DNA of 64,000 nucleotides from Hahella sp. HN01 (GTDB lineage: Bacteria; Pseudomonadota; Gammaproteobacteria; Pseudomonadales; Oleiphilaceae), in NCBI RefSeq assembly GCF_018986435.1, contig NZ_JAHMIN010000002.1, positions 12,503-76,502 on the forward strand, read 5' to 3'. Both the position numbers and the translations under genes were made by a program. Under the pieces are notes generated by a model. The model did no database searches. It was not told the DNA's origin and was given only the letters and a program-made list of their open reading frames with translations. Shown one piece after another: positions 1-64,000 of the stretch. Within the stretch, counting starts at the first letter, position 1, and every line of letters starts with the position of its first letter.

Positions 1-498
1 GCTGCGCGTTACTCCATGGCGGCGCTTTATCAGCCGCCTAAAATCGAGGAACTGGACGACTATATGCGCGCCGTGCGCGAGCGCAATGGCTCAGAGCTTG
101 TTCCCGCCAATAAGCGCGGCGTCATGCGTTTGTTCCATATTTTGCGGGAGCAAGGCGTAATCGGCATTCTTCCCGACCAGGAACCGGAGCTCAGCGGTGG
201 CGTATTCGCCCCTTTCTTCGGCATTCCCGCCAATACTATCAAGCTGGTCTCCAAACTGATTGAACGCACCGACGCCAAAGTGCTTTGCGTCTACGCCAAG
301 CGTTTACCGGAAGGAGAAGGTTTTGTGATGACGGTACGGTCAGTGGCTGCGGATATTTACTCCGAAGATCTGGAAACCTCCGCCGCTGCGTTGAACGCCA
401 CGGTGGAGGCCTGCGTGCGGGAAACACCGGAGCAGTATCAATGGGAGTATAAGCGGTTCAAACGGCGTCCAGACGGTGAACGCCATTTCTACGACTGA
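1..498 (+). CDS. lipid A biosynthesis lauroyl/myristoyl-type acyltransferase (LpxL/HtrB family), C-terminal part
   Basis: The reading frame is open from the first base, so the gene starts left of the window; the first in-frame ATG (16) is internal. The 165 residues seen match the C-terminal half of LpxL/HtrB acyltransferases, inner-membrane enzymes that move a secondary acyl chain from acyl-ACP onto Kdo2-lipid A. Family marks are the 'ILPDQEP' block followed by 'GVFAPFFGIPA', and the terminal 'PEQYQWEYKRFK' signature. The HX4D catalytic motif would lie upstream and cannot be checked. In Pseudomonas a homologue lies close to trkA/rsmB, which agrees with the genes that follow. Which acyl chain it transfers cannot be told from this piece. 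Confidence 0.9.
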   Translation, partial: AARYSMAALYQPPKIEELDDYMRAVRERNGSELVPANKRGVMRLFHILREQGVIGILPDQEPELSGGVFAPFFGIPANTIKLVSKLIERTDAKVLCVYAKRLPEGEGFVMTVRSVAADIYSEDLETSAAALNATVEACVRETPEQYQWEYKRFKRRPDGERHFYD

Positions 499-521
499 AT
501 GCCCCAACGAACCGGAACCCC

Positions 522-2186
522 TTAAAAGCGGTTGCCGGTCCGCAGTGGCGAGCGCTGGGATAGATCGCTTTCCCGCAGCACTTTTTCATCGATTGAGCCA
601 GAACGGCTGATATTTTTCAGAGAGCTGGCCAGAGACAGATTGAAATAAATCACGTCAGCGAGTTCATCGCCGTTGTCTGGATTGTTCTCCATGGTGAACA
701 GACCGTGAGTCTGTTCCACAACGCCTGTCTGGATTAGTTTGTTCTGACCGTTCAGGCGGCCAAGGTTGAGCACAGGCAAGCCTTCATTCAGGTTGTACGA
801 AGTAAAAACCGGGCGGTTGTAGTAACCGTTTTCAAAGGCGGGTACGTAACTGTCGACGGAATCGTCCGGATTCGGGTCTGGGGTTTCTTCTCCCGTCATC
901 AGCACTGGCGCGTAGCCGATCCCTACTTCCTTGAAGGTCTGGAAGTAAAGCCAATGGGCGTTTTCCGTGACGGCGCAGTTATCGCCTGGGCATACGGTTG
1001 CAGCCATATCCAGATTCACCAGATAGGCGCTGGCGTTGCTGGCGTCTTGATAGTTAGCGTAGATGCGAGACGCGCCGGTCAGGTAATCGCCGCTGATAGG
1101 ATTAATGATTTCCCGCGACTCCCCTGTCACTTTATCCACTAAATACAAACGTACACTATCCACAGCGATAACCAGATAATCTGTCGTTTGCGCCAGACGA
1201 CCAGTAATAGAGCCCTCACTGGTGAAGTCATGCAAGACGTTATTGGCGCCGCCTTCCAGAGCGATTTTGCGCACCAGGGCGCCATCAATCAGGTATACAT
1301 TGTCGCCGTCTATGACCGTTTTTGCAGGGTCCATGACATTGGCGTTGATGGTGGTCAGCGCCGTCAACGCCATGCCTGTATCCAGTAGTTCGGCGCCGCT
1401 ATTGGCGAAGACCTGGCTGTCTGTGGTCAGTATCATATCCAGCTCGCCGGTGGTGAAGGCGTAGTCGAAGTCAGCGCTTGTCAGTCCGTCGATGCTACGC
1501 GCCAGAGCGCCTTGCGCGTCCAGTATCTCCAGGGAATCGGCCGTGGGCCGCAGGTAACCCGCCAATGCCCAGTTGGGTTTCCAGAAAGGCGTCAGGTTGA
1601 GGTCGTTAGCGGCGCCATTGCCGGGCGCGTCAGTGACCGCCGCGTTGAGTGGAATTTTGAAGTAGGCGTCGTCCTCATTGGCGCATGTGGCGTCTGCGCC
1701 TGGCGTGCGCACGGTGATTTTAGACTTGCCGTAACCCAGACCTTCCGGCAGGACGGCGGCGGTGCAGACGGTGGAGGCGAGCGTACTGACCTGGGTCAGG
1801 GAGGACTGATCAGGTTTCCCCAGGAATAGTTTTCCAGACTCGATCATCAGCATATAGCCTGCGCTGGCGCGGCTTTTTCCCAGAGGAATTACCGGCGCCA
1901 GGGTGGAGGTCGGTTGACTGGGACTTTGCCGGTATACGCTGCCGGCGGCGATGTCATAGCGGAATGCGAAGTTCTTTTCCGTATCCTCTCCAGGGTTTTG
2001 CAGCCCTGAGAAAAACAGGTTCTTGGTGACAGGAAAAGGTTCTTGAGGCTCCTCTACAATGACATCCGGCGGTTCCACCACCACTGGCGGCGTGGAGTCA
2101 TCTTTCTTTTCACTACCCCCACAGCCCCCCAGCGCGAGGGAACTTAAGCACAAAGACAACAGAATGTTGCGCTGGAGTTTATCCAT
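522..2186 (-). CDS. hypothetical lipoprotein, 554 aa
   Basis: I do not recognise a family. A further in-frame ATG lies 48 bases upstream (2234), but the start at 2186 gives a clean lipoprotein signal ('MDKLQRNILLSLCLSSLALGGC', lipid-modified Cys22) and has an AGGCAGGT ribosome site just before it. After the Cys comes a Gly/Ser/Lys linker and a Pro/Val/Glu-rich stretch, then about 480 residues with the alternating short-strand, Gly/Asp-turn pattern of a beta-propeller or similar beta-rich fold. Residue +2 is not Asp, so outer-membrane sorting is expected if the E. coli rule holds. It stands alone, convergent with the acyltransferase and divergent from the hydrolase at 2455. Confidence 0.75.
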   Translation of the reverse strand: MDKLQRNILLSLCLSSLALGGCGGSEKKDDSTPPVVVEPPDVIVEEPQEPFPVTKNLFFSGLQNPGEDTEKNFAFRYDIAAGSVYRQSPSQPTSTLAPVIPLGKSRASAGYMLMIESGKLFLGKPDQSSLTQVSTLASTVCTAAVLPEGLGYGKSKITVRTPGADATCANEDDAYFKIPLNAAVTDAPGNGAANDLNLTPFWKPNWALAGYLRPTADSLEILDAQGALARSIDGLTSADFDYAFTTGELDMILTTDSQVFANSGAELLDTGMALTALTTINANVMDPAKTVIDGDNVYLIDGALVRKIALEGGANNVLHDFTSEGSITGRLAQTTDYLVIAVDSVRLYLVDKVTGESREIINPISGDYLTGASRIYANYQDASNASAYLVNLDMAATVCPGDNCAVTENAHWLYFQTFKEVGIGYAPVLMTGEETPDPNPDDSVDSYVPAFENGYYNRPVFTSYNLNEGLPVLNLGRLNGQNKLIQTGVVEQTHGLFTMENNPDNGDELADVIYFNLSLASSLKNISRSGSIDEKVLRESDLSQRSPLRTGNRF

Positions 2187-2332
2187 ACCTGCCTCGCATG
2201 ACGCCGCTATTTTTATTGGTTTGTTAACGTGCAATAACTAACAAACACATAAATTTACAGTAATTTTCGCCGTGAAAATTTGAACCAGCCTTGGTTCTGG
2301 CGTGTTGCTCATAGCCCTGACAGCCTGCTGGT

Positions 2333-2360
2333 TAGACAATATGAAGCCCTTTGCTATATT
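2333..2360 (+). promoter_or_regulatory. sigma70-type promoter for the alpha/beta hydrolase gene
   Basis: TAGACA (2333-2338; 5 of 6 to the -35 consensus) and TATATT (2355-2360; 5 of 6 to the -10 consensus) are 16 bases apart. They lie about 95 bases before the ATG at 2455, in the divergent gap. Seen by eye only. Confidence 0.5.
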
Positions 2361-2454
2361 TTGTGATGCGATCCGCATTCAGGGTTTGGAAGCGACCGGC
2401 GATCCCGGACGCTGTTGCTTAAGTAGTTGGAAGAAGTAGAGAGGTAAGGCATCC

Positions 2455-3411
2455 ATGAACATGCCTTGGCGAAGGAATGTATCACCCCTTCCCGCAACAG
2501 GCGCGCTCAACCTGTTGCAACTCCCCGGCCAGCGAACCCTCGCCTATGGCGAATGGGGCGACCCCGCTGGAGCGCCGGTTTTTTACGCTCACGGCGCGCC
2601 CGGTTCGCGTTTGGAAGGCGCTTTTTTTCATGACGCGGCGCGCGCCGCCGGTTTGCGCTGGATTGTCGTTGATCGTCCGGGCATGGGCGCATCCTCTCTG
2701 GCGGACAATTACACATTGCTGGATTATCCCAGAGACGTCAGCGCCGTCGCCGATGCGCTGGGGATTGATCAGTTCGCGGTGGCGGGTTGGTCCAGTGGCG
2801 GCGCCTATGCTTTGACCTGCGCCTTTGAGATCCCCAAACGCATCGCCTTTGTCGCAGTCATGGCCAGCTATACCAATTTTGGAGAAATGAGCGCGGCCAA
2901 AGATTTGCTCTGGCGTAATGAACAACGCGGTCCGAAGATTGCTGAAGTCAGCACGGGGTTGTTTCGTACTTTATTATCCCTGCTGAGGCTGACGGAGCGA
3001 TACAGTCCCAAGTTGTATCTGAAGTTTATTGAAAGCTCGAGTACGGAGCAGGACCTGGCCTTGTTGCGCGATGCAGGTATCTTGGAGCGTTTCATGGACA
3101 ATCAACATGAAGCTTTTAACCAGGGCGTACAAGGTGTGATGTTGGATTTGCTGGCGCAGTATCGACACTGGGGTTTTTCTTTATCGGAAATCCGTTTGCC
3201 GACTCATATTTATCAAGGTGTGAAAGACCGCTTCGTTCCCTGGCGTTTCGCTCAACATCTGGCGGATAACCTGCCGTTGGCGGATTTGCGTATGATCACC
3301 GACGCCGGCCATATGTTTCCGTTGGAGGCGGACTTTCAGCGTGAACTGATGTCCGCTATCCGGCGTCATTTAGTGGCGCCTGAGACTAGCGACGCCAGAA
3401 AGCAGGCGTAA
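2455..3411 (+). CDS. alpha/beta hydrolase, 318 aa
   Basis: An alpha/beta-hydrolase-fold enzyme of the esterase/haloperoxidase-like type. The oxyanion-loop motif 'HGAPGS' is at residues 46-51, the nucleophile elbow G-W-S-S-G at 111-115 (Ser113), and the catalytic His in 'DAGHMFPLE' near the C-terminus. An Asp in 'GVKDRFVPW' is the likely acid. There is no signal peptide, so it is predicted to be cytoplasmic. The start at 2455 follows a GAGAGGTAAG ribosome site. The last 26 bases overlap the end of the convergent trkH gene. The substrate is unknown; the sequence supports only 'serine hydrolase'. Confidence 0.85.
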   Translation: MNMPWRRNVSPLPATGALNLLQLPGQRTLAYGEWGDPAGAPVFYAHGAPGSRLEGAFFHDAARAAGLRWIVVDRPGMGASSLADNYTLLDYPRDVSAVADALGIDQFAVAGWSSGGAYALTCAFEIPKRIAFVAVMASYTNFGEMSAAKDLLWRNEQRGPKIAEVSTGLFRTLLSLLRLTERYSPKLYLKFIESSSTEQDLALLRDAGILERFMDNQHEAFNQGVQGVMLDLLAQYRHWGFSLSEIRLPTHIYQGVKDRFVPWRFAQHLADNLPLADLRMITDAGHMFPLEADFQRELMSAIRRHLVAPETSDARKQA

Positions 3412-4834
3412 ACAGAATCAGCAGCGTAAACACTTCAAGACGACCCAGCAGCATGGCGAAGCACAGTATCCACTTGGCGGGCTCATTCAGCTCGCCGTAA
3501 TGCAACGCCACGCCACCTAAACCTGGTCCAAGATTATTGATACAGGCGCCGACGGCGGACCAGGCAGTGACCTGGTCCAGCCCGGTGGCGAGCAGGCCCA
3601 TCAACATGAACACGAACATGAACATGTAAACCGAGAAGAAGCCCCATACCGCTTCCAGCACTCGGTCCGGCACCGGCTTGCGTCCCAGTTTTACTTGCAG
3701 CACGGCATTGGGGTGTACGATGCGCTTCACTTCCCGCATACCTTGCTTATAAATCAGCAGTACCCGGATGACTTTCATGCCGCCCCCTGTCGAGCCCGCG
3801 CAACCACCGATAAAGGCGACGACGAACAGCAGGAACGGCAACAGGTGCGGCCAATGGGCGAAGTCCGCAGTGGCGAAACCGGTGGTGGTCGCCACGCTAA
3901 CCACTTCAAACACGCCGCGGATAATGGCGGTGAAGGGATCGTAGGTGGAAGTGCCAATCAATACGCCGACGGTGACGATGGAGACGCTCAACAGAATCAG
4001 CGAATAAAACACGACCTCTGGATCTTTCAGATAGACCAGCACTGAGCGGCGACGCCAGGCGAAAAAGTGCATGGCGAAATTGATCCCGGCCAGGAACATG
4101 AAAACGATGCAGATGATCTCAATCATCGGGCTGTTGAAGTAGCCGATGGAGGCGTCATGGGTGGAGAAACCGCCAATGGCGATGGTGGCGAAGCTGTGTC
4201 CGATGGCGTCGAATGCATCCATGCCCGCCCACCAGTACAACAGTGCGCACAGCGCCGTCAGTGAGACGTAGATGTACCATAAGGCCTTTGCGGTCTCGGT
4301 GATTCTGGGGGTGAGTTTGTTGTCTTTCACAGGTCCCGGCGCTTCCGCCCGGTATAGCTGCATGCCGCCAATGCCCAGCATCGGCAGGATCGCCACCGCC
4401 AATACGATAATTCCCATGCCGCCCAGCCACTGTAGTTGCTGCCGATACCAGAGGATGGATTTGGGGAGTATGTCGATACCGGTCATCACCGTGGCTCCGG
4501 TGGTGGTCAGGCCGGATACCGATTCAAAAATAGCGTCGACCAGACTGAGATGAGGGTGTTCGCTGAGATAAAGAGGCACCGCCCCGCTCAGGCTGAGCAC
4601 TACCCAAAACAACACCGTGACCACGAAGCCGTCGCGTATGCGCAGTTCACTGGTTTGGCGAAATACAGGCAGCCATACCAGGAGTCCGGTCAGAAAAATA
4701 CCGCACATGGCGGTAAGGAAAGGCTGCATATGGCCGTCTTCGTAGATCAGCGACACCACGATGGGAGGGATCATGGTGGTGCTGAACAACATCAGCAGGA
4801 CGCCCAGAATTTTAGCTATCGCCGAATAATGCAT
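3386..4834 (-). CDS. trkH: Trk potassium uptake system membrane subunit TrkH
   Basis: Potassium-translocating membrane protein of the Trk system, which works with the NAD-binding TrkA encoded just upstream. The 482 residues are strongly hydrophobic with about ten membrane segments. The four pore-loop signatures of the SKT family are visible ('SGLTTTGATV', 'AIGGFSTHD', 'VATTTGFATAD', 'NNLGPGLGG'), each with the conserved Gly of the selectivity filter. Length is normal for TrkH. It is transcribed with trkA (33-base gap); the ATG at 4834 has no clear Shine-Dalgarno, so translation may be coupled to trkA. Its end overlaps the convergent hydrolase gene by 26 bases. Confidence 0.95.
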   Translation of the reverse strand: MHYSAIAKILGVLLMLFSTTMIPPIVVSLIYEDGHMQPFLTAMCGIFLTGLLVWLPVFRQTSELRIRDGFVVTVLFWVVLSLSGAVPLYLSEHPHLSLVDAIFESVSGLTTTGATVMTGIDILPKSILWYRQQLQWLGGMGIIVLAVAILPMLGIGGMQLYRAEAPGPVKDNKLTPRITETAKALWYIYVSLTALCALLYWWAGMDAFDAIGHSFATIAIGGFSTHDASIGYFNSPMIEIICIVFMFLAGINFAMHFFAWRRRSVLVYLKDPEVVFYSLILLSVSIVTVGVLIGTSTYDPFTAIIRGVFEVVSVATTTGFATADFAHWPHLLPFLLFVVAFIGGCAGSTGGGMKVIRVLLIYKQGMREVKRIVHPNAVLQVKLGRKPVPDRVLEAVWGFFSVYMFMFVFMLMGLLATGLDQVTAWSAVGACINNLGPGLGGVALHYGELNEPAKWILCFAMLLGRLEVFTLLILFTPAFWRR

Positions 4835-4867
4835 TGATCTGTTGTGCGCTTATTTTTGGTATATGCG

Positions 4868-6241
4868 TTAAAAGAATGCGAGTCCCACCTGGAACAGGCG
4901 CTCAACTTCGGCGATTCTGCGTTTATCCACCACGAACAGGATGACGTGGTCATCCGGCTGGATGCGCAGATGGTCGTGAGCGATCAATACCTCGCCCCGT
5001 CTTACAATGGCGCCGATAGTAGAGCCTGCGGGCAACGAAATTTCATCCAGCCGCTTGCCCACCACTTTGGAGGAGCGATGGTCGCCGTGAGCGATCGCCT
5101 CAATGGTTTCAGCCGCTCCGCGTCGCAGTGAGTGTGCGCTTACCACGTCGCCTCTTCTCACGTGCGTAAGCAAACTGCCGATGGTGGTTTGCTGCGGCGA
5201 GATAGCGACGTCGATTTCGCCGCCTTGAATCAGGTCGACGTAATCCGGGTTGTTAATCAAGGTCATCACCTTACGCACGCCAAGCCGCTTGGCCAGCATG
5301 GAAGCCATAATGTTAGCCTCGTCGTCGTTGGTGACGGCGCAGAAAACATCCGTGTCTTCGATATTTTCTTCCAGTAGCAGCTCCTTGTAGGCCGCATTGC
5401 CGTGTAGCACGATGGTCTTGTTCAGCTCTTCGGAGAGCTGGATGCAACGGTCCTGGTTATGCTCAATCAGTTTGACTTGGTAGCGCCCCTCCAATGTTTC
5501 CGCCAGCCGCGCCCCGATATTGCCGCCACCGGCAATCATGATGCGACGATACGGCTTCTCCAGCGGCTGCAGTTCACTCATGACCTTGCGGATGTTATCC
5601 CGCGCGGCGATGAAGAAGACCTCGTCATTTTCCTCAATGACCGTATCGCCCTGAGGAATAATGGCTCTGTCCTTGCGATATATGGCCGCGACGCGGGTAT
5701 CGATATGCGGCAGATGCTGGCGCAGGTAGGCCAATTCATGGCCGATCAAGGGGCCGCCTTTGGTGGCTTTGATGCCCACCAGTCGCACCAGTCCTTTAGA
5801 GAAATCCAGCACCTGCAAGGCGCCGGGATTCTCAATCAGGCGGGTGATGTGCTCGGTTACTACCTGCTCCGGGCTGATAATGACGTCAATGGGAAAGGCT
5901 TCAGTGTTAAACAGGCCTTTTTTGGTGAGATAAGCGGAGGTGCGCACCCGGCTGATCTTGGTCGGCGTCTTGAACAACGTGAAGGCGACCTGACAGGCCA
6001 CCATATTGACTTCATCGCTGTTGGTGACGGCGATCAGCATATCCGCGTCGTCCGCCCCCGCCTGTTTCAGAATGTTGGGATAGGAAGCCTGTCCCTGCAC
6101 GGTGCGGATATCCAGCCGGTCCTGCAATGAGCGCAGGCGCTGGGGATTGGAGTCCACCACGGTGATGTCATTCGCCTCGCTGGCCAGGTTTTCCGCGAGG
6201 GTTCCCCCAACTTGGCCGGCGCCAAGAATTATGATTTTCAT
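4868..6241 (-). CDS. trkA: Trk system potassium uptake regulatory protein TrkA
   Basis: Peripheral cytoplasmic subunit that binds NAD(H) and gates the TrkH pore. The 457 residues hold two RCK modules in tandem: a first Rossmann segment at the N-terminus ('[13 protein letters not shown]') with its TrkA_C domain, and a second starting around residue 232 ('[16 protein letters not shown]') with another TrkA_C domain ('[12 protein letters not shown]'). This is the standard proteobacterial TrkA layout and length. The ATG at 6241 lies one base after the end of rsmB. The order rsmB-trkA matches Pseudomonas; here trkH follows directly, so both transporter parts are probably made from one message. Confidence 0.97.
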
Positions 6242-6242
6242 G

Positions 6243-7586
6243 CTAAGCGTCCACAGCTGAGACTTTCAGAGTTGGTTGTTTCCGCAATCTGGCGTAGAAA
6301 AAGCCGTCATGGCCGCCGGTTACCGGCAAAAGCTGCACTCCGAAAGACGACTGAATTCCATATTTCCCTTCAATCGGTAAGACCTCCGCGTCCGTAGCGT
6401 CGGCGATAAAGCGTTCAATTATATGCTCATTCTCTTCTTTAAGAATAGAACAGGTCGCATAGACTAATAGGCCCCCAGGCTTCAGGGTAGTCCATAAAGT
6501 TCGCAGCAGCTTTAGTTGCAGCGCTGCAAGCTGGGGAATATCTTCACTGCGGCGCAGCAGCTTGATGTCTGGATGACGGCGTATCACACCCGTCGCGCTG
6601 CACGGGGCGTCGAGCAGAATGCGGTCGAATGGCGTCCCATCCCACCATTGTTGCAGGTCGCCGACATCCGCTGTGCGCACCTCCGCGTCCAACTGCAGGC
6701 GCTGCAGCGTGTCGCGAGTGCGAAGTTGGCGTTCGGGGTCAACATCTACGGCAGTTGCGGAAAGGTCAGGACAACGCTCCAACAGCGCAGCGGTTTTGCC
6801 TCCCGGCGCGCAGCAGGCGTCAAGCACCCGCTCGTTGGGCTGAGGGTCCATCAGGGCGGCGCTGAGTTGCGCCGCTTCGTCTTGTACAGAGCACAAACCG
6901 GCGTCGAAGAATCCTGGCAGACGGCTTACATCCACTGCCTGTTCACATTGGATGCCTGTATCCACCCATTCACAGAGGTGGGCGTCCACTTCCGCCTGAC
7001 GCAATTGCTCCAGATAGTCTTCCCGCCGGGTTTTCTGCAAGTTGACTCGTAGCGTCAACGGGGCCTGGGCGTTACTGGCGGCAAGCAACTCGTCAAGTTG
7101 TCGAGGATAGGCGGCGGCCAGTTTGTCCAATAGCCACTGTGGCATCGCGTAGCGGAGACTGAGGTCCGCTTCGCTGTGCGCCAGCAATTCGTCCTTACGG
7201 CGTTGAAAGCTGCGGAGTACGCCGTTGACCAATTTTGTGGCCCAGAGCTTGTTGAGCTCCTTGGTGACGTTAACGGTTTCATTGATGCTGACGTGAGCGG
7301 GTTTATCCATAAACGCCAATTGATGCAGACCGCTGAGCAGCAGGAAATGAATATCCCGTTCTTTGGCCTTGATGGGCTGACGCAATAACTGCCCCAGCCA
7401 ATGCTCCAAGGTCATATAATGTCGACAAACGCCATAGCACAGCGCTTGCAGAAAACTGCGATCATTTTCTTCGACCTGTTCCAGAGCCGGCGCCATTGCG
7501 GCGGACAGAGAACGTCCTTCTTCCGCCACTGCGCGCAGGGTTTTGGCCGCCGCTGCGCGGGCGCTGAGAGTTTTGCGTCGCTTCAT
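6243..7586 (-). CDS. rsmB: 16S rRNA (cytosine-967-C5)-methyltransferase RsmB
   Basis: Methylates C967 of 16S rRNA to m5C using S-adenosylmethionine. The first ~150 residues form the NusB-like RNA-binding domain. The methyltransferase domain follows with the SAM site '[15 protein letters not shown]', the motif IV cysteine in '[17 protein letters not shown]' and the catalytic cysteine in '[13 protein letters not shown]'. The 447 residues fit RsmB (429 aa in E. coli). It lies between fmt (1-base gap) and trkA (1-base gap) in the conserved def-fmt-rsmB-trkA order, so the three are almost certainly cotranscribed. Confidence 0.97.
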
Positions 7587-7587
7587 A

Positions 7588-8544
7588 TCAGCCGTTTATC
7601 CCTAGGATCTGGCCCAATTGCATCAAGGGCTTGCCGCCGTTGATCAGGTCCTGGCAACTGATGGGCTTGCCGCCGGGCAGCTGCAGGCTGGTAATGGATA
7701 GCACGCCTTCGCCGCAGGCGACTTTGACCGCTTCCGCTGTGCGCTCAAGAATCGTCCCCGGTTGCGCCTTGGCGCCTCCGACAGAAGCGCTCGCCGCCCA
7801 AAAGCGGATAGTTTGTCCGTTGTCTTCCGTGAAACACACTGGCCAGGGATTGAAGGCGGCGATTTTGCGTTGAATCAGCGCCGCAGGCTCTGACCAATCG
7901 ATACGAGCTTCTTCTTTTTGCAGCTTATGGGCATAGGTGGCCAGATAGTCTTGTTGCCTTTCACCCTGAAGTTCGCCTTCCTGCAAGAGAGACAGCGCTT
8001 CTACAATTGCAGCTCCGCCCATTTGCGCCAGACGGTCGTGCAGTGTGCGGCCTGTGTCCTCAGCAGTGATTGGAGTGACTGTCTTGAGCAACATCGGTCC
8101 TGTATCCAACCCCGCTTCCATTTGCATGATTGTGATGCCGGATTCTTCATCTCCCGCAATAATCGCCCGCTGAATTGGCGCGGCTCCGCGCCAGCGCGGC
8201 AACAGCGAGGCATGGATGTTGAGGCAGCCGTGTTTGGGAGCGTCCAGCACCGCTTGGGGCAGGATGATTCCATAGGCGGCTACGACCATCACGTCAGCGT
8301 CATAATCGCGCAGGCGTTGGCGATCTTCTTCATTTTTGAAGTTGAGCGGCTGCTCCACCGGAATTTCGTGCTTTAGCGCAAGCTGTTTTACAGGGCCAGG
8401 AAGAAGCTTGTTGCCACGGCCGGCGGGCCGGTCAGGTTGAGTGTATACGGCGACGATCTGATAGCTGGCGTCCAGCAGCGCTTGCAGTGCGGAAGCAGCG
8501 AAGTCTGGGGTGCCGGCGAAAATGACTTTCAGGGGTGATGACAT
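7588..8544 (-). CDS. fmt: methionyl-tRNA formyltransferase
   Basis: Formylates Met-tRNAfMet with 10-formyl-tetrahydrofolate for translation initiation. The 318 residues show the N-terminal formyltransferase domain with the active-site signature 'HASLLPRWRGAAPIQRAI', which includes the catalytic Asn/His region just before it ('GCLNIHAS'). The C-terminal OB-fold domain carries 'KEEARIDWSEPA'. Length matches E. coli Fmt (315 aa). It is followed one base later by rsmB. The upstream gene def is separated from it by a Rho-independent terminator (8561-8588), so fmt is likely to need its own promoter or depend on read-through. Confidence 0.97.
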   Translation of the reverse strand: MSSPLKVIFAGTPDFAASALQALLDASYQIVAVYTQPDRPAGRGNKLLPGPVKQLALKHEIPVEQPLNFKNEEDRQRLRDYDADVMVVAAYGIILPQAVLDAPKHGCLNIHASLLPRWRGAAPIQRAIIAGDEESGITIMQMEAGLDTGPMLLKTVTPITAEDTGRTLHDRLAQMGGAAIVEALSLLQEGELQGERQQDYLATYAHKLQKEEARIDWSEPAALIQRKIAAFNPWPVCFTEDNGQTIRFWAASASVGGAKAQPGTILERTAEAVKVACGEGVLSITSLQLPGGKPISCQDLINGGKPLMQLGQILGING

Positions 8545-8560
8545 GAAGTTTCAGGCCTTA

Positions 8561-8588
8561 AAAACAAAAACCGCCATGGTGGGCGGTT
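8561..8588 (-). terminator. Rho-independent terminator between def and fmt
   Basis: Read on the minus strand: AACCGCC (8588-8582), loop CACCAT, GGCGGTT (8575-8569), then a T-rich tail TTTGTTTTT. It sits 24 bases past the def stop codon and directly before the fmt start, which is unusual inside an otherwise linked block. Confidence 0.75.
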
Positions 8589-8612
8589 AAAAAATCTTTC
8601 GGAAATGTGGAC

Positions 8613-9119
8613 TTATGCGCGCATTTTATGCTGCTTTTCCAGTTTCTTCCGGATTCGAGTCCGTTTAACATTACTCAGGTAGTCGACGTACAGTTTGCCG
8701 TTGAGATGGTCAACCTCATGTTGGAGGCATACCGCGAGCAGGCCGCGGGCTTCCATCTCGTAGGATTCGCCGTTACGATCCTGTGCTCTGATCTTGACGT
8801 GGGGAATCCGTGTGACCGACTCGTAGAAACCCGGGACGGACAAGCATCCCTCCTGCATTTCTTCGGGGTCGCCGTCCAGTACTTCGATGTCGGGGTTGAT
8901 AAACACCATTGGTTCGGATTTGTCCTCGGACACATCAATTACTACGATGCGTTTGTGGACGTCCACCTGGGTGGCGGCCAGCCCGATGCCGGGGGCCTCG
9001 TACATGGTCTCAAACATGTCGTCGATTAACTGACTCAAAGCCGCGTCAAAGGTTTGTACTGGCTTGGCCACAGTACGCAGCCTAGGGTCAGGAAATTCAA
9101 GAATTTGGAGCTTACTCAT
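8613..9119 (-). CDS. def: peptide deformylase
   Basis: Removes the formyl group from the N-terminal methionine of new proteins; an Fe2+/Zn2+ enzyme. All three family motifs are present in order: 'GIGLAATQV' (motif 1), 'EGCLSVPG' (motif 2, metal-ligand Cys) and 'QHEVDHLNG' (motif 3, HExxH). The 168 residues match E. coli Def (169 aa). The start at 9119 opens '[15 protein letters not shown]', the usual beginning; no clear Shine-Dalgarno is seen. It is divergent from the LysM gene at 9283. A perfect TATAAT on the minus strand at 9229-9234 is a possible -10 box, though I could not match a -35 to it. Confidence 0.97.
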
Positions 9120-9282
9120 AATTAAATTTGTGAAAAAATTTCCATTACAGATTGGATAACGCCTGCTAGTATTATCTATTAGTGTAAGAATGAGTACAAA
9201 CTAAACAAAATTGAATAGGCTAATCGTCATTATAGCCTGATTTCATCCCAAACTGCCCGGTTATGACCTAAGGGAATGTATC

Positions 9283-10311
9283 ATGAGGAAACTGCTGTCC
9301 TTTGTGTTCGTAGTGATGCTAACGTTGAGCCAGTTTGCGCTGGCCGCGCCTGAGCTACGTGACGACCATCCAGATCGCTACACCGTCGTCAAAGGTGATA
9401 CTTTGTGGGATATATCTTCGCGCTTTTTGCGGAATCCCTGGTATTGGCCGGAGATCTGGCATGTTAATCCGCAAATAGAAAATCCCCATTTGATTTTCCC
9501 TGGTGACGTGTTGGCCTTGGTGTATATCGACGGTAAACCTCATGTCACCATCGCGCAGCGGGGCGATATCGGCCGTACGGTGAAACTGTCCCCGAAAAAA
9601 CGTATTACGCCGCTGGAAAGCGCCATTCCCGCTATTCCCCTTGAAGCCATCAACCCTTTTCTTACTGACAGTCGCGTGGTAACAGAAGAGGAGCTGAATA
9701 AAGCGCCTTATGTGTTACTCGGCAAAAAAGGTAATTTGATCGTTGGCGCGGGCGATCAAGTTTACGCCAGAGGCGATGCTGTGCTTGAAGCTTCCTATGG
9801 CATTTATCGTCGAGATGATGTTTACGTTGATCCTGACACCAAGGAATTCTTAGGTATTCAAGCCCGTTCAATTGCAGTGGGTAAAGTCGTTGCGCAGGAA
9901 GACGATGTTCAGACGGTACAGATTCGTCGTTCGAATGAAGAAATCCGTCAAGGCGACCGGTTGCTGCAAGAGGAAGATCGTGAAATTAACTCTACTTTTT
10001 ATCCCAGCAATCCCGAAGGTGAAATCAACGGCAAAATGATTGCCGTTATAGACGGTGTAAGCCAGATTGGCCAATATGACGTCGTAGTCATCAATAAAGG
10101 TGATAGAGAAGGCCTAAAAGTGGGGAACGTGCTGGCTATCTTCAAAGCGGGCGAACAAGTGCGTGATCCTTACACCAAAGAAATTTTGCTTTTACCTTCT
10201 GATCGCGCAGGTGTGCTGATGGTATTTCGCACATTTGAAAAAGTCAGCTACGGTCTGATCTTAAAAGCTGACCGTCCGCTTGCTATAATGGACGAAGTTC
10301 GTAATCCATAG
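9283..10311 (+). CDS. LysM domain-containing exported protein, 342 aa
   Basis: A signal peptide ('MRKLLSFVFVVMLTLSQFALA', cleavage near residue 22) is followed by one LysM domain at about residues 33-85 ('YTVVKGDTLWDISSRFL' through 'IFPGDVLALVY'), which binds peptidoglycan. The rest (about residues 90-342) is the beta-rich region shared by the Pseudomonas protein found in the same place between def and dprA; its biochemical role is not known to me. Predicted periplasmic and wall-bound. An AGGGAATG element precedes the ATG. It is first in a rightward run with dprA, tsaC, hemF and aroE. Confidence 0.9.
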   Translation: MRKLLSFVFVVMLTLSQFALAAPELRDDHPDRYTVVKGDTLWDISSRFLRNPWYWPEIWHVNPQIENPHLIFPGDVLALVYIDGKPHVTIAQRGDIGRTVKLSPKKRITPLESAIPAIPLEAINPFLTDSRVVTEEELNKAPYVLLGKKGNLIVGAGDQVYARGDAVLEASYGIYRRDDVYVDPDTKEFLGIQARSIAVGKVVAQEDDVQTVQIRRSNEEIRQGDRLLQEEDREINSTFYPSNPEGEINGKMIAVIDGVSQIGQYDVVVINKGDREGLKVGNVLAIFKAGEQVRDPYTKEILLLPSDRAGVLMVFRTFEKVSYGLILKADRPLAIMDEVRNP

Positions 10312-10323
10312 TTTGTTAATGTT

Positions 10324-10352
10324 CTGAGACGTCGTAGTTTTCGACGTCTCAG
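10324..10352 (+). promoter_or_regulatory. perfect 11-bp hairpin just upstream of the dprA ribosome site
   Basis: CTGAGACGTCG (10324-10334), a 7-base loop TAGTTTT, and CGACGTCTCAG (10342-10352) form an unbroken stem. There is no T-run after it, so it is not a typical terminator. It starts 12 bases after the LysM gene stop and ends 18 bases before the dprA ATG, directly before its AAGGATGA ribosome site. It could be a weak terminator, an mRNA-stabilising structure or an operator palindrome. Confidence 0.55.
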
Positions 10353-10370
10353 CCGATCAAGGATGATCCA

Positions 10371-11540
10371 ATGTCTACTCTTACTCCTATTGTTTGGTTA
10401 AACCTCACTACAGTTCCTTCTTTGGGCGATAGTCGTCTTGCCCTGCTTGCACAGCATTTTGAAGAGTCGTCACAGACTGATGATTTTCAATTAGGCGTTT
10501 CCTCCAACCTGTCATTTTCCACTGAACTGTGGCGCGCCATAGAGAGAGTGATCGCATATGGCGACCGTCCCATCAATGCTCAGGTGGCGAGCATTTTGAG
10601 ATGGAGCGAGCAGATGGGGAACCGTCTGTTTCTGTTACCTGACGCTGATTACCCCAGTCTGCTGCGTTTATTGCCTGATCCTCCTGCGGTGTTGTATGCA
10701 CGAGGCCGATATGAGCTGATTCATCAGCCGCAGATCGCCATGGTGGGTTCTCGCAACCCAAGTGTGCATGGTCAGGAAACGGCGCGGCAGTTCGCTCGCT
10801 CTCTGGGAGAAAGCGGTTTTACCATCACCAGTGGTCTGGCGGCGGGCATAGATGGCTCCGCTCACGCGGGCGCATTGGGAACATTGGGATCGACAATAGG
10901 TGTGCTGGGGTCGGGTTTGAATGTCATCTACCCCGCGAAGCATCGCGACCTTGCCCAAAAAATGATGGAAAACGGTTTGCTGGTTAGTGAGTTTCCGCCG
11001 GATACTCAACCCAGGTCGCAGCACTTTCCCAAGCGGAATCGCATTATCAGCGGCTTGTCGCTGGGGACGCTGGTGGTGGAAGCCAGTCTGCGCAGCGGCT
11101 CGTTGATTACGGCGCGCAATGCCCTGGAGCAACACAGGGAAGTCTTCGCCATACCCGGCTCTATCCACAATCCCCAGGCGCGTGGCTGTCATCACCTGAT
11201 CAAGCAGGGAGCGAAGCTGGTGGAATGCACCGACGACATACTCGCCGAACTGCCTGCGTTGATGGGGCTGTACCGCTCTCTCAATGAGCCATGGACGACG
11301 GTGTTCGCTGCAGAAGAATTCCCTGGCCAACAGAGTCAGCCTGAGCCGGCGTCTCTGGCGCCCTTGTCTGAGCAAGCGGAGGTGGTGCTCAACGGGATGG
11401 GGTACGATTGTACGCCCCCGGATGCTTTGGTGGAGCGGACGGGTCTGTCTATCGCGGAAATCAGAAGCGTATTGATCGAACTGGAACTGGAAGGCTGGGT
11501 GCAGGAAGTCGCGGGAGGCTTCATTCGCAACGCCCGTTAG
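10371..11540 (+). CDS. dprA: DNA-processing protein DprA (Smf)
   Basis: Binds incoming single-stranded DNA and loads RecA during natural transformation; present also in bacteria not known to be competent. The central Rossmann-like domain is clear: 'IAMVGSRNPSVHG', 'SGLAAGIDGSAHAGAL', 'GVLGSGLNVIYPAKH', 'FPKRNRIISGLS', 'SGSLITARNALEQ' and 'FAIPGSI'. The last ~65 residues form a DprA-type winged-helix domain. The 389 residues are normal. The same LysM-dprA-tsaC order occurs in Pseudomonas. A perfect hairpin lies just before its ribosome site. Confidence 0.95.
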   Translation: MSTLTPIVWLNLTTVPSLGDSRLALLAQHFEESSQTDDFQLGVSSNLSFSTELWRAIERVIAYGDRPINAQVASILRWSEQMGNRLFLLPDADYPSLLRLLPDPPAVLYARGRYELIHQPQIAMVGSRNPSVHGQETARQFARSLGESGFTITSGLAAGIDGSAHAGALGTLGSTIGVLGSGLNVIYPAKHRDLAQKMMENGLLVSEFPPDTQPRSQHFPKRNRIISGLSLGTLVVEASLRSGSLITARNALEQHREVFAIPGSIHNPQARGCHHLIKQGAKLVECTDDILAELPALMGLYRSLNEPWTTVFAAEEFPGQQSQPEPASLAPLSEQAEVVLNGMGYDCTPPDALVERTGLSIAEIRSVLIELELEGWVQEVAGGFIRNAR

Positions 11541-11629
11541 TTACCCATCTCCCATAGATACCCTTAGAGCTTGCCCCCACGGTCGCCTTCGGTTACTTTG
11601 CGCCAGATTGGTATCTGGAGGGGCAAAAC

Positions 11630-13100
<1,471 letters not shown>

Positions 13101-13148
13101 TCCCGCAACGCCAAAACCTTAATCAGCGCAAATAAAGGCAGGTATAGC

Positions 13149-13961
13149 ATGGATATGTACGCGGTGGTCGGCAATCCGGTCAGCCATAGCAAGTCTCCCA
13201 AAATCCACGGAATGTTCGCGCAACAGACCGGCGAGAGTTTGGAATATACGGCGATCCAGGCTCCTCTGGACAGCTTTAGAGAGACGGTGGAGGCATTTTT
13301 TATCGGCGGCGGCAAAGGCCTTAACGTTACAGTGCCATTCAAAGAACAGGCTTGGAAAATTGTCAGTGAGCGCTCGCATCGCGCCGAGCTTGCCGGCGCC
13401 GTCAACACCTTGCTGCAACGGGACGGGCGTCTGTTCGGCGATAATACCGATGGCGAAGGCCTGGTGCGCGATATCTGCATAAATCAGGGCGTTGCGTTAA
13501 GCGGTAAGAAGATTTTGCTGGTCGGCGCCGGCGGAGCGGTGAAAGGCGTTATGGCGCCGTTGCTGGATGAAGGTCCCGCCTCTATCGTGGTCGCTAACCG
13601 CACTGTTTCCAAGGCGGAGGATCTGGCGCGTATCTTTGGTCGCAATGGATCGGTCAGCGCTTGTGCGTTCGAGGATTTGCAAGGTCCTTTCGATGTCGTG
13701 ATTAACGGCACTTCCGCGAGTCTGGTGGGGGATATTCCGCCTCTCCCGGATGCCGTCATCGCGTCTCATACCTTTACCTACGACATGATGTACAGCCTGC
13801 GTGACACGGCATTCGTCGCCTGGGCCAAAGCGCGCGGCGCAGGACAATGCTGCGATGGGCTCGGCATGTTGGTGGAGCAGGCGGCGGCGGCCTTTTATCT
13901 GTGGCGCGGCGTGCGTCCGGATACCGCTCCGGTGCTGGCTGCGCTAAGAAAGGGAGATTAG
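13149..13961 (+). CDS. aroE: shikimate dehydrogenase (NADP+)
   Basis: Reduces 3-dehydroshikimate to shikimate in aromatic amino acid synthesis. The 270 residues contain the substrate-binding 'GNPVSHSKSPKIH' and 'NVTVPFKEQ' (catalytic Lys), 'NTLLQRDGRLFGDNTDG' with the catalytic Asp, the nucleotide site 'LVGAGGAVKGV' and the NADP-type 'ANRTVSKAEDLA'. The ATG at 13149 follows AGGCAGGT; a second in-frame ATG two codons on gives almost the same product. Last gene of the dprA-tsaC-hemF-aroE run. Confidence 0.97.
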   Translation: MDMYAVVGNPVSHSKSPKIHGMFAQQTGESLEYTAIQAPLDSFRETVEAFFIGGGKGLNVTVPFKEQAWKIVSERSHRAELAGAVNTLLQRDGRLFGDNTDGEGLVRDICINQGVALSGKKILLVGAGGAVKGVMAPLLDEGPASIVVANRTVSKAEDLARIFGRNGSVSACAFEDLQGPFDVVINGTSASLVGDIPPLPDAVIASHTFTYDMMYSLRDTAFVAWAKARGAGQCCDGLGMLVEQAAAAFYLWRGVRPDTAPVLAALRKGD

Positions 13962-13981
13962 CGCCACCGCCAACGCCAACT

Positions 13982-14010
13982 TTGACTATGCTTAAGCTAA
14001 TGATTTTAAG
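13982..14010 (+). promoter_or_regulatory. possible promoter of the pomAB stator genes
   Basis: TTGACT (13982-13987; 5 of 6) and TTTAAG (14005-14010; 4 of 6) with a 17-base spacer, about 65 bases before the pomA ATG. I see no sigma28-type TAAA/GCCGATAA pair, which would be the usual class-III flagellar signal. The evidence is weak. Confidence 0.35.
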
Positions 14011-14076
14011 TGCTTAGGTTCGCTTTGGGCGAATTCGGGCCAGTTACTTGAGCATCGCGAAGTATGGACGGTCAAC

Positions 14077-14865
14077 ATGGATATACTCACCTGGGTGGGA
14101 CTTTTGTTCGGAATGGGCGTGGTGCTGGGAGCAGTGGCTTCCGGCTCCGGGCTTTGGGACTTCGTCAATGTTCCCGGGTTGATGATAGTGGTCTTCGGCT
14201 CTTTCGCCGTCACCTTGGTGAAGTACCGCTGGCGTAACTTTTTTGGCAGCGTGCGGCTTGCCTTCTCCACTACTTTTCTTGAGAAAACCCAGGACCCATG
14301 GGACCTGTATCGCGAAGCGCGGCAACTGGCGGATGTCGTGCGCAAGCAGGGACTGTTGGGGCTGGATCGGGTTGAAATTACCCATCCGTTTCTACGCAAA
14401 GCCGTCGGTCTCGCCGTTGACGGCCATCCCCCGGAATTTATAGAAGAAGTCCTGCTTGAGGACACCCACCAGTTTGTCGAGCGCCTGCAGACAGCGGAAA
14501 AGGTGTTTCGCGGTCTGGGAGAGTCGGCGCCGGCGCTGGGCATGCTGGGCACCCTGGTGGGACTGGTGCAGATGCTGAATAACATGCAGGACCCCTCTTC
14601 TATCGGACCTGCTATGGCGATCGCCTTGCTCACCACGTTTTACGGCGCCTTTATCGCCCAGATTATTGTTCTGCCCCTGGCGGACAAGTTGCAGCTTAAA
14701 ACCCAGGATGAAGTCCGTAACCGCATGATCGTGATCAGCGGCATTCTGAGTATGGTGAAGGGGCTGAACCCGCGCATTATCAAAGACGTGTTGGCGTCTT
14801 ATCTGCCTGAGCTGGACGCCATGGAAGACATCCATGAGTCGGCGTCCGCACAGGAAGAGACATGA
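14077..14865 (+). CDS. pomA: flagellar motor stator protein MotA/PomA family
   Basis: Inner-membrane stator subunit that, with the PomB-like partner encoded next, forms the ion channel turning the flagellum. The 262 residues show four membrane segments: two near the N-terminus ('ILTWVGLLFGMGVVLG' and 'PGLMIVVFGSFAVTLV') and two after the cytoplasmic loop ('ALGMLGTLVGLVQML' and 'AIALLTTFYGAFIAQI'). The loop 'LYREARQLADVVRKQGLLGL' type and overall length fit the PomA/MotC branch rather than E. coli MotA (295 aa). Sodium versus proton use cannot be decided with certainty. The stop overlaps the pomB start by 4 bases (ATGA). Confidence 0.92.
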   Translation: MDILTWVGLLFGMGVVLGAVASGSGLWDFVNVPGLMIVVFGSFAVTLVKYRWRNFFGSVRLAFSTTFLEKTQDPWDLYREARQLADVVRKQGLLGLDRVEITHPFLRKAVGLAVDGHPPEFIEEVLLEDTHQFVERLQTAEKVFRGLGESAPALGMLGTLVGLVQMLNNMQDPSSIGPAMAIALLTTFYGAFIAQIIVLPLADKLQLKTQDEVRNRMIVISGILSMVKGLNPRIIKDVLASYLPELDAMEDIHESASAQEET

Positions 14866-15689
14866 TCAAGCCGCGCAAGCAATCCGGTGGTCTGTTGCCA
14901 GTCGGCGCGCCGGTCTGGATTGTCACCTTCGCTGACCTGATGACGTTGCTGCTGACCTTTTTCATTCTGCTGTTGAGCTTTTCCAGTCTGGATGCGGAGA
15001 AATACCGCGCCATCGCCTACTCCATGAGTAAGGCCTTTGGCGTGGCCTGGGTTCCTTCGTCTCAGGGCGCGCCGGATATGTATCCTCTGGGGGGCGATAT
15101 CACGCCTACCGTGCCCATGGAGCCAGTGATCCGCGATAAGGGCGACACAGAGCAGCCGGCGCCCCAATCCAACGTAGAGCCCAGCCTGGATTTAAGCCAG
15201 GAGGTGGTGAGCGAGGCGGCGTATATGGAGAACGACCGCCTGGCCTCGCGCATGATCAGTTTGCTGGAGAATGAAATAGAAGATCAGGCGGTGGCCATCA
15301 AGTTTGACGACCAGGGGGTGGTGCTCAGCTTTACCGAGCGCGCCACATTCGCCTCCGGCAGTGAGGAGTTGAAGCTATACATGCTGCCGGTGCTGATGAA
15401 AGTCACTGACGTGCTGGCTGATTGCAAGGGAGACATTCTGGTGACGGGGCATACGGATGATCGCCCTATCGACTCAGCGAGATTTCGCTCCAATTGGGAT
15501 CTATCGGCGGCCAGAGCGGTAAGCGTGGTGCATCGGCTGGTGCTGGATGGGCGTCTCGACGCCAGTCGCGTGAGCGCCATCGGGCAGGCGGAGACGCGTC
15601 CCCTGGTTCCCAATGACAGCGATGAGCACCGGGCGCAAAACCGACGGGTGGAAATTCATATCGAAAACGCCGAATGCCGCATGAGCTAA
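14862..15689 (+). CDS. pomB: flagellar motor stator protein MotB/PomB family
   Basis: Second stator subunit; anchors the stator to peptidoglycan and carries the ion-binding Asp. One membrane segment at residues ~18-38 contains 'VTFADLMTLLLTFFILLLSF', with the essential Asp in 'FADL'. The C-terminal OmpA-like peptidoglycan-binding domain (about residues 150-270) has 'VTGHTDDRP', 'LSAARAVSVV' and 'QNRRVEIHIE'. It overlaps pomA by 4 bases, so translation is coupled. The pair sits alone beside aroE and not in a flagellar cluster, as is common for stator genes. Confidence 0.92.
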   Translation: MIKPRKQSGGLLPVGAPVWIVTFADLMTLLLTFFILLLSFSSLDAEKYRAIAYSMSKAFGVAWVPSSQGAPDMYPLGGDITPTVPMEPVIRDKGDTEQPAPQSNVEPSLDLSQEVVSEAAYMENDRLASRMISLLENEIEDQAVAIKFDDQGVVLSFTERATFASGSEELKLYMLPVLMKVTDVLADCKGDILVTGHTDDRPIDSARFRSNWDLSAARAVSVVHRLVLDGRLDASRVSAIGQAETRPLVPNDSDEHRAQNRRVEIHIENAECRMS

Positions 15690-15773
15690 GCGCCTACAAC
15701 CTTCATTATCCGCGCTGGATCGGGGTAGAATGTGCGGCCCGGTAAATAACTATGATAGACAGGTGAATACGAT

Positions 15774-16082
15774 ATGAGCGGTCCTTCACAACCGAAGGTA
15801 GTGGATGAGGAATGGAGCGATGAACGGGTTCAGGGCTTTTTAGAGCTGGAGCCACGGGATGAATCTGATCCCGATTATCATGTTCTGCGTCAGGCCTATG
15901 AATACATGCTGGCCCGCGATTACGCGCGTTTCGTGGCCTATTTCGCGGAAGCTGACCGCAATATCAATGCGTTGAGTCCAGAGGGCGAAACCATGCTGGA
16001 TCGCGTTGATGAGCATGCTCGTGGCGCGGAATATGCGCAAATCCTGCGCGACGCCGGCGGTAAAAAAGCGGCTGAGCTGTAA
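15774..16082 (+). CDS. PA4642-family conserved hypothetical protein, 102 aa
   Basis: A small acidic protein resembling the uncharacterised P. aeruginosa PA4642 family (from memory; not searched). It begins 'MSGPSQPKVVDEEWSDERV' and has a repeated Tyr/Phe-rich helical core ('LRQAYEYMLARDYARFVAYF') followed by an Asp/Glu/Ala helix. No signal peptide, membrane segment or catalytic motif is seen; probably cytosolic. An AGGTGA site precedes the ATG. It is convergent with hsp20, with a terminator hairpin between them. Confidence 0.75.
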   Translation: MSGPSQPKVVDEEWSDERVQGFLELEPRDESDPDYHVLRQAYEYMLARDYARFVAYFAEADRNINALSPEGETMLDRVDEHARGAEYAQILRDAGGKKAAEL

Positions 16083-16093
16083 AAAGCAGGATT

Positions 16094-16124
16094 AAAAAGT
16101 AAGGGGCGAACTATGTGTCGCCCC
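16094..16124 (-). terminator. terminator between the PA4642-like gene and hsp20
   Basis: GGGGCGA (16103-16109) and TCGCCCC (16118-16124) form a 7-bp stem with an 8-base loop. Read leftward the stem is followed by TTACTTTTT, so it mainly serves the minus-strand hsp20 transcript. It may also slow rightward transcription from the PA4642-like gene. Confidence 0.65.
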
Positions 16125-16155
16125 AGATGGTTTGCGGTGACAGTAGTCGTTCGAC

Positions 16156-16605
16156 TTACTGTACGTTGATCTCGATCGCTTTCGGCTGCGCCTTTTCCAC
16201 CTTGTTCAGATGCAAGGTGAGGATGCCGTCCCGGTACTCTGCGCGAATGTTGTTTTCATCCACATTATCCGGCAGCGTGAAGGAGCGTGCGAAGTTTCCG
16301 TAAAAGCGTTCTACGCGATGATGTTTCTTGTCGCCTTCTTCCTTCTCCAGCTTGCGCTCGCCCTGAATGGACAGCACGCCTTCGTGGACGGCCACCTTGA
16401 CGTGACTTTTATCCACGCCAGGCAACTCAGCCTTGATCAAGAACGCTTCTTTGGTTTCCGTGATATCCACGGCAGGAGCCCAGTCGGCTTTGCGGATCAC
16501 TTCTTTGCCGTTTTCGCTGTTGCGAGCCTGACCCTGCAAAGAGCGGTTATAACGGTCGAGAATATCTTCAAATTCAGAAAACGGGTTCCAACGGGTAATC
16601 GCCAT
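16156..16605 (-). CDS. small heat shock protein, Hsp20/alpha-crystallin family
   Basis: ATP-independent holdase that keeps unfolding proteins soluble during heat stress. The 149 residues open with the class-A type 'MAITRWNPFSEFEDIL'. An alpha-crystallin domain runs about residues 43-140, with 'FLIKAELPGVDKSHVKV', 'LSIQGERKLE', 'SFTLPDNVDENNIRAEY' and the 'GILTLHL' strand, and a C-terminal I-x-I motif ('IEINVQ') for oligomer contacts. The ribosome site TTTTGGAGAT precedes the ATG. A sigma32-like promoter lies ~135 bases upstream (16741-16766), and the leader holds a GGCCTG/CAGGCC hairpin (16644-16661). Confidence 0.95.
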   Translation of the reverse strand: MAITRWNPFSEFEDILDRYNRSLQGQARNSENGKEVIRKADWAPAVDITETKEAFLIKAELPGVDKSHVKVAVHEGVLSIQGERKLEKEEGDKKHHRVERFYGNFARSFTLPDNVDENNIRAEYRDGILTLHLNKVEKAQPKAIEINVQ

Positions 16606-16740
16606 AGTTCTATCTCCAAAAAGAGTTTAAGTACAAATCGGTTGGCCTGATGCGACAGGCCCTCAGTAATCATTTACACCTGAAACTGCTGATTGGGGTG
16701 ACGTCTTGCCCCGGTTACGCTGCGTATCGTGATAATAGAA

Positions 16741-16766
16741 ATAATGGCGTTAAAAATGTTTTCAAG
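16741..16766 (-). promoter_or_regulatory. sigma32 (RpoH)-like heat-shock promoter for hsp20
   Basis: On the minus strand, CCCTTGAAA includes a perfect RpoH -35 core (CTTGAAA, 16766-16760). A CGCCATTAT -10-like element (16749-16741) resembles CCCCATNTA. The spacer is 10 bases, about two shorter than the usual 12-13, which lowers confidence. Confidence 0.5.
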
Positions 16767-16834
16767 GGGCGCCCTACTGACAAAAAAATCATATTCTGAT
16801 TTACGTCAATTTCCACTGCGCCCCTGAAATGTGG

Positions 16835-17377
16835 CTACTCGCCCCAGTTTTCCTGCAAATGCCGGTCTTTCAATTTGACGTAATTGGCGGCGGTGTACTG
16901 GAAAAAATTTTTTTCCTTGTCGTTGAGCGGACGGGCTTGTTTCGCAGGCGCGCCAACGTACAAGTAACCGCTTTCCAGGCGTTTGCCGGGAGGCACAAGC
17001 GTACCGGCGGCGATCACTACATCGCTCTCCACATGGGCTCCATCCATGATGATGGCGCCCATGCCGACGAGGATGCGGCTCTCAAGCGTGCAGCCATGCA
17101 AGATAGCCTTGTGGCCAATGGTGACGTCCTCACCGATCGTCAGTGGATAGCCGTCGGGGTTGAAAGGTCCTGCGTGGGTGATATGCAGCACCGATCCATC
17201 CTGCACGCTGGTGCGCGCGCCGATGCGAATCCGGTGCATGTCGCCGCGTATCACGACGGTCGGCCAGACGGAACAGTCGTCGCCCAAGTGGACGTCGCCG
17301 ATGACGACGGCGGTGGGGTCGATAAAGACGCGCTCTCCCTGCGTCGGGGTGATTCCCTGATAAGTGCGCACAGGCAT
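16835..17377 (-). CDS. gamma carbonic anhydrase-like hexapeptide-repeat protein
   Basis: A left-handed beta-helix protein of the gamma-carbonic anhydrase/YrdA family, normally a cytosolic trimer with a metal site between subunits. The 180 residues run through hexapeptide repeats such as 'AVVIGDVHLGDDCSVW' and 'VTIGHKAILHGC'. The three metal-ligand histidines are in 'GDMHRI' or the nearby 'HITHAG' and in 'GHKAILHG'. The start at 17377 (ATG) has GGAG six bases ahead; an upstream TTG (17389) lacks support. Carbonic anhydrase activity is not assured in this branch. It is divergent from prlC, as in Pseudomonas. Confidence 0.9.
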   Translation of the reverse strand: MPVRTYQGITPTQGERVFIDPTAVVIGDVHLGDDCSVWPTVVIRGDMHRIRIGARTSVQDGSVLHITHAGPFNPDGYPLTIGEDVTIGHKAILHGCTLESRILVGMGAIIMDGAHVESDVVIAAGTLVPPGKRLESGYLYVGAPAKQARPLNDKEKNFFQYTAANYVKLKDRHLQENWGE

Positions 17378-17585
17378 GGTGGACTCCAAGCATCAAAAAT
17401 CTGAAGCGCCGTAGACGGGCTCAAGGGCCTGAATGGCGGATTGTTACTTTAGCATTGATCGGACTATTCTAAAGCAGGATTCAGCGGCGCATTACTTGAA
17501 AGCGGCCCCGCACGCCCACATTTTGTTTGCTCGGGGGCGTTGCGATCAGCAACCCCGGAAGACTCGTCAATTCAGGAATATTTCA

Positions 17586-19619
17586 ATGACCAATCCATTG
17601 CTCGCCGATACGGCGTTACCCCCGTTCTCACAGATTCGCGCCGAACATGTCAAAGAGGCGATGGACAAATTACTTGCCGAAAACAGACAGCGCATCGCCG
17701 AGCTGGCGGCTCAGCCCAGCTTCAACTGGGATAATCTGGCGCAGCAAATGGATAACATGTCGGACAAGCTGAACCATGTGTGGTCCCCGGTCAGCCATCT
17801 GAACAGCGTGCTCAACAGCGAAGCGCTGCGTGAGGCCTACAACGCCTGTATCCCCGAGCTGTCCCGCTACGGTACGGAAATCGGTCAGAACAAGGCGCTG
17901 TACGACGCTTATCACGGCATTAAAGAATCTGATGAATTTAGTTCGCTCAGCGAAGCGCAGCGTAAATCCATCGACAATACCCTGCGCGACTTTCATCTGG
18001 CCGGCGTTGATCTGCCGGAAGACAAGAAAGCGCGCTATATGGAAATTTCGCAGCGTCTGGCGGAGCTGGGCAGCAAGTTCAGCGATAACGTGCTGGACGC
18101 TACTCAGGCCTGGACCAAACATGTGACGGATGCCGCTCTGCTCAAAGGCATGCCGGACTCCGCACTGGCTGGCGCGCGCCAGGCCGCCAAGTCCCGTGAC
18201 AAAGAAGGCTATGTGCTGACGCTGGATTTCCCCAGCTTCTACGCGGTGATGACCTACTGCGAAAATCGCGAATTACGTCAGGAAATGTACGAGGCCTACA
18301 ACACCCGCGCTTCTGAACAAGGGCCCTACGCCGGTCGCTGGGACAACTCGGAAGTGATGCAGGAGATCCTGGCGCTGCGACTGGAGAAGTCGCGCCTGCT
18401 GGGCTTTAACTCCTATGCTGAATACTCCCTGGCCACCAAAATGGCGCGTACGCCGGATGAGGTGCTGGGCTTCCTGAACGAGCTGGCGGAGAAGTCCGTA
18501 GCGGTGGCGCGTCAGGAGTTTGCAGAGCTGCAAGCGTTCGCCGCGGAGCAGGGGCAGACGGAATTACAGTCCTGGGATGTCAGTTTTTATTCAGAGAAGC
18601 TGCGCCGTCACCGTTATTCCGTGTCTCAGGAAGAGCTGAAGCCTTACTTCCCCGCTTCGAAAGTGATCAATGGCATGTTCGCCGTGGTGCAGCGCCTGTT
18701 TGGCGTCACACTCGACGAAATTACGGAATTTGATAGCTATCATTCAGACGTCCGCTACTTCAAAGTGCGTCGTGACGGCGAGGAAATCGCCTCTATCTAT
18801 ATGGATTTGTTCGCGCGAGAGAACAAACGCGGCGGCGCCTGGATGGCGGATTACGCCGTACGTCGTCGTTTGGACGACGGCTCTGTGCAGAAACCTGTGG
18901 CGTTCATCACTTGTAACTTTGCGCCGGCGACGGAAGAGCATCCCGCCCTGCTGACGCATGATGAAGTCACCACGCTGTTCCACGAATTCGGCCATGCGCT
19001 GCACCACATGCTGACCACCGTCGATTGCAACGATGTATCCGGTATCAATGGCGTGCCTTGGGATGCGGTGGAATTACCCAGTCAGTTCCTGGAAAACTGG
19101 TGCTGGGAGGAAGAAGCCCTGGCGCTGATTTCCGGTCATTACCAAAGTGGCGAGCCGCTGCCGAAAGAATTGCTGGAAAAAATGCTGGCGGCGAAAAACT
19201 TCCAGTCCGGCATGCTGATGGTGCGCCAGCTTGAGTTCGCTTTGTTTGATTTCCGTCTGCATCATGAATACGACGGGTCGGCGGATTTCGCCGTCCAGCA
19301 GGTGCTGGACGAAGTGCGGGATAAAGTCGCAGTGATCAAGCCGCCCGCATTCAATCGTTTCCAGCACAGTTTCAGTCACATTTTTGCTGGCGGATACGCC
19401 GCAGGCTATTACAGCTATAAATGGGCGGAAGTGCTGGCGGCGGATGCGTTTTCCTTGTTTGAGGAAAATGGCGTGTTCGATCCAGAAACGGGTCGACGCT
19501 TCCTGCATTCGATTTTGGAAAAAGGCGGCAGCCGCGAGCCGATGGATTTATTCATTGAATTCCGCGGGCGTCCGCCGGAAGTGGAGGCGTTGTTGCGTCA
19601 AAGCGGCATCGCCGCCTGA
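17586..19619 (+). CDS. prlC: oligopeptidase A (M3A zinc metallopeptidase)
   Basis: Cytosolic zinc peptidase that degrades short peptides, including cleaved signal peptides. The 677 residues match E. coli PrlC (680 aa). The thimet-family zinc motif 'LFHEFGHALHHML' lies at about residue 465, with the third ligand Glu in the downstream 'FLENWCWEEEAL' region. The ATG at 17586 follows CAGGAATATTTCA and gives the normal N-terminus 'MTNPLLADTALPPFSQI'; the frame is open 51 codons further upstream, but that part does not look like the family. A small inverted repeat AAGGCC/GGCCTT follows at 19630-19650. Confidence 0.97.
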   Translation: MTNPLLADTALPPFSQIRAEHVKEAMDKLLAENRQRIAELAAQPSFNWDNLAQQMDNMSDKLNHVWSPVSHLNSVLNSEALREAYNACIPELSRYGTEIGQNKALYDAYHGIKESDEFSSLSEAQRKSIDNTLRDFHLAGVDLPEDKKARYMEISQRLAELGSKFSDNVLDATQAWTKHVTDAALLKGMPDSALAGARQAAKSRDKEGYVLTLDFPSFYAVMTYCENRELRQEMYEAYNTRASEQGPYAGRWDNSEVMQEILALRLEKSRLLGFNSYAEYSLATKMARTPDEVLGFLNELAEKSVAVARQEFAELQAFAAEQGQTELQSWDVSFYSEKLRRHRYSVSQEELKPYFPASKVINGMFAVVQRLFGVTLDEITEFDSYHSDVRYFKVRRDGEEIASIYMDLFARENKRGGAWMADYAVRRRLDDGSVQKPVAFITCNFAPATEEHPALLTHDEVTTLFHEFGHALHHMLTTVDCNDVSGINGVPWDAVELPSQFLENWCWEEEALALISGHYQSGEPLPKELLEKMLAAKNFQSGMLMVRQLEFALFDFRLHHEYDGSADFAVQQVLDEVRDKVAVIKPPAFNRFQHSFSHIFAGGYAAGYYSYKWAEVLAADAFSLFEENGVFDPETGRRFLHSILEKGGSREPMDLFIEFRGRPPEVEALLRQSGIAA

Positions 19620-19687
19620 GAGAACCAGCAAGGCCTGCGTTGCGGGCCTTGTCGACATTCAGCAATCGTATTTACCTGGTAGTGCAT

Positions 19688-19927
19688 ATGGTGAAGCGTT
19701 TTATCGCGGGGGCGGTGTGTCCCCGCTGCGGAGAGATGGACAAGATCGTCAGTTACGCTGACGAAGATCAACGGCAAGTGCGTGAATGCGTGGCTTGCGG
19801 CTTTTTTGAAAAGCTGCGCGAAGCTGACGGTCCGGCGGAGCTGCAAACCCGCGTCACCCGCCCGAAACAGGCGGAGGCGCAAGTGCAGACGATCAAGTTC
19901 TATCCCCGTCCCAAGAAAGAGCAGTAA
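19688..19927 (+). CDS. yheV: YheV-family putative zinc-ribbon protein, 79 aa
   Basis: A small protein with a zinc ribbon formed by 'CPRCG' near the N-terminus and 'CVACGFF' about 25 residues later, followed by a basic tail ending 'KFYPRPKKEQ'. This matches the YheV/DUF2387 family, which lies next to prlC in many gammaproteobacteria (from memory). Function unknown. I chose the ATG at 19688 because it gives the family start 'MVKRFIAGAVCPRC'; the Shine-Dalgarno is weak. It probably forms a small operon with prlC. Confidence 0.85.
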   Translation: MVKRFIAGAVCPRCGEMDKIVSYADEDQRQVRECVACGFFEKLREADGPAELQTRVTRPKQAEAQVQTIKFYPRPKKEQ

Positions 19928-19964
19928 CGACGATCTGAGCCTGACGCCTTGTTGTTGAAACCTG

Positions 19965-20612
19965 TCAGCAACGGGGCTGAAAGCTCATGCGGATGTGATG
20001 CTTGTCCAACAGATTCAGCCAATCCTCGTTCAGAGGACGCCAGCGCTGGGTGTTGGTCTTCGCCAGAAAGGGCGACAGATCCAAATGGTAGAAGTCCGGC
20101 AAGCTTACCATCTGGCGTACGGTCAGGTGGGTGGCTTGATCCAGTTCATTGGCGAAGGGCTCGCCGATCAGATGATGGGCCAACAGATTGGCCTGAGTGG
20201 CCTGCAGATCGCAGATGGGACTGTTGCGCAGGCTGCGATTGTTTTCATAAACCTCCTCCACCAAACGATGGCTTTGATAGGCCATGATCAACAGGCAGTC
20301 CAAACCGGTATGGCGCAGCACCAGCACGGATGGGTGCGCGAAATAATGGATGGATTTCTCGATGAAGGGCGCGAACAGCTTTTCCGTCTGGCTCGCAGCG
20401 GCGCAATGCGCCACGCACTCCACTAAACGCGGGGCGAGTTCGATATAATCGATGACGAAATGAATGAGGTCTTCAACCGGCTGTGATCCGTTCAGTTCAA
20501 TGACTCGGTGCAGAGAATCCAGTTGCTGGCGAAGCCACTTGGCGTAATTTTGAGTTTTAAGCTCTGCGGCCTTAGCCTGATTGATGATCTCGTATACTGC
20601 AGCGAGGCTCAT
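19965..20612 (-). CDS. hypothetical protein, 215 aa
   Basis: I recognise no family. The protein is predicted to be all-helical and soluble, starting 'MSLAAVYEIINQAKAAELK', rich in Leu, His and Gln, with no signal peptide or clear membrane segment. It has no cysteine-cluster or nucleotide-binding motif. It is a single gene between yheV (convergent) and the MATE gene (same strand, 93 bases upstream). Codon choice looks like its neighbours, which argues for a real gene. Confidence 0.65.
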   Translation of the reverse strand: MSLAAVYEIINQAKAAELKTQNYAKWLRQQLDSLHRVIELNGSQPVEDLIHFVIDYIELAPRLVECVAHCAAASQTEKLFAPFIEKSIHYFAHPSVLVLRHTGLDCLLIMAYQSHRLVEEVYENNRSLRNSPICDLQATQANLLAHHLIGEPFANELDQATHLTVRQMVSLPDFYHLDLSPFLAKTNTQRWRPLNEDWLNLLDKHHIRMSFQPRC

Positions 20613-20705
20613 CTATAACGATTTCCCTAAGTGACAACTATAAAAAACTGTTTCAATCCGGACGCATGACTTCAGTGTAGTCAAGGGTTAGCAAAGTGCG
20701 TAATA

Positions 20706-22040
20706 CTAATTTGTAATGAACCACTTTTCATGCTGACAAAATGTTTTGTACAGCCACGCCTGATAGGCGCCTCTGGCCGCCAGAAACAGACAGAGTGAAA
20801 ACCAGAGTCCGTGATTGCCCCAACCCTGAGTGAGCCACCAGCTGGGTAAAAACACCAGCAGTGTCGCGACGATGATTGTATCCCGCATTGCCTTGCCTTG
20901 GGTAGCGCCGACAAACACACCATCGAACAGGTAACTCCACACGCCGATCAAGGGACACAGGATCAGCCAGATCAGATAGCGGCTCGCTTCAGTGCGGATG
21001 ACTTCCAGGTCGGTGAGGCGGTTGATCAGCCAGTCGCCTCCCAGCCAGAACGCCAGCGTCAGCAGCAGTGCAGTCACCAGGGACCAGACGCCCCCTATTC
21101 TGGCGGTGCGGCGCAGCATGGCCTGATCGCGCTTACCTACGGCTTCTCCACACAGAGCTTCTACACCATTGGCGAAACCATCAAGGGCGTTGGAGATGAT
21201 CATCAAAAAAGTCAGCAATACGGCGTTGGCGGCCAGAACGTTGGTTCCCATCTGTGCGCCCTGGGCGGTGAAGAAAGCGAAAGTGAACAGCAGCAGGATC
21301 GTGCGAATGAAAAGGTCGCCATTCAGCTTGAGCAGCTTGGCGAAGGCGCTGCGCGCCCACAGCTCAGAGTTGCGTAACTGCGCAAGGAAATTCCCCGCAT
21401 CGCCGCGAACGACGAAATAGAGCCCGAGAACCAGACTGTAATACTCGGCGATGAGCGACGCCCAGGCTACGCCGTCGGCGCGCATGCCGAAGCCGACCAC
21501 GAACAGCAGGTCCAGCGCGATATTCACGATGTTGGCGCTGACCGCCAGGATCAAGGCGCTGCGGGTGCGTTGGCAGCCTATCAGCCAACCCACGACACAG
21601 TATTGAATCAGCACGGCGGGAGCGCTGAAGATGCGAATTTCCGCATAGTTGTGGGCCTGCGTCCAGATGTCGCCAGTGGCCTGCATCCACTCCAATCCCA
21701 GGGGCAATATCCAGGCGCGATTGAGGATCATGAATAACCCGATGCCGAGCGCGATGGCGGCCGCCCGCAAAAACTCGCGGATCAACCTGCCCTGGTCCCC
21801 GGCGCCCCAGGATTGCGCCGCCAGTCCAGTGGCGCCCATGCGCAGAAAACCGAACGCCCAGAACAGAAATGTGAACAGATTTCCCGCCAGCGCCACGGCC
21901 CCGAGATAGACCGGAGAATCCAGGTGTCCCAGTACGGCGGCGTCCACCAGACCCAGCAACGGCGTGGTGATATTGCTCAGAATTAACGGCCAGGCGAGGG
22001 CCCACAAACGCAAGTGAAGCGTTGCCGGGGGATTGCTCAT
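20706..22040 (-). CDS. MATE family efflux transporter, DinF-type
   Basis: Inner-membrane cation-driven multidrug/toxin exporter. The 444 residues have about twelve membrane segments in two MatE halves. The N-terminus 'LWALAWPLILSNITTPLLGLVDAAVLGHL' type is characteristic of DinF-like members, and the second half repeats the pattern around residue 240. Length agrees (E. coli DinF, 459 aa). The SOS gene lexA that precedes dinF in E. coli is not here. It is divergent from coxB. Substrate unknown. Confidence 0.92.
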   Translation of the reverse strand: MSNPPATLHLRLWALAWPLILSNITTPLLGLVDAAVLGHLDSPVYLGAVALAGNLFTFLFWAFGFLRMGATGLAAQSWGAGDQGRLIREFLRAAAIALGIGLFMILNRAWILPLGLEWMQATGDIWTQAHNYAEIRIFSAPAVLIQYCVVGWLIGCQRTRSALILAVSANIVNIALDLLFVVGFGMRADGVAWASLIAEYYSLVLGLYFVVRGDAGNFLAQLRNSELWARSAFAKLLKLNGDLFIRTILLLFTFAFFTAQGAQMGTNVLAANAVLLTFLMIISNALDGFANGVEALCGEAVGKRDQAMLRRTARIGGVWSLVTALLLTLAFWLGGDWLINRLTDLEVIRTEASRYLIWLILCPLIGVWSYLFDGVFVGATQGKAMRDTIIVATLLVFLPSWWLTQGWGNHGLWFSLCLFLAARGAYQAWLYKTFCQHEKWFITN

Positions 22041-22138
22041 GAAACTCCTGAAGATGTGACGGTCAGATCACTGTAAGTGACCAGATTTGTGCATGAAATC
22101 AGCTGGATAGCTTTTTTACCTAAACCATGACTGAACAA

Positions 22139-22168
22139 TTGCCAGCCCGATCCAAGTTTGTCTATACT
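22139..22168 (+). promoter_or_regulatory. sigma70-type promoter for coxBAC
   Basis: TTGCCA (22139-22144) and TATACT (22163-22168) are separated by 18 bases. This is about 120 bases before the coxB ATG, leaving a leader that contains the long hairpin at 22189-22243. Confidence 0.55.
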
Positions 22169-22188
22169 GGCGCTGTACCTTGCATTTG

Positions 22189-22243
22189 ACTTCCTACAAA
22201 CGTAGTCGACGGACCGCTGTAGGCGGGCCGTCTTGCAGGAAGT
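22189..22243 (+). promoter_or_regulatory. long two-part hairpin in the coxB leader
   Basis: Outer arms ACTTCCTACAA (22189-22199) and TTGCAGGAAGT (22233-22243) pair at 10 of 11 positions. Directly inside, GACGGACCGC (22208-22217) pairs with GCGGGCCGTC (22223-22232) with one mismatch around a 5-base loop. An 8-base bulge lies on the left side only. It is not followed by a T-run, and it ends 44 bases before the start codon. It could be a regulatory leader or an mRNA-stability element. Confidence 0.5.
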
Positions 22244-22287
22244 GTCCGGCAGTAACAATAAAAACTAAGCTGTGGAGACACAATAAT

Positions 22288-23409
22288 ATGATGTCACGAA
22301 GACGCGCAATAGCGGTGGCTTCGCCCGTTCCGTTTGTATCTGCGTCCGCTTCGGCCGCCTGGGAATTGAACATGACTCCCGGTGTGACTGAAGTGAGTCA
22401 GTCAGTATACAGCCTCCACATGACTATTTTCTGGATCTGCGTGATCATAGGGATAGTGGTGTTTGGAGTAATGTTCTGGTCGATCTTCAATCACCGCAAA
22501 AGTAAAGGGGCGAAACCCGCCCAATTCCATGAAAGTACGACAGTCGAGATTATCTGGACTGTTATTCCCTTCCTTATTCTCATTGGCATGGCCATACCCG
22601 CGACCGGCACTCTGGTCAAAATGTATGACGCCAGTGAAGCGGATATGGATATCAAGATCACCGGTTACCAATGGAAATGGCGATACGAGTACCTGAATCA
22701 GGACGTCAACTTCTTCAGTAATCTGGCGACCTCCCAGGACCAAATCTACAATCGCGACGACAAGGGCGAACACTACCTGTTGGAAGTGGACGAGCCTCTG
22801 GTGTTGCCGATAAATCAGAAGATTCGTTTCCTGGTCACCTCCGCCGACGTCATCCACTCCTGGTGGGTGCCCAGTCTTGCGGTCAAGCGCGACGCCATTC
22901 CCGGCTACGTTCGCGAAGCCTGGACCGTCATCAAAGAGCCCGGTATTTATCGCGGTCAGTGCGCTGAACTGTGCGGTAAGGACCATGGCTTCATGCCTGT
23001 CGTGGTGAAAGCCGTGCCTCAGGAAGAGTATCAGGAATGGCTCCTGGCCAAACAGGAACTGGCTCGTCAGGAATACGAGTTGAAGAACAAACAATGGACG
23101 ATGGAAGAATTGGTTGCACGCGGGGAGAAATCCTATGCGTCCAATTGCGCAGTGTGCCATCAGGCCAATGGCGCCGGTCTGCCGCCGACATTTCCTGCTC
23201 TTGCTGGCAGCGGCATAGTCAAAGGCCCGGTAGAGAAGCACGCCGAAGTTGTATTGCACGGGGTGTCAGGCACCGCCATGCAGGCGTTCGGAGCGCAGCT
23301 GAGTGAAGTTGATATCGCCGCTATCGTGACCTACGAGCGTAATGCTTGGGGCAACAAGATGGGCGACATGATTACTCCGCAACAAGTTGCAGAGTTAAAG
23401 AACAAGTAG
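22288..23409 (+). CDS. coxB: cytochrome c oxidase subunit II with fused cytochrome c domain (caa3 type)
   Basis: Electron-entry subunit of an aa3/caa3 terminal oxidase. The 373 residues show a signal region, two membrane segments (about residues 45-65 and 85-105), and the periplasmic CuA domain with 'HSWWVPSLAVK' and the copper motif 'GQCAELCGKDHGFM' (both Cys, His and Met present). A C-terminal cytochrome c domain has 'CAVCH' for haem and a likely Met ligand in 'GTAMQAF'. The start at 22288 follows GTGGAGACAC; a second ATG is adjacent. The signal peptide ('MMSRRRAIAVASPVPFVSA') is less hydrophobic than usual. Confidence 0.96.
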   Translation: MMSRRRAIAVASPVPFVSASASAAWELNMTPGVTEVSQSVYSLHMTIFWICVIIGIVVFGVMFWSIFNHRKSKGAKPAQFHESTTVEIIWTVIPFLILIGMAIPATGTLVKMYDASEADMDIKITGYQWKWRYEYLNQDVNFFSNLATSQDQIYNRDDKGEHYLLEVDEPLVLPINQKIRFLVTSADVIHSWWVPSLAVKRDAIPGYVREAWTVIKEPGIYRGQCAELCGKDHGFMPVVVKAVPQEEYQEWLLAKQELARQEYELKNKQWTMEELVARGEKSYASNCAVCHQANGAGLPPTFPALAGSGIVKGPVEKHAEVVLHGVSGTAMQAFGAQLSEVDIAAIVTYERNAWGNKMGDMITPQQVAELKNK

Positions 23410-23448
23410 TTCTCAGCGACACACAACCAATTTAAGAGGAGTTTGACC

Positions 23449-25029
23449 ATGAGTGCGGTACTAGGCGCTGACGCGCATCACCATCACGGTCCGGCTAAAG
23501 GCTTCAAGCGGTGGCTCTTCACCACCAACCATAAAGACATTGGCACCATGTACCTGTGGTTCAGTTTCGCCATGTTTCTCATCGGGGGCACGATGGCCCT
23601 GGTGATTCGGGCGGAATTGTTCGAACCAGGCATGCAGATCGTCCATCCGGAATTTTTCAATCAGATGACCACCATGCACGGTCTGATCATGGTGTTCGGG
23701 GCGGTCATGCCCGCCTTCGTAGGGCTCGCCAACTGGCTGATTCCCATGATGGTCGGGGCGCCGGATATGGCGCTGCCCAGAATGAACAACTGGAGCTTCT
23801 GGATTCTTCCATTCGCATTCGCCATGTTGTTATCCACCCTGTTGATGGAAGGCGGCGGTCCCAACTTCGGTTGGACTTTCTATGCGCCTCTCTCCACTAC
23901 CTACGCGCCGGCGAGCGTGAACTATTTCATCTTCGCGGTGCACATGATGGGGATCTCCTCCATCATGGGAGCCATTAACGTGATCGCCACCATTCTGAAC
24001 ATGCGGGCGCCGGGCATGACCCTGATGAAAATGCCTCTGTTCGTGTGGACCTGGCTGATCACCGCCTTCCTGCTGATAGCGGTTATGCCGGTGCTGGCGG
24101 GTGCCGTCACCATGATGCTGATGGACATCAACTTCGGCACCAGCTTCTTCAAAGCGGAAGGCGGCGGCGATCCGGTGCTGTTCCAGCACGTATTCTGGTT
24201 CTTCGGCCATCCGGAAGTGTACATCATGATCCTGCCCGCCTTCGGCGTGGCGTCGCAGATCATTCCTACCTTCAGCCGCAAACCGCTGTTCGGGTATCCC
24301 TCCATGGTGTACGCCACGGCGTCGATTGCGATCCTGTCATTCGTGGTATGGGCGCACCACATGTTCACCGTCGGCATTCCGCTGGCCGGAGAACTGTTCT
24401 TCATGTACGCCACCATGTTGATCGCTGTCCCCACCGGGGTGAAAGTGTTCAACTGGGTCAGCACCATGTTCCGCGGCTCGCTGACCTTTGAGACCCCGAT
24501 GCTGTTCGCGGTGGCCTTCGTGATTCTGTTCACCATCGGCGGCTTCTCCGGTTTGATGCTGGCCATCGCGCCGGCGGACTTCCAGTATCACGACACCTAT
24601 TTCGTGGTGGCGCATTTCCACTACGTGCTGGTGCCGGGCGCGATCTTCTCCATCTTCGCCGCCACCTATTACTGGTTGCCGAAATGGTGCGGCAACATGT
24701 ACGACGAAACACTGGGCAAAGTGCACTTCTGGATGTCGTTCATCGGCTTGAACATGACCTTCTTCCCGATGCACTTCGTAGGGCTCGCTGGCATGCCGCG
24801 GCGAATTCCTGACTACGCTCTGCAATTCGCCGACTTTAACCAGATATCCAGCGTTGGCGCGTTCGTTTTCGGAACCACGCAACTGCTGTTCCTGTTTATT
24901 GTTATCAAATGCATCCGGGGCGGTAAGAAAGCCACCGCTCAGGTCTGGGAAGGCGCGGACGGACTGGAATGGACATTGCCGTCTCCGGCTCCCTACCACA
25001 GCTTCTCTGAGCCGCCTACTGTGAAGTAG
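23449..25029 (+). CDS. coxA: cytochrome c oxidase subunit I
   Basis: Catalytic haem a/a3-CuB subunit that reduces O2 to water and pumps protons. The 526 residues have twelve membrane segments and the diagnostic motifs: 'HGLIMVFGAVMP' (haem a His), 'WFFGHPEVYIMILP' (CuB His and the cross-linked Tyr), 'WAHHMFTVG' (two CuB His) and 'VAHFHYVLVPG' (haem ligands). The Glu of 'GHPEVY' marks an A1-type oxidase. ATG 23449 follows AAGAGGAGTTTGACC; a TTG two codons upstream is in frame but less likely. Confidence 0.98.
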   Translation: MSAVLGADAHHHHGPAKGFKRWLFTTNHKDIGTMYLWFSFAMFLIGGTMALVIRAELFEPGMQIVHPEFFNQMTTMHGLIMVFGAVMPAFVGLANWLIPMMVGAPDMALPRMNNWSFWILPFAFAMLLSTLLMEGGGPNFGWTFYAPLSTTYAPASVNYFIFAVHMMGISSIMGAINVIATILNMRAPGMTLMKMPLFVWTWLITAFLLIAVMPVLAGAVTMMLMDINFGTSFFKAEGGGDPVLFQHVFWFFGHPEVYIMILPAFGVASQIIPTFSRKPLFGYPSMVYATASIAILSFVVWAHHMFTVGIPLAGELFFMYATMLIAVPTGVKVFNWVSTMFRGSLTFETPMLFAVAFVILFTIGGFSGLMLAIAPADFQYHDTYFVVAHFHYVLVPGAIFSIFAATYYWLPKWCGNMYDETLGKVHFWMSFIGLNMTFFPMHFVGLAGMPRRIPDYALQFADFNQISSVGAFVFGTTQLLFLFIVIKCIRGGKKATAQVWEGADGLEWTLPSPAPYHSFSEPPTVK

Positions 25030-25082
25030 GCGCGCAAGGGTATTGAGATAACAAGAACAAAATAACTGCCACGGGAGGACCT

Positions 25083-25967
25083 ATGGCGACTCAACAAAGT
25101 TATTACGTACCGGAACAGAGTAAGTGGCCCATCATCGCGACGGTGGGGCTGTTTTTGACCCTGTCCGGTCTGGCGACAGTGATGGTGAACAAAAGCGGCG
25201 GCGACACCAGCACCGGCTGGTGGATGTTCAGTATCGGCGTTGCAGTGATGGTGTACATGCTGTTTGGCTGGTTTGGCAATGTAGCCAAAGAAAGCATGGC
25301 TGGATTGTACAACGCTCAAATGGACCGCTCGTTCCGCTGGGGCATGTCCTGGTTTATCTTCAGCGAAGTGATGTTCTTCTCTGCGTTCTTCGGCGCGCTG
25401 TTCTACGTGCGCTTCCTGGCCGTGCCCTGGTTGGCCGGCGAAGGCGAAGGCACTATGAACACCCTGCTGTGGTCGAATTTCGAGGGCTCCTGGCCTTTGC
25501 TCCACAACCCGGATCCGAAGGTGTTTCCAGGGCCGGAAGCGGTCATCAATCCCTGGAGCATTCCGCTGCTCAACACTGTGTTGCTGCTGACTTCCAGCGT
25601 CACCATCACCTTCGCCCATCACGCCATCAAAAAGAATGATCGCGACAAAGTGAAGTTATGGCTGGCGTTGACCATTCTGCTGGGGGCGGTTTTCCTGGGC
25701 TTTCAGGTTTACGAGTACATAGAAGCCTATCATGAGCTGAACCTGACGCTGGATTCCGGCATTTATGGCACTACGTTCTTTATGCTGACCGGCTTCCACG
25801 GCATGCACGTGACGCTGGGGGCGATTATCCTGACCGTTATTTTGCTGCGCTATATGAAAGGCCATTTCTCGGCGGAGCATCACTTCGGTTTTGAAGCCGC
25901 CGCCTGGTATTGGCACTTCGTGGATGTGGTTTGGGTGTGCCTGTTTGTGCTGGTTTACATCATGTAG
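25083..25967 (+). CDS. coxC: cytochrome c oxidase subunit III
   Basis: Seven-helix subunit that stabilises the oxidase and its proton-uptake path. The 294 residues contain typical blocks such as 'SWFIFSEVMFFSAFFGALFY', 'LLTSSVTITFAHHAI', 'TGFHGMHVTLGAI' and a C-terminal 'WYWHFVDVVWVCLFVLVY'. CACGGGAGGACCT precedes the ATG. It starts 53 bases after coxA. In Pseudomonas a cox11 (CuB chaperone) gene lies in this position, and here it is missing. A Rho-independent terminator follows immediately. Confidence 0.97.
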   Translation: MATQQSYYVPEQSKWPIIATVGLFLTLSGLATVMVNKSGGDTSTGWWMFSIGVAVMVYMLFGWFGNVAKESMAGLYNAQMDRSFRWGMSWFIFSEVMFFSAFFGALFYVRFLAVPWLAGEGEGTMNTLLWSNFEGSWPLLHNPDPKVFPGPEAVINPWSIPLLNTVLLLTSSVTITFAHHAIKKNDRDKVKLWLALTILLGAVFLGFQVYEYIEAYHELNLTLDSGIYGTTFFMLTGFHGMHVTLGAIILTVILLRYMKGHFSAEHHFGFEAAAWYWHFVDVVWVCLFVLVYIM

Positions 25968-25977
25968 TCTGATGATC

Positions 25978-26003
25978 GACCCGATGCTTGCGTCGGGTCT
26001 TTT
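25978..26003 (+). terminator. Rho-independent terminator after coxC
   Basis: GACCCGA (25978-25984), an 8-base loop, TCGGGTC (25993-25999), then TTTT. It ends the coxBAC message. A second perfect stem CGCCGGAG/CTCCGGCG (26009-26030) follows without a T-run. Confidence 0.8.
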
Positions 26004-26042
26004 GACCTCGCCGGAGCCGTGACTCCGGCGGCGTCCCAACGA

Positions 26043-26246
26043 TCAGTGGGGCGTCGGATTCAACTGCAAATGCCCGCTGAACATCAGGACGAGCAGCACG
26101 ACGATGAGGGCGACGGAAAAGCCCACGCGATAGGTGAGCGCTTTAGCGGTGCGTTTACTGGTGCTGTCATCCTTGACCAGAAAAAACAAACCGCTGAAAA
26201 GACTGACGACTGCGCCTGTAAGTAGTAACAAAACAAGGATTTTCAT
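26043..26246 (-). CDS. twin-transmembrane small protein (DUF2909 type), 67 aa
   Basis: Two hydrophobic helices (residues ~3-24 and ~40-60) separated by a short charged loop ('KDDSTSKRTAKALTYR') and a short tail ending 'HLQLNPTPH'. Small proteins of this form sit in the same place, on the opposite strand between coxC and surf1, in Pseudomonas (from memory). The role in oxidase assembly is only suggested by position. AGAGGGAACCC precedes the ATG. Confidence 0.85.
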   Translation of the reverse strand: MKILVLLLLTGAVVSLFSGLFFLVKDDSTSKRTAKALTYRVGFSVALIVVLLVLMFSGHLQLNPTPH

Positions 26247-26378
26247 GGGTTCCCTCTTATTTTTTCAGCCCACTATAACAAAGACATTGCAGACAAACTA
26301 TGCGCGCAGCATCCGCGTGAAAACGCCGCTGGCGAAAATGTCTGTGGGCTTCTGGCCGACGTGTCGGGATGGGAATGA

Positions 26379-27113
26379 GTGAACTGGAAAATCCTGCTGT
26401 TCAGCCTGTTATTGTTGCCGGTTTTACTGGGGCTGGGTTGCTGGCAATTGCTGCGGGCGCAGGAAAAAGAACAGTGGCTGCAGGCCTATCAGAGCATGCA
26501 GAACAAGGCGCCGCAATCTCAGGACAATCTGCAGGAGCCGCCGCGCTATGCGCGAGTGTCAGTGTCCGGCGTTTACTCTGAGTCAGATGACTGGCTTTTG
26601 GACAACCAGATACGGGAAGGCCGCTTCGGATATCGGGTATTTACGCCTTTCTGCCTTCGCGATGACGCATGCGTGCTGGTGGAGCGGGGATGGATACCGG
26701 GAGATTTGGACCGAAGCGTGCTGCCGACGATTCCTTCCGCGCCGGGACGGCTGACATTGGAAGGACGGGCGGACCAGCTCACGGACAGCTACTCCATGGG
26801 CGCGAATGAAACGTCAATATCCGCGCCCTATCGAGTGCAGACGCTCAAGCTGGAGGAAGTCCGCGAACGCGTGCCCGGCAGGTTGGCGGATTGGGTGTTG
26901 CGACTCGACCCGAACCAGCCTGGCGCGCTGACGACTGTCTGGGAGCCCGTGGTGATGGGCCCGGAAAAACATTATGGCTACGCCGTGCAATGGTTCGCCA
27001 TGGCGTTAGCGCTGGTGGCGCTGACGATCTGGAAATGGCGTCGCGGCGATAGTGAAGATAAGCAATTACAAGCAGCAGGAGAGACAGACATTGGAACAAC
27101 TGGCCATGGTTGA
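26379..27113 (+). CDS. SURF1-family cytochrome oxidase assembly protein
   Basis: Membrane protein that helps insert haem a into oxidase subunit I. The 244 residues have two membrane anchors: near the N-terminus ('ILLFSLLLLPVLLGLGCWQL') and near the C-terminus ('WFAMALALVALTIW'). Between them are SURF1 marks 'DDWLLDNQIREGRFGYRVFTP', 'VLVERGWIPGD' and 'KHYGYAVQWFAM'. The start is GTG at 26379 ('MNWKILLF'), preceded by GGGAATGA; no ATG in this frame fits. It overlaps the next gene by 23 bases if that gene begins at its TTG. Confidence 0.93.
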   Translation: MNWKILLFSLLLLPVLLGLGCWQLLRAQEKEQWLQAYQSMQNKAPQSQDNLQEPPRYARVSVSGVYSESDDWLLDNQIREGRFGYRVFTPFCLRDDACVLVERGWIPGDLDRSVLPTIPSAPGRLTLEGRADQLTDSYSMGANETSISAPYRVQTLKLEEVRERVPGRLADWVLRLDPNQPGALTTVWEPVVMGPEKHYGYAVQWFAMALALVALTIWKWRRGDSEDKQLQAAGETDIGTTGHG

Positions 27114-27714
27114 AAACGCGCCTCCGTCCCGTGGGCGACTCAAACTCTGGGGCATCATCCTGGTGGCTGCGACCCCCCTTATTGCGGCGATGGTGATGTA
27201 TTTCGGTCGCATTGGCATTCCGTCCGGCACCACCAATTATGGCGACCTGATCATTCCTCCTCTGGACGCCCTAGAGATCGGCGTGAGCCTGCCGGAAACG
27301 CGGCTGGATGAAATCACCCAGGCTGACGGCAAACGGCAATGGCTGATGGTCACCGTCGCTGGAGACGCCTGCAGTGAGCGCTGTTTGCAGGCGTTATACC
27401 TGTCCCGTCAGATCAATGTCGCGCTGGGAAAAGAAGCGGATCGCGTGGGCCGGGCGTTGCTGGCGGGAACCGGCGACGCGGCGCTGCAACAAGCATTGAA
27501 CGACTATCCCCGTATGCTGCCGGCGTCTTTTTCCAGCGCCGACATGGAGGGGCTGCGCGCAAAGTTGGACAAGCACAATATTCAATTGCAACCGTACGAT
27601 ATGCTGTTGATGGACCCGCTGGGCAACATCATGATGCATTACTCAGAGAAGCACGACGGCAAGGCGATCCTGGAGGATCTTAAGCGGCTTCTCAAAGTAT
27701 CCAAGATTGGTTAG
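27091..27714 (+). CDS. membrane-anchored, thioredoxin-like (Sco-like) protein with a CxxxC motif
   Basis: A 207-residue protein with an N-terminal anchor (about residues 18-38) and a periplasmic domain of thioredoxin-like character. The strand 'KRQWLMVTVAG' is followed by D-A-C-S-E-R-C (Cys94, Cys98), matching the CxxxC copper site of Sco proteins. The late segment 'YDMLLMDPLGNIMMHYS' resembles the Sco 'l-DP-G' strand, but the usual Sco histidine is not in its normal place. The start TTG 27091 has AGGAG 8 bases ahead; ATG 27106 is the alternative. It sits between surf1 and ctaA, like Pseudomonas PA0111. Copper delivery is an inference. Confidence 0.75.
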   Translation: MEQLAMVENAPPSRGRLKLWGIILVAATPLIAAMVMYFGRIGIPSGTTNYGDLIIPPLDALEIGVSLPETRLDEITQADGKRQWLMVTVAGDACSERCLQALYLSRQINVALGKEADRVGRALLAGTGDAALQQALNDYPRMLPASFSSADMEGLRAKLDKHNIQLQPYDMLLMDPLGNIMMHYSEKHDGKAILEDLKRLLKVSKIG

Positions 27715-27810
27715 AGTGAGTCTGAAGACTTCCTCAGGGAGCCGTTGAGCCGGCAGTAAAATCAACGTCTTCCGAATGCAGTAACAACAATAACAAGAGG
27801 CGTTTGGAAA

Positions 27811-28899
27811 ATGGACTATGTCGCCCCGCCGGCGCTAGTGACGTCGGCTGTCGTAAACCCGCGTCTGCAGTGGCTGCGTCGCCTGGTTATCCTGACCACG
27901 GTCTGGGCTTTCTGTGTGATTCTGCTAGGCGCGTACACCCGTCTGATGGACGCCGGTCTGGGATGCCCTGACTGGCCTGGCTGCTACGGCTTTCTTACGG
28001 TGCCGAACGAGGCGCATGAGATCGAAATTGCCGAAGCCCGTTTTCCCCACGCGCCGGTCGAGGTGCATAAGGGCTGGCCGGAGATGGTGCACCGCTACTT
28101 CGCCAGCGGTCTGGGCCTGTTGATATTCGCCATCGCCGCGCTGTCCTGGCGCGATGTTTCCCCCAACTCTGTTCCTGGCGCGCGCCGGCCGCCTCGCAAA
28201 CTGACTCTGTTTTTGTGCGCCCTGGTGATTCTGCAGGGGCTGTTCGGCATGTGGACCGTTACTCTCAAGCTCTGGCCGCAAGTCGTCAGCGCGCACCTGC
28301 TCGGCGGCTTCTGCACACTCACCCTGCTGGCGCTGACGGCCATGCGGCTCCTTGATCGACTGCTGACGGTCTCTGCGGAAACGCTGCGGCGCTGGCGTCG
28401 ACTCAGGCCGCTGGCGTTGCTCGCCGTGGCGTTATTGGCCACACAGATTTTTCTGGGCGCCTGGGTGACGTCGAACTACGCCGCTGTCGCCTGTCCCGAT
28501 TTCCCAACCTGCCAGGAAAAACTGTGGCCGGAGATGGATTTTCAGCACGGTTTTAATCTCACTCAGACCATCGGTCCCAATTATCTCGGCGGGCTGATGC
28601 ATAACGAGGCCAGAGTCGCGATTCACATGACCCATCGCCTGGGCGCGGTGGCCGTGCTGCTGGTATTGGGCGGCTTTCTGATCGCCGCCTGGCGCCGCTC
28701 CCAGGGATCGCCTCTCCGGCGCAGCCTGGGTCTGACCGGAGCGCTGCTGCTCCTGCAGATCGCGCTGGGCGTAACCAATGTGGTGGCGCTCGTGCCATTG
28801 CCTGTGGCGGTGGCCCACAACGGCGTGGCGGCATTGCTGCTGATTTCCCTGGTATGGGTGACATACCGTTTATGGACTGCCAAAGAGGTGCGCTCATGA
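27811..28899 (+). CDS. ctaA: heme A synthase (CtaA/COX15 family)
   Basis: Inner-membrane enzyme that oxidises the C8 methyl of haem o to the formyl of haem a. The 362 residues have eight membrane segments in two four-helix halves. Conserved marks are 'LGAYTRLMDAGLGCPDWPGCYG' style in loop 1, 'EMVHRYFASGLG', a Cys pair in the second half ('AACPDFPTCQ' type), and 'HMTHRLGAVAV' with haem-ligand His. The stop overlaps the ctaB start by 4 bases (ATGA). Confidence 0.96.
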   Translation: MDYVAPPALVTSAVVNPRLQWLRRLVILTTVWAFCVILLGAYTRLMDAGLGCPDWPGCYGFLTVPNEAHEIEIAEARFPHAPVEVHKGWPEMVHRYFASGLGLLIFAIAALSWRDVSPNSVPGARRPPRKLTLFLCALVILQGLFGMWTVTLKLWPQVVSAHLLGGFCTLTLLALTAMRLLDRLLTVSAETLRRWRRLRPLALLAVALLATQIFLGAWVTSNYAAVACPDFPTCQEKLWPEMDFQHGFNLTQTIGPNYLGGLMHNEARVAIHMTHRLGAVAVLLVLGGFLIAAWRRSQGSPLRRSLGLTGALLLLQIALGVTNVVALVPLPVAVAHNGVAALLLISLVWVTYRLWTAKEVRS

Positions 28900-29795
28900 A
28901 AAATACCGCTTCCACTACGGCCGCCGCCGGCTGGCGCGATTACTACGAACTGTGCAAGCCCCGGGTGGTGGCTCTGATGATGCTGACCGCGGTGGTGGGC
29001 ATGTTGCTCGCCAGCGACCAGGGCATGCCCTGGAATGCGCTGATTCTGGGTAACCTCGGCATCGCTTTGCTGGCGTCTTCCGCGGCGGCGATCAACCATA
29101 TCGTCGACCAGAAAATCGATGCGGTGATGGCGCGTACGCAAAAACGTCCAATTGTGCAGGGGCGCGTGGATAACCTGCACGCTTTGACATTCGCCTTCGC
29201 TCTGGCGGTGGTGGGCATGGCGATTCTGGCCTGGGGCGTGAATCCCCTGACCGCCTGGCTGACCCTGGCTTCGCTGATTGGCTACGCGGTGGTGTATACC
29301 CTGTTCCTGAAACGGGCCACGCCGCAAAATATCGTGCTGGGCGGGCTGGCGGGCGCTGCGCCGCCTCTGTTGGGCTGGACCTCTGTGACCGGAACCGTCG
29401 ACCCTCACGCGCTGTTGCTGGTGCTGATCATTTTCGCCTGGACGCCGCCGCATTTCTGGGCGCTGGCGGTGCATCGCAAAGACGAGTACGCCAAAGCCGG
29501 CGTACCCATGCTGCCGGTGACCCATGGCGACCGCTACACCAAGCTGCACATTCTGCTGTACACCTTTATGCTATTCGCCGCCACCATGCTGCCCTTTATC
29601 ACCGGCATGTGCGGTTGGATCTACTTTGTCGCCGCCTTGGCGCTGGGGCTGCGCTTCCTGGACTGGGCCTGGGCGATGTGGCGGGATTCGCGCAAGCATG
29701 CGGCCATCAAGACATTCCGCTACTCCATTACCTATCTGATGCTGTTATTCGTGGCGCTGCTGGCGGATCACTATATTCCGGTGACTCTGTCATAG
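28896..29795 (+). CDS. ctaB: protoheme IX farnesyltransferase (heme O synthase)
   Basis: Adds a farnesyl group to haem b to give haem o, the step before CtaA. The 299 residues have about nine membrane helices of the UbiA fold. The prenyl-diphosphate site is 'NHIVDQKIDAVMARTQKRP' and the second Asp-rich region appears in 'RKDEYAKAGVPMLPV'. The ATG at 28896 overlaps the ctaA stop and follows AAAGAGGTGCGCTC; an upstream ATG (28854) inside ctaA is not needed. In Pseudomonas a sco1 gene follows; here the next gene is an unrelated serine hydrolase. Confidence 0.96.
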   Translation: MKNTASTTAAAGWRDYYELCKPRVVALMMLTAVVGMLLASDQGMPWNALILGNLGIALLASSAAAINHIVDQKIDAVMARTQKRPIVQGRVDNLHALTFAFALAVVGMAILAWGVNPLTAWLTLASLIGYAVVYTLFLKRATPQNIVLGGLAGAAPPLLGWTSVTGTVDPHALLLVLIIFAWTPPHFWALAVHRKDEYAKAGVPMLPVTHGDRYTKLHILLYTFMLFAATMLPFITGMCGWIYFVAALALGLRFLDWAWAMWRDSRKHAAIKTFRYSITYLMLLFVALLADHYIPVTLS

Positions 29796-29910
29796 CAGGC
29801 CACGCAGACGCTCAGGGAAAGACGCTGTCTCGCTCTGGGCTTCTGCGTAAAAGCGTCTAGAATTTAACAGCTACGTGGGACGTTTTTTCCGCCAACGTGG
29901 AAGTGCTGTT

Positions 29911-31176
29911 ATGTTGAGTCTACTGCGAAATCCTCTGCGCCTGGCGGAGGTCGCCGCTGATCCGGCGCAGGTGAGCGTCATCGATGAGGGTCTGGAAGTC
30001 TGTCCGGAACGGGTGGATGTGGCGCCGGAAGGCGTACAGCAGATCTGGCGAGCGGTGGAGCGTCTATACGCCACCGGCACCCAGCCGGCCATCAGCTTGT
30101 GCGTGCGCCGCAAAGGCCGCGTCATTCTCAATCGCGCGATAGGTTACGCCAGCGGCGGCGGCCCCGGCGACGCGTCTGATGAGTTCCGCCAACCTATGAC
30201 CACCGCCACGCCGGTATGCCTGTTTTCCGCTTCCAAGGCGGTGACGGCGGTGTTGATGCACAAACTGGCGGAAGAGGGGCTGATCAATCTGCTGGACCCG
30301 GTCAGCTTCTACTTGCCGGAATTCGGCCAGCGCGGCAAACGCAATATCACGATTCACCAGATTCTCTCTCACCGGGGCGGCATTCCCGGTCTTCCCACCC
30401 ATGAATCCCTCGACACGCTGTACGATCAGGAGCAAGTGTGGAAGCTGTTGTGCGCCGCCAAACCCATCGCGGTGGACGGCGGCAAGCTGGCTTACCACGC
30501 CATCACCGGCGGTTTTGTGCTGCAAAGGGTCCTGGAGAAAGTGACAGGCGCCGGCATTATGGAATATCTGGAGCAGACGCTGCGTGCGCCGCTGGAGATG
30601 AAGTACTTTACCTATGGCCTGGAGGAAGCCGGGAAGCACGCTGTCGCGCGTAATTACGCCACCGGTCCCGAGGCGCCGTTTCCCGTGTCCTGGGCGCTTA
30701 AACGCGCTCTGGGCGCGGACATGTCGGCGGCGGCGAACATTTCCAATGAGAGACGCTGGATGGACGCCATTATCCCCGCCGCCAACCTCTATGCGACGGC
30801 GGAGGAAACTTCGCGCTTTTTCCAGATGCTGTTGAATGGCGGCGAGTGGCGTGGACGGCGGATTCTACAACCCGTCACCGTAAAACGGGCGACGCAGGAA
30901 TTCGGCGGCTGCACCTTCGATCGTACGATGATGATCCCCATGCGCTACAGCGCCGGCTTTATGCTGGGGGGAGATCCGGTGGGTTTATGGGGACCGCGCA
31001 CGGAGCGCGCCTTCGGCCATATCGGACTGATCAATAAGTTCTGTTGGGCGGACCCGGATCGGGAGATTTCCGTGGCGTTGCTGACGTCGGGTCTGGCTTT
31101 GCTGGCGCACCATCTACCGCGATTGGCGGCGTTGATCCGGCAAATCAATCTGCAATGCGCGCCGCTCGCACTGTAG
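29911..31176 (+). CDS. serine hydrolase, beta-lactamase/esterase EstB-like family, 421 aa
   Basis: A penicillin-binding-protein-like serine hydrolase (class C beta-lactamase superfamily, Pfam Beta-lactamase). The catalytic S-x-x-K is S106-A-S-K109 in 'CLFSASKAVTAVL'. The usual Y-x-N appears as Y-H-A in 'KLAYHAITGGFVLQ', so the Asn is replaced. 'FGHIGLINKF' may give the H-x-G triad. There is no signal peptide, which points to a cytosolic esterase and not to a periplasmic beta-lactamase. Start ATG 29911 has GGAAG ahead; a GTG at 29875 is also in frame. Substrate unknown. Confidence 0.85.
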   Translation: MLSLLRNPLRLAEVAADPAQVSVIDEGLEVCPERVDVAPEGVQQIWRAVERLYATGTQPAISLCVRRKGRVILNRAIGYASGGGPGDASDEFRQPMTTATPVCLFSASKAVTAVLMHKLAEEGLINLLDPVSFYLPEFGQRGKRNITIHQILSHRGGIPGLPTHESLDTLYDQEQVWKLLCAAKPIAVDGGKLAYHAITGGFVLQRVLEKVTGAGIMEYLEQTLRAPLEMKYFTYGLEEAGKHAVARNYATGPEAPFPVSWALKRALGADMSAAANISNERRWMDAIIPAANLYATAEETSRFFQMLLNGGEWRGRRILQPVTVKRATQEFGGCTFDRTMMIPMRYSAGFMLGGDPVGLWGPRTERAFGHIGLINKFCWADPDREISVALLTSGLALLAHHLPRLAALIRQINLQCAPLAL

Positions 31177-31205
31177 TCGGAGCGACGCGAATTCGGGGCG
31201 TGGAA

Positions 31206-31562
31206 TTACTCGTGACTGGACCAGCGGTTAGCCTGTTGTTCGATAATCAACATGACGTTTTTCAATAACTGACGCAGTCTGACCTGGGTCTGGGTGCGCT
31301 CCACCACCTGAGAGACGGACGCCTGCAAACGATGCAGTTTGGGGCTGACCTGTCGAATGCCTTCGGTGATCATCTCATAGGGATAATGGTGGTCCTGGAT
31401 ACTGAGCTTATTCAGCTCCGCCGCTTCCTGTTGGAATACGCTCAGCACATCATAAATCGTATCCTTGTTAGTGATGGTGGACGCCTCCCAATAGGCATCG
31501 TCCAACACTTCGATCAAGCTGAGGAACTCGGTGCAGGCATCGGATATTTTTGCGGGTGTCAT
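31206..31562 (-). CDS. hypothetical protein, 118 aa
   Basis: Family not recognised. The start at 31562 is preferred because GAGG lies five bases before it; a longer form beginning at 31610 or 31646 is possible, but shows no ribosome site. The protein appears all-helical and soluble ('ISDACTEFLSLIEVLDDAYW' region), with Gln-rich C-terminal helices that could form a coiled coil ('LRQLLKNVMLIIEQQANRW'). It converges on the serine hydrolase gene with a 29-base gap. No motif suggests an activity. Confidence 0.6.
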   Translation of the reverse strand: MTPAKISDACTEFLSLIEVLDDAYWEASTITNKDTIYDVLSVFQQEAAELNKLSIQDHHYPYEMITEGIRQVSPKLHRLQASVSQVVERTQTQVRLRQLLKNVMLIIEQQANRWSSHE

Positions 31563-31863
31563 GTGCGCCTCAAATTTACGGATAAGCTTGGAACGTTCTA
31601 CATTCAGCATAGCAAAAACTGGCGCAGGCGCCTGAAAACTGGTCACTCTCGCCCCGTCCTGGCGTCAGGAAGTCCTGTAACGTTAGTTTTAGCGAGGGTT
31701 AGCGTTATGTAACTGCACTGTGTGTGTTGCGGTTAGAAATGTGTATTAAGGTTAAATTTTGAACTATTTCTCCAATTGTGGAAGGATTGTGGATATACTG
31801 GTTTTTACCTATCCCGACGGCGGGCGCTACGGGAGGCCAAACAACAACAGGAAGTCGTAAGCC
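31563..31863. other. intergenic region of about 300 bases
   Basis: Divergent gap between the 118-aa protein and the small coiled-coil protein. The first ~85 bases could encode an N-terminal extension of the minus-strand gene. The rest is AT-richer than its surroundings and contains TATACT at 31795-31800, a possible -10 box for the rightward gene; no convincing -35 was found. I see no further gene, strong hairpin or repeat. Confidence 0.5.
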
Positions 31864-32103
31864 ATGAACACCCTTGAGGCTCAGCGTTGTCGCTTGCAGG
31901 AAGAGTTAGCGTTGGCGGAAAAAGAACTCGAAGAGTTATTACGCACCCCGAACCCGAACAAAACGATGGTGAATTTCTACAGCGATCTGCTGGTTCGCAA
32001 CCGCGAGCTGATCCGCATGATCGACACTCACCTCAGTCAGTCGTCCCACTGGATCACTGACAGAGCGAACAGTATCGCCAAACTTGCGGACGGCGTCGCT
32101 TAA
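31864..32103 (+). CDS. small coiled-coil protein, 79 aa, hypothetical
   Basis: A short protein with an N-terminal heptad-like helix ('AQRCRLQEELALAEKELEELL'-type Leu/Glu pattern), a Pro/Asn break ('TPNPNKTMV') and a second helix. No signal peptide or cofactor motif. An AACAGGAAGTC ribosome site precedes the ATG, and the codon use looks coding. Possibly a protein-protein adaptor; function unknown. It converges with the strictosidine-synthase-like gene. Confidence 0.65.
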   Translation: MNTLEAQRCRLQEELALAEKELEELLRTPNPNKTMVNFYSDLLVRNRELIRMIDTHLSQSSHWITDRANSIAKLADGVA

Positions 32104-32120
32104 TCTGTTTGCGGGTCCGG

Positions 32121-33209
32121 TTAAAGCCCCGGACTTTCGCTTTCGCTGCGGGTTAAAGATAAACGGCCGATCCGGTCTCCGGTCAAGGTGCCGAACAACA
32201 GGATGTCGCCGACTTGCTCCACGGATGTGATGGTGTGCAGGCGCTCGCCCTCCGGGTCCTGCAGGTTGTGTAAAACCTCTCCCTGCTCATTCATTCCCAG
32301 CACGAATCCATAACGCTCCGCCTGCGGTTGCAAAGCTTCCGGCAGCTTGGACATGCGGCTTTTCAACCAGGGAAACGAGTGGATGAAATCCAGTATTCCG
32401 TTGCGCGGCGCTATCAGCGCGATCCAGAACTCTCCCGCTCCGTTGCTGGAGACGCCATCGGGGAATCCGGGCAGATTCTCGATCAACATATCGCTGGTCC
32501 CCTGTTTGGGACCCTGCAGCCAATAACGACGCACCCGGTAGCGCCCGGTTTCGCACACCGCCACAAAATCCTCGTTTTGCGACAGCGCCACGCCGTTGGC
32601 GAAGTACAGGTCGTCCAACAGAACCGTGGTGGCGCCTGTGGCGGGATCGTAACGGAGCAGGCGTCCGTGAGGACGGCTCTCGATGAGGTCGAAGCGATGC
32701 TCATGCACGCCCCAGCGCCAACTGGCGTCGCTGAAGTAAATCACGCCGTCTTTGGCGACATCCACATCGTCCGCGACGCCGAAAGGCAGATTGTCCGCCT
32801 TGCTGGTCAGCACGGTGAGTTTGCCCGCTTTATCGAGTTGCAATAATCCTTTTGCCGCGTCAGCCACAATCAGGTCGCCAGCCGGATTGAACTCAATGCC
32901 CAGCGGACGTCCGCCGGTATTGGCGAGAACTTCAAATTCACCGTCTTTGTTGATGCGAATGATGTCGCCGTTGGCGAGCCCGGCGTAAACGGCGCCCTCG
33001 GCGTCCTGATCCACGTCCTCAGGGCCGTCCAGTCGCCCCTGGCCGATTAACTCCGCATCCAACAGCTTTTGATTTGGGGCGTAGGGGCCTTCCAGATCCG
33101 GCGCCGACGGGGCGTCATAGGCTTCCGGATCAATGACCGCAGGCGAGAATAAAAAGTAGGTCAGTAAGATGACCCCCACCACCGCCAGTAGTCTGAGAGA
33201 AGCTTTCAT
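32121..33209 (-). CDS. SMP-30/strictosidine synthase-like beta-propeller protein, membrane-anchored
   Basis: A 362-residue protein with one N-terminal membrane anchor (residues ~5-25), then a six-bladed beta-propeller of the SMP-30/gluconolactonase/strictosidine synthase superfamily. Typical blades include 'GPEDVDQDAEGAVYAG', 'RPLGIEFNPAGDLIVAD', 'VADDVDVAKDGVIYFSD' and 'GFPDGVSSNGAGEFWIAL'. It most resembles the APMAP/strictosidine-synthase branch (related proteins are arylesterase-like hydrolases). Predicted to face the periplasm. The gene upstream on the same strand is the large lipoprotein at 33251, 41 bases away, so they may share a transcript. Confidence 0.85.
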   Translation of the reverse strand: MKASLRLLAVVGVILLTYFLFSPAVIDPEAYDAPSAPDLEGPYAPNQKLLDAELIGQGRLDGPEDVDQDAEGAVYAGLANGDIIRINKDGEFEVLANTGGRPLGIEFNPAGDLIVADAAKGLLQLDKAGKLTVLTSKADNLPFGVADDVDVAKDGVIYFSDASWRWGVHEHRFDLIESRPHGRLLRYDPATGATTVLLDDLYFANGVALSQNEDFVAVCETGRYRVRRYWLQGPKQGTSDMLIENLPGFPDGVSSNGAGEFWIALIAPRNGILDFIHSFPWLKSRMSKLPEALQPQAERYGFVLGMNEQGEVLHNLQDPEGERLHTITSVEQVGDILLFGTLTGDRIGRLSLTRSESESPGL

Positions 33210-33250
33210 TATTCTGCGTCGGTTCCTGTCCGTTTATGGAAGCGGATAGG

Positions 33251-35020
33251 TTACTCCATCAGGCGATGTAATGCGTCATACTCGTAAGTGACCAGCACAA
33301 TGACGTCGCCGTCTTCGCCCTGGGGTTCGGCGTCCACGGAGTAACGTTCCAGATAGACGTAATCCAACAGCCCATCCTCCCGATACACGTAGTGTTCGCA
33401 CCATTCGAAACCGGGGTCATGAATGTCGGTATAACGTCGGGCCAGTCTGCGGCCCTCGGCGTCGTAGGTAAAGTTGGAGGTCGCTATCTCGCACCCCGGC
33501 TCCGTAACGCAGGAACTCTCCGGCCTGTCCGTAAAGGTGCGCATGCCGTTCAGTCTGCCGTCGCTGGCGTAGGCGTATTGCGTGTTCAGCTTTTCCAGAT
33601 TGTTATCGTAGGTGTCATTGGACAAATGTCCGTCGCCGTCAAAGACGAAAGCGCGTTTGACCAGCACCTGATTGTGGGTCGCGCTGTCGGTAGAATAAGA
33701 ATTGATGCGCACGAGCCCCGCGCCTGCGTCTTTTTGCGGTCTCATCTGGCCGGTAACCGTCTCGCTGGTGCGCTGGCTCAACACGGCGTCGCCGACCTTA
33801 CTGAACGTTTCCACCCAACGACCGCGATCCAGCGCCAAAGCGTTGACGACGTCCCACTCGCCGTCCGCGGGCGAAATTTCCGTATACAACGGGTCCAGGG
33901 TCAGGGAGGAGACATAGGCGTCCAGAGACAGGGCGCGACGGCTCATATCCACGCCGCCATCCAGACGCACCGCCGCCACCGCGCCTTTGGAATCGTAGGT
34001 CAGTCCGGCGCGACCAACGTGCTTGCGTTGGGGGTCCTGTACGCCGGCGAGGGCGAGTAGCTTCACATCGTTGTCATTGCGTCCCTCCAGCGCCGCGCTT
34101 TCCGTGTCCGGATGCACGTACCAGTTGATTTGCTTGATCGAAAGGGGATCGTTAAGGGCATTTTCATACTGCAGCGATGTTTTCCAGAGAGAGAAATCAT
34201 AGGCCGCAAAGTCTTCCGTGGAGCGTATATCCTTCATGACGCCCGCCGCCGCATAGGCGATTTTCGGCGCGTTGTGCAGCAGACTGGCGCCCATGACTTT
34301 CACTTTGGTGGCGTCCAGATTGTCGAGACGCTGGGCGGCGTCAATACTTTGCGCCTCTTCCGTCATCATGTTCTGTAACGCCATGGCGAAAGCCTTGGCG
34401 TAGACGTGGTGGCGATACTGTCCGCTTTTGACGTAATCGAACAGATAATTGTTGTTGAAGCCCACCCGCTCACGGGCGCGCTGGTGCGCCTGCTCGACGG
34501 TGGCTTCCGGGTCTTCCTCCCGCATCAGGTCGTACTGCATGCGCACCAGCGTGGTCAGCGGGGAAATGACCGGGCTTCCGGGCGGCGCCATCAGAAAATA
34601 GGCTTTATCCACCAGTCCCGGTTCGCTGGACGCGCAATCCGTGGCGGGAGGGACGGCGGCGTTCATCAGGTCTTCATCCTGAGTGACGCAGGGAAGCGCG
34701 TAGGCCATGAGCGGGTATAGCTTGGGGTCGTCCACGCCAGCCAGTTGTTCCGCTGTGAATTCATACTCTCCGCCGGCGCCGCTCATCACTGCAGGCTCGT
34801 CATCGCCGGCGAGATAATCTCCATTCAAATCCAGCCAGACTTTGGCCTGACGCAGATAACCGTCCAGCACTACACCGTGAAAGTTGGCGTTGGGCGGCGG
34901 CGGTTGCTCCGGCTCGCGAGGGTCGCGCAGAGTGGATACATCGGATTTATCGCCGCCGCAGGCGCTCAGAAGCGGCGTCAGCAGGCTGACGATAAGCAGT
35001 GCGCCACAGTGGATTCGCAT
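33251..35020 (-). CDS. lipoprotein with C-terminal YD/RHS-like repeats, 589 aa
   Basis: Lipoprotein signal ending 'LLTPLLSAC' (Cys21), so membrane-anchored. A Pro-rich linker is followed by a Ca-binding-like loop, 'VWLDLNGDYLAGDDEPAV', of the kind seen in surface proteins with a carboxypeptidase-regulatory-like domain. The middle is not recognised. The last ~130 residues contain several YD-type units ('FVFDGDGHLSNDTYD', 'YAYASDGRLNGMRTF', 'FTYDAEGRRLARRYTD', 'YVYREDGLLDYVYLE', 'YEYDALHRLME'), as in RHS/YD-repeat proteins. No toxin domain follows; the protein ends in the last unit. Probably cell-surface; role unknown. Confidence 0.75.
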   Translation of the reverse strand: MRIHCGALLIVSLLTPLLSACGGDKSDVSTLRDPREPEQPPPPNANFHGVVLDGYLRQAKVWLDLNGDYLAGDDEPAVMSGAGGEYEFTAEQLAGVDDPKLYPLMAYALPCVTQDEDLMNAAVPPATDCASSEPGLVDKAYFLMAPPGSPVISPLTTLVRMQYDLMREEDPEATVEQAHQRARERVGFNNNYLFDYVKSGQYRHHVYAKAFAMALQNMMTEEAQSIDAAQRLDNLDATKVKVMGASLLHNAPKIAYAAAGVMKDIRSTEDFAAYDFSLWKTSLQYENALNDPLSIKQINWYVHPDTESAALEGRNDNDVKLLALAGVQDPQRKHVGRAGLTYDSKGAVAAVRLDGGVDMSRRALSLDAYVSSLTLDPLYTEISPADGEWDVVNALALDRGRWVETFSKVGDAVLSQRTSETVTGQMRPQKDAGAGLVRINSYSTDSATHNQVLVKRAFVFDGDGHLSNDTYDNNLEKLNTQYAYASDGRLNGMRTFTDRPESSCVTEPGCEIATSNFTYDAEGRRLARRYTDIHDPGFEWCEHYVYREDGLLDYVYLERYSVDAEPQGEDGDVIVLVTYEYDALHRLME

Positions 35021-35511
35021 GGTGTTCCCTGTCCTTTTTGTTTTTGTGAGCGAGTCAATCTAGCGGGGAGCAAGCGGAAATTCGTTGATAGGCTTAACAA
35101 ATGCTTACAAAGGGCGAAAGTAGGGGAAAGAAGGCCGACGGCGTCTGGCGTGCAGACAAAAAAATGCCTCGCTTCCGGGGTGTCCCTATTAAAAAGTCCA
35201 TCCTGGTCCCATCGCGAGGCTTAAGGCACGAGCGTAGAGGTAACAGTCGTTGTACAAAAGAAGTACCCTGACTATTGATGAAGAAACGTTAAGCCTGTAA
35301 CAACTTAGCGAAATCTCTTCACCCTGTTTATCGCACAGACTGTGCCAACCTTGCTGCACCTTATTAACCAATTGATAAATATGTATTTTATTTGATTTTG
35401 CGTAGATTTTACGGAGATTGAAGGGAAGATATCGTGCCCTAAATCTAATCCTGACTGCTCCATTACGGTGCATTTTGTCTCTTTGGACAGGTTTTAATAT
35501 TTGGACCGGTT
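35021..35511. other. intergenic region of 491 bases with a candidate RNA gene
   Basis: Between the lipoprotein gene and the membrane protein gene, both leftward. The region is AT-rich (especially 35360-35420) and contains the GGA-rich terminator-ended hairpin at 35158-35220. A TGTAAG half-site is on the minus strand at 35103-35108. I find no convincing protein gene; the open frame at 35189-35617 has no ribosome site and overlaps the membrane protein gene. Confidence 0.6.
35158..35220 (-). ncRNA. candidate small RNA or mRNA 3' element: GGA-rich hairpin with terminator
   Basis: On the minus strand GCCTCGC (35220-35214) pairs with GCGAGGC (35172-35166), followed by A and seven Ts (35164-35158), as in a Rho-independent terminator. 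The 41-base interior is too long for a plain terminator loop. It carries five GGA motifs, including ACCAGGATGG, where CCA/TGG can close a hairpin with GGA in its loop, the classic CsrA/RsmA-binding form, plus AGGGAC and CCGGAAG. It lies 290 bases past the upstream gene, so it is more likely a free-standing transcript end. Start point unknown. No RNA family was confirmed. Confidence 0.45.
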
Positions 35512-36231
35512 TTAATGGCGGGGGGCGTCCAGGTGCGGGCGCTGACGATAGCCCAGACGACGCCAGATCATGGCGGTGAAGGCGAAATAGGTGGTCATGC
35601 TGGATGCAAAAAACCACTCAATGACATTCTCCCAACGATCCTTCGCGGGATTTTGCAGTACCAGGCTGTTGGCGACGCTGGCCAGACCCAGCGCCAGCAT
35701 CCACCAACATAGCCAGGATTTCGCCCGCAGCCATGTCTGCACGCGGACGCTGGCGGGCCAATCGGAGGTGCGCGACAGGGTCAGGAGACTTCGCAATAAC
35801 AGCATCTGCGCCAGCACGGTGAAAGAGAAATAAATGGTGACGCCGTACTGGCGCAACAGTCGGTAAATGCGTCCGTCCACGCCGAGGAAGTCTGCGTATA
35901 ACACCAGAAACAGCGCGCCGATGGCGCCCAGGCACTGCATGGCGCGGACTACGCTGCTCGAAGACTGATGCAGCTTGAGGAAAGCGCCTGCTTGTAACCA
36001 GAAGGCGAGCAGTAAGACAGCGTGAATGATCATGCCGGCGCGAAACAGATACAGGGCGTCGCTGGAGCGCGCCGCTTTGCTGATGGACACGCAACCGTCC
36101 CAGTACGGCAGACACCCATCGATGGCGCCGAGCAGAGTGCTCCACAGCCAGGCGGCATGGGCCACCAGCACAGGCAGTAAAAAATTGCACCAGGCGATTC
36201 GCTGCGGTTGCATGGCGGCCCACTTTGGCAT
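35512..36231 (-). CDS. multi-pass membrane protein, possibly Frag1/DRAM-like, 239 aa
   Basis: About six membrane segments are visible (for example 'FLLPVLVAHAAWLW', 'AGMIIHAVLLLAFWL', 'CLGAIGALFLVLYADFLG', 'VTIYFSFTVLAQMLLL', 'SWLCWWMLALGLASVAN'). The pattern 'GCVSISKAARSSDALYLFR' after the first helix resembles the 'ISdtG...P...lF' region of Frag1/DRAM/Sfk1 proteins, but the match is loose. Function unknown. It is divergent from the M14 deacylase gene at 36312. Confidence 0.7.
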   Translation of the reverse strand: MPKWAAMQPQRIAWCNFLLPVLVAHAAWLWSTLLGAIDGCLPYWDGCVSISKAARSSDALYLFRAGMIIHAVLLLAFWLQAGAFLKLHQSSSSVVRAMQCLGAIGALFLVLYADFLGVDGRIYRLLRQYGVTIYFSFTVLAQMLLLRSLLTLSRTSDWPASVRVQTWLRAKSWLCWWMLALGLASVANSLVLQNPAKDRWENVIEWFFASSMTTYFAFTAMIWRRLGYRQRPHLDAPRH

Positions 36232-36311
36232 CGCGTTTAGCTAATACTTTAATGCTATAGTGCGCACTTGACGACTGCGCTATTGAAGGCATGGAATTTA
36301 TTCAGAGGTGA

Positions 36312-37448
36312 ATGATGCGAACCGAGCGTATTCAATTGATGAGCCCGTCCCCCGGCACCCGTCGGGAATTGCTTGTCCATCGGCTGGGACAAGCGGATGC
36401 GCGCCCGAAAGTGTATTTTCAAGCCGGTCTGCATGCGGATGAGTGGCCGGGTCTGCTGGTGCTGCAGCATCTGCTGACCTTATTGCAGGAGGCGGAGCGC
36501 CAGAACGCGATTCAGGGTGAAATCATCGTAGTCCCTTACGCCAATCCCGTTGGACTGTCTCAGAATGTGTTCGGCTATGTGGCGGGGCGCTTCGACCTCA
36601 CCGGAACCGGCAATTTCAACCGCAACTTTGCGGACCTGTATCTGGACGCTCGCGACAGTGTGGAAGGTCGACTCGGCTCTGATCTGGAAACCAACAACGA
36701 ACTGGTGCGTGAGGCCTTGCGCGCCGCCGTGGCGGCGGAGCTGGCGGAAGATGAAACCACTGCATTGAAGAAAACCCTGCTGGCGTTGTCCATCGACGCG
36801 GACTACGTCTTCGACCTGCATTGCGACGATCACTCCAGCGCCCACGTGTATTCCGTCAAACGTCAGGCGGAGAAAGCGCAGGACCTGTGTCGCCATATTG
36901 GCGCCCGTTATCTGTTGACGGAGGACCTGGACGGGGTCGTCGCCTTTGACGGCTCTCACCTGCAACCCTGGCACTGGCTGCAGAAGGATTTTCCCGATAA
37001 TCCCATGGAAATGCCGAAGCTGGCGGTGACGGTGGAATATCGCGGTCAATACGACGTCTCCGATGAACTGGCCGCCGTCGACGCCGCCAATTTGTTCAAT
37101 TATCTGGTCAGTGAAAATCTGATTCGGGGCGACGCGCAGGTTCCGCAACTGGACGACATCCATGTCAGCCCATTGGAGTCCGTGGATTCCATGAAAGCGG
37201 AAGCCGCCGGTTTGCTGGTGTTCCAGAAGCCGTTGGACGCCTGGTTGGAGCAGGGCGATGTCTTCGCCGAGATCGTTAGTCTGGATGGCGGCGAGCCGAA
37301 TCAACGGACGCCGGTGCGAGCACGCACGGCGGGTTATCTGATGGCGCGCACTCATCGACGGCTGGTGCGCCCGGGAGATCAGATCGCCAAGGTATGCGGC
37401 GAAAAACCGCTACCGCATCGCAAAATCGGCAATTTGTTGCAACTTTAG
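36312..37448 (+). CDS. succinylglutamate desuccinylase/aspartoacylase family (M14) zinc deacylase
   Basis: A zinc amidohydrolase-like enzyme of the AstE/aspartoacylase branch of M14 carboxypeptidases. The metal motif H-x-x-E is in 'AGLHADEWPGLLV', the third ligand His in 'DYVFDLHCDDH', and the catalytic Glu in 'LAVTVEYRGQ'. The 378 residues end with a C-terminal beta-domain ('QGDVFAEIVSLDG'). Cytoplasmic. No arginine-degradation (ast) genes are nearby, so the substrate is open. An AGAGGTGA site lies just before the ATG at 36312; a second ATG follows immediately. Confidence 0.88.
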   Translation: MMRTERIQLMSPSPGTRRELLVHRLGQADARPKVYFQAGLHADEWPGLLVLQHLLTLLQEAERQNAIQGEIIVVPYANPVGLSQNVFGYVAGRFDLTGTGNFNRNFADLYLDARDSVEGRLGSDLETNNELVREALRAAVAAELAEDETTALKKTLLALSIDADYVFDLHCDDHSSAHVYSVKRQAEKAQDLCRHIGARYLLTEDLDGVVAFDGSHLQPWHWLQKDFPDNPMEMPKLAVTVEYRGQYDVSDELAAVDAANLFNYLVSENLIRGDAQVPQLDDIHVSPLESVDSMKAEAAGLLVFQKPLDAWLEQGDVFAEIVSLDGGEPNQRTPVRARTAGYLMARTHRRLVRPGDQIAKVCGEKPLPHRKIGNLLQL

Positions 37449-37629
37449 GCGTCATTGCCGACACTTAAATTACAACTATTTATTTGGCTGTGAACGCTTA
37501 AACGCGGTAGAAAGACTGCGTAAGGCGAAGGAACACCCCGGCCCGCGCATAAAACGGATAGCGGGTCGGGACAGTATAACGGGGAGTCTAAGCGTTTTGA
37601 TGGTGTGAGTCTGATCAGGTGTGGAGTCA

Positions 37630-39105
37630 GTGACAGTAAGGGTTGTCTGGTTTAAACGTGACCTCAGGGTCACCGATCATGGGCCGCTTTATCACGCCGC
37701 CCGACAAGGTCCGGTGGCGCCGCTGTATGTGGCGGAGCCGGAGTATTGGGCGCAGCCTGACGCTGGCGAAAGGCGTTGGGGATTTGTGCGGGAAACGCTG
37801 CTGGAGCTTGACCAGACGTTGAGTAAGCTGGGGCAACCCCTGTGGTTCATGCATGACAGCATGATCAACGTGCTGGAATACCTGAAAGGCCGCTTCGGCG
37901 TCTTTGAGCTGTACTCCCACCAGGAAACCGGTGTGCAATGGTGTAACCGGCGCAATCAGATTGTGCGGGAATGGTGTCGTCGCAACGGCGTGCTGTGGCG
38001 GGAATGGCCTGTCTGCGGCGTGCTGCGGCGAGCCACCGGCGCAGAGCGTTGGCAGACCGCCTGGAAGGATTTCATGGCGCAGCCCCGTTACCCCAGCCCC
38101 AAAACTTTGCCGATGGTGGGCACGTCGCCGCTCAAGCCGGAAGTCTGGCCTGAGACTATCGGCGCCGATCCTACCCCCTGCGTGTTGCGTCAGGCGGGCG
38201 GACGCGCCGCCGCCGCTCAGGAGCTGAAGAGTTTTCTGCAGGCGCGTGGGCAAAACTACTTCCGTGACACTCACTATCCCGCCACAGCCTTTGACGGTGG
38301 TTCGCGCCTGAGCCCTTATCTGGCCCACGGCGTTCTCAGTTTGCGCGAGGCGGTGCAGCAGTCCCGACGCGCGTTGCAGACCTATCATTCCCGCCGCTCC
38401 GCGGACTGGGTGAAGTCCATAAACGAGTTTCTGTCCCGTTTGTACCTGCGCAGCCATTATATGCAGCAGATGGAGGACGAGCCGGGCATGGAGTCGCTCA
38501 ATCTGCATAAAAGCTTTAACGGGTTGCGCGAGCATCAGTTCGAAGAAGCCAAGTTCGACGCATGGAAGAATGGCGAGACCGGCTTTCCCCTTATCGACGC
38601 CGCCATGAAGGCGCTGATTCAATACGGTTGGATCAACTATCAGTTGCGTGGGTTGTTGATGTCCTTCGCCGCCAATCAGCTATGGCTGCACTGGCGTGAG
38701 CCGGCGTTGCATCTGGCGCGGCTGTCTATCGACTATGACCCCGCGGTGCATTTTCCGCTGACGCAGCAGTTCGCCGGCACCACGGGGATGTTTGAGCAGA
38801 AGATTTACAATCCGGTCACCGAATCCCATCGACTCGATCCCGCCGGCAAATTTATCCGGGCGGAATGTTCGGCGTTACGGGAAGTGAGCGACGCGTATCT
38901 GCATGCGCCCTGGAAGATGCCTCATGCGGAACAGATAATGTCCGGCTGCGTGATCGGACAGGATTACCCCATGCCTATCATCAACAACGAAGACGCCACG
39001 CTTGTCGCCGGGCAGCGCTTGAAAGCGCATCTGGAGGAGCGTCTTGATCCCATGGAGACTGCCCGCGTGCGCGCTGCGCACCTGCGCTCCATCAAACTGG
39101 ACTAA
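37630..39105 (+). CDS. photolyase/cryptochrome-family FAD protein, divergent, 491 aa
   Basis: The N-terminal photolyase antenna domain opens 'VRVVWFKRDLRVTDHGPL' and the C-terminal FAD domain has 'TGFPLIDAAMKALIQYGW'. In classical CPD photolyases this is followed by M-H-N-R and later an 'NNGGWQW' block. Here the places read I-N-Y-Q and 'VHFPLTQQFAGTTG', so the HNR triad and a Trp of the electron-transfer chain are replaced. It ends '...IYNPVTESHRLDPAGKFIR'. This matches a separate bacterial branch of the family that I cannot name with certainty. GTG 37630 fits AGGT at 9 bases; GTG 37621 is an alternative. DNA repair or light sensing are both possible. Confidence 0.85.
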   Translation: MTVRVVWFKRDLRVTDHGPLYHAARQGPVAPLYVAEPEYWAQPDAGERRWGFVRETLLELDQTLSKLGQPLWFMHDSMINVLEYLKGRFGVFELYSHQETGVQWCNRRNQIVREWCRRNGVLWREWPVCGVLRRATGAERWQTAWKDFMAQPRYPSPKTLPMVGTSPLKPEVWPETIGADPTPCVLRQAGGRAAAAQELKSFLQARGQNYFRDTHYPATAFDGGSRLSPYLAHGVLSLREAVQQSRRALQTYHSRRSADWVKSINEFLSRLYLRSHYMQQMEDEPGMESLNLHKSFNGLREHQFEEAKFDAWKNGETGFPLIDAAMKALIQYGWINYQLRGLLMSFAANQLWLHWREPALHLARLSIDYDPAVHFPLTQQFAGTTGMFEQKIYNPVTESHRLDPAGKFIRAECSALREVSDAYLHAPWKMPHAEQIMSGCVIGQDYPMPIINNEDATLVAGQRLKAHLEERLDPMETARVRAAHLRSIKLD

Positions 39106-39120
39106 GCATGGCGCAGACGT

Positions 39121-39152
39121 AAAAAAGCCGGCGCGCCCTTGGGGCGGCCGGC
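39121..39152 (-). terminator. Rho-independent terminator after the Spy-like gene
   Basis: GCCGGC (39127-39132) and GCCGGC (39147-39152) with inner CGCCC/GGGCG pairs make a GC-rich stem. Read leftward it is followed by TTTTTT (39126-39121). It ends the baeS-baeR-spy transcripts and may also act on rightward transcription. Confidence 0.8.
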
Positions 39153-39182
39153 GAAGAAGGGGAGCCTGCAACGGAAGCGGGG

Positions 39183-39569
39183 TTATACCTCTTCGTCGTC
39201 GCCTTTATCGCAGTTTTCAGGATGAGGGCGACGTTCTTTGTGCTTGCCGCGCGCCTCATGCATTTCTTTCAGTTTTTCCATCTGCTCCGCGTTCAGTACG
39301 GCGCCCAGTTTGGCGTCGGTTTGCGTGCGCAGATTTTCCATTGCCGTGTGCATTTCTTCACGTTGCGGCTTGTATTGCTCCATCAGGGTGTGACGTTGCT
39401 CGCGGCTCTCTTCCATAATGGTTTCGAACTGCGTTTTCTGGTCATCCGTCAGCGCCAGCTTTTCCGCCAGACGGTCGATGTTCGGGCCTTGATGGGGGCC
39501 GCCCTTGGCCAGTGCGAATCCGCTGGCGGCGATTAAACATGTCAGGGTGAATGCAGCGAATTTTTTCAT
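39183..39569 (-). CDS. Spy/CpxP-family periplasmic stress protein, 128 aa
   Basis: A signal peptide ('MKKFAAFTLTCLIAASGFALA') is followed by a helical domain with two LTxxQ-type motifs, 'LTDDQKTQFETIM' and 'LNAEQMEKLKEMH', the mark of Spy/CpxP chaperones. The mature protein is rich in charged and Gln residues. The ATG at 39569 has GAGGAAAAAGGTT ahead; a start five codons earlier is less likely. It is directly downstream of the baeR-like gene, so it is likely a target and a feedback partner of that system, as Spy is of BaeSR/Cpx in E. coli. Confidence 0.88.
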   Translation of the reverse strand: MKKFAAFTLTCLIAASGFALAKGGPHQGPNIDRLAEKLALTDDQKTQFETIMEESREQRHTLMEQYKPQREEMHTAMENLRTQTDAKLGAVLNAEQMEKLKEMHEARGKHKERRPHPENCDKGDDEEV

Positions 39570-39672
39570 AACCTTTTTCCTCAATTTCCTGTTTGGCTTT
39601 GTGTGATTCTCAATCTAAGCCCGAAATGTGCAGGAATTGTGGAGGCATTAAGGAACAGGGATTACAGCGCTG

Positions 39673-40344
39673 TCATCCTTCGTATTTATAACCCAGACCA
39701 TAGACGGAATGGATGTAGTCATGGTCGGGAGAAAGCTCGGCGATTTTCTTGCGCAGCTTTTTGATATGGCTGTCCACCGTGCGATCGCTGACGATGCGGT
39801 GATCCTGATAGATGCCGTCCATGAGCTGGTTGCGGGAGAAGATACGGCCGGGTTCATCCGCCAGCATTTTCAGCAATTGAAACTCTATGGCGGTCAACTC
39901 CAGCGGCTTGCCCCGCAGGACCGCTCGATAACGGGACGGGTCCAGCGCCAGGACCTGTTCTTCTCCCGCAGGCGCGCCACGCACGCGCCGCAGGATGGCC
40001 TTGACCCGGGCCACCACCTCGCGTGGGCTGAAGGGTTTGCAGACGTAGTCGTCCGCGCCCAGCTCCAGCCCAAGCAGACGATCGATTTCCTCCACCCGGG
40101 CGGTCACCATGATGATGGGCGTATCGGTGAAGCGACGCGCCTCCCGACACACGGACAAACCGTCGAGACCCGGCAGCATGAGATCAAGCAGAATCAGGTC
40201 AGGCGCGCTGGCGCGGATTTTTTCCAACGCCTGCTGTCCATCGCCAATGATGTCGCATTGGTAGCCTTCCTGTTGCAGATAGTCCTTCAGCAGACTGGCG
40301 AGCTTTGGCTCATCTTCCACGATGAGTATGCTGTTCTGAGGCAT
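39673..40344 (-). CDS. baeR: BaeR-like OmpR-family response regulator
   Basis: Two-component DNA-binding regulator. The 223 residues have a receiver domain (phospho-Asp in 'DLILLDLMLPGLDGLSVCRE', switch and Lys in 'ADDYVCKPFSPREVVARV') and a C-terminal winged helix ('ELTAIEFQLLKML', 'DRTVDSHIKKLRKKI', 'YGLGYKYEG'). Segments such as 'VEEIDRLLGLELGADDY' are nearly the same as in E. coli BaeR. It is upstream of the Spy-like gene and downstream of its sensor kinase, matching a BaeSR envelope-stress module. Confidence 0.9.
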   Translation of the reverse strand: MPQNSILIVEDEPKLASLLKDYLQQEGYQCDIIGDGQQALEKIRASAPDLILLDLMLPGLDGLSVCREARRFTDTPIIMVTARVEEIDRLLGLELGADDYVCKPFSPREVVARVKAILRRVRGAPAGEEQVLALDPSRYRAVLRGKPLELTAIEFQLLKMLADEPGRIFSRNQLMDGIYQDHRIVSDRTVDSHIKKLRKKIAELSPDHDYIHSVYGLGYKYEG

Positions 40345-40384
40345 GTGCGTTGTCTCCGCTGTATTCAGATAAGGTCGGCCGGCG

Positions 40385-41767
40385 TCACTCGTGATATGCC
40401 GGCAAAGTCACGTCGATGGCCAGTCCGCCGAGTGGTGATCGCGAGGCGCTGATATCGCCTTCATGAGCTTCGACGATTTTGCGGCAAATCGCCAGTCCCA
40501 GACCGGAGCCGCCGGTGTTGCGATTGCGCGAGTTCTCCACCCGGTAAAGATGGTCGAACAGCTTGGGCAGGGCTTCGTCCGGCGCGCCGGGGCCGGAGTC
40601 CTCGATGCGCAGCCGCACTTGATCATGGTCGACATTGAGAGAGACGCGCACCTGGGCGCCGGGGTCGGCGTATTTGCAGGTGTTGCTGAACAGATTATCC
40701 AGCAACTGGCTTAATCGCGTGGCGTCCGCCCACACCATGGCGGGGCTGGGGGCCAGATCGTGGATCAGTTGAAAGCCGGCGGCGGTGAAATTGGCGTGAT
40801 GCCTGTCCAGTGCGTGCTGCAGGATCAGACGCAGGTCCTCTTCGTCTTTTTGATAGCGCAGCGCGCCCACTTCGGCGTTGGTCAACTCGTATAGATCGTT
40901 AATCAGTTTTTGCAGGTGTTCGATTTCCTGTTGGATGGACAGCAGGTTGTCGCGGTTGGTGGGGCGAACGCCGTCCACCAGCGCCTCCAGCTCGCCCTTG
41001 GCGATGGCCAGCGGCGTGCGCAGCTCGTGGGAAATATCCGCAATCCAGCGTCGCCGCGCGGTTTCATTGGACTGAAGCGTTTGCGCCAGTTGATGGAAAT
41101 CCCGCGCCAGTTGTCCCAGCTCGTCTTTGCCCGAGACTTTCAGCTCCACGTCATAAGCGCCCTGGGCCAGCTGTCGGGTGGCGACGGCGAGGCGTTTAAT
41201 GGGGGTGACGAACTGACGCGCCAGGGGCAAGGCGATAAGCAGGGCGATAGCCACCATCAGCGTACTGATAACCAGGAACGCCTTATCCTGACTCTGACTG
41301 AACGCCAGATCATTTTGCTCCGTCACTCGCACGCGCGGGGGCAGCGCCAGCCAGCCGACGGTCTGATCGCCCAGCTTGATCGGCGCCATGATGAAATCAC
41401 TGCGGAAGCGGCCCGTCACTACCTGTTTGTCTGCGTCCAGCAAGGTCGGCGGACGCGGCGGGTGCGGGCGGTCGGGACGATCATCCTCGTTGCGACGAGG
41501 CGGTCGCCAGGGTTGCTGGTCGTCGTCTTCCGCCTCTAACAGCCGCCGCCACAGATTATGGTCGCGGCGCAGGGGCTCCCAGCTGCCGGATTGTCGATAG
41601 AAACGCTGGAGATTGTTGATCAGCGTCTCCTGTCGCTGCAGATCGCGACGATTCACGTAATCCAGGAAACCGCGGTCGAAGCTCCACTGCATTAGCGAAT
41701 ACATGGCGGCGAACATGGCCGTGGTGGCGATCAACAGCGCCAGAATAAGTTTGGATTGAATGCGCAC
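40385..41767 (-). CDS. baeS: BaeS-like sensor histidine kinase
   Basis: A 460-residue membrane kinase. TM1 is at residues ~7-26; a periplasmic domain carries a Pro/Arg/Asp-rich stretch ('PPRRNEDDRPDRPHPP'); TM2 is around 'FLVISTLMVAIALLIALPL'; a HAMP domain follows. The H box is 'ISHELRTPLAIAKGE', with N box 'LLDNLFSNTCKYA' and G boxes 'EDSGPGAPDEAL' and 'GGSGLGLAICRKI'. The start is GTG at 41767. It should sense envelope stress and phosphorylate the BaeR-like regulator 40 bases downstream. The Pro-rich insert is a feature I have not seen in E. coli BaeS. Confidence 0.9.
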   Translation of the reverse strand: MRIQSKLILALLIATTAMFAAMYSLMQWSFDRGFLDYVNRRDLQRQETLINNLQRFYRQSGSWEPLRRDHNLWRRLLEAEDDDQQPWRPPRRNEDDRPDRPHPPRPPTLLDADKQVVTGRFRSDFIMAPIKLGDQTVGWLALPPRVRVTEQNDLAFSQSQDKAFLVISTLMVAIALLIALPLARQFVTPIKRLAVATRQLAQGAYDVELKVSGKDELGQLARDFHQLAQTLQSNETARRRWIADISHELRTPLAIAKGELEALVDGVRPTNRDNLLSIQQEIEHLQKLINDLYELTNAEVGALRYQKDEEDLRLILQHALDRHHANFTAAGFQLIHDLAPSPAMVWADATRLSQLLDNLFSNTCKYADPGAQVRVSLNVDHDQVRLRIEDSGPGAPDEALPKLFDHLYRVENSRNRNTGGSGLGLAICRKIVEAHEGDISASRSPLGGLAIDVTLPAYHE

Positions 41768-42004
41768 GTCGGTTTCCGGTTGGCTTGGTCGGGATAGGTC
41801 GCTTCACCAGATAATCTAGCGGCTTTTCCCTGCGCCGTTAAGCTCAGTGGCGCTCTGAGGGCGTGATTTCCTAAGTTTTTCCATATTCGTCGGCTTGCGG
41901 CGGGAGTGTGAAGACGGTCATAAACCCAATGATCGGCGTTATTTACCAAAAATTAATTTTTCTCTAAGATACGCCGGTTTTTTTACCTACCTTGTGGAAT
42001 CCCC

Positions 42005-43345
42005 ATGCGCAATTTATCAATTGGATTGATATCCATTCTGACTGGCATTGTCCTGACTGTTGTCGTTACCTGGAACAGTATTTTTTACGCCGAGCCCGGT
42101 TATGTGTATCACGTAAGAACCATCTTAGGCGATGAGCACGTGGTGTCTGACGTGGGCTATCAGTTTTACCTGTGGGGACGCTGGAACGCCTGGAAACGCG
42201 CCCTGACCGTGCAAGCGGTGAAAGGCGGCGACAGCACCGTTTCCTACGTCGAAGTGGAAAACTCAGAAACCAGCGCTGCGCTGCCTCCGCTGAAAATCAT
42301 GTTTCTGGATCAGGTGGACGCTGCGGCGGAAGCCACCGTACGCTTCAGCATTCCCACCGACCAGGAAGGCTTCACCCGCCTGGCCCATGAATACCGCACT
42401 CCCGCCAACCTGCTGCGTACGGCGTTGATTCCGGCATTCAAGGAAACCCTGCAGGCCACGGCGTCGCTGATGAGCGCAGAGGATTACTACAGCGGCGGAC
42501 GCACCGAGTTCAACACGGAATTCGAAAACCAGATGTCCAACGGCATTTACATCGTTAAACGCGAAGAAATGCTGATCAGCTCGCAGCGTAAAATTTCCGG
42601 TTCCGCCAACGCTTCGATGGGAGCCTCTCAGGAAGAATATGGCGACGAAGCCAAAGCGGTGTTCGTTGTGCGCAAAGTCACGGACGCCAACGGAACGCCT
42701 CGGCGCAAGGACCAGAAGTTTACCCAGTTTGGCATCAGCGTGGTGGATGCGCGCATCACCGACATGACGCCCAACAACCGCTTTGTCGAGCGTATGCAAT
42801 TAAAGCAGAAAGCCAGCGCGGACCGCGCTATTGCCCGTGAGCAGCGGATTCAGGAAGAAGAACAGCGCCTGTTGGCGATCGCCCGCGGGGAGCGCGAAGT
42901 CGCGGAGCGTCAGGCCAAAGCCAAGGTGGATCAGATTCAGAAAACCACTGAAGCGGAAACCGATAAGCAGTTGGCGGTGACCTCCGCGACCAAGATGAAA
43001 GAGCAAGCCCGCATCGAGAAAGAAACCGCCGAGATCAATCTGGAAAAAGCCCGCATTGAGGCGGAAACCAAGCGCACTTTGGCGGAAGCGGAAGCCTACC
43101 AGAAAGAAGTGATCCTGAAAGCGGATAACGCGTTGGCGCAAAAACTGGATGCGGAAATCGAAATTCATAAACTGTGGGCGGACGCGTTCGCTCGCCGTTC
43201 CGTGCCGACCAACGTTTTTGGCGGCGGAGCCGGCGCTGGCGCTCCTCAGGGCTCCGATACGGAAGTCACCGCCTTTATGCAGATGTTGACCCTGGACGCC
43301 GCCAAGCGTCTGGCTTATGACCGGGAGATCGGTAAAGGCGAGTGA
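42005..43345 (+). CDS. SPFH/Band 7 domain membrane protein, 446 aa
   Basis: An N-terminal membrane anchor (about residues 8-26) is followed by an SPFH/prohibitin-type domain (about 40-270) starting 'YAEPGYVYHVRTILGDEHVV'. A long charged coiled coil (about 265-400; 'RIQEEEQRLLAIARGEREV' type) follows, with a Gly/Ala-rich end. SPFH proteins form large oligomers and help organise membrane microdomains. No NfeD partner is adjacent. A weak promoter-like pair (TTTACC 41942, TAAGAT 41965) lies upstream, and a strong terminator follows the gene. Confidence 0.88.
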   Translation: MRNLSIGLISILTGIVLTVVVTWNSIFYAEPGYVYHVRTILGDEHVVSDVGYQFYLWGRWNAWKRALTVQAVKGGDSTVSYVEVENSETSAALPPLKIMFLDQVDAAAEATVRFSIPTDQEGFTRLAHEYRTPANLLRTALIPAFKETLQATASLMSAEDYYSGGRTEFNTEFENQMSNGIYIVKREEMLISSQRKISGSANASMGASQEEYGDEAKAVFVVRKVTDANGTPRRKDQKFTQFGISVVDARITDMTPNNRFVERMQLKQKASADRAIAREQRIQEEEQRLLAIARGEREVAERQAKAKVDQIQKTTEAETDKQLAVTSATKMKEQARIEKETAEINLEKARIEAETKRTLAEAEAYQKEVILKADNALAQKLDAEIEIHKLWADAFARRSVPTNVFGGGAGAGAPQGSDTEVTAFMQMLTLDAAKRLAYDREIGKGE

Positions 43346-43372
43346 TCCTTGTCGCCAATACCCGTCGTCAAA

Positions 43373-43403
43373 GGGGCGCCCGCTGAGCGGAGCGCCCTTT
43401 TTT
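43373..43403 (+). terminator. Rho-independent terminator after the SPFH gene
   Basis: GGGGCGC (43373-43379) pairs with GCGCCC (43392-43397), with an inner CGCT/AGCG-type extension, and TTTTTT follows at 43398-43403. It lies between the SPFH gene and the convergent LysE gene. Confidence 0.85.
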
Positions 43404-43411
43404 ATGCCGCT

Positions 43412-44023
43412 TCAGCGAGAGAGCGGCAAGGCGAGACCAATGAGAATAAAGAGGCCGCCGCAAATCTGATTGAAGCGCTTGCCATGTTTCTCCAGCTTCG
43501 GCCCGATACGGTGCGCAGCCTGCGCCAGCAGTACCTCGACCGTAAATTCGATCAGGGCGAAGGTCAGCGCCATGATGGCGAACTGGCTAGGCAACCCCTG
43601 CTGCGGATCAACAAATTGCGGCAGAAAGGCGGCAAAGAAAATCAGCACCTTGGGGTTGGACAGCGCGGCCAGCGCGCCCTGACGAAACAGGCGCGCATTG
43701 TTCTTGCGGGCGGCTTCGTCCTGTAACTGCAAATGCAGCCCCGGCGCGCGCCATTGCTGTATCCCCAATCCGATCAAATAAGCCCCACCCAACCATTGCA
43801 GCACGGTCAGAGCGGTCTCCGAGGACTGCAATAAGGCGCCGACGCCGAACATGGACAACAGCATCAGTAGAAGAAATCCCAACACGCCGCCGACAATGGT
43901 AAAGACGGCGCGGACGCGTCCATAAAGGGCTCCATGGGTCAGCGCGAGCAGACCGTTAGGGCCGGGTGAGCAGGACAGACCGGCGGTGGCGGCCAGAAAC
44001 AGAAGCCAGGTTTGCAGAGTCAT
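43412..44023 (-). CDS. LysE/RhtB family amino acid exporter
   Basis: A 203-residue, six-helix inner-membrane transporter. The LysE/RhtB signature 'GLSCSPGPNGLLALTHG' lies near the N-terminus, followed by 'VLQWLGGAYLIGLGIQQWR' and 'ALAALSNPKVLIFFAAFLPQ', where the Asn-Pro-Lys is typical. These proteins export homoserine, threonine or other amino acids. It is divergent from the GlxA-type regulator at 44150, which may control it. Substrate not determined by sequence. Confidence 0.92.
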   Translation of the reverse strand: MTLQTWLLFLAATAGLSCSPGPNGLLALTHGALYGRVRAVFTIVGGVLGFLLLMLLSMFGVGALLQSSETALTVLQWLGGAYLIGLGIQQWRAPGLHLQLQDEAARKNNARLFRQGALAALSNPKVLIFFAAFLPQFVDPQQGLPSQFAIMALTFALIEFTVEVLLAQAAHRIGPKLEKHGKRFNQICGGLFILIGLALPLSR

Positions 44024-44149
44024 TGCTAACGCCTTGGTGAATAGGTGATGTGAGCAGTCTAAGGCGCAAGGGCGGATTTCAATGGTAATTATTGGACGTA
44101 TTAAGGTAGATTTTGGTCATTAGGACTCAAGGAAACTCCGCGCCTGAAT

Positions 44150-45136
44150 ATGACTCAACCTGCACCCTCCGTTCCGGACGTACGTTTTCTTTTGCTGCCG
44201 CTGCCGGAGTTCACCATGCTGCCATTCGGTGGATTTCTGGATAAGCTGCGTTTCAGCGCTGATGAAGAGGATTACAGCGCGCAGCGTTATTGCGCCTGGC
44301 GTGTGCTGGGCCTGGAGCTGGGCTCGATCGTTTCCAGCAGCGGCGTCGCCATTGAAGTGCAGGAAATAGCGGCGCAGACGCGCCTCACTGATTTTGACTA
44401 TCTGGTGGTGTTTGGCGGCCGCACGGCCCGTCGCAGCATGGAGCTGGCCGACGAATACGGACCTCTGCTGCGCAAGGCCGCCGCACAGGGATTGTCGCTG
44501 GTCAGTATCGACAACGCCTGTTTCCTGCTGGCCGCCGCAGGTTTGTTGCAAGGCGCCAAAGTGGCGATGCACTGGCGCCATGTGCAGGAATTCCAGGTCG
44601 CTTTTCCCCGTATTGAAGTCCGCACCGGGCAGTTGTATTGCTTCGACGGCAAGCGCATCAGCTGTGCGGGAGGCGTCGCTGCGGTGGATCTGGCGGTGGA
44701 GTTGTTGGCGCGTCATTGCGGGAGAACCCGGGCCCTGAAAGGCCTGGCGGATATGCTGGTGGATGAGGCGCGCAGCGAAACCCATCCGCTGAAATCGCTG
44801 TCCCGAGAGAGCGGACTCGGTCGCAGCGTCGGGCGCGCGACCAGCCTGATGCGCCAGTGGCTGGGAGACGCCTTCAACGTGGACGATATCGCCGCCGCCA
44901 TCGGGGTCAGCCGTCGTCAACTGGATCGTCTTTTTATGACCGAGTTTGACTGTACGGCGCGGGCTTATTGGCGGGAAATGCGCTTGCAACATGCGCGTTG
45001 GCGTCTGCTGAATTCTCATCACAGCCTGGCTGTGCTGGCGGATGAAATCGGCGCGCAGGATGTCAGCCATCTCTGCAAAATGTTCCGTCAGCGTTTCGGC
45101 GTCAGTCCGGACGCATTCCGTAAAAGCGGCGGTTGA
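44150..45136 (+). CDS. GlxA-type AraC-family transcriptional regulator with DJ-1/PfpI domain
   Basis: The N-terminal ~190 residues form a class I glutamine amidotransferase/DJ-1-like domain ('FDYLVVFGGRTAR', 'LVSIDNACFLLAAAGLLQG', where the nucleophile-elbow Cys is present). The C-terminal AraC helix-turn-helix domain runs about residues 225-325, with 'FNVDDIAAAIGVSRRQLDRLF' type and 'RLQHARWRLLNSHHS'. This is the GlxA/ArgR/CdhR regulator architecture, which controls uptake and degradation of compounds such as carnitine, betaine or arginine. The neighbour is the LysE exporter, divergent. Confidence 0.93.
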   Translation: MTQPAPSVPDVRFLLLPLPEFTMLPFGGFLDKLRFSADEEDYSAQRYCAWRVLGLELGSIVSSSGVAIEVQEIAAQTRLTDFDYLVVFGGRTARRSMELADEYGPLLRKAAAQGLSLVSIDNACFLLAAAGLLQGAKVAMHWRHVQEFQVAFPRIEVRTGQLYCFDGKRISCAGGVAAVDLAVELLARHCGRTRALKGLADMLVDEARSETHPLKSLSRESGLGRSVGRATSLMRQWLGDAFNVDDIAAAIGVSRRQLDRLFMTEFDCTARAYWREMRLQHARWRLLNSHHSLAVLADEIGAQDVSHLCKMFRQRFGVSPDAFRKSGG

Positions 45137-45260
45137 AGCCGCTGTCCACGCTTAGCTTCTTTCCCTTTATTCGAACCTTTTAACGCAATTTTTAAGCTTT
45201 TTATTCAATGGCATAGCTTCTAAGGTGAGTTTTTGACAGGTTTATTGGAGGGAGGGGATT

Positions 45261-46229
45261 ATGGGGTTGCTGGTCGACGGAGTCTGGCGTGATCAATGGT
45301 ATGACACGGCCAAGAGCGGAGGCAGGTTCGAGCGTGAGGCGTCCCGCTTTCGTCGTCGCGTCAGCGCGGCGGCGGACGATGAATTTCCGGCGGAGTCGGG
45401 TCGTTATCATCTGTATGTCAGTCTGGCTTGCCCCTGGGCCCATCGCACGCTGATTTTCCGCAAGTTGAAAGGACTGGAGCCTCATATCAGCGTTTCCGTC
45501 GTATCTCCGGACATGATGGACAACGGGTGGGAGTTTGACGCCGCCAAAGGGCTGCCGGATCACCTGTACGGCGTTGATTTCATGTATCAGCTTTACCTGA
45601 AGGCGCATGCGCAATACAGCGGCCGCGTCACCGTGCCGGTGTTATGGGACAAGCAGTCGCAGACGATCGTCAATAACGAGTCTGCAGAGATCATCCGCAT
45701 GTTCAATGAGGCCTTTAACGATCTGACCGGCAATCACGCCGACTTTTACCCCGAACCGCTGCGTGAGCGTATCGACGCTGTGAACGAGTGGGTATACGCC
45801 CAGATCAACAACGGCGTGTACCGCTGCGGCTTCGCCACCACCCAGGAAGCCTACGAAGAGGCGTTCAGCGGACTCTTCGCCGCCCTCGACAGAGTGGAGG
45901 AGATTCTGGCGCGGCAGCTTTTCCTGGCGGGGGAGTTTTTGACGGAGGCGGACTGGCGTTTATTCACTACGCTGATCCGTTTCGACACCGTTTACTACGG
46001 TCATTTCAAATGCAACCTGCGGCGGATCGCCGACTTCCCCAATCTCAGCCAGTACATGCGTCAGCTGTATCAGCATGAGCAAGTGGCGGAGACCGTCGAT
46101 CTGGCGCATATCAAGCGCCATTACTACTACAGCCACGTCACCATCAACCCCACGCGCATCGTTCCTGTGGGACCGGAGTGCGTGTTGAACGGACCGCATG
46201 ACCGCGGACCAGTGCGGGTGATGGCGTAA
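45261..46229 (+). CDS. glutathionyl-hydroquinone reductase (YqjG/PcpF family)
   Basis: Xi-class glutathione transferase that uses glutathione to reduce glutathionyl-hydroquinones. The 322 residues contain the catalytic C-P-W-A in 'YVSLACPWAHRTLI', a GSH-binding region with 'TVPVLWDKQSQTIVNNESAEI' style, and the helical C-terminal domain 'YYGHFKCNLRRI'. Length is normal for the family. A GGAGGGAGGGGATT site precedes the ATG. Confidence 0.95.
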   Translation: MGLLVDGVWRDQWYDTAKSGGRFEREASRFRRRVSAAADDEFPAESGRYHLYVSLACPWAHRTLIFRKLKGLEPHISVSVVSPDMMDNGWEFDAAKGLPDHLYGVDFMYQLYLKAHAQYSGRVTVPVLWDKQSQTIVNNESAEIIRMFNEAFNDLTGNHADFYPEPLRERIDAVNEWVYAQINNGVYRCGFATTQEAYEEAFSGLFAALDRVEEILARQLFLAGEFLTEADWRLFTTLIRFDTVYYGHFKCNLRRIADFPNLSQYMRQLYQHEQVAETVDLAHIKRHYYYSHVTINPTRIVPVGPECVLNGPHDRGPVRVMA

Positions 46230-46339
46230 GGCGTCGGGTGGCTGGATGCGCCGACAGGGTCTAGGCTATTAGCGGTTACCTGAAATAATACGGAGCGGCG
46301 CACGAATCCACTGCGTCGCCTGGAGGGCGAAACGGCGCT

Positions 46340-47590
46340 ATGTTAGGCGGCAAGGATAGAAGGTGGTTATTCGCGTTCCTGTGGCTGGCGTTTGGAATGT
46401 CGATTCAGATTCATACAGCGCAGGCGCAGGAACTCAAAGTGGCGCTGATGGTGTTCAGCGGCGATCAGCGGGCGGCGTTCAACGAATTGTCCCGGCAGTT
46501 CGAGAAGGAAAACCCCGATATCAACGTACGCTGGCTGGCCTACGACGAGGACGCCTATAAAGGCGGCATTGAGCGCTGGCTGAGCAAGAACGAGCCTGCA
46601 GACGTGCTGTATTGGCAGGCGGGAGAGCGGTTGCTGCAATATGTGCGTCAAGGGTTTGTGGAGCCCATTGACGATCTGTGGCGGGCGCAAAACTTTGACG
46701 CGGATTACACCGAGGCGATCAAAGACACGGTCTCCTGGCGCGGCCGTATTTATGCGGTTCCCTATTCTTACTATCAATGGGGACTTTATTACCGCGTGTC
46801 CCTGTTTCGCCGTCTGGGTCTGCAACCGCCGCAAGACTGGGACAGCTTGCTGAATATGTGCGGCGACATGCGCAAAGCCGGCGTCGCTCCCTTCACGATC
46901 GGCACTCATTATCACTGGACCGCCGCCGCCTGGTTTGATTACCTCAACTTGCGCATCAACGGCTTGGCCTTTCACCGGGAGCTGACCGGCGGACTCGCTT
47001 CCTATATGGACCCGCGCGTGCGCGATGTGTTCGAGCATTGGAAGACCCTGTTGGACAAAAACTGTTTCATCGACCACAAACTGCATCGGGAATGGGACTG
47101 GAAACAGTCATTGCCTCAACTCTACCGCGGGCAAGCTGGCATGTTGTTGATGGGCAACTTTTTCAGCAGCACGTTGCCGGAAGATCTGGCGGCGGACTTC
47201 CGCTTTGCGCCGTTCCCGGTCATTAATCCTGACATCCCTCGTTACGAAGAGGCGCCGACGGATGTCTTTCTGTTGCCGGTGAATTCCGTCAATAAAGAAC
47301 CGGCGAAGAAGTTCCTGGCGTTTATCGGCAGGGCGGACGTGCAGGCGGCCTTGAATAATAAGGTCGGTAAAATTTCCACTAATCTGCGCGCTACCCATGG
47401 CGACGATTACTTCATTCGCGCGGGGGCGGAATTACTACAATCCGCTGCAGGCATTTCGCAGTTTTTTGATCGCGACTCCCCTAAAGCGATGGCGGACGAA
47501 GCAGTAAAAATTTTCACCGAATTTATGGTGGTGCGGGATATTGAACGCACTCAGACGGCGTTGGAGCGAGCGCGGCAGAAGCACTACTAA
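46340..47590 (+). CDS. periplasmic sugar-binding protein of an ABC transporter (family 1), orphan
   Basis: Signal peptide ('LFAFLWLAFGMSIQIHTAQA') then a mature protein of about 385 residues that fits extracellular solute-binding protein family 1 (COG1653): 'LKVALMVFSGDQRAAFNELSRQFEK' style opening, 'PADVLYWQAGERL', 'WRGRIYAVPYSYYQWGLYYR', and the 'KFLAFIGRADVQAALN' segment near the end. No permease or ATPase genes lie beside it, so the transporter must be elsewhere, or this is a chemoreceptor or sensor partner. It converges on hypE with a 27-base gap. Confidence 0.88.
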   Translation: MLGGKDRRWLFAFLWLAFGMSIQIHTAQAQELKVALMVFSGDQRAAFNELSRQFEKENPDINVRWLAYDEDAYKGGIERWLSKNEPADVLYWQAGERLLQYVRQGFVEPIDDLWRAQNFDADYTEAIKDTVSWRGRIYAVPYSYYQWGLYYRVSLFRRLGLQPPQDWDSLLNMCGDMRKAGVAPFTIGTHYHWTAAAWFDYLNLRINGLAFHRELTGGLASYMDPRVRDVFEHWKTLLDKNCFIDHKLHREWDWKQSLPQLYRGQAGMLLMGNFFSSTLPEDLAADFRFAPFPVINPDIPRYEEAPTDVFLLPVNSVNKEPAKKFLAFIGRADVQAALNNKVGKISTNLRATHGDDYFIRAGAELLQSAAGISQFFDRDSPKAMADEAVKIFTEFMVVRDIERTQTALERARQKHY

Positions 47591-47617
47591 CCTTTGTCGC
47601 CGAGACGCCGCCGGGCG

Positions 47618-48646
47618 CTAACAAATGCGTGGCAGCGGGTCGCCGCTGCGCCAGTCCACCACTCTTTCTCCGCCGAACCCGGTGCGCAGACGCACCAGGC
47701 GGCGCTCGTCCTCGATAACTTCACCGATGATGGCGGCGTCGCGGCCTTTCGGGTGCGACCGCATCGCCTGAAGCAGGGCGTCCGCCCGTTCCGGCGCACA
47801 GAACGCGACTAATTTGCCTTCGTTGGCGACGTATAGAGGGTCCAGTCCCAGGAATTCGCAGGCGGCGCGCACTTCCTGCCGAACGGGAATGGCTTTCTCA
47901 TGTAAACGCATGCCGACATTCGCCTGCTGCGATATTTCATTTAGGGTCGCCGCCAGACCGCCGCGGGTGGGATCGCGCATGCAATGCAAATCCGGGGCAA
48001 CGGCGACCATCGTCGCCACCAGATCATGCAGGCTTTGACTGTCGGAGCGCAGATTGGCTTCAAAGGTCAGATTTTCCCGCTGTGACAGAATCGCTACGCC
48101 ATGATCGCCAAGGAAACCGTTAACCAGAATTTTGTCCCCCGCCGCCACCCGCGCCGCGCTGCAATGAACCTGATCCGGCAGGCGTCCGACGCCGGTAGTG
48201 GTGATGAAAACGCCATCGCCTTTACCCCGCTCCACCACTTTGGTGTCGCCGGTCACGATGGCGACGCCCGCCTCCCGGGCTGCGGCGGCCATAGATAAAA
48301 CGATGCGGCGCAAATCACGCAGAGGGAAACCTTCTTCCAGGATGAAGGCGGCGGACAGATACAACGGCGTCGCGCCGGACATGCAAACGTCGTTCACCGT
48401 ACCGTGCACCGCCAGGGCGCCGATATCGCCGCCGGGGAAGAACAAAGGGGAGATCACGTGGCTGTCGGTGGTCATGACCATGCGTCCCGGAGCGACCTGA
48501 AAACAGGCCTGATCATCGCCAGCGCGCAGCAGAGGATTATCGAAGGCCTGCAGGAACAGATCGTCAATCAGACGGCGCATGGCGCGTCCGCCGCCGCCGT
48601 GAATCATTTCCACGCAGTCGTGGGCGAAGTCGGTATCCAGGCTCAT
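47618..48646 (-). CDS. hypE: hydrogenase maturation carbamoyl dehydratase HypE
   Basis: Converts the carbamoyl group received on its C-terminal Cys from HypF into a thiocyanate, the source of the Fe-CN ligands of [NiFe] hydrogenase. The 342 residues form the PurM/AIR-synthase fold ('DSHVISPLFFPGGDIGALAVHGTVND', 'SMAAAAREAGVAIVTGDTKVV') and end with the essential 'PRIC' Cys. ATG 48646 overlaps the hypD stop by one base. An N-terminal extension of 49 residues open in the same frame overlaps hypD and is rejected. Last gene of the leftward hypBFCDE operon. Confidence 0.97.
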   Translation of the reverse strand: MSLDTDFAHDCVEMIHGGGGRAMRRLIDDLFLQAFDNPLLRAGDDQACFQVAPGRMVMTTDSHVISPLFFPGGDIGALAVHGTVNDVCMSGATPLYLSAAFILEEGFPLRDLRRIVLSMAAAAREAGVAIVTGDTKVVERGKGDGVFITTTGVGRLPDQVHCSAARVAAGDKILVNGFLGDHGVAILSQRENLTFEANLRSDSQSLHDLVATMVAVAPDLHCMRDPTRGGLAATLNEISQQANVGMRLHEKAIPVRQEVRAACEFLGLDPLYVANEGKLVAFCAPERADALLQAMRSHPKGRDAAIIGEVIEDERRLVRLRTGFGGERVVDWRSGDPLPRIC

Positions 48647-49758
48647 CAGCGGGCATGTCCGTAGCTGTAATGGGCGGCGCAAGCGCCTTCGGAAGACACC
48701 ATGCAGGCGCCGATGGGATTGTCGGGGGTGCATACGGTGGCGAACAGTTTGCAGTCCGTCGGCGATTTGGCGCCGCGCAGCACCGCCGGACATTCGCAGG
48801 CTTTGTTTTCCCTGGCGTCGCTGGGGCTCAGCTCGAATCGCGCTTCAGCGTCGAAATCCGCGAATTCCGGCATGATCCGCAAGGCGCTGTGCGGCATCCA
48901 GCCCAGGCCGCGCCATTCGAAACGGTCGCGCAAGGTCATGGTTTGCGCCACCATGGATTGGGCTTTGGCGTTGCCGCAAGCGGTGACCGCTCTCGAATAT
49001 TGGTTTTCCACGTCATAGCGGTTTTCGTTGCATTGGCGCACCAGCAACAGGATCGCGTGGAGGACGTCGAGCGGCTCAAAACCGGCGATGACAATCGGCG
49101 TGCGGTAGCGTCTGGCCAGGGATTCATAAGCTGCGCCGCCGGTGATCACGCTGACGTGGCCGGGGCCGACCAGCCCCTCAATGATGCGCTCGCCAGCCTG
49201 CTGCGCCGGCTCCAGGATGCCGGTGATCGCCGGGGGCGTCAGGACATGGTTGCAGAAGACGGAAAAATTCTTCAGCGCCAGTTGGCGCGCTTTCAGCAGC
49301 ACGGCGGCGGTGGGCGGCGTAGTAGTTTCAAAACCGATAGCGAAAAACACCACCTGGCGTTGCGGATTTTCCTGGGCGATGCGCAATGCGTCCGCCGGGG
49401 AGTACAGCATACGCACGTCGGCGCCTTGGGCTTTCGCTTTTAACAGGCTGGTGCGATGGGCGCCGGGAACCCGCAGCATATCTCCGTAACTGCACAGAAT
49501 AACCTGATGACGCACGGCCAGCTCGATGGCGGCGTCAATGCGCGCCATGGGTAGCACGCAAACCGGACAGCCGGGTCCGTGAATCATGTTCACATTGGCG
49601 GGCAGCAGATCCGGTATGCCATAACGGAACAACGTGTGAGTGTGGCCGCCGCAAAACTCCATGAAGCGATAGCGCCGTCCCGGATAGGCTTCTGCGTGAA
49701 TGCGGCGCGCCACTTCGGCGGCGTAATCGCCGTTACGGAACTCGTCGATGTATTTCAT
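48646..49758 (-). CDS. hypD: hydrogenase maturation protein HypD
   Basis: Scaffold [4Fe-4S] protein that with HypC assembles the Fe(CN)2CO group of [NiFe] hydrogenases. The 370 residues include '[11 protein letters not shown]', '[11 protein letters not shown]' (Cys residues needed for Fe and cluster), '[11 protein letters not shown]', and the C-terminal cluster Cys in '[13 protein letters not shown]', 'DCKLFATVC' and '[18 protein letters not shown]'. Length matches E. coli HypD (373 aa). It overlaps hypC by 4 bases and hypE by 1, so translation is coupled. Confidence 0.97.
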
Positions 49759-50021
49759 TGGTGGTCGCCCTCGTCGGACTCCAGACTCGCGCCCAGCTCT
49801 TCTTGCAGCGCCTGCATCTCGTCAAAAAGCGCGAGGGTGCGTAATGCTTCGTCCTCGTCGATTTTACTGAGCGCGTAACCCACGTGAAGAATGACATAAT
49901 CGCCGACACGTACGTCTTCCACCAGCGCCAGGGAAATGCGTTTTTTCAGGCCGCCGATGTCCACGAGGGCTTCGTCGTTGTCCAGCAGGCTTTCCACCTG
50001 CACCGGTATAGCTAGACACAT
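49755..50021 (-). CDS. hypC: hydrogenase assembly chaperone HypC
   Basis: Small chaperone that binds Fe with HypD and hands it to the large subunit. The 88 residues begin with the essential M-C-L-A-I-P, where Cys2 is the ligand, and follow the family core ('[36 protein letters not shown]'). The C-terminus is a little longer than usual and acidic ('[14 protein letters not shown]'). Overlaps hypD by 4 and hypF by 10 bases. Confidence 0.97.
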
Positions 50022-52369
50022 GGGGAGGAGTCCGTTTCTGTCTGAACAATAGAGTGGGTTTGGGGCGCATGGGCGTTGAGGTAAGCATACCAGACCTGCC
50101 CCAGGCTGATCCCGCTGTCGTTGGGCGGCAGTTGGCGGGGGACGTGAACCTGCATGCCTCGCGAGCGCAATTCGGCCATGAGCGATTCACGCAGGACGCG
50201 ATTAAGAAAACAGCCGCCCCCCAGCACAATGATATCTATACCCGTCATGGCGCGTGCGTTGTCCACCCAGGCCAGCAGTCCGCGCACCAGTACGTCGTGG
50301 AACAGACGCGCGCCGGCGTGCGGGGTGCAGTCAATCAGAGCCTCCAGTAGAGGATAAAGATCCAGAGCGCCTTGAGAGGTAATCTCATACAAGGGCGGCG
50401 TCTCTGGCGTTGGCGGTGTTTGTCGGCATAAGGCTTCCAGTGCGATCGCCGAATGGGCTTCGTAGTCCGTGTGATGGCGTACGCCGAGGATCGCCGCCGC
50501 GGCGTCGAAGTACCGTCCGGCGCTGCTGGTGAGGGGGCAGTTGACGTTCTTCGCCAGCATCTGACGCAGGACCGTATAACCCGGATACGCGCCGAACAGG
50601 CGCTCTGCGTCCTGCTCACGGCCCTGTGACAGCAAGACGGCGACGCCGAGACGCCAGGGCTCGCGTACGGCGCTGTCGCCGCCAGGAAGCGGCAGCGGGC
50701 GCAGGCAGCCGAGTCGCTGATAACCTGCGCCTTCCACCAGCAATAATTCGCCGCCCCAGAGTCCGCCATCGTCGCCCAGACCCAGTCCGTCCAGCGCCAG
50801 TCCCAGCACGGGGCCCCGCAATCCCGCCTCCGCCATCGTCGCCAGACAATGGGCGTGGTGATGCTGCACCTGCAACAGCGGAACGCCCAGTTGTTGGCTC
50901 ATACGGCGGGCGGCCTGGGTGCTGTAGAAATCGGGATGCAGATCGCAGGCGATCACATCAGGTTGAATGGCCAGGGTCTCCAGTAAGCGTTTCGCGGCGA
51001 GATCCAGATCGCGGCAGGCGGCGGCGCGATCCAGGTCGCCGATATAAGGCGAAACATAAGTGCGATCGCCCTGGCTGAAGCAAAGTGTGTTTTTAAGAAA
51101 TCCGCCAAACGCCAGCACTGAAGGCCCTTTCTGGGCCAGTTCAATGATGTGGGGCGCCAGTCCGCGACCCCGTCTGACATAAACGACGGGTTGTGAGTTC
51201 TGCAGGACGGAATCGTCGCTGCGCGCAAGGATATCTCTGTTGTGCAGCAGGAAACCGTCAGCGACCCCCTGCAAATCCCCCAGGCATTGTGCGTTGTCGG
51301 TGATCAGCGGCTCGCCGCTGATATTGGCGCTGGTGACCACCAGGGTCAGAGGGTGCGCCTGTTCCAGCCAGCCTGCGTCCGCAGGACGGTTCAGGGCTTC
51401 ATGAAACAGCAGATAGTGCGCTGGCGCATAAGGGGTCATGATCCCCACCTCTGCGCATTGCGGCGCGAGACCAGGTAAACGGCTGTCACAATCTGGGCCT
51501 TTGGGCGTTAACGCGATAGGCGCAGCGGGGCTCTGCAGCAGGTGTTCCGTGTGGTCATCCATGTCCGCCAGTCCCGCCAACGAAGCGCGATTCAAAACCA
51601 TCACTGCGAACGGCTTATGGGGCCGCTGCTTGCGCTGCCGTAAGGTCGCCACCGCTTGAGCGGAACTTGCGTCGCACACCAGGTGGATTCCGCCTACGCC
51701 TTTGACGGCGATAATTTGTCCCTGACGTAGCGCCCGCCAGGCTTCGGCCACAGGATCGACGTTATGCTGTAGCTCCCCGCTAGCGTCATGCCACTGCAAG
51801 GTCGGGCCGCAGGCGGCGCAACTGTTGGTTTGCGCGTGATAGCGACGATGCGTCGGATCGCCATACTCCTGCAGGCAATCCGGGCATTGCTGGAAAGCGC
51901 GCATGCTGGTGCGGACGCGATCGAATGGCGCATGGCGCATCAGGCTGTAACGAGGCCCGCATTCCGCGCAGGTCATGAAGGCATACCGGTAGCGACGGTT
52001 CTGGGGATCAAATAATTCAGCAAGGCATTGAGCGCACAAGCGCTGGTCAGTAGGGAGCGCGCCATGCATGCCGCCGGGTTGGGAAGCGGCGATGGCGAAG
52101 CCGTGCTGATGAGGAAGGATTGGCGCTGGCTGAGCATGCAAGGCGCGCACCTGCGCCTGCATGGGTTGGTGCGCTAACAGTTGTGTTTTGTAGGCCTGTA
52201 TTTGGCTGGGCGATCCCTGGATATCGATGAGCAGATCGCCGCCCTGATTCCACACTTTGCCGACGACGCCCAGCGTGGTGGCGAGACGATGGGCGTGAGG
52301 GCGAAATCCAACGCCCTGCACCACGCCGCTGAGGGTCAGGATTTCCCGGGCAGACGCTGTTGCAGCCAT
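50012..52369 (-). CDS. hypF: carbamoyltransferase HypF
   Basis: Makes thiocarboxamide on HypE from carbamoyl phosphate and ATP. The 785 residues show the four domains in order: acylphosphatase-like ('[16 protein letters not shown]', ~10-95), two zinc fingers ('CAQCLAELF' to 'CAECGPRY', and 'CPDCLQEYG' to 'CAACGPTL', ~105-185), YrdC-like (~200-385) and the Kae1/carbamoyltransferase domain with the metal motif '[14 protein letters not shown]'. ATG 52369 has GGAG 11 bases ahead; it starts 33 bases inside the end of hypB. Length agrees with E. coli (750 aa). Confidence 0.96.
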
Positions 52370-53085
52370 TGTCGCCACTGCTCCATTCCGGCGCCGGTTT
52401 TAGCGGACAGAAGAATGATCTCGATTTCGGGATTGACCCGCCGCGCAAACGCCTGCGCCTTTTCCACATCGAAGTCGACGTAGGGCGCTAGATCGATTTT
52501 GTTGATCAGCATGAGCTGGGAGGCGTGGAAAATATCCGGGTACTTGAGCGGTTTGTCTTCTCCCTCGGTGACGGACAAAATCGCCACCTTGGCGGCCTCT
52601 CCCAAGTCGAAACCGGCGGGACAGACCAGGTTGCCGACGTTCTCAATAAACAGCAGGTCAAGATCCGGCAATGGCAGTCGCTCCAGGGCGTGGCCCACCA
52701 TGTGAGCGTCCAGATGACAGCCTTTGCCTGTGTTGATTTGTACGGCTTCAACGCCGGTGGCGCGGATGCGTTCGGCGTCGAACTCCGTCTGCTGATCGCC
52801 TTCGATGACGGCGATATGAAGCCTGTCCTCAAGCTCGGCGATGGTGCGGGTCAGCAGGGTCGTTTTGCCGGCGCCGGGGCTAGACACCAGATTGAGCGCC
52901 AGGACCTGATGGGCGCCCAGGCTGTCGCGATTGGCCATGGCGAACTGGTTGTTCTTGTTCATGACGTCCTGCTCGATCAGCACCATGCGTGTCTGACTCA
53001 CCCCGGGCGCGTGACTGTGAGCCGGCGCCAGAGGACGGCCGTTGAGGCTGGTGTGTTCATCGCCGCATCCGCAAACGCCGCACAT
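52336..53085 (-). CDS. hypB: hydrogenase nickel incorporation GTPase HypB
   Basis: Nickel-binding GTPase that delivers Ni2+ to the large subunit, normally with HypA. The 249 residues begin with the high-affinity nickel motif C-x-x-C-x-C ('[13 protein letters not shown]'), then a short His-containing linker, then the GTPase domain: P-loop '[16 protein letters not shown]', '[13 protein letters not shown]' (metal-binding Cys/His region), '[17 protein letters not shown]' and the guanine motif 'LINKIDLA'. No hypA gene is beside it. GGGAGACC lies just before the ATG. First gene of the operon. Confidence 0.97.
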
Positions 53086-53130
53086 GTTGGTCTCCCTCTC
53101 GCTAGCCCTTTACTGGGCGGTTGGCGTCAC

Positions 53131-53190
53131 ATTGTACCCGCTATTGAAGAAATTGGGGCGCGCATCTGGCCGCATCTTGCCTCAGATCAA
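53131..53190 (-). promoter_or_regulatory. possible FNR/Anr site and -10 box upstream of hypB
   Basis: On the minus strand TTGAT-CTGA-GGCAA (53190-53177) matches the FNR/Anr box (TTGAT-N4-ATCAA) at 8 of 10 positions, with one perfect half-site. TACAAT (53136-53131) lies downstream as a -10 box. If transcription starts near 53123, the box is centred close to -60, the class-I position. No clear -35 is seen, which suits an activator-dependent promoter. By eye only. Confidence 0.4.
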
Positions 53191-53213
53191 GCACCGCGCC
53201 ATGACGGCGGAGT

Positions 53214-53987
53214 TCAGAGGCCGGCGAAGATATCCGCCGGCGGATGAAACAGTGACTGAAACTGCGGTTTGGAAAAGTAATAGCCCTGCTGCAGATGAAT
53301 GCCCAGATCCAGCAGCGCCTTGGCCTCATCCAACGTCTCCACGCCTTCGGCGATGACGGTGATGTCCAGCTCCCGGCACACTTCTGTAATGGCTTTGATA
53401 ATGGCCTGGCGCGTCTTGTGATGATGCAGCTCACGCACCAGTTGCATATCCAGCTTGATGATGTCGGTCTCCAATTCCGCCAGCAAATTCAAGCCGGAAT
53501 AGCCGGAGCCGAAATCGTCAATGGCGACCAGGAATCCCTGTTTTTTGTATTCGTCCACGATTTCGCTGACATGGGGTAAATCCTTGATTTGTTCGCCTTC
53601 GGTGAATTCAAAAATGATGTGTGAAGTGGGGATGTTGTGAACCCGGGCGCACTCCAGGGTGGTGCGAATGCAGAGTTCGGCGCGATACACTGCGTTGGGC
53701 ATGAAATTGATGCTGACCCGCGTATTCAGATTCAGCTTGGCGGTCAGTTCGATGGCTTTGACCCGACAGGCCTGATCGAAGCGGTAGCGGTTTTGGTAAT
53801 CGATCTGTCCCAGAATGGACGCGGCGCTTTCATTATTGAGGCCCCGCACCAGGGCTTCTTGCGCGAACACATTGCGCTCATGGAGATTGACGATAGGCTG
53901 GAACGCCATGGAAAAATCGAAGTTCAAACCCACTCCATGAGCGCACTCCGAACAGCTTAACGGTTTGAAATTATGCTGCGCCTTCAT
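53214..53987 (-). CDS. EAL-domain cyclic-di-GMP phosphodiesterase
   Basis: A single-domain EAL protein of 257 residues, cytosolic, with no sensor or membrane part. Key catalytic residues are visible: E-A-L in 'AQEALVRGL', Asn in 'VSINFMPN', Glu in 'IIFEFTEGE', the D-D in 'AIDDFGSGYSGL', Lys in 'IIKLDMQLV', Glu in 'VIAEGVET' and Gln in 'LQQGYYFSKP'. So it is probably active and lowers c-di-GMP. The N-terminal ~25 residues contain a CxxC ('LSCSECAHG') that could bind metal or act as a redox switch. It lies between hypB and the glycosyltransferase operon. Confidence 0.92.
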   Translation of the reverse strand: MKAQHNFKPLSCSECAHGVGLNFDFSMAFQPIVNLHERNVFAQEALVRGLNNESAASILGQIDYQNRYRFDQACRVKAIELTAKLNLNTRVSINFMPNAVYRAELCIRTTLECARVHNIPTSHIIFEFTEGEQIKDLPHVSEIVDEYKKQGFLVAIDDFGSGYSGLNLLAELETDIIKLDMQLVRELHHHKTRQAIIKAITEVCRELDITVIAEGVETLDEAKALLDLGIHLQQGYYFSKPQFQSLFHPPADIFAGL

Positions 53988-54052
53988 CCCCCGAAAGCCT
54001 CCCTTGGTGTTAGTCGCGACCTGTTGTCAGTTTAGTACAGTCGAAGGTTTTT

Positions 54053-54925
54053 TCAGGATTGATCCCAGCTTCCTGCACGCAGGGCGGCGGCGCGGGCGAG
54101 TTGGTCGTCGAAGCGGCGGGGAAAGGGCAGGAAGCGGTGTTTATGCCGGTATGGCTGCAACTGGCGCACGATGTTGAAGCCGCAGGCGCTGAAGATGCGT
54201 TGTGCTTTGGCGAACCAGGGCGTGGCGGGATACTCGCAGCGATGATCGATCTCGGCGGGCAGTTCATCTGGGCGCTGCGGCGACAGCAGCATCAGCTTTG
54301 GGGACGTTTTTTCCAAAGCGGCGCTGTCCTGGGCCAACGCTGCCAGCTCCAGAATTTCCTCGGTCGAGCCAGCATGCACAATCAGCCACAGCGGCGGCTC
54401 CGATGAGTCGATCTGTACTGAATGCGGCGCAGGGGGATCGAAAGGCGGATCATTCAGGCGCAGAGAGTCGATACTGTCGCAGCAGGCGCTTAACGCCGTC
54501 ATATGATCATCGCGGAGCGGCTCCAGGCGAAAGCCCTGTCGATAACGGGGCAAGGCGCCGTGCAGCAGCGCGCTGTAGCGATCCCAATGCAGCAGTCGGG
54601 CGCAATGGATCAGCTCCGCGTCAGGAGGAAACGGGAAGTCGCACAACTCTCCCAGCAGGCCCCCAGGAAAGGCGTCAATGATGATTCGGCGGTAGGTTTT
54701 TTGCGCCAGCGCAGCGGACAGCCAACGGCGCACCTCTGCGGGATCTCTGCTGATTTCCCGAGGCGCCCGCAGCGGGTGGAATTGTGAGGATAAAGGCGGC
54801 TCCGTCTGGTTCCAGGAGGAGCTCATCGCGAGCGTGACGGGCTCATCGAAGCCGAGGGTGTGAATCAGCGCCTGGGCGCGGGTGATATGACCCAGACCGC
54901 CCCCCAGCGCGTAGAAGAAGATCAT
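54053..54925 (-). CDS. GT-B-fold glycosyltransferase-like protein, 290 aa
   Basis: Opens with 'MIFFYALGGGLGHITRAQAL', the glycine-rich first loop of GT-B enzymes of the MurG/UDP-glycosyltransferase (GT28/GT1) type, and keeps a two-domain outline ('LWLIVHAGSTEEILEL' may start the second domain). It is short for a GT28 (355 in MurG) and lacks the obvious C-terminal 'GG' donor site, so activity is not certain. Last gene of the six-gene leftward operon, 2 bases after the secreted protein gene. Confidence 0.7.
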   Translation of the reverse strand: MIFFYALGGGLGHITRAQALIHTLGFDEPVTLAMSSSWNQTEPPLSSQFHPLRAPREISRDPAEVRRWLSAALAQKTYRRIIIDAFPGGLLGELCDFPFPPDAELIHCARLLHWDRYSALLHGALPRYRQGFRLEPLRDDHMTALSACCDSIDSLRLNDPPFDPPAPHSVQIDSSEPPLWLIVHAGSTEEILELAALAQDSAALEKTSPKLMLLSPQRPDELPAEIDHRCEYPATPWFAKAQRIFSACGFNIVRQLQPYRHKHRFLPFPRRFDDQLARAAALRAGSWDQS

Positions 54926-54927
54926 GG

Positions 54928-55542
54928 CTACTGCCGCATCAGGATTTCCGCCATCAGGATATAGCGATACTCCGGCAGGATGCGTTCGTCCAACAGCAGG
55001 CCGTAGGCGGACGACAGGCGGAAATCATTGATCCTGTAACGCTCGTCCTTGTCCGCGTCTTTGACTTTGATCTCTTTCCTGTCCTGACTCAGTTGCGCCT
55101 GACCGATAAAAATCTCGGTCTCCCCTGACACGCGATACACCTTGAGCTTGTCGTCTTTCGTCTTGATTTTTACCGGGCGTTTTTCGTCGCCGTTGACGAC
55201 GATCTTCAGCTTTTCGATGTCCCCTTTGACTTTGATCTCGCCATTGAGGCCGTCCGCCCGCAGCTTGAAGTCGTCGCCTTTGCTTTTGACTTCCGCCACC
55301 AGCGCGCCATTTGGGCCGTAATATTTCCGTTTGTCGTCCTTCAGCCTGGAACTGAGGCGAGTCATGACGCCGTGATCCCGATAGCGGATGGAGAGGTCGT
55401 CATAGTTCAGCGTGAATTCCACCACCAGATCGCCGCGGTCGTCTTCGACCGTGAGCGCCTGGGCGGCCGCTTGATGAGTCCAGAGGGCGGTCAGCAACAC
55501 CAGCCATAGCATGCGCCAGGGTTGGAAAAGCGGATGAGACAT
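54928..55542 (-). CDS. secreted/periplasmic hypothetical protein, 204 aa
   Basis: A signal peptide ('MLWLVLLTALWTHQAAAQA', from residue ~11) is followed by a mature region dominated by short beta strands with a K/D-G pattern ('GLNGEIKVKGDIEKLKIVV', 'KTKDDKLKVYRV'). No family recognised. ATG 55542 is preceded by GAGGAATATCTGT, whose GAGGA lies in the end of the upstream glycosyltransferase gene. Role unknown; it might be an export or surface component of the glycan made by its neighbours. Confidence 0.7.
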   Translation of the reverse strand: MSHPLFQPWRMLWLVLLTALWTHQAAAQALTVEDDRGDLVVEFTLNYDDLSIRYRDHGVMTRLSSRLKDDKRKYYGPNGALVAEVKSKGDDFKLRADGLNGEIKVKGDIEKLKIVVNGDEKRPVKIKTKDDKLKVYRVSGETEIFIGQAQLSQDRKEIKVKDADKDERYRINDFRLSSAYGLLLDERILPEYRYILMAEILMRQ

Positions 55543-55553
55543 ACAGATATTCC

Positions 55554-56717
55554 TCAAAGACTGTGCAGGTGACTGACTTTCTGTTCCAGGGCGATGACCT
55601 CGCGGAACAGGGTTTCATAACGGCTGATTTCCGCATCCAGATTCAGGCGTTGCGCAGCCAGTTCGCGGCAGGCGTCGGCCATCTTTTCCTGATGCGCCGG
55701 CGCAGCGGCGAATGCGCGCTTGATCGCGGCGACGCAGGCGTCAGTCTGGCCAGGTTCAAACAAGAAGCCATGCTGGTTGTCCTCCAGCACATCAGCCATG
55801 CCGCCGGCGCGGGACGCCAGCATGGGAACGCCAAGGGCGGCCGCCTCCAGCATGACGTTGGGCATACCGTCGTAGTAGGACGGGATGCATACGTAATCGC
55901 AGGCGAGATAGTAGGGCAGCAACGTGTAACGGTCGGCGAAGGGAACGTGGCTGTAATCCAGCTCTGGCGCGTTATCGAGTTGCTCTTGCAGCATCGGCTC
56001 CATATCGCCCACCACCAAGAGGTGCGCCTTGTCCGCCAGACCTGACCGCAATAGCGCGTCGATGAAGTAGTCGCCGCCTTTTTTACGTTTGATGTGACCG
56101 AACATGCCCAAGGTCAAACGCGCCTCTGCGCCGATGCGCTCCTGACGCAGCGCCTGCGCCTGGTCGTAGTCGGACTGAATCGGGCTCCAGGAGGCGAGAT
56201 CAATGCCGTTGGCGACCCATTCCACGGCGGCGCCCGGCCATAGATGCTGAATCTTGGCGACCTTATCACGGCTTACCGCCGCCACTCGGGCGCAGGCGCG
56301 AATCGCTTTGTCTAGCACGGCGGAGCGTTTGGGGTCGAACACGGCGGCGTCAAAGTCGTTGCCGCGAATCAGCACCGACAGCGGTTTCTGCAGCCAGGCG
56401 GCGTATACCGGACCCGCCAGCATCGGCACATAACCGCCGAAGGCGACTACGCCATCATAGCTTTCCGCGCCCAGATGAGGCAGGGCGCACCAAAGTCGGT
56501 TCAGGGTATGGCTGACGTCGGCTTCCAGTGGGCATCGGATATTGACCCCGCCCAGCTTGCGCTGCGCATCCAGGTCGCGCCATTTGCTGCTGAAATGAAC
56601 CAGATCGATACGCCAGCCGCGACGGCGCAATTCAGACACGATGCGGTCACAGCTTTGCGCCATGCCGCCCTGTTGCGGGAAATGGTTCTGGGTCAGCCAG
56701 AGTAAGGTTCCGGTCAT
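55554..56717 (-). CDS. glycosyltransferase family 4 (GT4)
   Basis: A retaining GT-B glycosyltransferase of 387 residues. N-terminal 'LLWLTQNHFPQQGGMAQSCDR' is the typical GT4 beginning (acceptor side). The C-terminal donor domain has 'MFGHIKRKKGGDYFIDAL' and the GT4 E-x7-E region as 'PSYYDGMPNVMLEAAALGVP'. No membrane segment; likely cytosolic, acting at the inner-membrane face. The ATG at 56717 follows AAAGGCGCGCCT; a start 13 codons earlier would overlap the upstream gene. Donor and acceptor sugars are unknown. Confidence 0.9.
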   Translation of the reverse strand: MTGTLLWLTQNHFPQQGGMAQSCDRIVSELRRRGWRIDLVHFSSKWRDLDAQRKLGGVNIRCPLEADVSHTLNRLWCALPHLGAESYDGVVAFGGYVPMLAGPVYAAWLQKPLSVLIRGNDFDAAVFDPKRSAVLDKAIRACARVAAVSRDKVAKIQHLWPGAAVEWVANGIDLASWSPIQSDYDQAQALRQERIGAEARLTLGMFGHIKRKKGGDYFIDALLRSGLADKAHLLVVGDMEPMLQEQLDNAPELDYSHVPFADRYTLLPYYLACDYVCIPSYYDGMPNVMLEAAALGVPMLASRAGGMADVLEDNQHGFLFEPGQTDACVAAIKRAFAAAPAHQEKMADACRELAAQRLNLDAEISRYETLFREVIALEQKVSHLHSL

Positions 56718-56727
56718 AGGCGCGCCT

Positions 56728-57117
56728 TTAGCTGTCGAACAGGTCGGCGGAATCATCGTCGCCGCTCAGGTCGTCCTGCATGTCCAGCATATCGGCGCCG
56801 ACGAAAGCGGCGGCTTCGTCCGCGCCGAATCCGTGGTCTTCCGTCAGCATGTCGGCGTCGCCGGTTTCGGTGTAGTAGTGCTGGCGGTAGTAGTAAAACC
56901 AGCGTGTGGAATTACCGCCGTCGTCCATGTACATCTCATCATCGCCCGTATCGCTTTCGCCCTGCACGGCGCCGCATTCGGTGCACAGCATCTCGCCTTC
57001 AACGGGCATGGTGTGCAGGGCGCACACCGGGCGCTCGCAAATCGAACATTGCAGAGCTGCGAGCGCTTCACAGGGGCGCAGTACGAAAAATCCAGCTTTT
57101 ACTTCACATTTTGCCAT
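56728..57117 (-). CDS. small zinc-finger-like protein with acidic tail, 129 aa
   Basis: The N-terminal half has a Cys/His array, 'CSICERPVCALH' followed by 'MLCTECG', that could bind one or two zinc ions in a B-box-like arrangement. The C-terminal half is very acidic (Asp-rich 'DLSGDDDSADLFDS') and has an aromatic stretch ('RWFYYYRQHYYTE'). No signal peptide. It has no recognised family. Tight position inside the glycosyltransferase operon suggests a regulatory or assembly role, but this is inference. Confidence 0.7.
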   Translation of the reverse strand: MAKCEVKAGFFVLRPCEALAALQCSICERPVCALHTMPVEGEMLCTECGAVQGESDTGDDEMYMDDGGNSTRWFYYYRQHYYTETGDADMLTEDHGFGADEAAAFVGADMLDMQDDLSGDDDSADLFDS

Positions 57118-57121
57118 TGCA

Positions 57122-57973
57122 TCACCCTACCGGTCTTAAGCTTTTATAAATCATGGACACGCCGATCAGTAGCTCTTTGAGAGCCATTTTCTGGCCAGGG
57201 CTGGAGCCTCCCGGCGCCTGGCGGCGACATCTGAGCACGCTTCTGCGCTCTCCTTCTTTCTTAACCTGCGGCGCCGCGGCGCCCCGGCTGACCTGAGCCT
57301 GATAACGGTCGTTCTTGTAGCTCAGGCTGACGTCCATGCGGGTCTTGATCTTGTACTTGGTTTTCATTTTGATTTTGCCGCGCGGGTTGCGCTTGCGAAT
57401 ATTGCGGCGACGCACCATATCCAGCACTTCCCAGTTCAATACGCTGCCGTCGGCGAGGCTGAGGCTGCCCTGAAACCAGGGATCGCTGAACATGGATTCC
57501 TCCACTTTGGGATATTTATTCCCGGCTTTGACAAAGTTAATGCGCTTTGACAGTAATTCTGGTCCCAAAAGATCCACTTTCAGCTTCAACGGCGTTTCCG
57601 CATCGGCGTCCTGGCGCAGAATCGTCAGCAAGGGCAACACGGAGTCGCGCAATCGATTAGGAATATCCTTGCCTTTTAAGGAAAAGAAGGCGATGAGACT
57701 AAAGACGAAGGCGACCGCAAAACCGGCGGCGGCGGGAGGAAACTCGGCGATGAGCGAGCCGATAAAGCCCACCACCCATAGGGCGATGGAGATACCCACC
57801 CATTTCCTGACGCTATCCCCGCTTTTGTCGCGAGCGGCTATGAAGCGTAAGCGCTTGAGCCATTCGTCGATGCTGAATTCCCCTTCGAGCTTTTTCGTAC
57901 GCATGGTTTCACGAAGGTATTTTTTTAACTCTGGGGTGGGCGCTGGCGCCCTTTGTTGCTTTGTTTTAGCCAT
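57122..57973 (-). CDS. membrane protein of unknown function, 283 aa
   Basis: A cytosolic N-terminal region (about residues 1-55) rich in Lys/Arg, two close membrane helices (about 60-100: 'WVGISIALWVVGFIGSLIA' and 'AGFAVAFVFSLIAFFSL'), then a soluble C-terminal domain with very basic patches ('RRRNIRKRNPRGKIKMKTKYK'). No family recognised. Starts directly after the first glycosyltransferase's stop codon (0-base gap) and ends 4 bases before the zinc protein gene. Confidence 0.7.
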   Translation of the reverse strand: MAKTKQQRAPAPTPELKKYLRETMRTKKLEGEFSIDEWLKRLRFIAARDKSGDSVRKWVGISIALWVVGFIGSLIAEFPPAAAGFAVAFVFSLIAFFSLKGKDIPNRLRDSVLPLLTILRQDADAETPLKLKVDLLGPELLSKRINFVKAGNKYPKVEESMFSDPWFQGSLSLADGSVLNWEVLDMVRRRNIRKRNPRGKIKMKTKYKIKTRMDVSLSYKNDRYQAQVSRGAAAPQVKKEGERRSVLRCRRQAPGGSSPGQKMALKELLIGVSMIYKSLRPVG

Positions 57974-59152
57974 CTACTTCCCCGATATCAGTTCCACATG
58001 AATTTTTTGCAGCGCCGCATTGGCGTGAGACCACTGCAGCCCCTCCGCAATTTTGCGCTGCGCCGCCGCGCCCATTTGCGCCACGGTGTCCGGATAGTCC
58101 AACAGTACCCGCAGTGCTCGGGCCAATTCCGCTGGCCGTTCCGGCGCCACCAGATAACCGTTCTCACGGTGCTCCACCAGCTCCCGCACCACGGGGAGAT
58201 CGGAAGCGATTACCGGCACCCCCGCTCCCATGGATTCCAGGATCTTCAGCGGGCAACATCCTTGATCGATATTGCGGGCGCACTCTGTGAGCGGCGCCAC
58301 GCTGACGTAGGCGTTGCTGACCCAGGGCGCGAGTTCTTCTTTGTTTAGACGGTGCAGCCAGGTGATCCGCTCCGCCACGCCCAGTTTTTCCGCCAGTTTT
58401 TGATACCCTTTCGCGCGTCGGGACTTCACCGAACAACAGATCACCAGATGCAGGTCCGGGATATCCTGCAGTCGTTGCAGCGCCCGTAACAAAACATCCA
58501 GTCCCTGCCACGGCTGCACCGCCCCAAAATATAAAATATAGCGCTTTGGCGCGTCTTCGGGGCGTGCATGGCCAGGGTTAAGGTCCGTACCATTAGAAAT
58601 CACGCTGACGCGTTCCGGCGCCACGCCGCGTCGCGCCAGGTTGTCGCGGATGACGCCGGAGGGGACCACAATGTGGTCCGCACGGGTCAGACACTCGTCC
58701 TCCAGCGCGCGGATTTTCCCCAGGGTGGCGGCCCCGACATTGGGGTAGGCCATGGGCAATTCCACGGAAGGCAGGCCGTTGACCTCGTAAACGGTGCGAT
58801 AGCGTCCTGTGGCGTGGCGAACCAATGGGATACCGCTCCATGGATCGCGGAACTGGGCGATTTGCAGACTGTCCCGTATTCCGCCTTCCAGCACGCCCTG
58901 CAATTCGGCGCTATAGGCCAGCGCGCGATGCAGATAGTTATCCAGCAAGCGTCCGAAGCGCAGGATTTCCACAGCGCCTTCCCGTTGAAAGCGAGGGAGG
59001 CGCTCATTTCCCAGCACATAGAGCAGTCCGCCGCCTGCGGCGTCAAACAATGTCTGCGCGGCCTGTTGAATGTGCGTGGCGGCGCCTTTGGCGGAAGGAT
59101 AAACATCGAAAGCAGCGTACAGTGCGGGATGAGATTGCAGAGGTAGATTCAC
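57974..59152 (-). CDS. glycosyltransferase family 4 (GT4), first gene of the operon
   Basis: A GT-B enzyme of 392 residues. 'ALYAAFDVYPSAKGAATHIQ' is a GT4-type N-terminus, 'VIRDNLARRGVAPERVSVIS' leads into 'NGTDLNPG', 'RYILYFGAVQPWQGLDVLL' starts the donor domain, and 'CPLKILESMGAGVPVIASD' is the E-x7-E-type donor site. Cytosolic. The ATG at 59152 starts the six-gene operon that runs to 54053. The 278-base gap before it is shared with the divergent chemoreceptor gene. Confidence 0.9.
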   Translation of the reverse strand: MNLPLQSHPALYAAFDVYPSAKGAATHIQQAAQTLFDAAGGGLLYVLGNERLPRFQREGAVEILRFGRLLDNYLHRALAYSAELQGVLEGGIRDSLQIAQFRDPWSGIPLVRHATGRYRTVYEVNGLPSVELPMAYPNVGAATLGKIRALEDECLTRADHIVVPSGVIRDNLARRGVAPERVSVISNGTDLNPGHARPEDAPKRYILYFGAVQPWQGLDVLLRALQRLQDIPDLHLVICCSVKSRRAKGYQKLAEKLGVAERITWLHRLNKEELAPWVSNAYVSVAPLTECARNIDQGCCPLKILESMGAGVPVIASDLPVVRELVEHRENGYLVAPERPAELARALRVLLDYPDTVAQMGAAAQRKIAEGLQWSHANAALQKIHVELISGK

Positions 59153-59430
59153 GTTGTTGCGCTTATTCCATGAGGCGGTTGTAGAGCGTTTTTTCTGAGG
59201 TTTGTTGACATTTTGTGCGCCCGCGCATGGGAGCGTTAGCGGATACTAGCAGAAACCGGCGCCAGGTCTCCACTACACTACGGGACTATAGGCGCGCCGG
59301 ACAATAACCTCCCATGGCGTTGTGCTTTTCCGCAAGAGATATTTGTTTTTCCAGCAAATTCGGCTTTAAGAAACCAAATCCCTGTCTAGACTTAGAGAAA
59401 ACGCTCATATCTTTTTCCGGGGTTGTGAAC

Positions 59431-61056
59431 ATGCACTTTAGACGTTTCAAAATCGGTCATCGCACCGCCGCCGGGTTTGTGGTCGCTCTCGCCTTTATTC
59501 TCGGTCTGGGCTTGTTCTCATTGAAGCAGATGTCGGCGATCGCGCAATCTTCCGCTGAAATTGCGGAGGACTGGTTGCCGCGCCAGCGGGTATTGGGAGA
59601 GATCCAGTCGTCCCTGAATTTTTTCCGCACTCAGGAGCTGCTGCACGTAATGGCGGAGTTCAATCAGGAAATCATCGACGCCGATGAACGCATGAAAGCC
59701 GCCCAGGATAAACTGGAAGGATTGATGGCGGACTACAAGAAAATGCTGGATTCCGACCAGGAGAAAAACCTGTTTGAAACCCTGACCGCCTCCTGGAAGA
59801 GCTATCTGGAAACCCACGACGAAATGATAGGTTTATCCCGGGTAAAATTTAAGGAAGAAGCGCGCGAGATGATGACCGGGCCCAGCAATGAAAGACTGGA
59901 GCAGCTGCGCAAGGTTTATGTGGATCTGTCCGACTATGTGGCGTCCGGCGCCGACTCCGCCAAAGGCCGCGCCAGCGAACTGTACGCCGCGACCAAGGAA
60001 CTGATGATAATCGCTATCGCGCTAGCGGCGGTGATCACTTTCACCTTCGCGCTGGTGCTGACCCGCAGTATCAACAAACCGCTGAAATCCGTACTGTCCG
60101 CCGCCCGGCGCATCGCCCGCAACGACCTGACCCAGACAATCGAAGTGGAAGGCCAGGATGAGATTTCCGACCTGCAGAAAGCCCTCGCGGAAATGCAGGA
60201 TCGATTGCGTAAAACCCTGCAGAAAGTCACCTCGGCCGCCTCTCAGGTGGCCTCCGCGTCGGAGAATTTGAACTCGCTGACGGAGGACGCCACCAACGCC
60301 CTGAATATGCAAAACAGCGAAATTCAGATGGCCGCCACCGCCGTCACGGAAATGTCCACTGCCGTGGACGATGTGGCCAAGCACGCCAACGACGCGTCGG
60401 AGGCCTCGCAAGCGGCGGAATCCGCGTCCACCAGCGGTCGCAAGCAGGTGGGCGAAACCAAGCAGTCTCTGGAAGAGTTGACCAATTCCGTCACCAGCAC
60501 GGGAGAAGAAATTCAGGCGTTGGCCACCCAGGTGGGAGAAATCAGCCGCGTGCTCGACGTGATTGGCTCCATCGCCGACCAGACCAACCTGCTGGCGCTT
60601 AACGCCGCCATTGAAGCGGCGCGGGCGGGAGAGCAGGGACGCGGCTTCTCGGTGGTGGCGGACGAAGTGCGCGCACTGGCCCATCGCACGCAGGAATCCA
60701 CCCGTGAAATCACCCAGATGATCGACAATATTCAAAGCGTCACCCGCAACGCGGTGAGCTCCATGACCGCCAGCAATGAGCACACGCATAAAACCTTGTC
60801 GCTGGCGGAAGCGGCGGATGGCGCGTTGGAGGAAATTATGCGTATGGTGGGGCGCATCAATGAGATGAATCTGAGCATCGCCAGCGCGTCGGAGGAGCAG
60901 GCGCATGTGGCCCGGGAAGTGGATCGCAATCTGGTGAATATCCGCGATGTGGCGGACCACACCGCGGAAGGCGCGCAGAAAACCTCGGCGGCGAGCCATG
61001 AGCTGGCGGATCTGGCCCAGGACCTCAACGGCATCGTCGCCGGGTTTAAGCTGTAG
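59431..61056 (+). CDS. methyl-accepting chemotaxis protein
   Basis: A 541-residue transmembrane chemoreceptor. TM1 is about residues 12-30 ('[19 protein letters not shown]'), a ~155-residue periplasmic four-helix-bundle-type sensor follows, TM2 is about 188-208 ('[20 protein letters not shown]'), then a HAMP domain ('[18 protein letters not shown]'). The cytosolic signalling hairpin tip '[20 protein letters not shown]' binds CheA/CheW. There is no C-terminal CheR/CheB-binding pentapeptide. ATG 59431 follows CGGGGTTGTGAAC; ATG 59314 would add 39 residues that do not fit the family. Signal unknown. Confidence 0.95.
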
Positions 61057-61084
61057 CCAGCGTAGTTATGTCGTAGCCAACGCG

Positions 61085-61116
61085 CTCCGCCACCCCTGTA
61101 TGTCGAGATGGCGGAG
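61085..61116. terminator. hairpin between the convergent MCP and GH9 genes
   Basis: CTCCGCCA (61085-61092) and TGGCGGAG (61109-61116) form a perfect 8-bp stem with a 16-base loop in the 71-base gap between the two convergent genes. There is no T-run, so terminator activity is likely weak or Rho-assisted in either direction. Confidence 0.4.
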
Positions 61117-61127
61117 GTGTCGTCGCG

Positions 61128-63506
61128 CTATTGGCAGACGTCGCCTGTCACGGTGGGTGTTTGCACCGTAGCGGACCCTTTCTGACCTACCATGCCGAAC
61201 TCCACGTAAGCGCCGGGCTGGATGGTTTTATTCCAACCCAGAGGGCTCGCCTTGTAGGGATTTTGCCCGGAGAAATTGGCGTTCCACTGATTGTTGATCT
61301 GGGTTCCATCGCTGTATTTCCAGCTGACTTCCCATCCTTCAACCGGCGCCGACCCCTGATTGTGAATGCGGATCAGCGCGACGAAACCGCTGTTCCATTC
61401 GTTCTGCACAATGTATTCGCATGAGCCTTGCGAAGGCGCGTCCGTCAATGTCGCCTGTTGCGTCGCACTGCTTGCGCCGCCGCGGCCGTCGGCGATCTTG
61501 AGGGTGACGTTATAGACCCCCGGCTCCGCGTAATCATGGCTGGCGGTCCTGCCTGAGCCGACGGCGCCGTCGCCAAAGTCCCATTGGTAAGTCAGCGCGT
61601 CGCCATCGGGGTCGCTGGAGGCGCTGGCGTCCAGGTTCAGCGTCAGGCCGGAGGCGTTGATCGAAAACGCCGCCACGGGATCATGGTTGGGGTCTGGATC
61701 GGGGTTATCGCCGCCTTCTGCGAGATCGTTGACGAACGCCAGGGTCCACACCAGCGCGCCGTTCCAGTTGATGGTGATTTCATTGGTGGACCAGGAGCCG
61801 ATGTCGTCAATGAAGCAGGTTTGCGGTTTGCTTTCGCAGCCGGATAACGCCGCTTTCGCCACATCATCCTCTAACCCGGGGTTAGGTCCTCCCGCCAGTG
61901 CGCCGGGGGGCGCCCAGGGATAACTACTATTGAGAACGCCGGCCCAAAAACGATGATGAGGCTGTTTGACTGCATGCGCGCCATGCCCGGTGACATAGGA
62001 CAGGGACAGGGCGTTGCGGCCGAACAGGTAATCCACGGATTTCAGCGTAGCCTGAGCGTATTTGTCCTCGCCGGTGAAATCATAGGCCAGGGCGGTGATA
62101 GCCAGTTTGTTGGCCAATACATTGTTGGAGCCCCAGTAATATTCCTCGTTCCCCAATGGCAGCAGGTACCCTTGCGAATCAATGACTGCGACCAGTTTGT
62201 CCGCCAGTGACACCAGCGTACCTCGGGCCTGCTCGCGCAAGGCCGCGCTGTGATCGCCGGGAACCATGGCCAGGGACATCAGAGCGGGAATGCGGGTTTG
62301 CGGCCAGGCCCAGTCGGGCGCCAGATCCTCATCCCATTGAATGTCGTTCTTGTAGCTGGCGTCGCCGGTGGTGACGAACAGCTCCGCCGCCGCCCACACG
62401 AATTCATCGCTAACGTCCTGATCCCCGTATCCGCCGCCGCCATTGTTGAAGTCGTCTTTGTAGATGACGTCAGGGTGCTGCTTGGCGGCTTGCCAGGCCC
62501 GTTGCGCAGCCGTCAGACAGCGGGCTGCGAAATCCGGGTCGATGTCTTTCCATATCCGCGCGCTTTGCGCCGCCGTGGCGGCCAGATTCAGGGTGGCGGC
62601 GGTGGAGGGGGGAACCAGATAGCGCTGACGCGGGTCTTCATGAGGCGCCAGCGGCAGGCCGGTCCAGTTTTCATCATGCATTTTGTGATGAACCATGCCT
62701 GCCAGGGCTTCGCCTTCTGGAACCTGCATCGCCAGCAGGAATTCCATCTGCCAGCGGGCTTCGTCCAGCAGGTCGGGGACGCCGTTGCCGCTTTCGGGAA
62801 TATTCAGGGTTCCGTCGGCGAACGCCTCTTTATGCTTGCCGAAGTATTGATTGCGTTCATAGGCGTTCAACAGCTTCCAAACGGAAATGCCGCCGTTGAC
62901 GACGTATTTGCCGTGGTCGCCGGCGTCATACCAGCCCTTGGAAACGTCCAGGGAGTAATTGCAGGTTCCCGGCCAGCAGGGGACGTTGTAATCCCCCAGG
63001 TTGGGCGCTACGCCGATGTGTCCCGCCGGACGCGCCAGCTTGGCGTCCGGCGCATAGCTGCTGCGTCCGCCGCCGGTAAACTGGGGTTCGATCTCAATGC
63101 CGCTGCGGTTGTGATAGTAGTAGCGGATGGCGTCGTACAACGGGCCGGAAAAGACCTGCTCGTCAATGGCGAAGGGATAACTGCGGTCGCCGCCGACCTT
63201 CAGTTCATAGCCTTCTCCTTCGATATCCACATTGGAAAAATCGATCTGGTGCAGGCGCTCGCCGGAAGCGGCGTCGGCGCCTTTGGGGGTGGTCATGCCG
63301 GACGCAACCAGGGCGCCATTGCGCCATAATTCCCAGGTTTGCGCGGCGTCATTAGAGGTGGCGTATACAGCGACTTTGGGCGCTTCCGGCAGATAACCGC
63401 GCTGGTTGACGCGAGGGTTGCCGTCGGCGGAATAAGCCTGGATCGGGGTCATGGCGGCGGCCAGGGCCAAACTTATAGAACTTAATAAAAACATTGGCGT
63501 GCGCAT
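61128..63506 (-). CDS. secreted endoglucanase: GH9 catalytic domain with N-terminal Ig-like, PKD and CBM2 modules
   Basis: A secreted cellulase of 792 residues. Signal peptide 1-26 is followed by a CelD_N/Ig-like domain (about 27-115), a GH9 catalytic domain (about 120-600; 'WYDAGDHGKYVVNGG' with the catalytic Asp pair, 'QPHHRFWAGVL' and the acid Glu in 'NEITINWNGAL'), a PKD domain (about 610-690; 'YQWDFGDGAVGSG') and a C-terminal family-2 cellulose-binding module (about 695-792; 'EWNSGFVALIRIHNQGSAPV', 'WEVSWKY', 'WNANFSGQN'). A strong AAGGAGACGCTGATT site precedes the ATG. It should cut beta-1,4-glucan. Confidence 0.95.
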   Translation of the reverse strand: MRTPMFLLSSISLALAAAMTPIQAYSADGNPRVNQRGYLPEAPKVAVYATSNDAAQTWELWRNGALVASGMTTPKGADAASGERLHQIDFSNVDIEGEGYELKVGGDRSYPFAIDEQVFSGPLYDAIRYYYHNRSGIEIEPQFTGGGRSSYAPDAKLARPAGHIGVAPNLGDYNVPCWPGTCNYSLDVSKGWYDAGDHGKYVVNGGISVWKLLNAYERNQYFGKHKEAFADGTLNIPESGNGVPDLLDEARWQMEFLLAMQVPEGEALAGMVHHKMHDENWTGLPLAPHEDPRQRYLVPPSTAATLNLAATAAQSARIWKDIDPDFAARCLTAAQRAWQAAKQHPDVIYKDDFNNGGGGYGDQDVSDEFVWAAAELFVTTGDASYKNDIQWDEDLAPDWAWPQTRIPALMSLAMVPGDHSAALREQARGTLVSLADKLVAVIDSQGYLLPLGNEEYYWGSNNVLANKLAITALAYDFTGEDKYAQATLKSVDYLFGRNALSLSYVTGHGAHAVKQPHHRFWAGVLNSSYPWAPPGALAGGPNPGLEDDVAKAALSGCESKPQTCFIDDIGSWSTNEITINWNGALVWTLAFVNDLAEGGDNPDPDPNHDPVAAFSINASGLTLNLDASASSDPDGDALTYQWDFGDGAVGSGRTASHDYAEPGVYNVTLKIADGRGGASSATQQATLTDAPSQGSCEYIVQNEWNSGFVALIRIHNQGSAPVEGWEVSWKYSDGTQINNQWNANFSGQNPYKASPLGWNKTIQPGAYVEFGMVGQKGSATVQTPTVTGDVCQ

Positions 63507-63544
63507 AATCAGCGTCTCCTTTTCAGGTTTTTTGTTGGTCCTCA

Positions 63545-63564
63545 GGCGATCCTCCCTGATCGCC
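63545..63564. repeat. perfect 7-bp hairpin between the GH6 and GH9 cellulase genes
   Basis: GGCGATC (63545-63551), a 6-base loop CTCCCT, GATCGCC (63558-63564). It lies in the GH9 leader, about 40 bases before the start. On the minus strand the loop reads AGGGAG, a GGA-containing loop. No T-run follows leftward. Possibly a weak terminator, or an mRNA processing or stability element between the two cellulase genes. Confidence 0.4.
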
Positions 63565-63618
63565 CTGTTTCAGGTTCGTGCAAGCGGACCGAATCACCGG
63601 TCCGGCGTTTAATGCGAT

Positions 63619-64000
63619 TTATTCAATCGGTGGATAAGCGTTCTCCACCAGCATGCGGAACTGCTCGTGGAACCAGTGTCCCGCTGCGGGCGCGCCCGCT
63701 TTGGCGCCGGTGGGGTACCCGGATTTGCCGACGTAATCGGGGCTGCACATGGGGTCGAAGCTCTTGCCTTCGTCATCCGGAGTGGTTTGAGATGGATCGC
63801 TGGTGCCGTCAGACTCGCCGGGGGGCTTGATCCAGACGAACGCATCCACGGGCGCGTCGGCGCCGAATGGCGCAGCGCGGGGGCGTTCGCCCACCCCGGC
63901 GCCGTCGGCGTTACACCAGTTGCCGCGATGGAAACGACGATCCAGGCGGGCGGCGGTAACATAGTTGTCCACCGTGCTGGCGGAGGCGTCCGGTCCCGTG
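63619..64000 (-). CDS. GH6 cellulase (cellobiohydrolase/endoglucanase), C-terminal part
   Basis: The gene runs off the right end; the frame is open to the last complete codon. The visible ~126 residues are the C-terminus of a glycoside hydrolase family 6 catalytic domain: 'STVDNYVTAARLDRRFHRG', 'NWCNADGAGVGERPRA', 'VDAFVWIKPPGESDGTSD' and 'AGHWFHEQFRMLVENAYPP'. These are the segments that close the active-site tunnel in GH6. The upstream catalytic Asp residues and any binding module are not in view. Together with GH9 it suggests a cellulose-degrading locus. Confidence 0.93.
   Translation of the reverse strand, partial: TGPDASASTVDNYVTAARLDRRFHRGNWCNADGAGVGERPRAAPFGADAPVDAFVWIKPPGESDGTSDPSQTTPDDEGKSFDPMCSPDYVGKSGYPTGAKAGAPAAGHWFHEQFRMLVENAYPPIE

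Follow-up and report, generated by a model that had tools for sequence, protein, structure and literature searches.

The stretch of Hahella sp. HN01 DNA analysed here (64,000 nt, referred to as the window) contains a 491-nt gap at 35021-35511, in a locus that lies between an AstE/AspA-like gene and an SMP30/strictosidine-synthase-like gene. The two genes bordering the gap, 33251-35020 (589 aa, lipoprotein-like) and 35512-36231 (239 aa), both on the minus strand, had no Pfam match; relatives of the 589-aa protein are encoded in Hahella sp. CCB-MM4, Hahella ganghwensis and Hahella MAG PL25b_bin.18 (PL25b), and a relative of the 239-aa protein in H. ganghwensis. The initial annotation of the gap described a minus-strand hairpin with a perfect 7-bp stem, a 41-nt interior containing five GGA motifs and a T7 tail, and this description proved accurate. 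Positions 35220-35166 of the minus strand read GCCTCGC-(41 nt)-GCGAGGC, followed by ATTTTTTT, with the stem arms GCCTCGC and GCGAGGC at 35214-35220 and 35166-35172 and the T7 at 35164-35158. The 64 kb hold a single 55-nt element of this form, and none of 100 shuffles has one. Given its composition, the hairpin by itself has no more than moderate stability (z -1.8), and a simple terminator scan missed it because its loop exceeds the 8-nt maximum that the scan allows.

The hairpin had been regarded as standing alone in the gap. Instead, a conserved unit extends from a sigma54 promoter at 35347-35333 to position 35158, with the hairpin at its 3' end; as judged from the sequence, a longer sRNA gene is predicted at about 35322-35158 of the minus strand, with the hairpin as its intrinsic terminator. 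The earlier proposal of a terminator-ended sRNA encoded on this strand is thereby upheld, but its length is corrected from 63 to about 165 nt. The features of the locus are as follows:

35158-35322, minus strand: predicted sRNA gene, about 165 nt, 5' end accurate to +/-2 nt; from the identity profile in four species, the eight homologues and the fold
35158-35220, minus strand: intrinsic terminator (the hairpin of the initial annotation), with 7-bp stem, 41-nt interior and T7 tail
35182-35208, minus strand: 27-nt insertion in the terminator loop, seen in the H. chejuensis-like clade only; from the alignment to the covariance model
35223-35247, minus strand: invariant 25-nt core ACTGTTACCTCTACGCTCGTGCCTT, the proposed base-pairing seed; identical in 8/8 homologues from two genera
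35242-35276, minus strand: stem-loop SL2, AAUAGUC/GACUGUU plus GUAC/GUAC; from the consensus fold of eight sequences
35278-35322, minus strand: 5' stem-loop SL1; from the fold, its first base being exactly the promoter-predicted start
35333-35347, minus strand: sigma54 -24/-12 promoter TGGCACAGTCTGTGC, its form kept in 8/8 homologues
35457-35471, no strand assigned: NtrC-type palindrome, read on the minus strand as GCACC-GTAAT-GGAGC, with 1 mismatch to GCACC-N5-GGTGC

Related whole genomes were searched at the DNA level with the full 491-nt gap as the query, and the deepest conservation was found directly upstream of the hairpin, outside its interior. The eight homologues compared below come from the window's genome, six more Hahella genomes (among them H. 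ganghwensis, CCB-MM4 and PL25b) and one MAG of a sister genus in the same family (Gammaproteobacteria MAG 6_bin.2). In each of these genomes the sRNA gene is present once, in a similar neighbourhood. The gene next downstream varies, being lipoprotein-like in the window, convergent in H. ganghwensis, CCB-MM4 and PL25b, and SMP30/strictosidine-synthase-like in the sister-genus MAG; since the broader neighbourhood is partly common to the lineages, the copies are most simply regarded as positional orthologues. Against three close species, the window shows 72-79% identity ahead of the promoter, rising to 90-97% over positions -29 to -1 and to 99-100% across the 165 nt that begin at the predicted start and finish with the T7; in the next 40 nt identity drops to 53-62%. 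The conserved stretch therefore has the sigma54 promoter and the T-run as its limits. All eight homologues end in a hairpin followed by at least seven T (tails U7-U8), so that in the computed boundaries a conserved non-coding unit is enclosed by its own promoter and an intrinsic terminator.

Within the 64-kb window TGGCACAGTCTGTGC is the sole exact match to the sigma54 promoter, at a chance expectation of 0.98. Because one such match is at chance level, the evidence for the promoter is its recurrence at the corresponding place in 8/8 homologues, where the motif lies 5' of the core and predicts a start 51-90 nt upstream of it. The promoters of other homologues read TGGCACGCGCACTGC, TGGCACGAGCGCTGC, TGGCACGAGAGATGC and TGGCATCCGCTTTGC, and the same form is found at glnK of the window's genome; a sigma70 promoter scan gave no match. 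In the window the +1 position predicted from the promoter spacing falls on the initial base of SL1; in the sister-genus MAG, which has a single hairpin in place of SL1 and SL2, it is the first base of that hairpin.

The RNA is predicted to fold in the order SL1, SL2, a mostly single-stranded seed and the terminator. Fold z-scores were -5.7, -4.6, -4.1, -3.1 and -2.0, the last being that of the window copy, which only modestly beats its shuffles; in the PL25b copy the 5' part of the fold is less clear-cut. SL2 and the terminator are backed by RNAalifold, with four pairs changed on both sides, and H. ganghwensis and CCB-MM4 carry an equivalent hairpin of other sequence in the place of SL1. The stretch of the core past SL2 (35241-35221) is predicted to be mostly single-stranded, save for a weak 2-bp GC/GC hairpin, with unpaired probabilities near 1 for UACCUCUAC. 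Sequence and predicted fold together give the conserved single-stranded seed looked for in a trans-acting sRNA. The complement of the core, AAGGCACGAGCGTAGAGG (35223-35247), is similar to the -24 part of a sigma54 promoter, probably by coincidence.

Rfam scans of the window and the gap detected no family at the gathering score or at E<=10; the gap thus had no match to a Csr/Rsm family, for which an Infernal/Rfam run had been suggested. An exact search with an 18-mer of the core in 84,980 species returned four homologues and three unrelated matches, in Acidobacteria, Phycisphaerae and Halomonas, which were set aside as they carry neither the flanks of the core nor the terminator. These three lack the sRNA layout, and in the rest of the species searched the exact core occurs nowhere outside Hahella and the sister-genus MAG. 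A search of 294 genomes of the order for the core, allowing as many as 3 mismatches, gave two matches besides the window, both rejected for want of the sRNA layout, and a covariance model run on 342 genomes of the order gave two weak matches, rejected for having no core and no sigma54 site. The core was not found in the orthologous neighbourhoods fetched from other genomes of the family, and plasmids and viral contigs gave no match. No paper on an sRNA of Hahella was found in the open-access literature searched. The family is best filed as an undescribed sRNA of narrow distribution within a known kind, the sigma54-dependent base-pairing sRNA.

The centre of the NtrC-type palindrome lies about 142 bp upstream of the predicted start. 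H. ganghwensis and CCB-MM4 have 1-mismatch sites at the equivalent place, the best candidate in PL25b, found by eye, has 3 mismatches, and the sister-genus MAG has no site at up to 2 mismatches. Elsewhere in the window's genome, NtrC-type sites with 0 to 2 mismatches lie upstream of glnA and glnK: TGGCACAGCAGATGC is found at glnK, preceded by NtrC-type palindromes, and TGCACCGAATTGGTGCG and TGCACCATTTTGGTATC at glnA. Frames recognised by eye as ntrB- and ntrC-like adjoin glnA, on a contig other than that of the sRNA. Since the site is weak in PL25b and not found in the MAG, and since a single site by itself is not significant, NtrC control of the predicted sRNA is only likely; the first two of these points also make another sigma54 activator possible. 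We regard it as unlikely that the sRNA is driven by sigma54 together with an activator other than NtrC (for example CbrB or another enhancer-binding protein) and answers to a signal other than nitrogen. The imperfect site, not clear in two of the eight homologues, would fit such an activator, but 1-mismatch palindromes recur at the equivalent place in several species and are of the same type as those at glnA and glnK. It is scarcely credible that the element is a leader or attenuator, or encodes a leader peptide, of the downstream lipoprotein gene (33251-35020), which the initial annotation had mentioned as a weaker reading. That gene is on the same strand, with its ATG 138 nt downstream, and short frames exist, but H. 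ganghwensis, CCB-MM4 and PL25b have a convergent gene next to the element, and the MAG has a different one. Moreover, the core is invariant at every base, all codon positions included, and an ATG in frame before it is present in some homologues only; a small-peptide reading of the core was rejected on the same grounds.

The function put forward in the initial annotation, titration of CsrA/RsmA, is probably wrong, and comparison with relatives, which it had named as a check, gave a divided answer: a terminator stem is conserved and the GGA motifs are not. In the covariance-model alignment the 27-nt insertion is missing from H. ganghwensis, CCB-MM4, PL25b and the sister-genus MAG; it makes up most of the interior of the hairpin, and most of the GGA motifs lie in it or at its edge. 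The number of GGA per RNA is 5, 5, 5 and 5 in the H. chejuensis-like clade, 2 and 2 in H. ganghwensis and CCB-MM4, and 0 and 0 in PL25b and the MAG. Because the GGA-rich interior is mostly an insertion of one clade and the counts fall in this way, CsrA titration is, on the sequence comparison, not the conserved function; common to all eight homologues instead are the CU-rich, single-stranded seed and the sigma54 promoter. That the RNA serves to bind and sequester CsrA through its interior is thus very improbable, in spite of five GGA where composition shuffles of a 42-nt slice of the interior gave a mean of 1.27 (P(>=5)=0.0006), a ACCAGGAUGG close to the SELEX consensus RUACARGGAUGU (PMC7652899), and an insertion that is intact in four species. 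The motifs are fewer or missing in four homologues while the rest of the RNA is conserved, and the ACA element, invariant in SELEX, reads ACC here. In addition, CsrA prefers GGA that lie wholly in loops (PMC7652899), whereas in the predicted ensemble each GGA has its first G mostly paired and its A free, and two of the five have the second G paired as well. The CAGGATG that had been noted in the interior is present, but the CCA-GGA-TGG mini-hairpin said to contain it is absent from the predicted minimum-free-energy and centroid folds, where the GG of the motif is mostly paired. Multiple conserved GGA in hairpin loops, as in Csr/Rsm RNAs, were not found in the eight homologues.

The insertion (35182-35208, minus strand) is nearly unchanged in four species, though it lies inside a terminator loop. 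A dual-function RNA comparable to McaS, in which a CsrA-binding module was added to a base-pairing sRNA within the H. chejuensis-like clade, is therefore worth weighing, but we consider it quite improbable. The GGA excess and the ACCAGGAUGG motif speak for it as well, as does the existence of CsrA-binding base-pairing sRNAs that have two or more GGA, namely McaS and GadY (PMC7652899), and the insertion stays almost the same while the flanks of the gene diverge. However, because the whole transcript is equally unchanged within the clade, conservation of the insertion is not specific evidence for such a module, and the accessibility of the GGA is poor to partial. The version in which this RNA is nitrogen-responsive and its 27-nt insertion in the terminator loop became a CsrA-binding module in one clade is a distinctly long shot. 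If true, it would wire nitrogen status directly into the Csr system and would show a route from a terminator loop to a protein-titration module.

The reading that we prefer, and consider likely, is that of a base-pairing sRNA of the Hfq type which depends on sigma54, is probably activated by NtrC and blocks ribosome-binding sites with a seed containing ACCUCU. The conserved unit, promoter, fold, terminator and distribution in this reading are supported by computation, and we infer NtrC activation, Hfq binding, pairing with mRNAs and repression. According to this model, the locus is a stand-alone gene for a trans-acting sRNA. Sigma54-RNA polymerase, most likely activated by NtrC at nitrogen limitation, would start near 35322, and transcription would stop at the T7 of the hairpin. 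The RNA would fold into SL1, SL2, the single-stranded seed and the terminator, and its U-rich 3' end would probably load Hfq, which is encoded in the genome. The invariant CU-rich, anti-Shine-Dalgarno-like seed (...UUACCUCUACGCUCGUGCCUUA...) would then pair with the ribosome-binding regions of target mRNAs and lower their translation. The ACCUC within UUACCUCUACGCUCGUGCCUUA also occurs at the 16S rRNA end that carries the anti-Shine-Dalgarno sequence, and so the simplest assumption is that the seed pairs with ribosome-binding sites of the form GAGGU. Targets were sought as exact, mismatched and wobble-permitting complements of the seed in six and four genomes, with limited patterns; in these four to six genomes the numbers of matches were overall not above those of reversed-pattern controls, and no complementary site or candidate gene recurred across the deep lineages. 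Two candidates, a gene resembling urocanate hydratase (hutU) with AAGCGTAGAAGTAAC upstream of its Shine-Dalgarno sequence and a flagellin-like gene with TAGAGGTACTTCATG, recur only in close relatives and are not claimed as targets. The first of these sites (L123, G000:C62, near 60548-60562) complements 13 of 15 nt of the sRNA core and is conserved in one close species only.

Among known RNAs the closest functional analogue is NrsZ of Pseudomonas, which the Hahella sRNA, on the best reading, resembles in its way of working without being its homologue. As summarized in PMC8395346 and PMC9308961 from Wenner et al. 2014, NrsZ is an NtrBC/RpoN-dependent sRNA of 226 nt that is encoded next to ntrC and carries a ACAGGCAG motif. 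Both RNAs are intergenic and of similar size, with stem-loop domains; as to the sigma54 promoter and NtrBC control of NrsZ (PMC8395346, PMC9308961), the promoter is predicted in 8/8 Hahella-type homologues, an NtrC-type site is present in most, and NtrBC control is probable. In contrast to NrsZ, the Hahella RNA has AstE-like and SMP30-like neighbours, with the ntrBC-like frames on another contig, and ACAGGCAG is absent: the window has ACAGGCTT, which is itself missing from H. ganghwensis, CCB-MM4, PL25b and the MAG. It also has no Rfam match, another sequence and another conserved seed, its conserved part being the single 25-nt core. GlnZ of enterobacteria is, as predicted for the Hahella RNA, an Hfq-type base-pairing sRNA made at nitrogen limitation through NtrC, but it is cut from the glnA 3'UTR (PMC9731577), whereas the Hahella sRNA has its own predicted promoter and locus. 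With CsrA sponges of the CsrB/RsmZ type the RNA shares several GGA and a 3' terminator, in one clade only; its GGA are few (CsrB has 22; PMC7652899), not conserved and often predicted to be paired, and its promoter is of the sigma54 type. The Hahella RNA may combine an antisense seed with at least two GGA, as do McaS and GadY (PMC7652899); no sequence relation to them was shown, and CsrA contact of the Hahella RNA is hypothetical.

An oversized terminator loop, as this locus illustrates, can signal a lineage-specific insertion instead of a protein-binding sRNA. The sequence analysis suggests that Hahella and the sister-genus MAG possess an RNA that is probably switched on at nitrogen shortage and probably silences other messages by pairing with them. 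This undescribed sRNA family, with its clear promoter, exact predicted transcript and unusually rigid 25-nt core, offers a ready test of nitrogen-controlled riboregulation beyond Pseudomonas and the enterobacteria.
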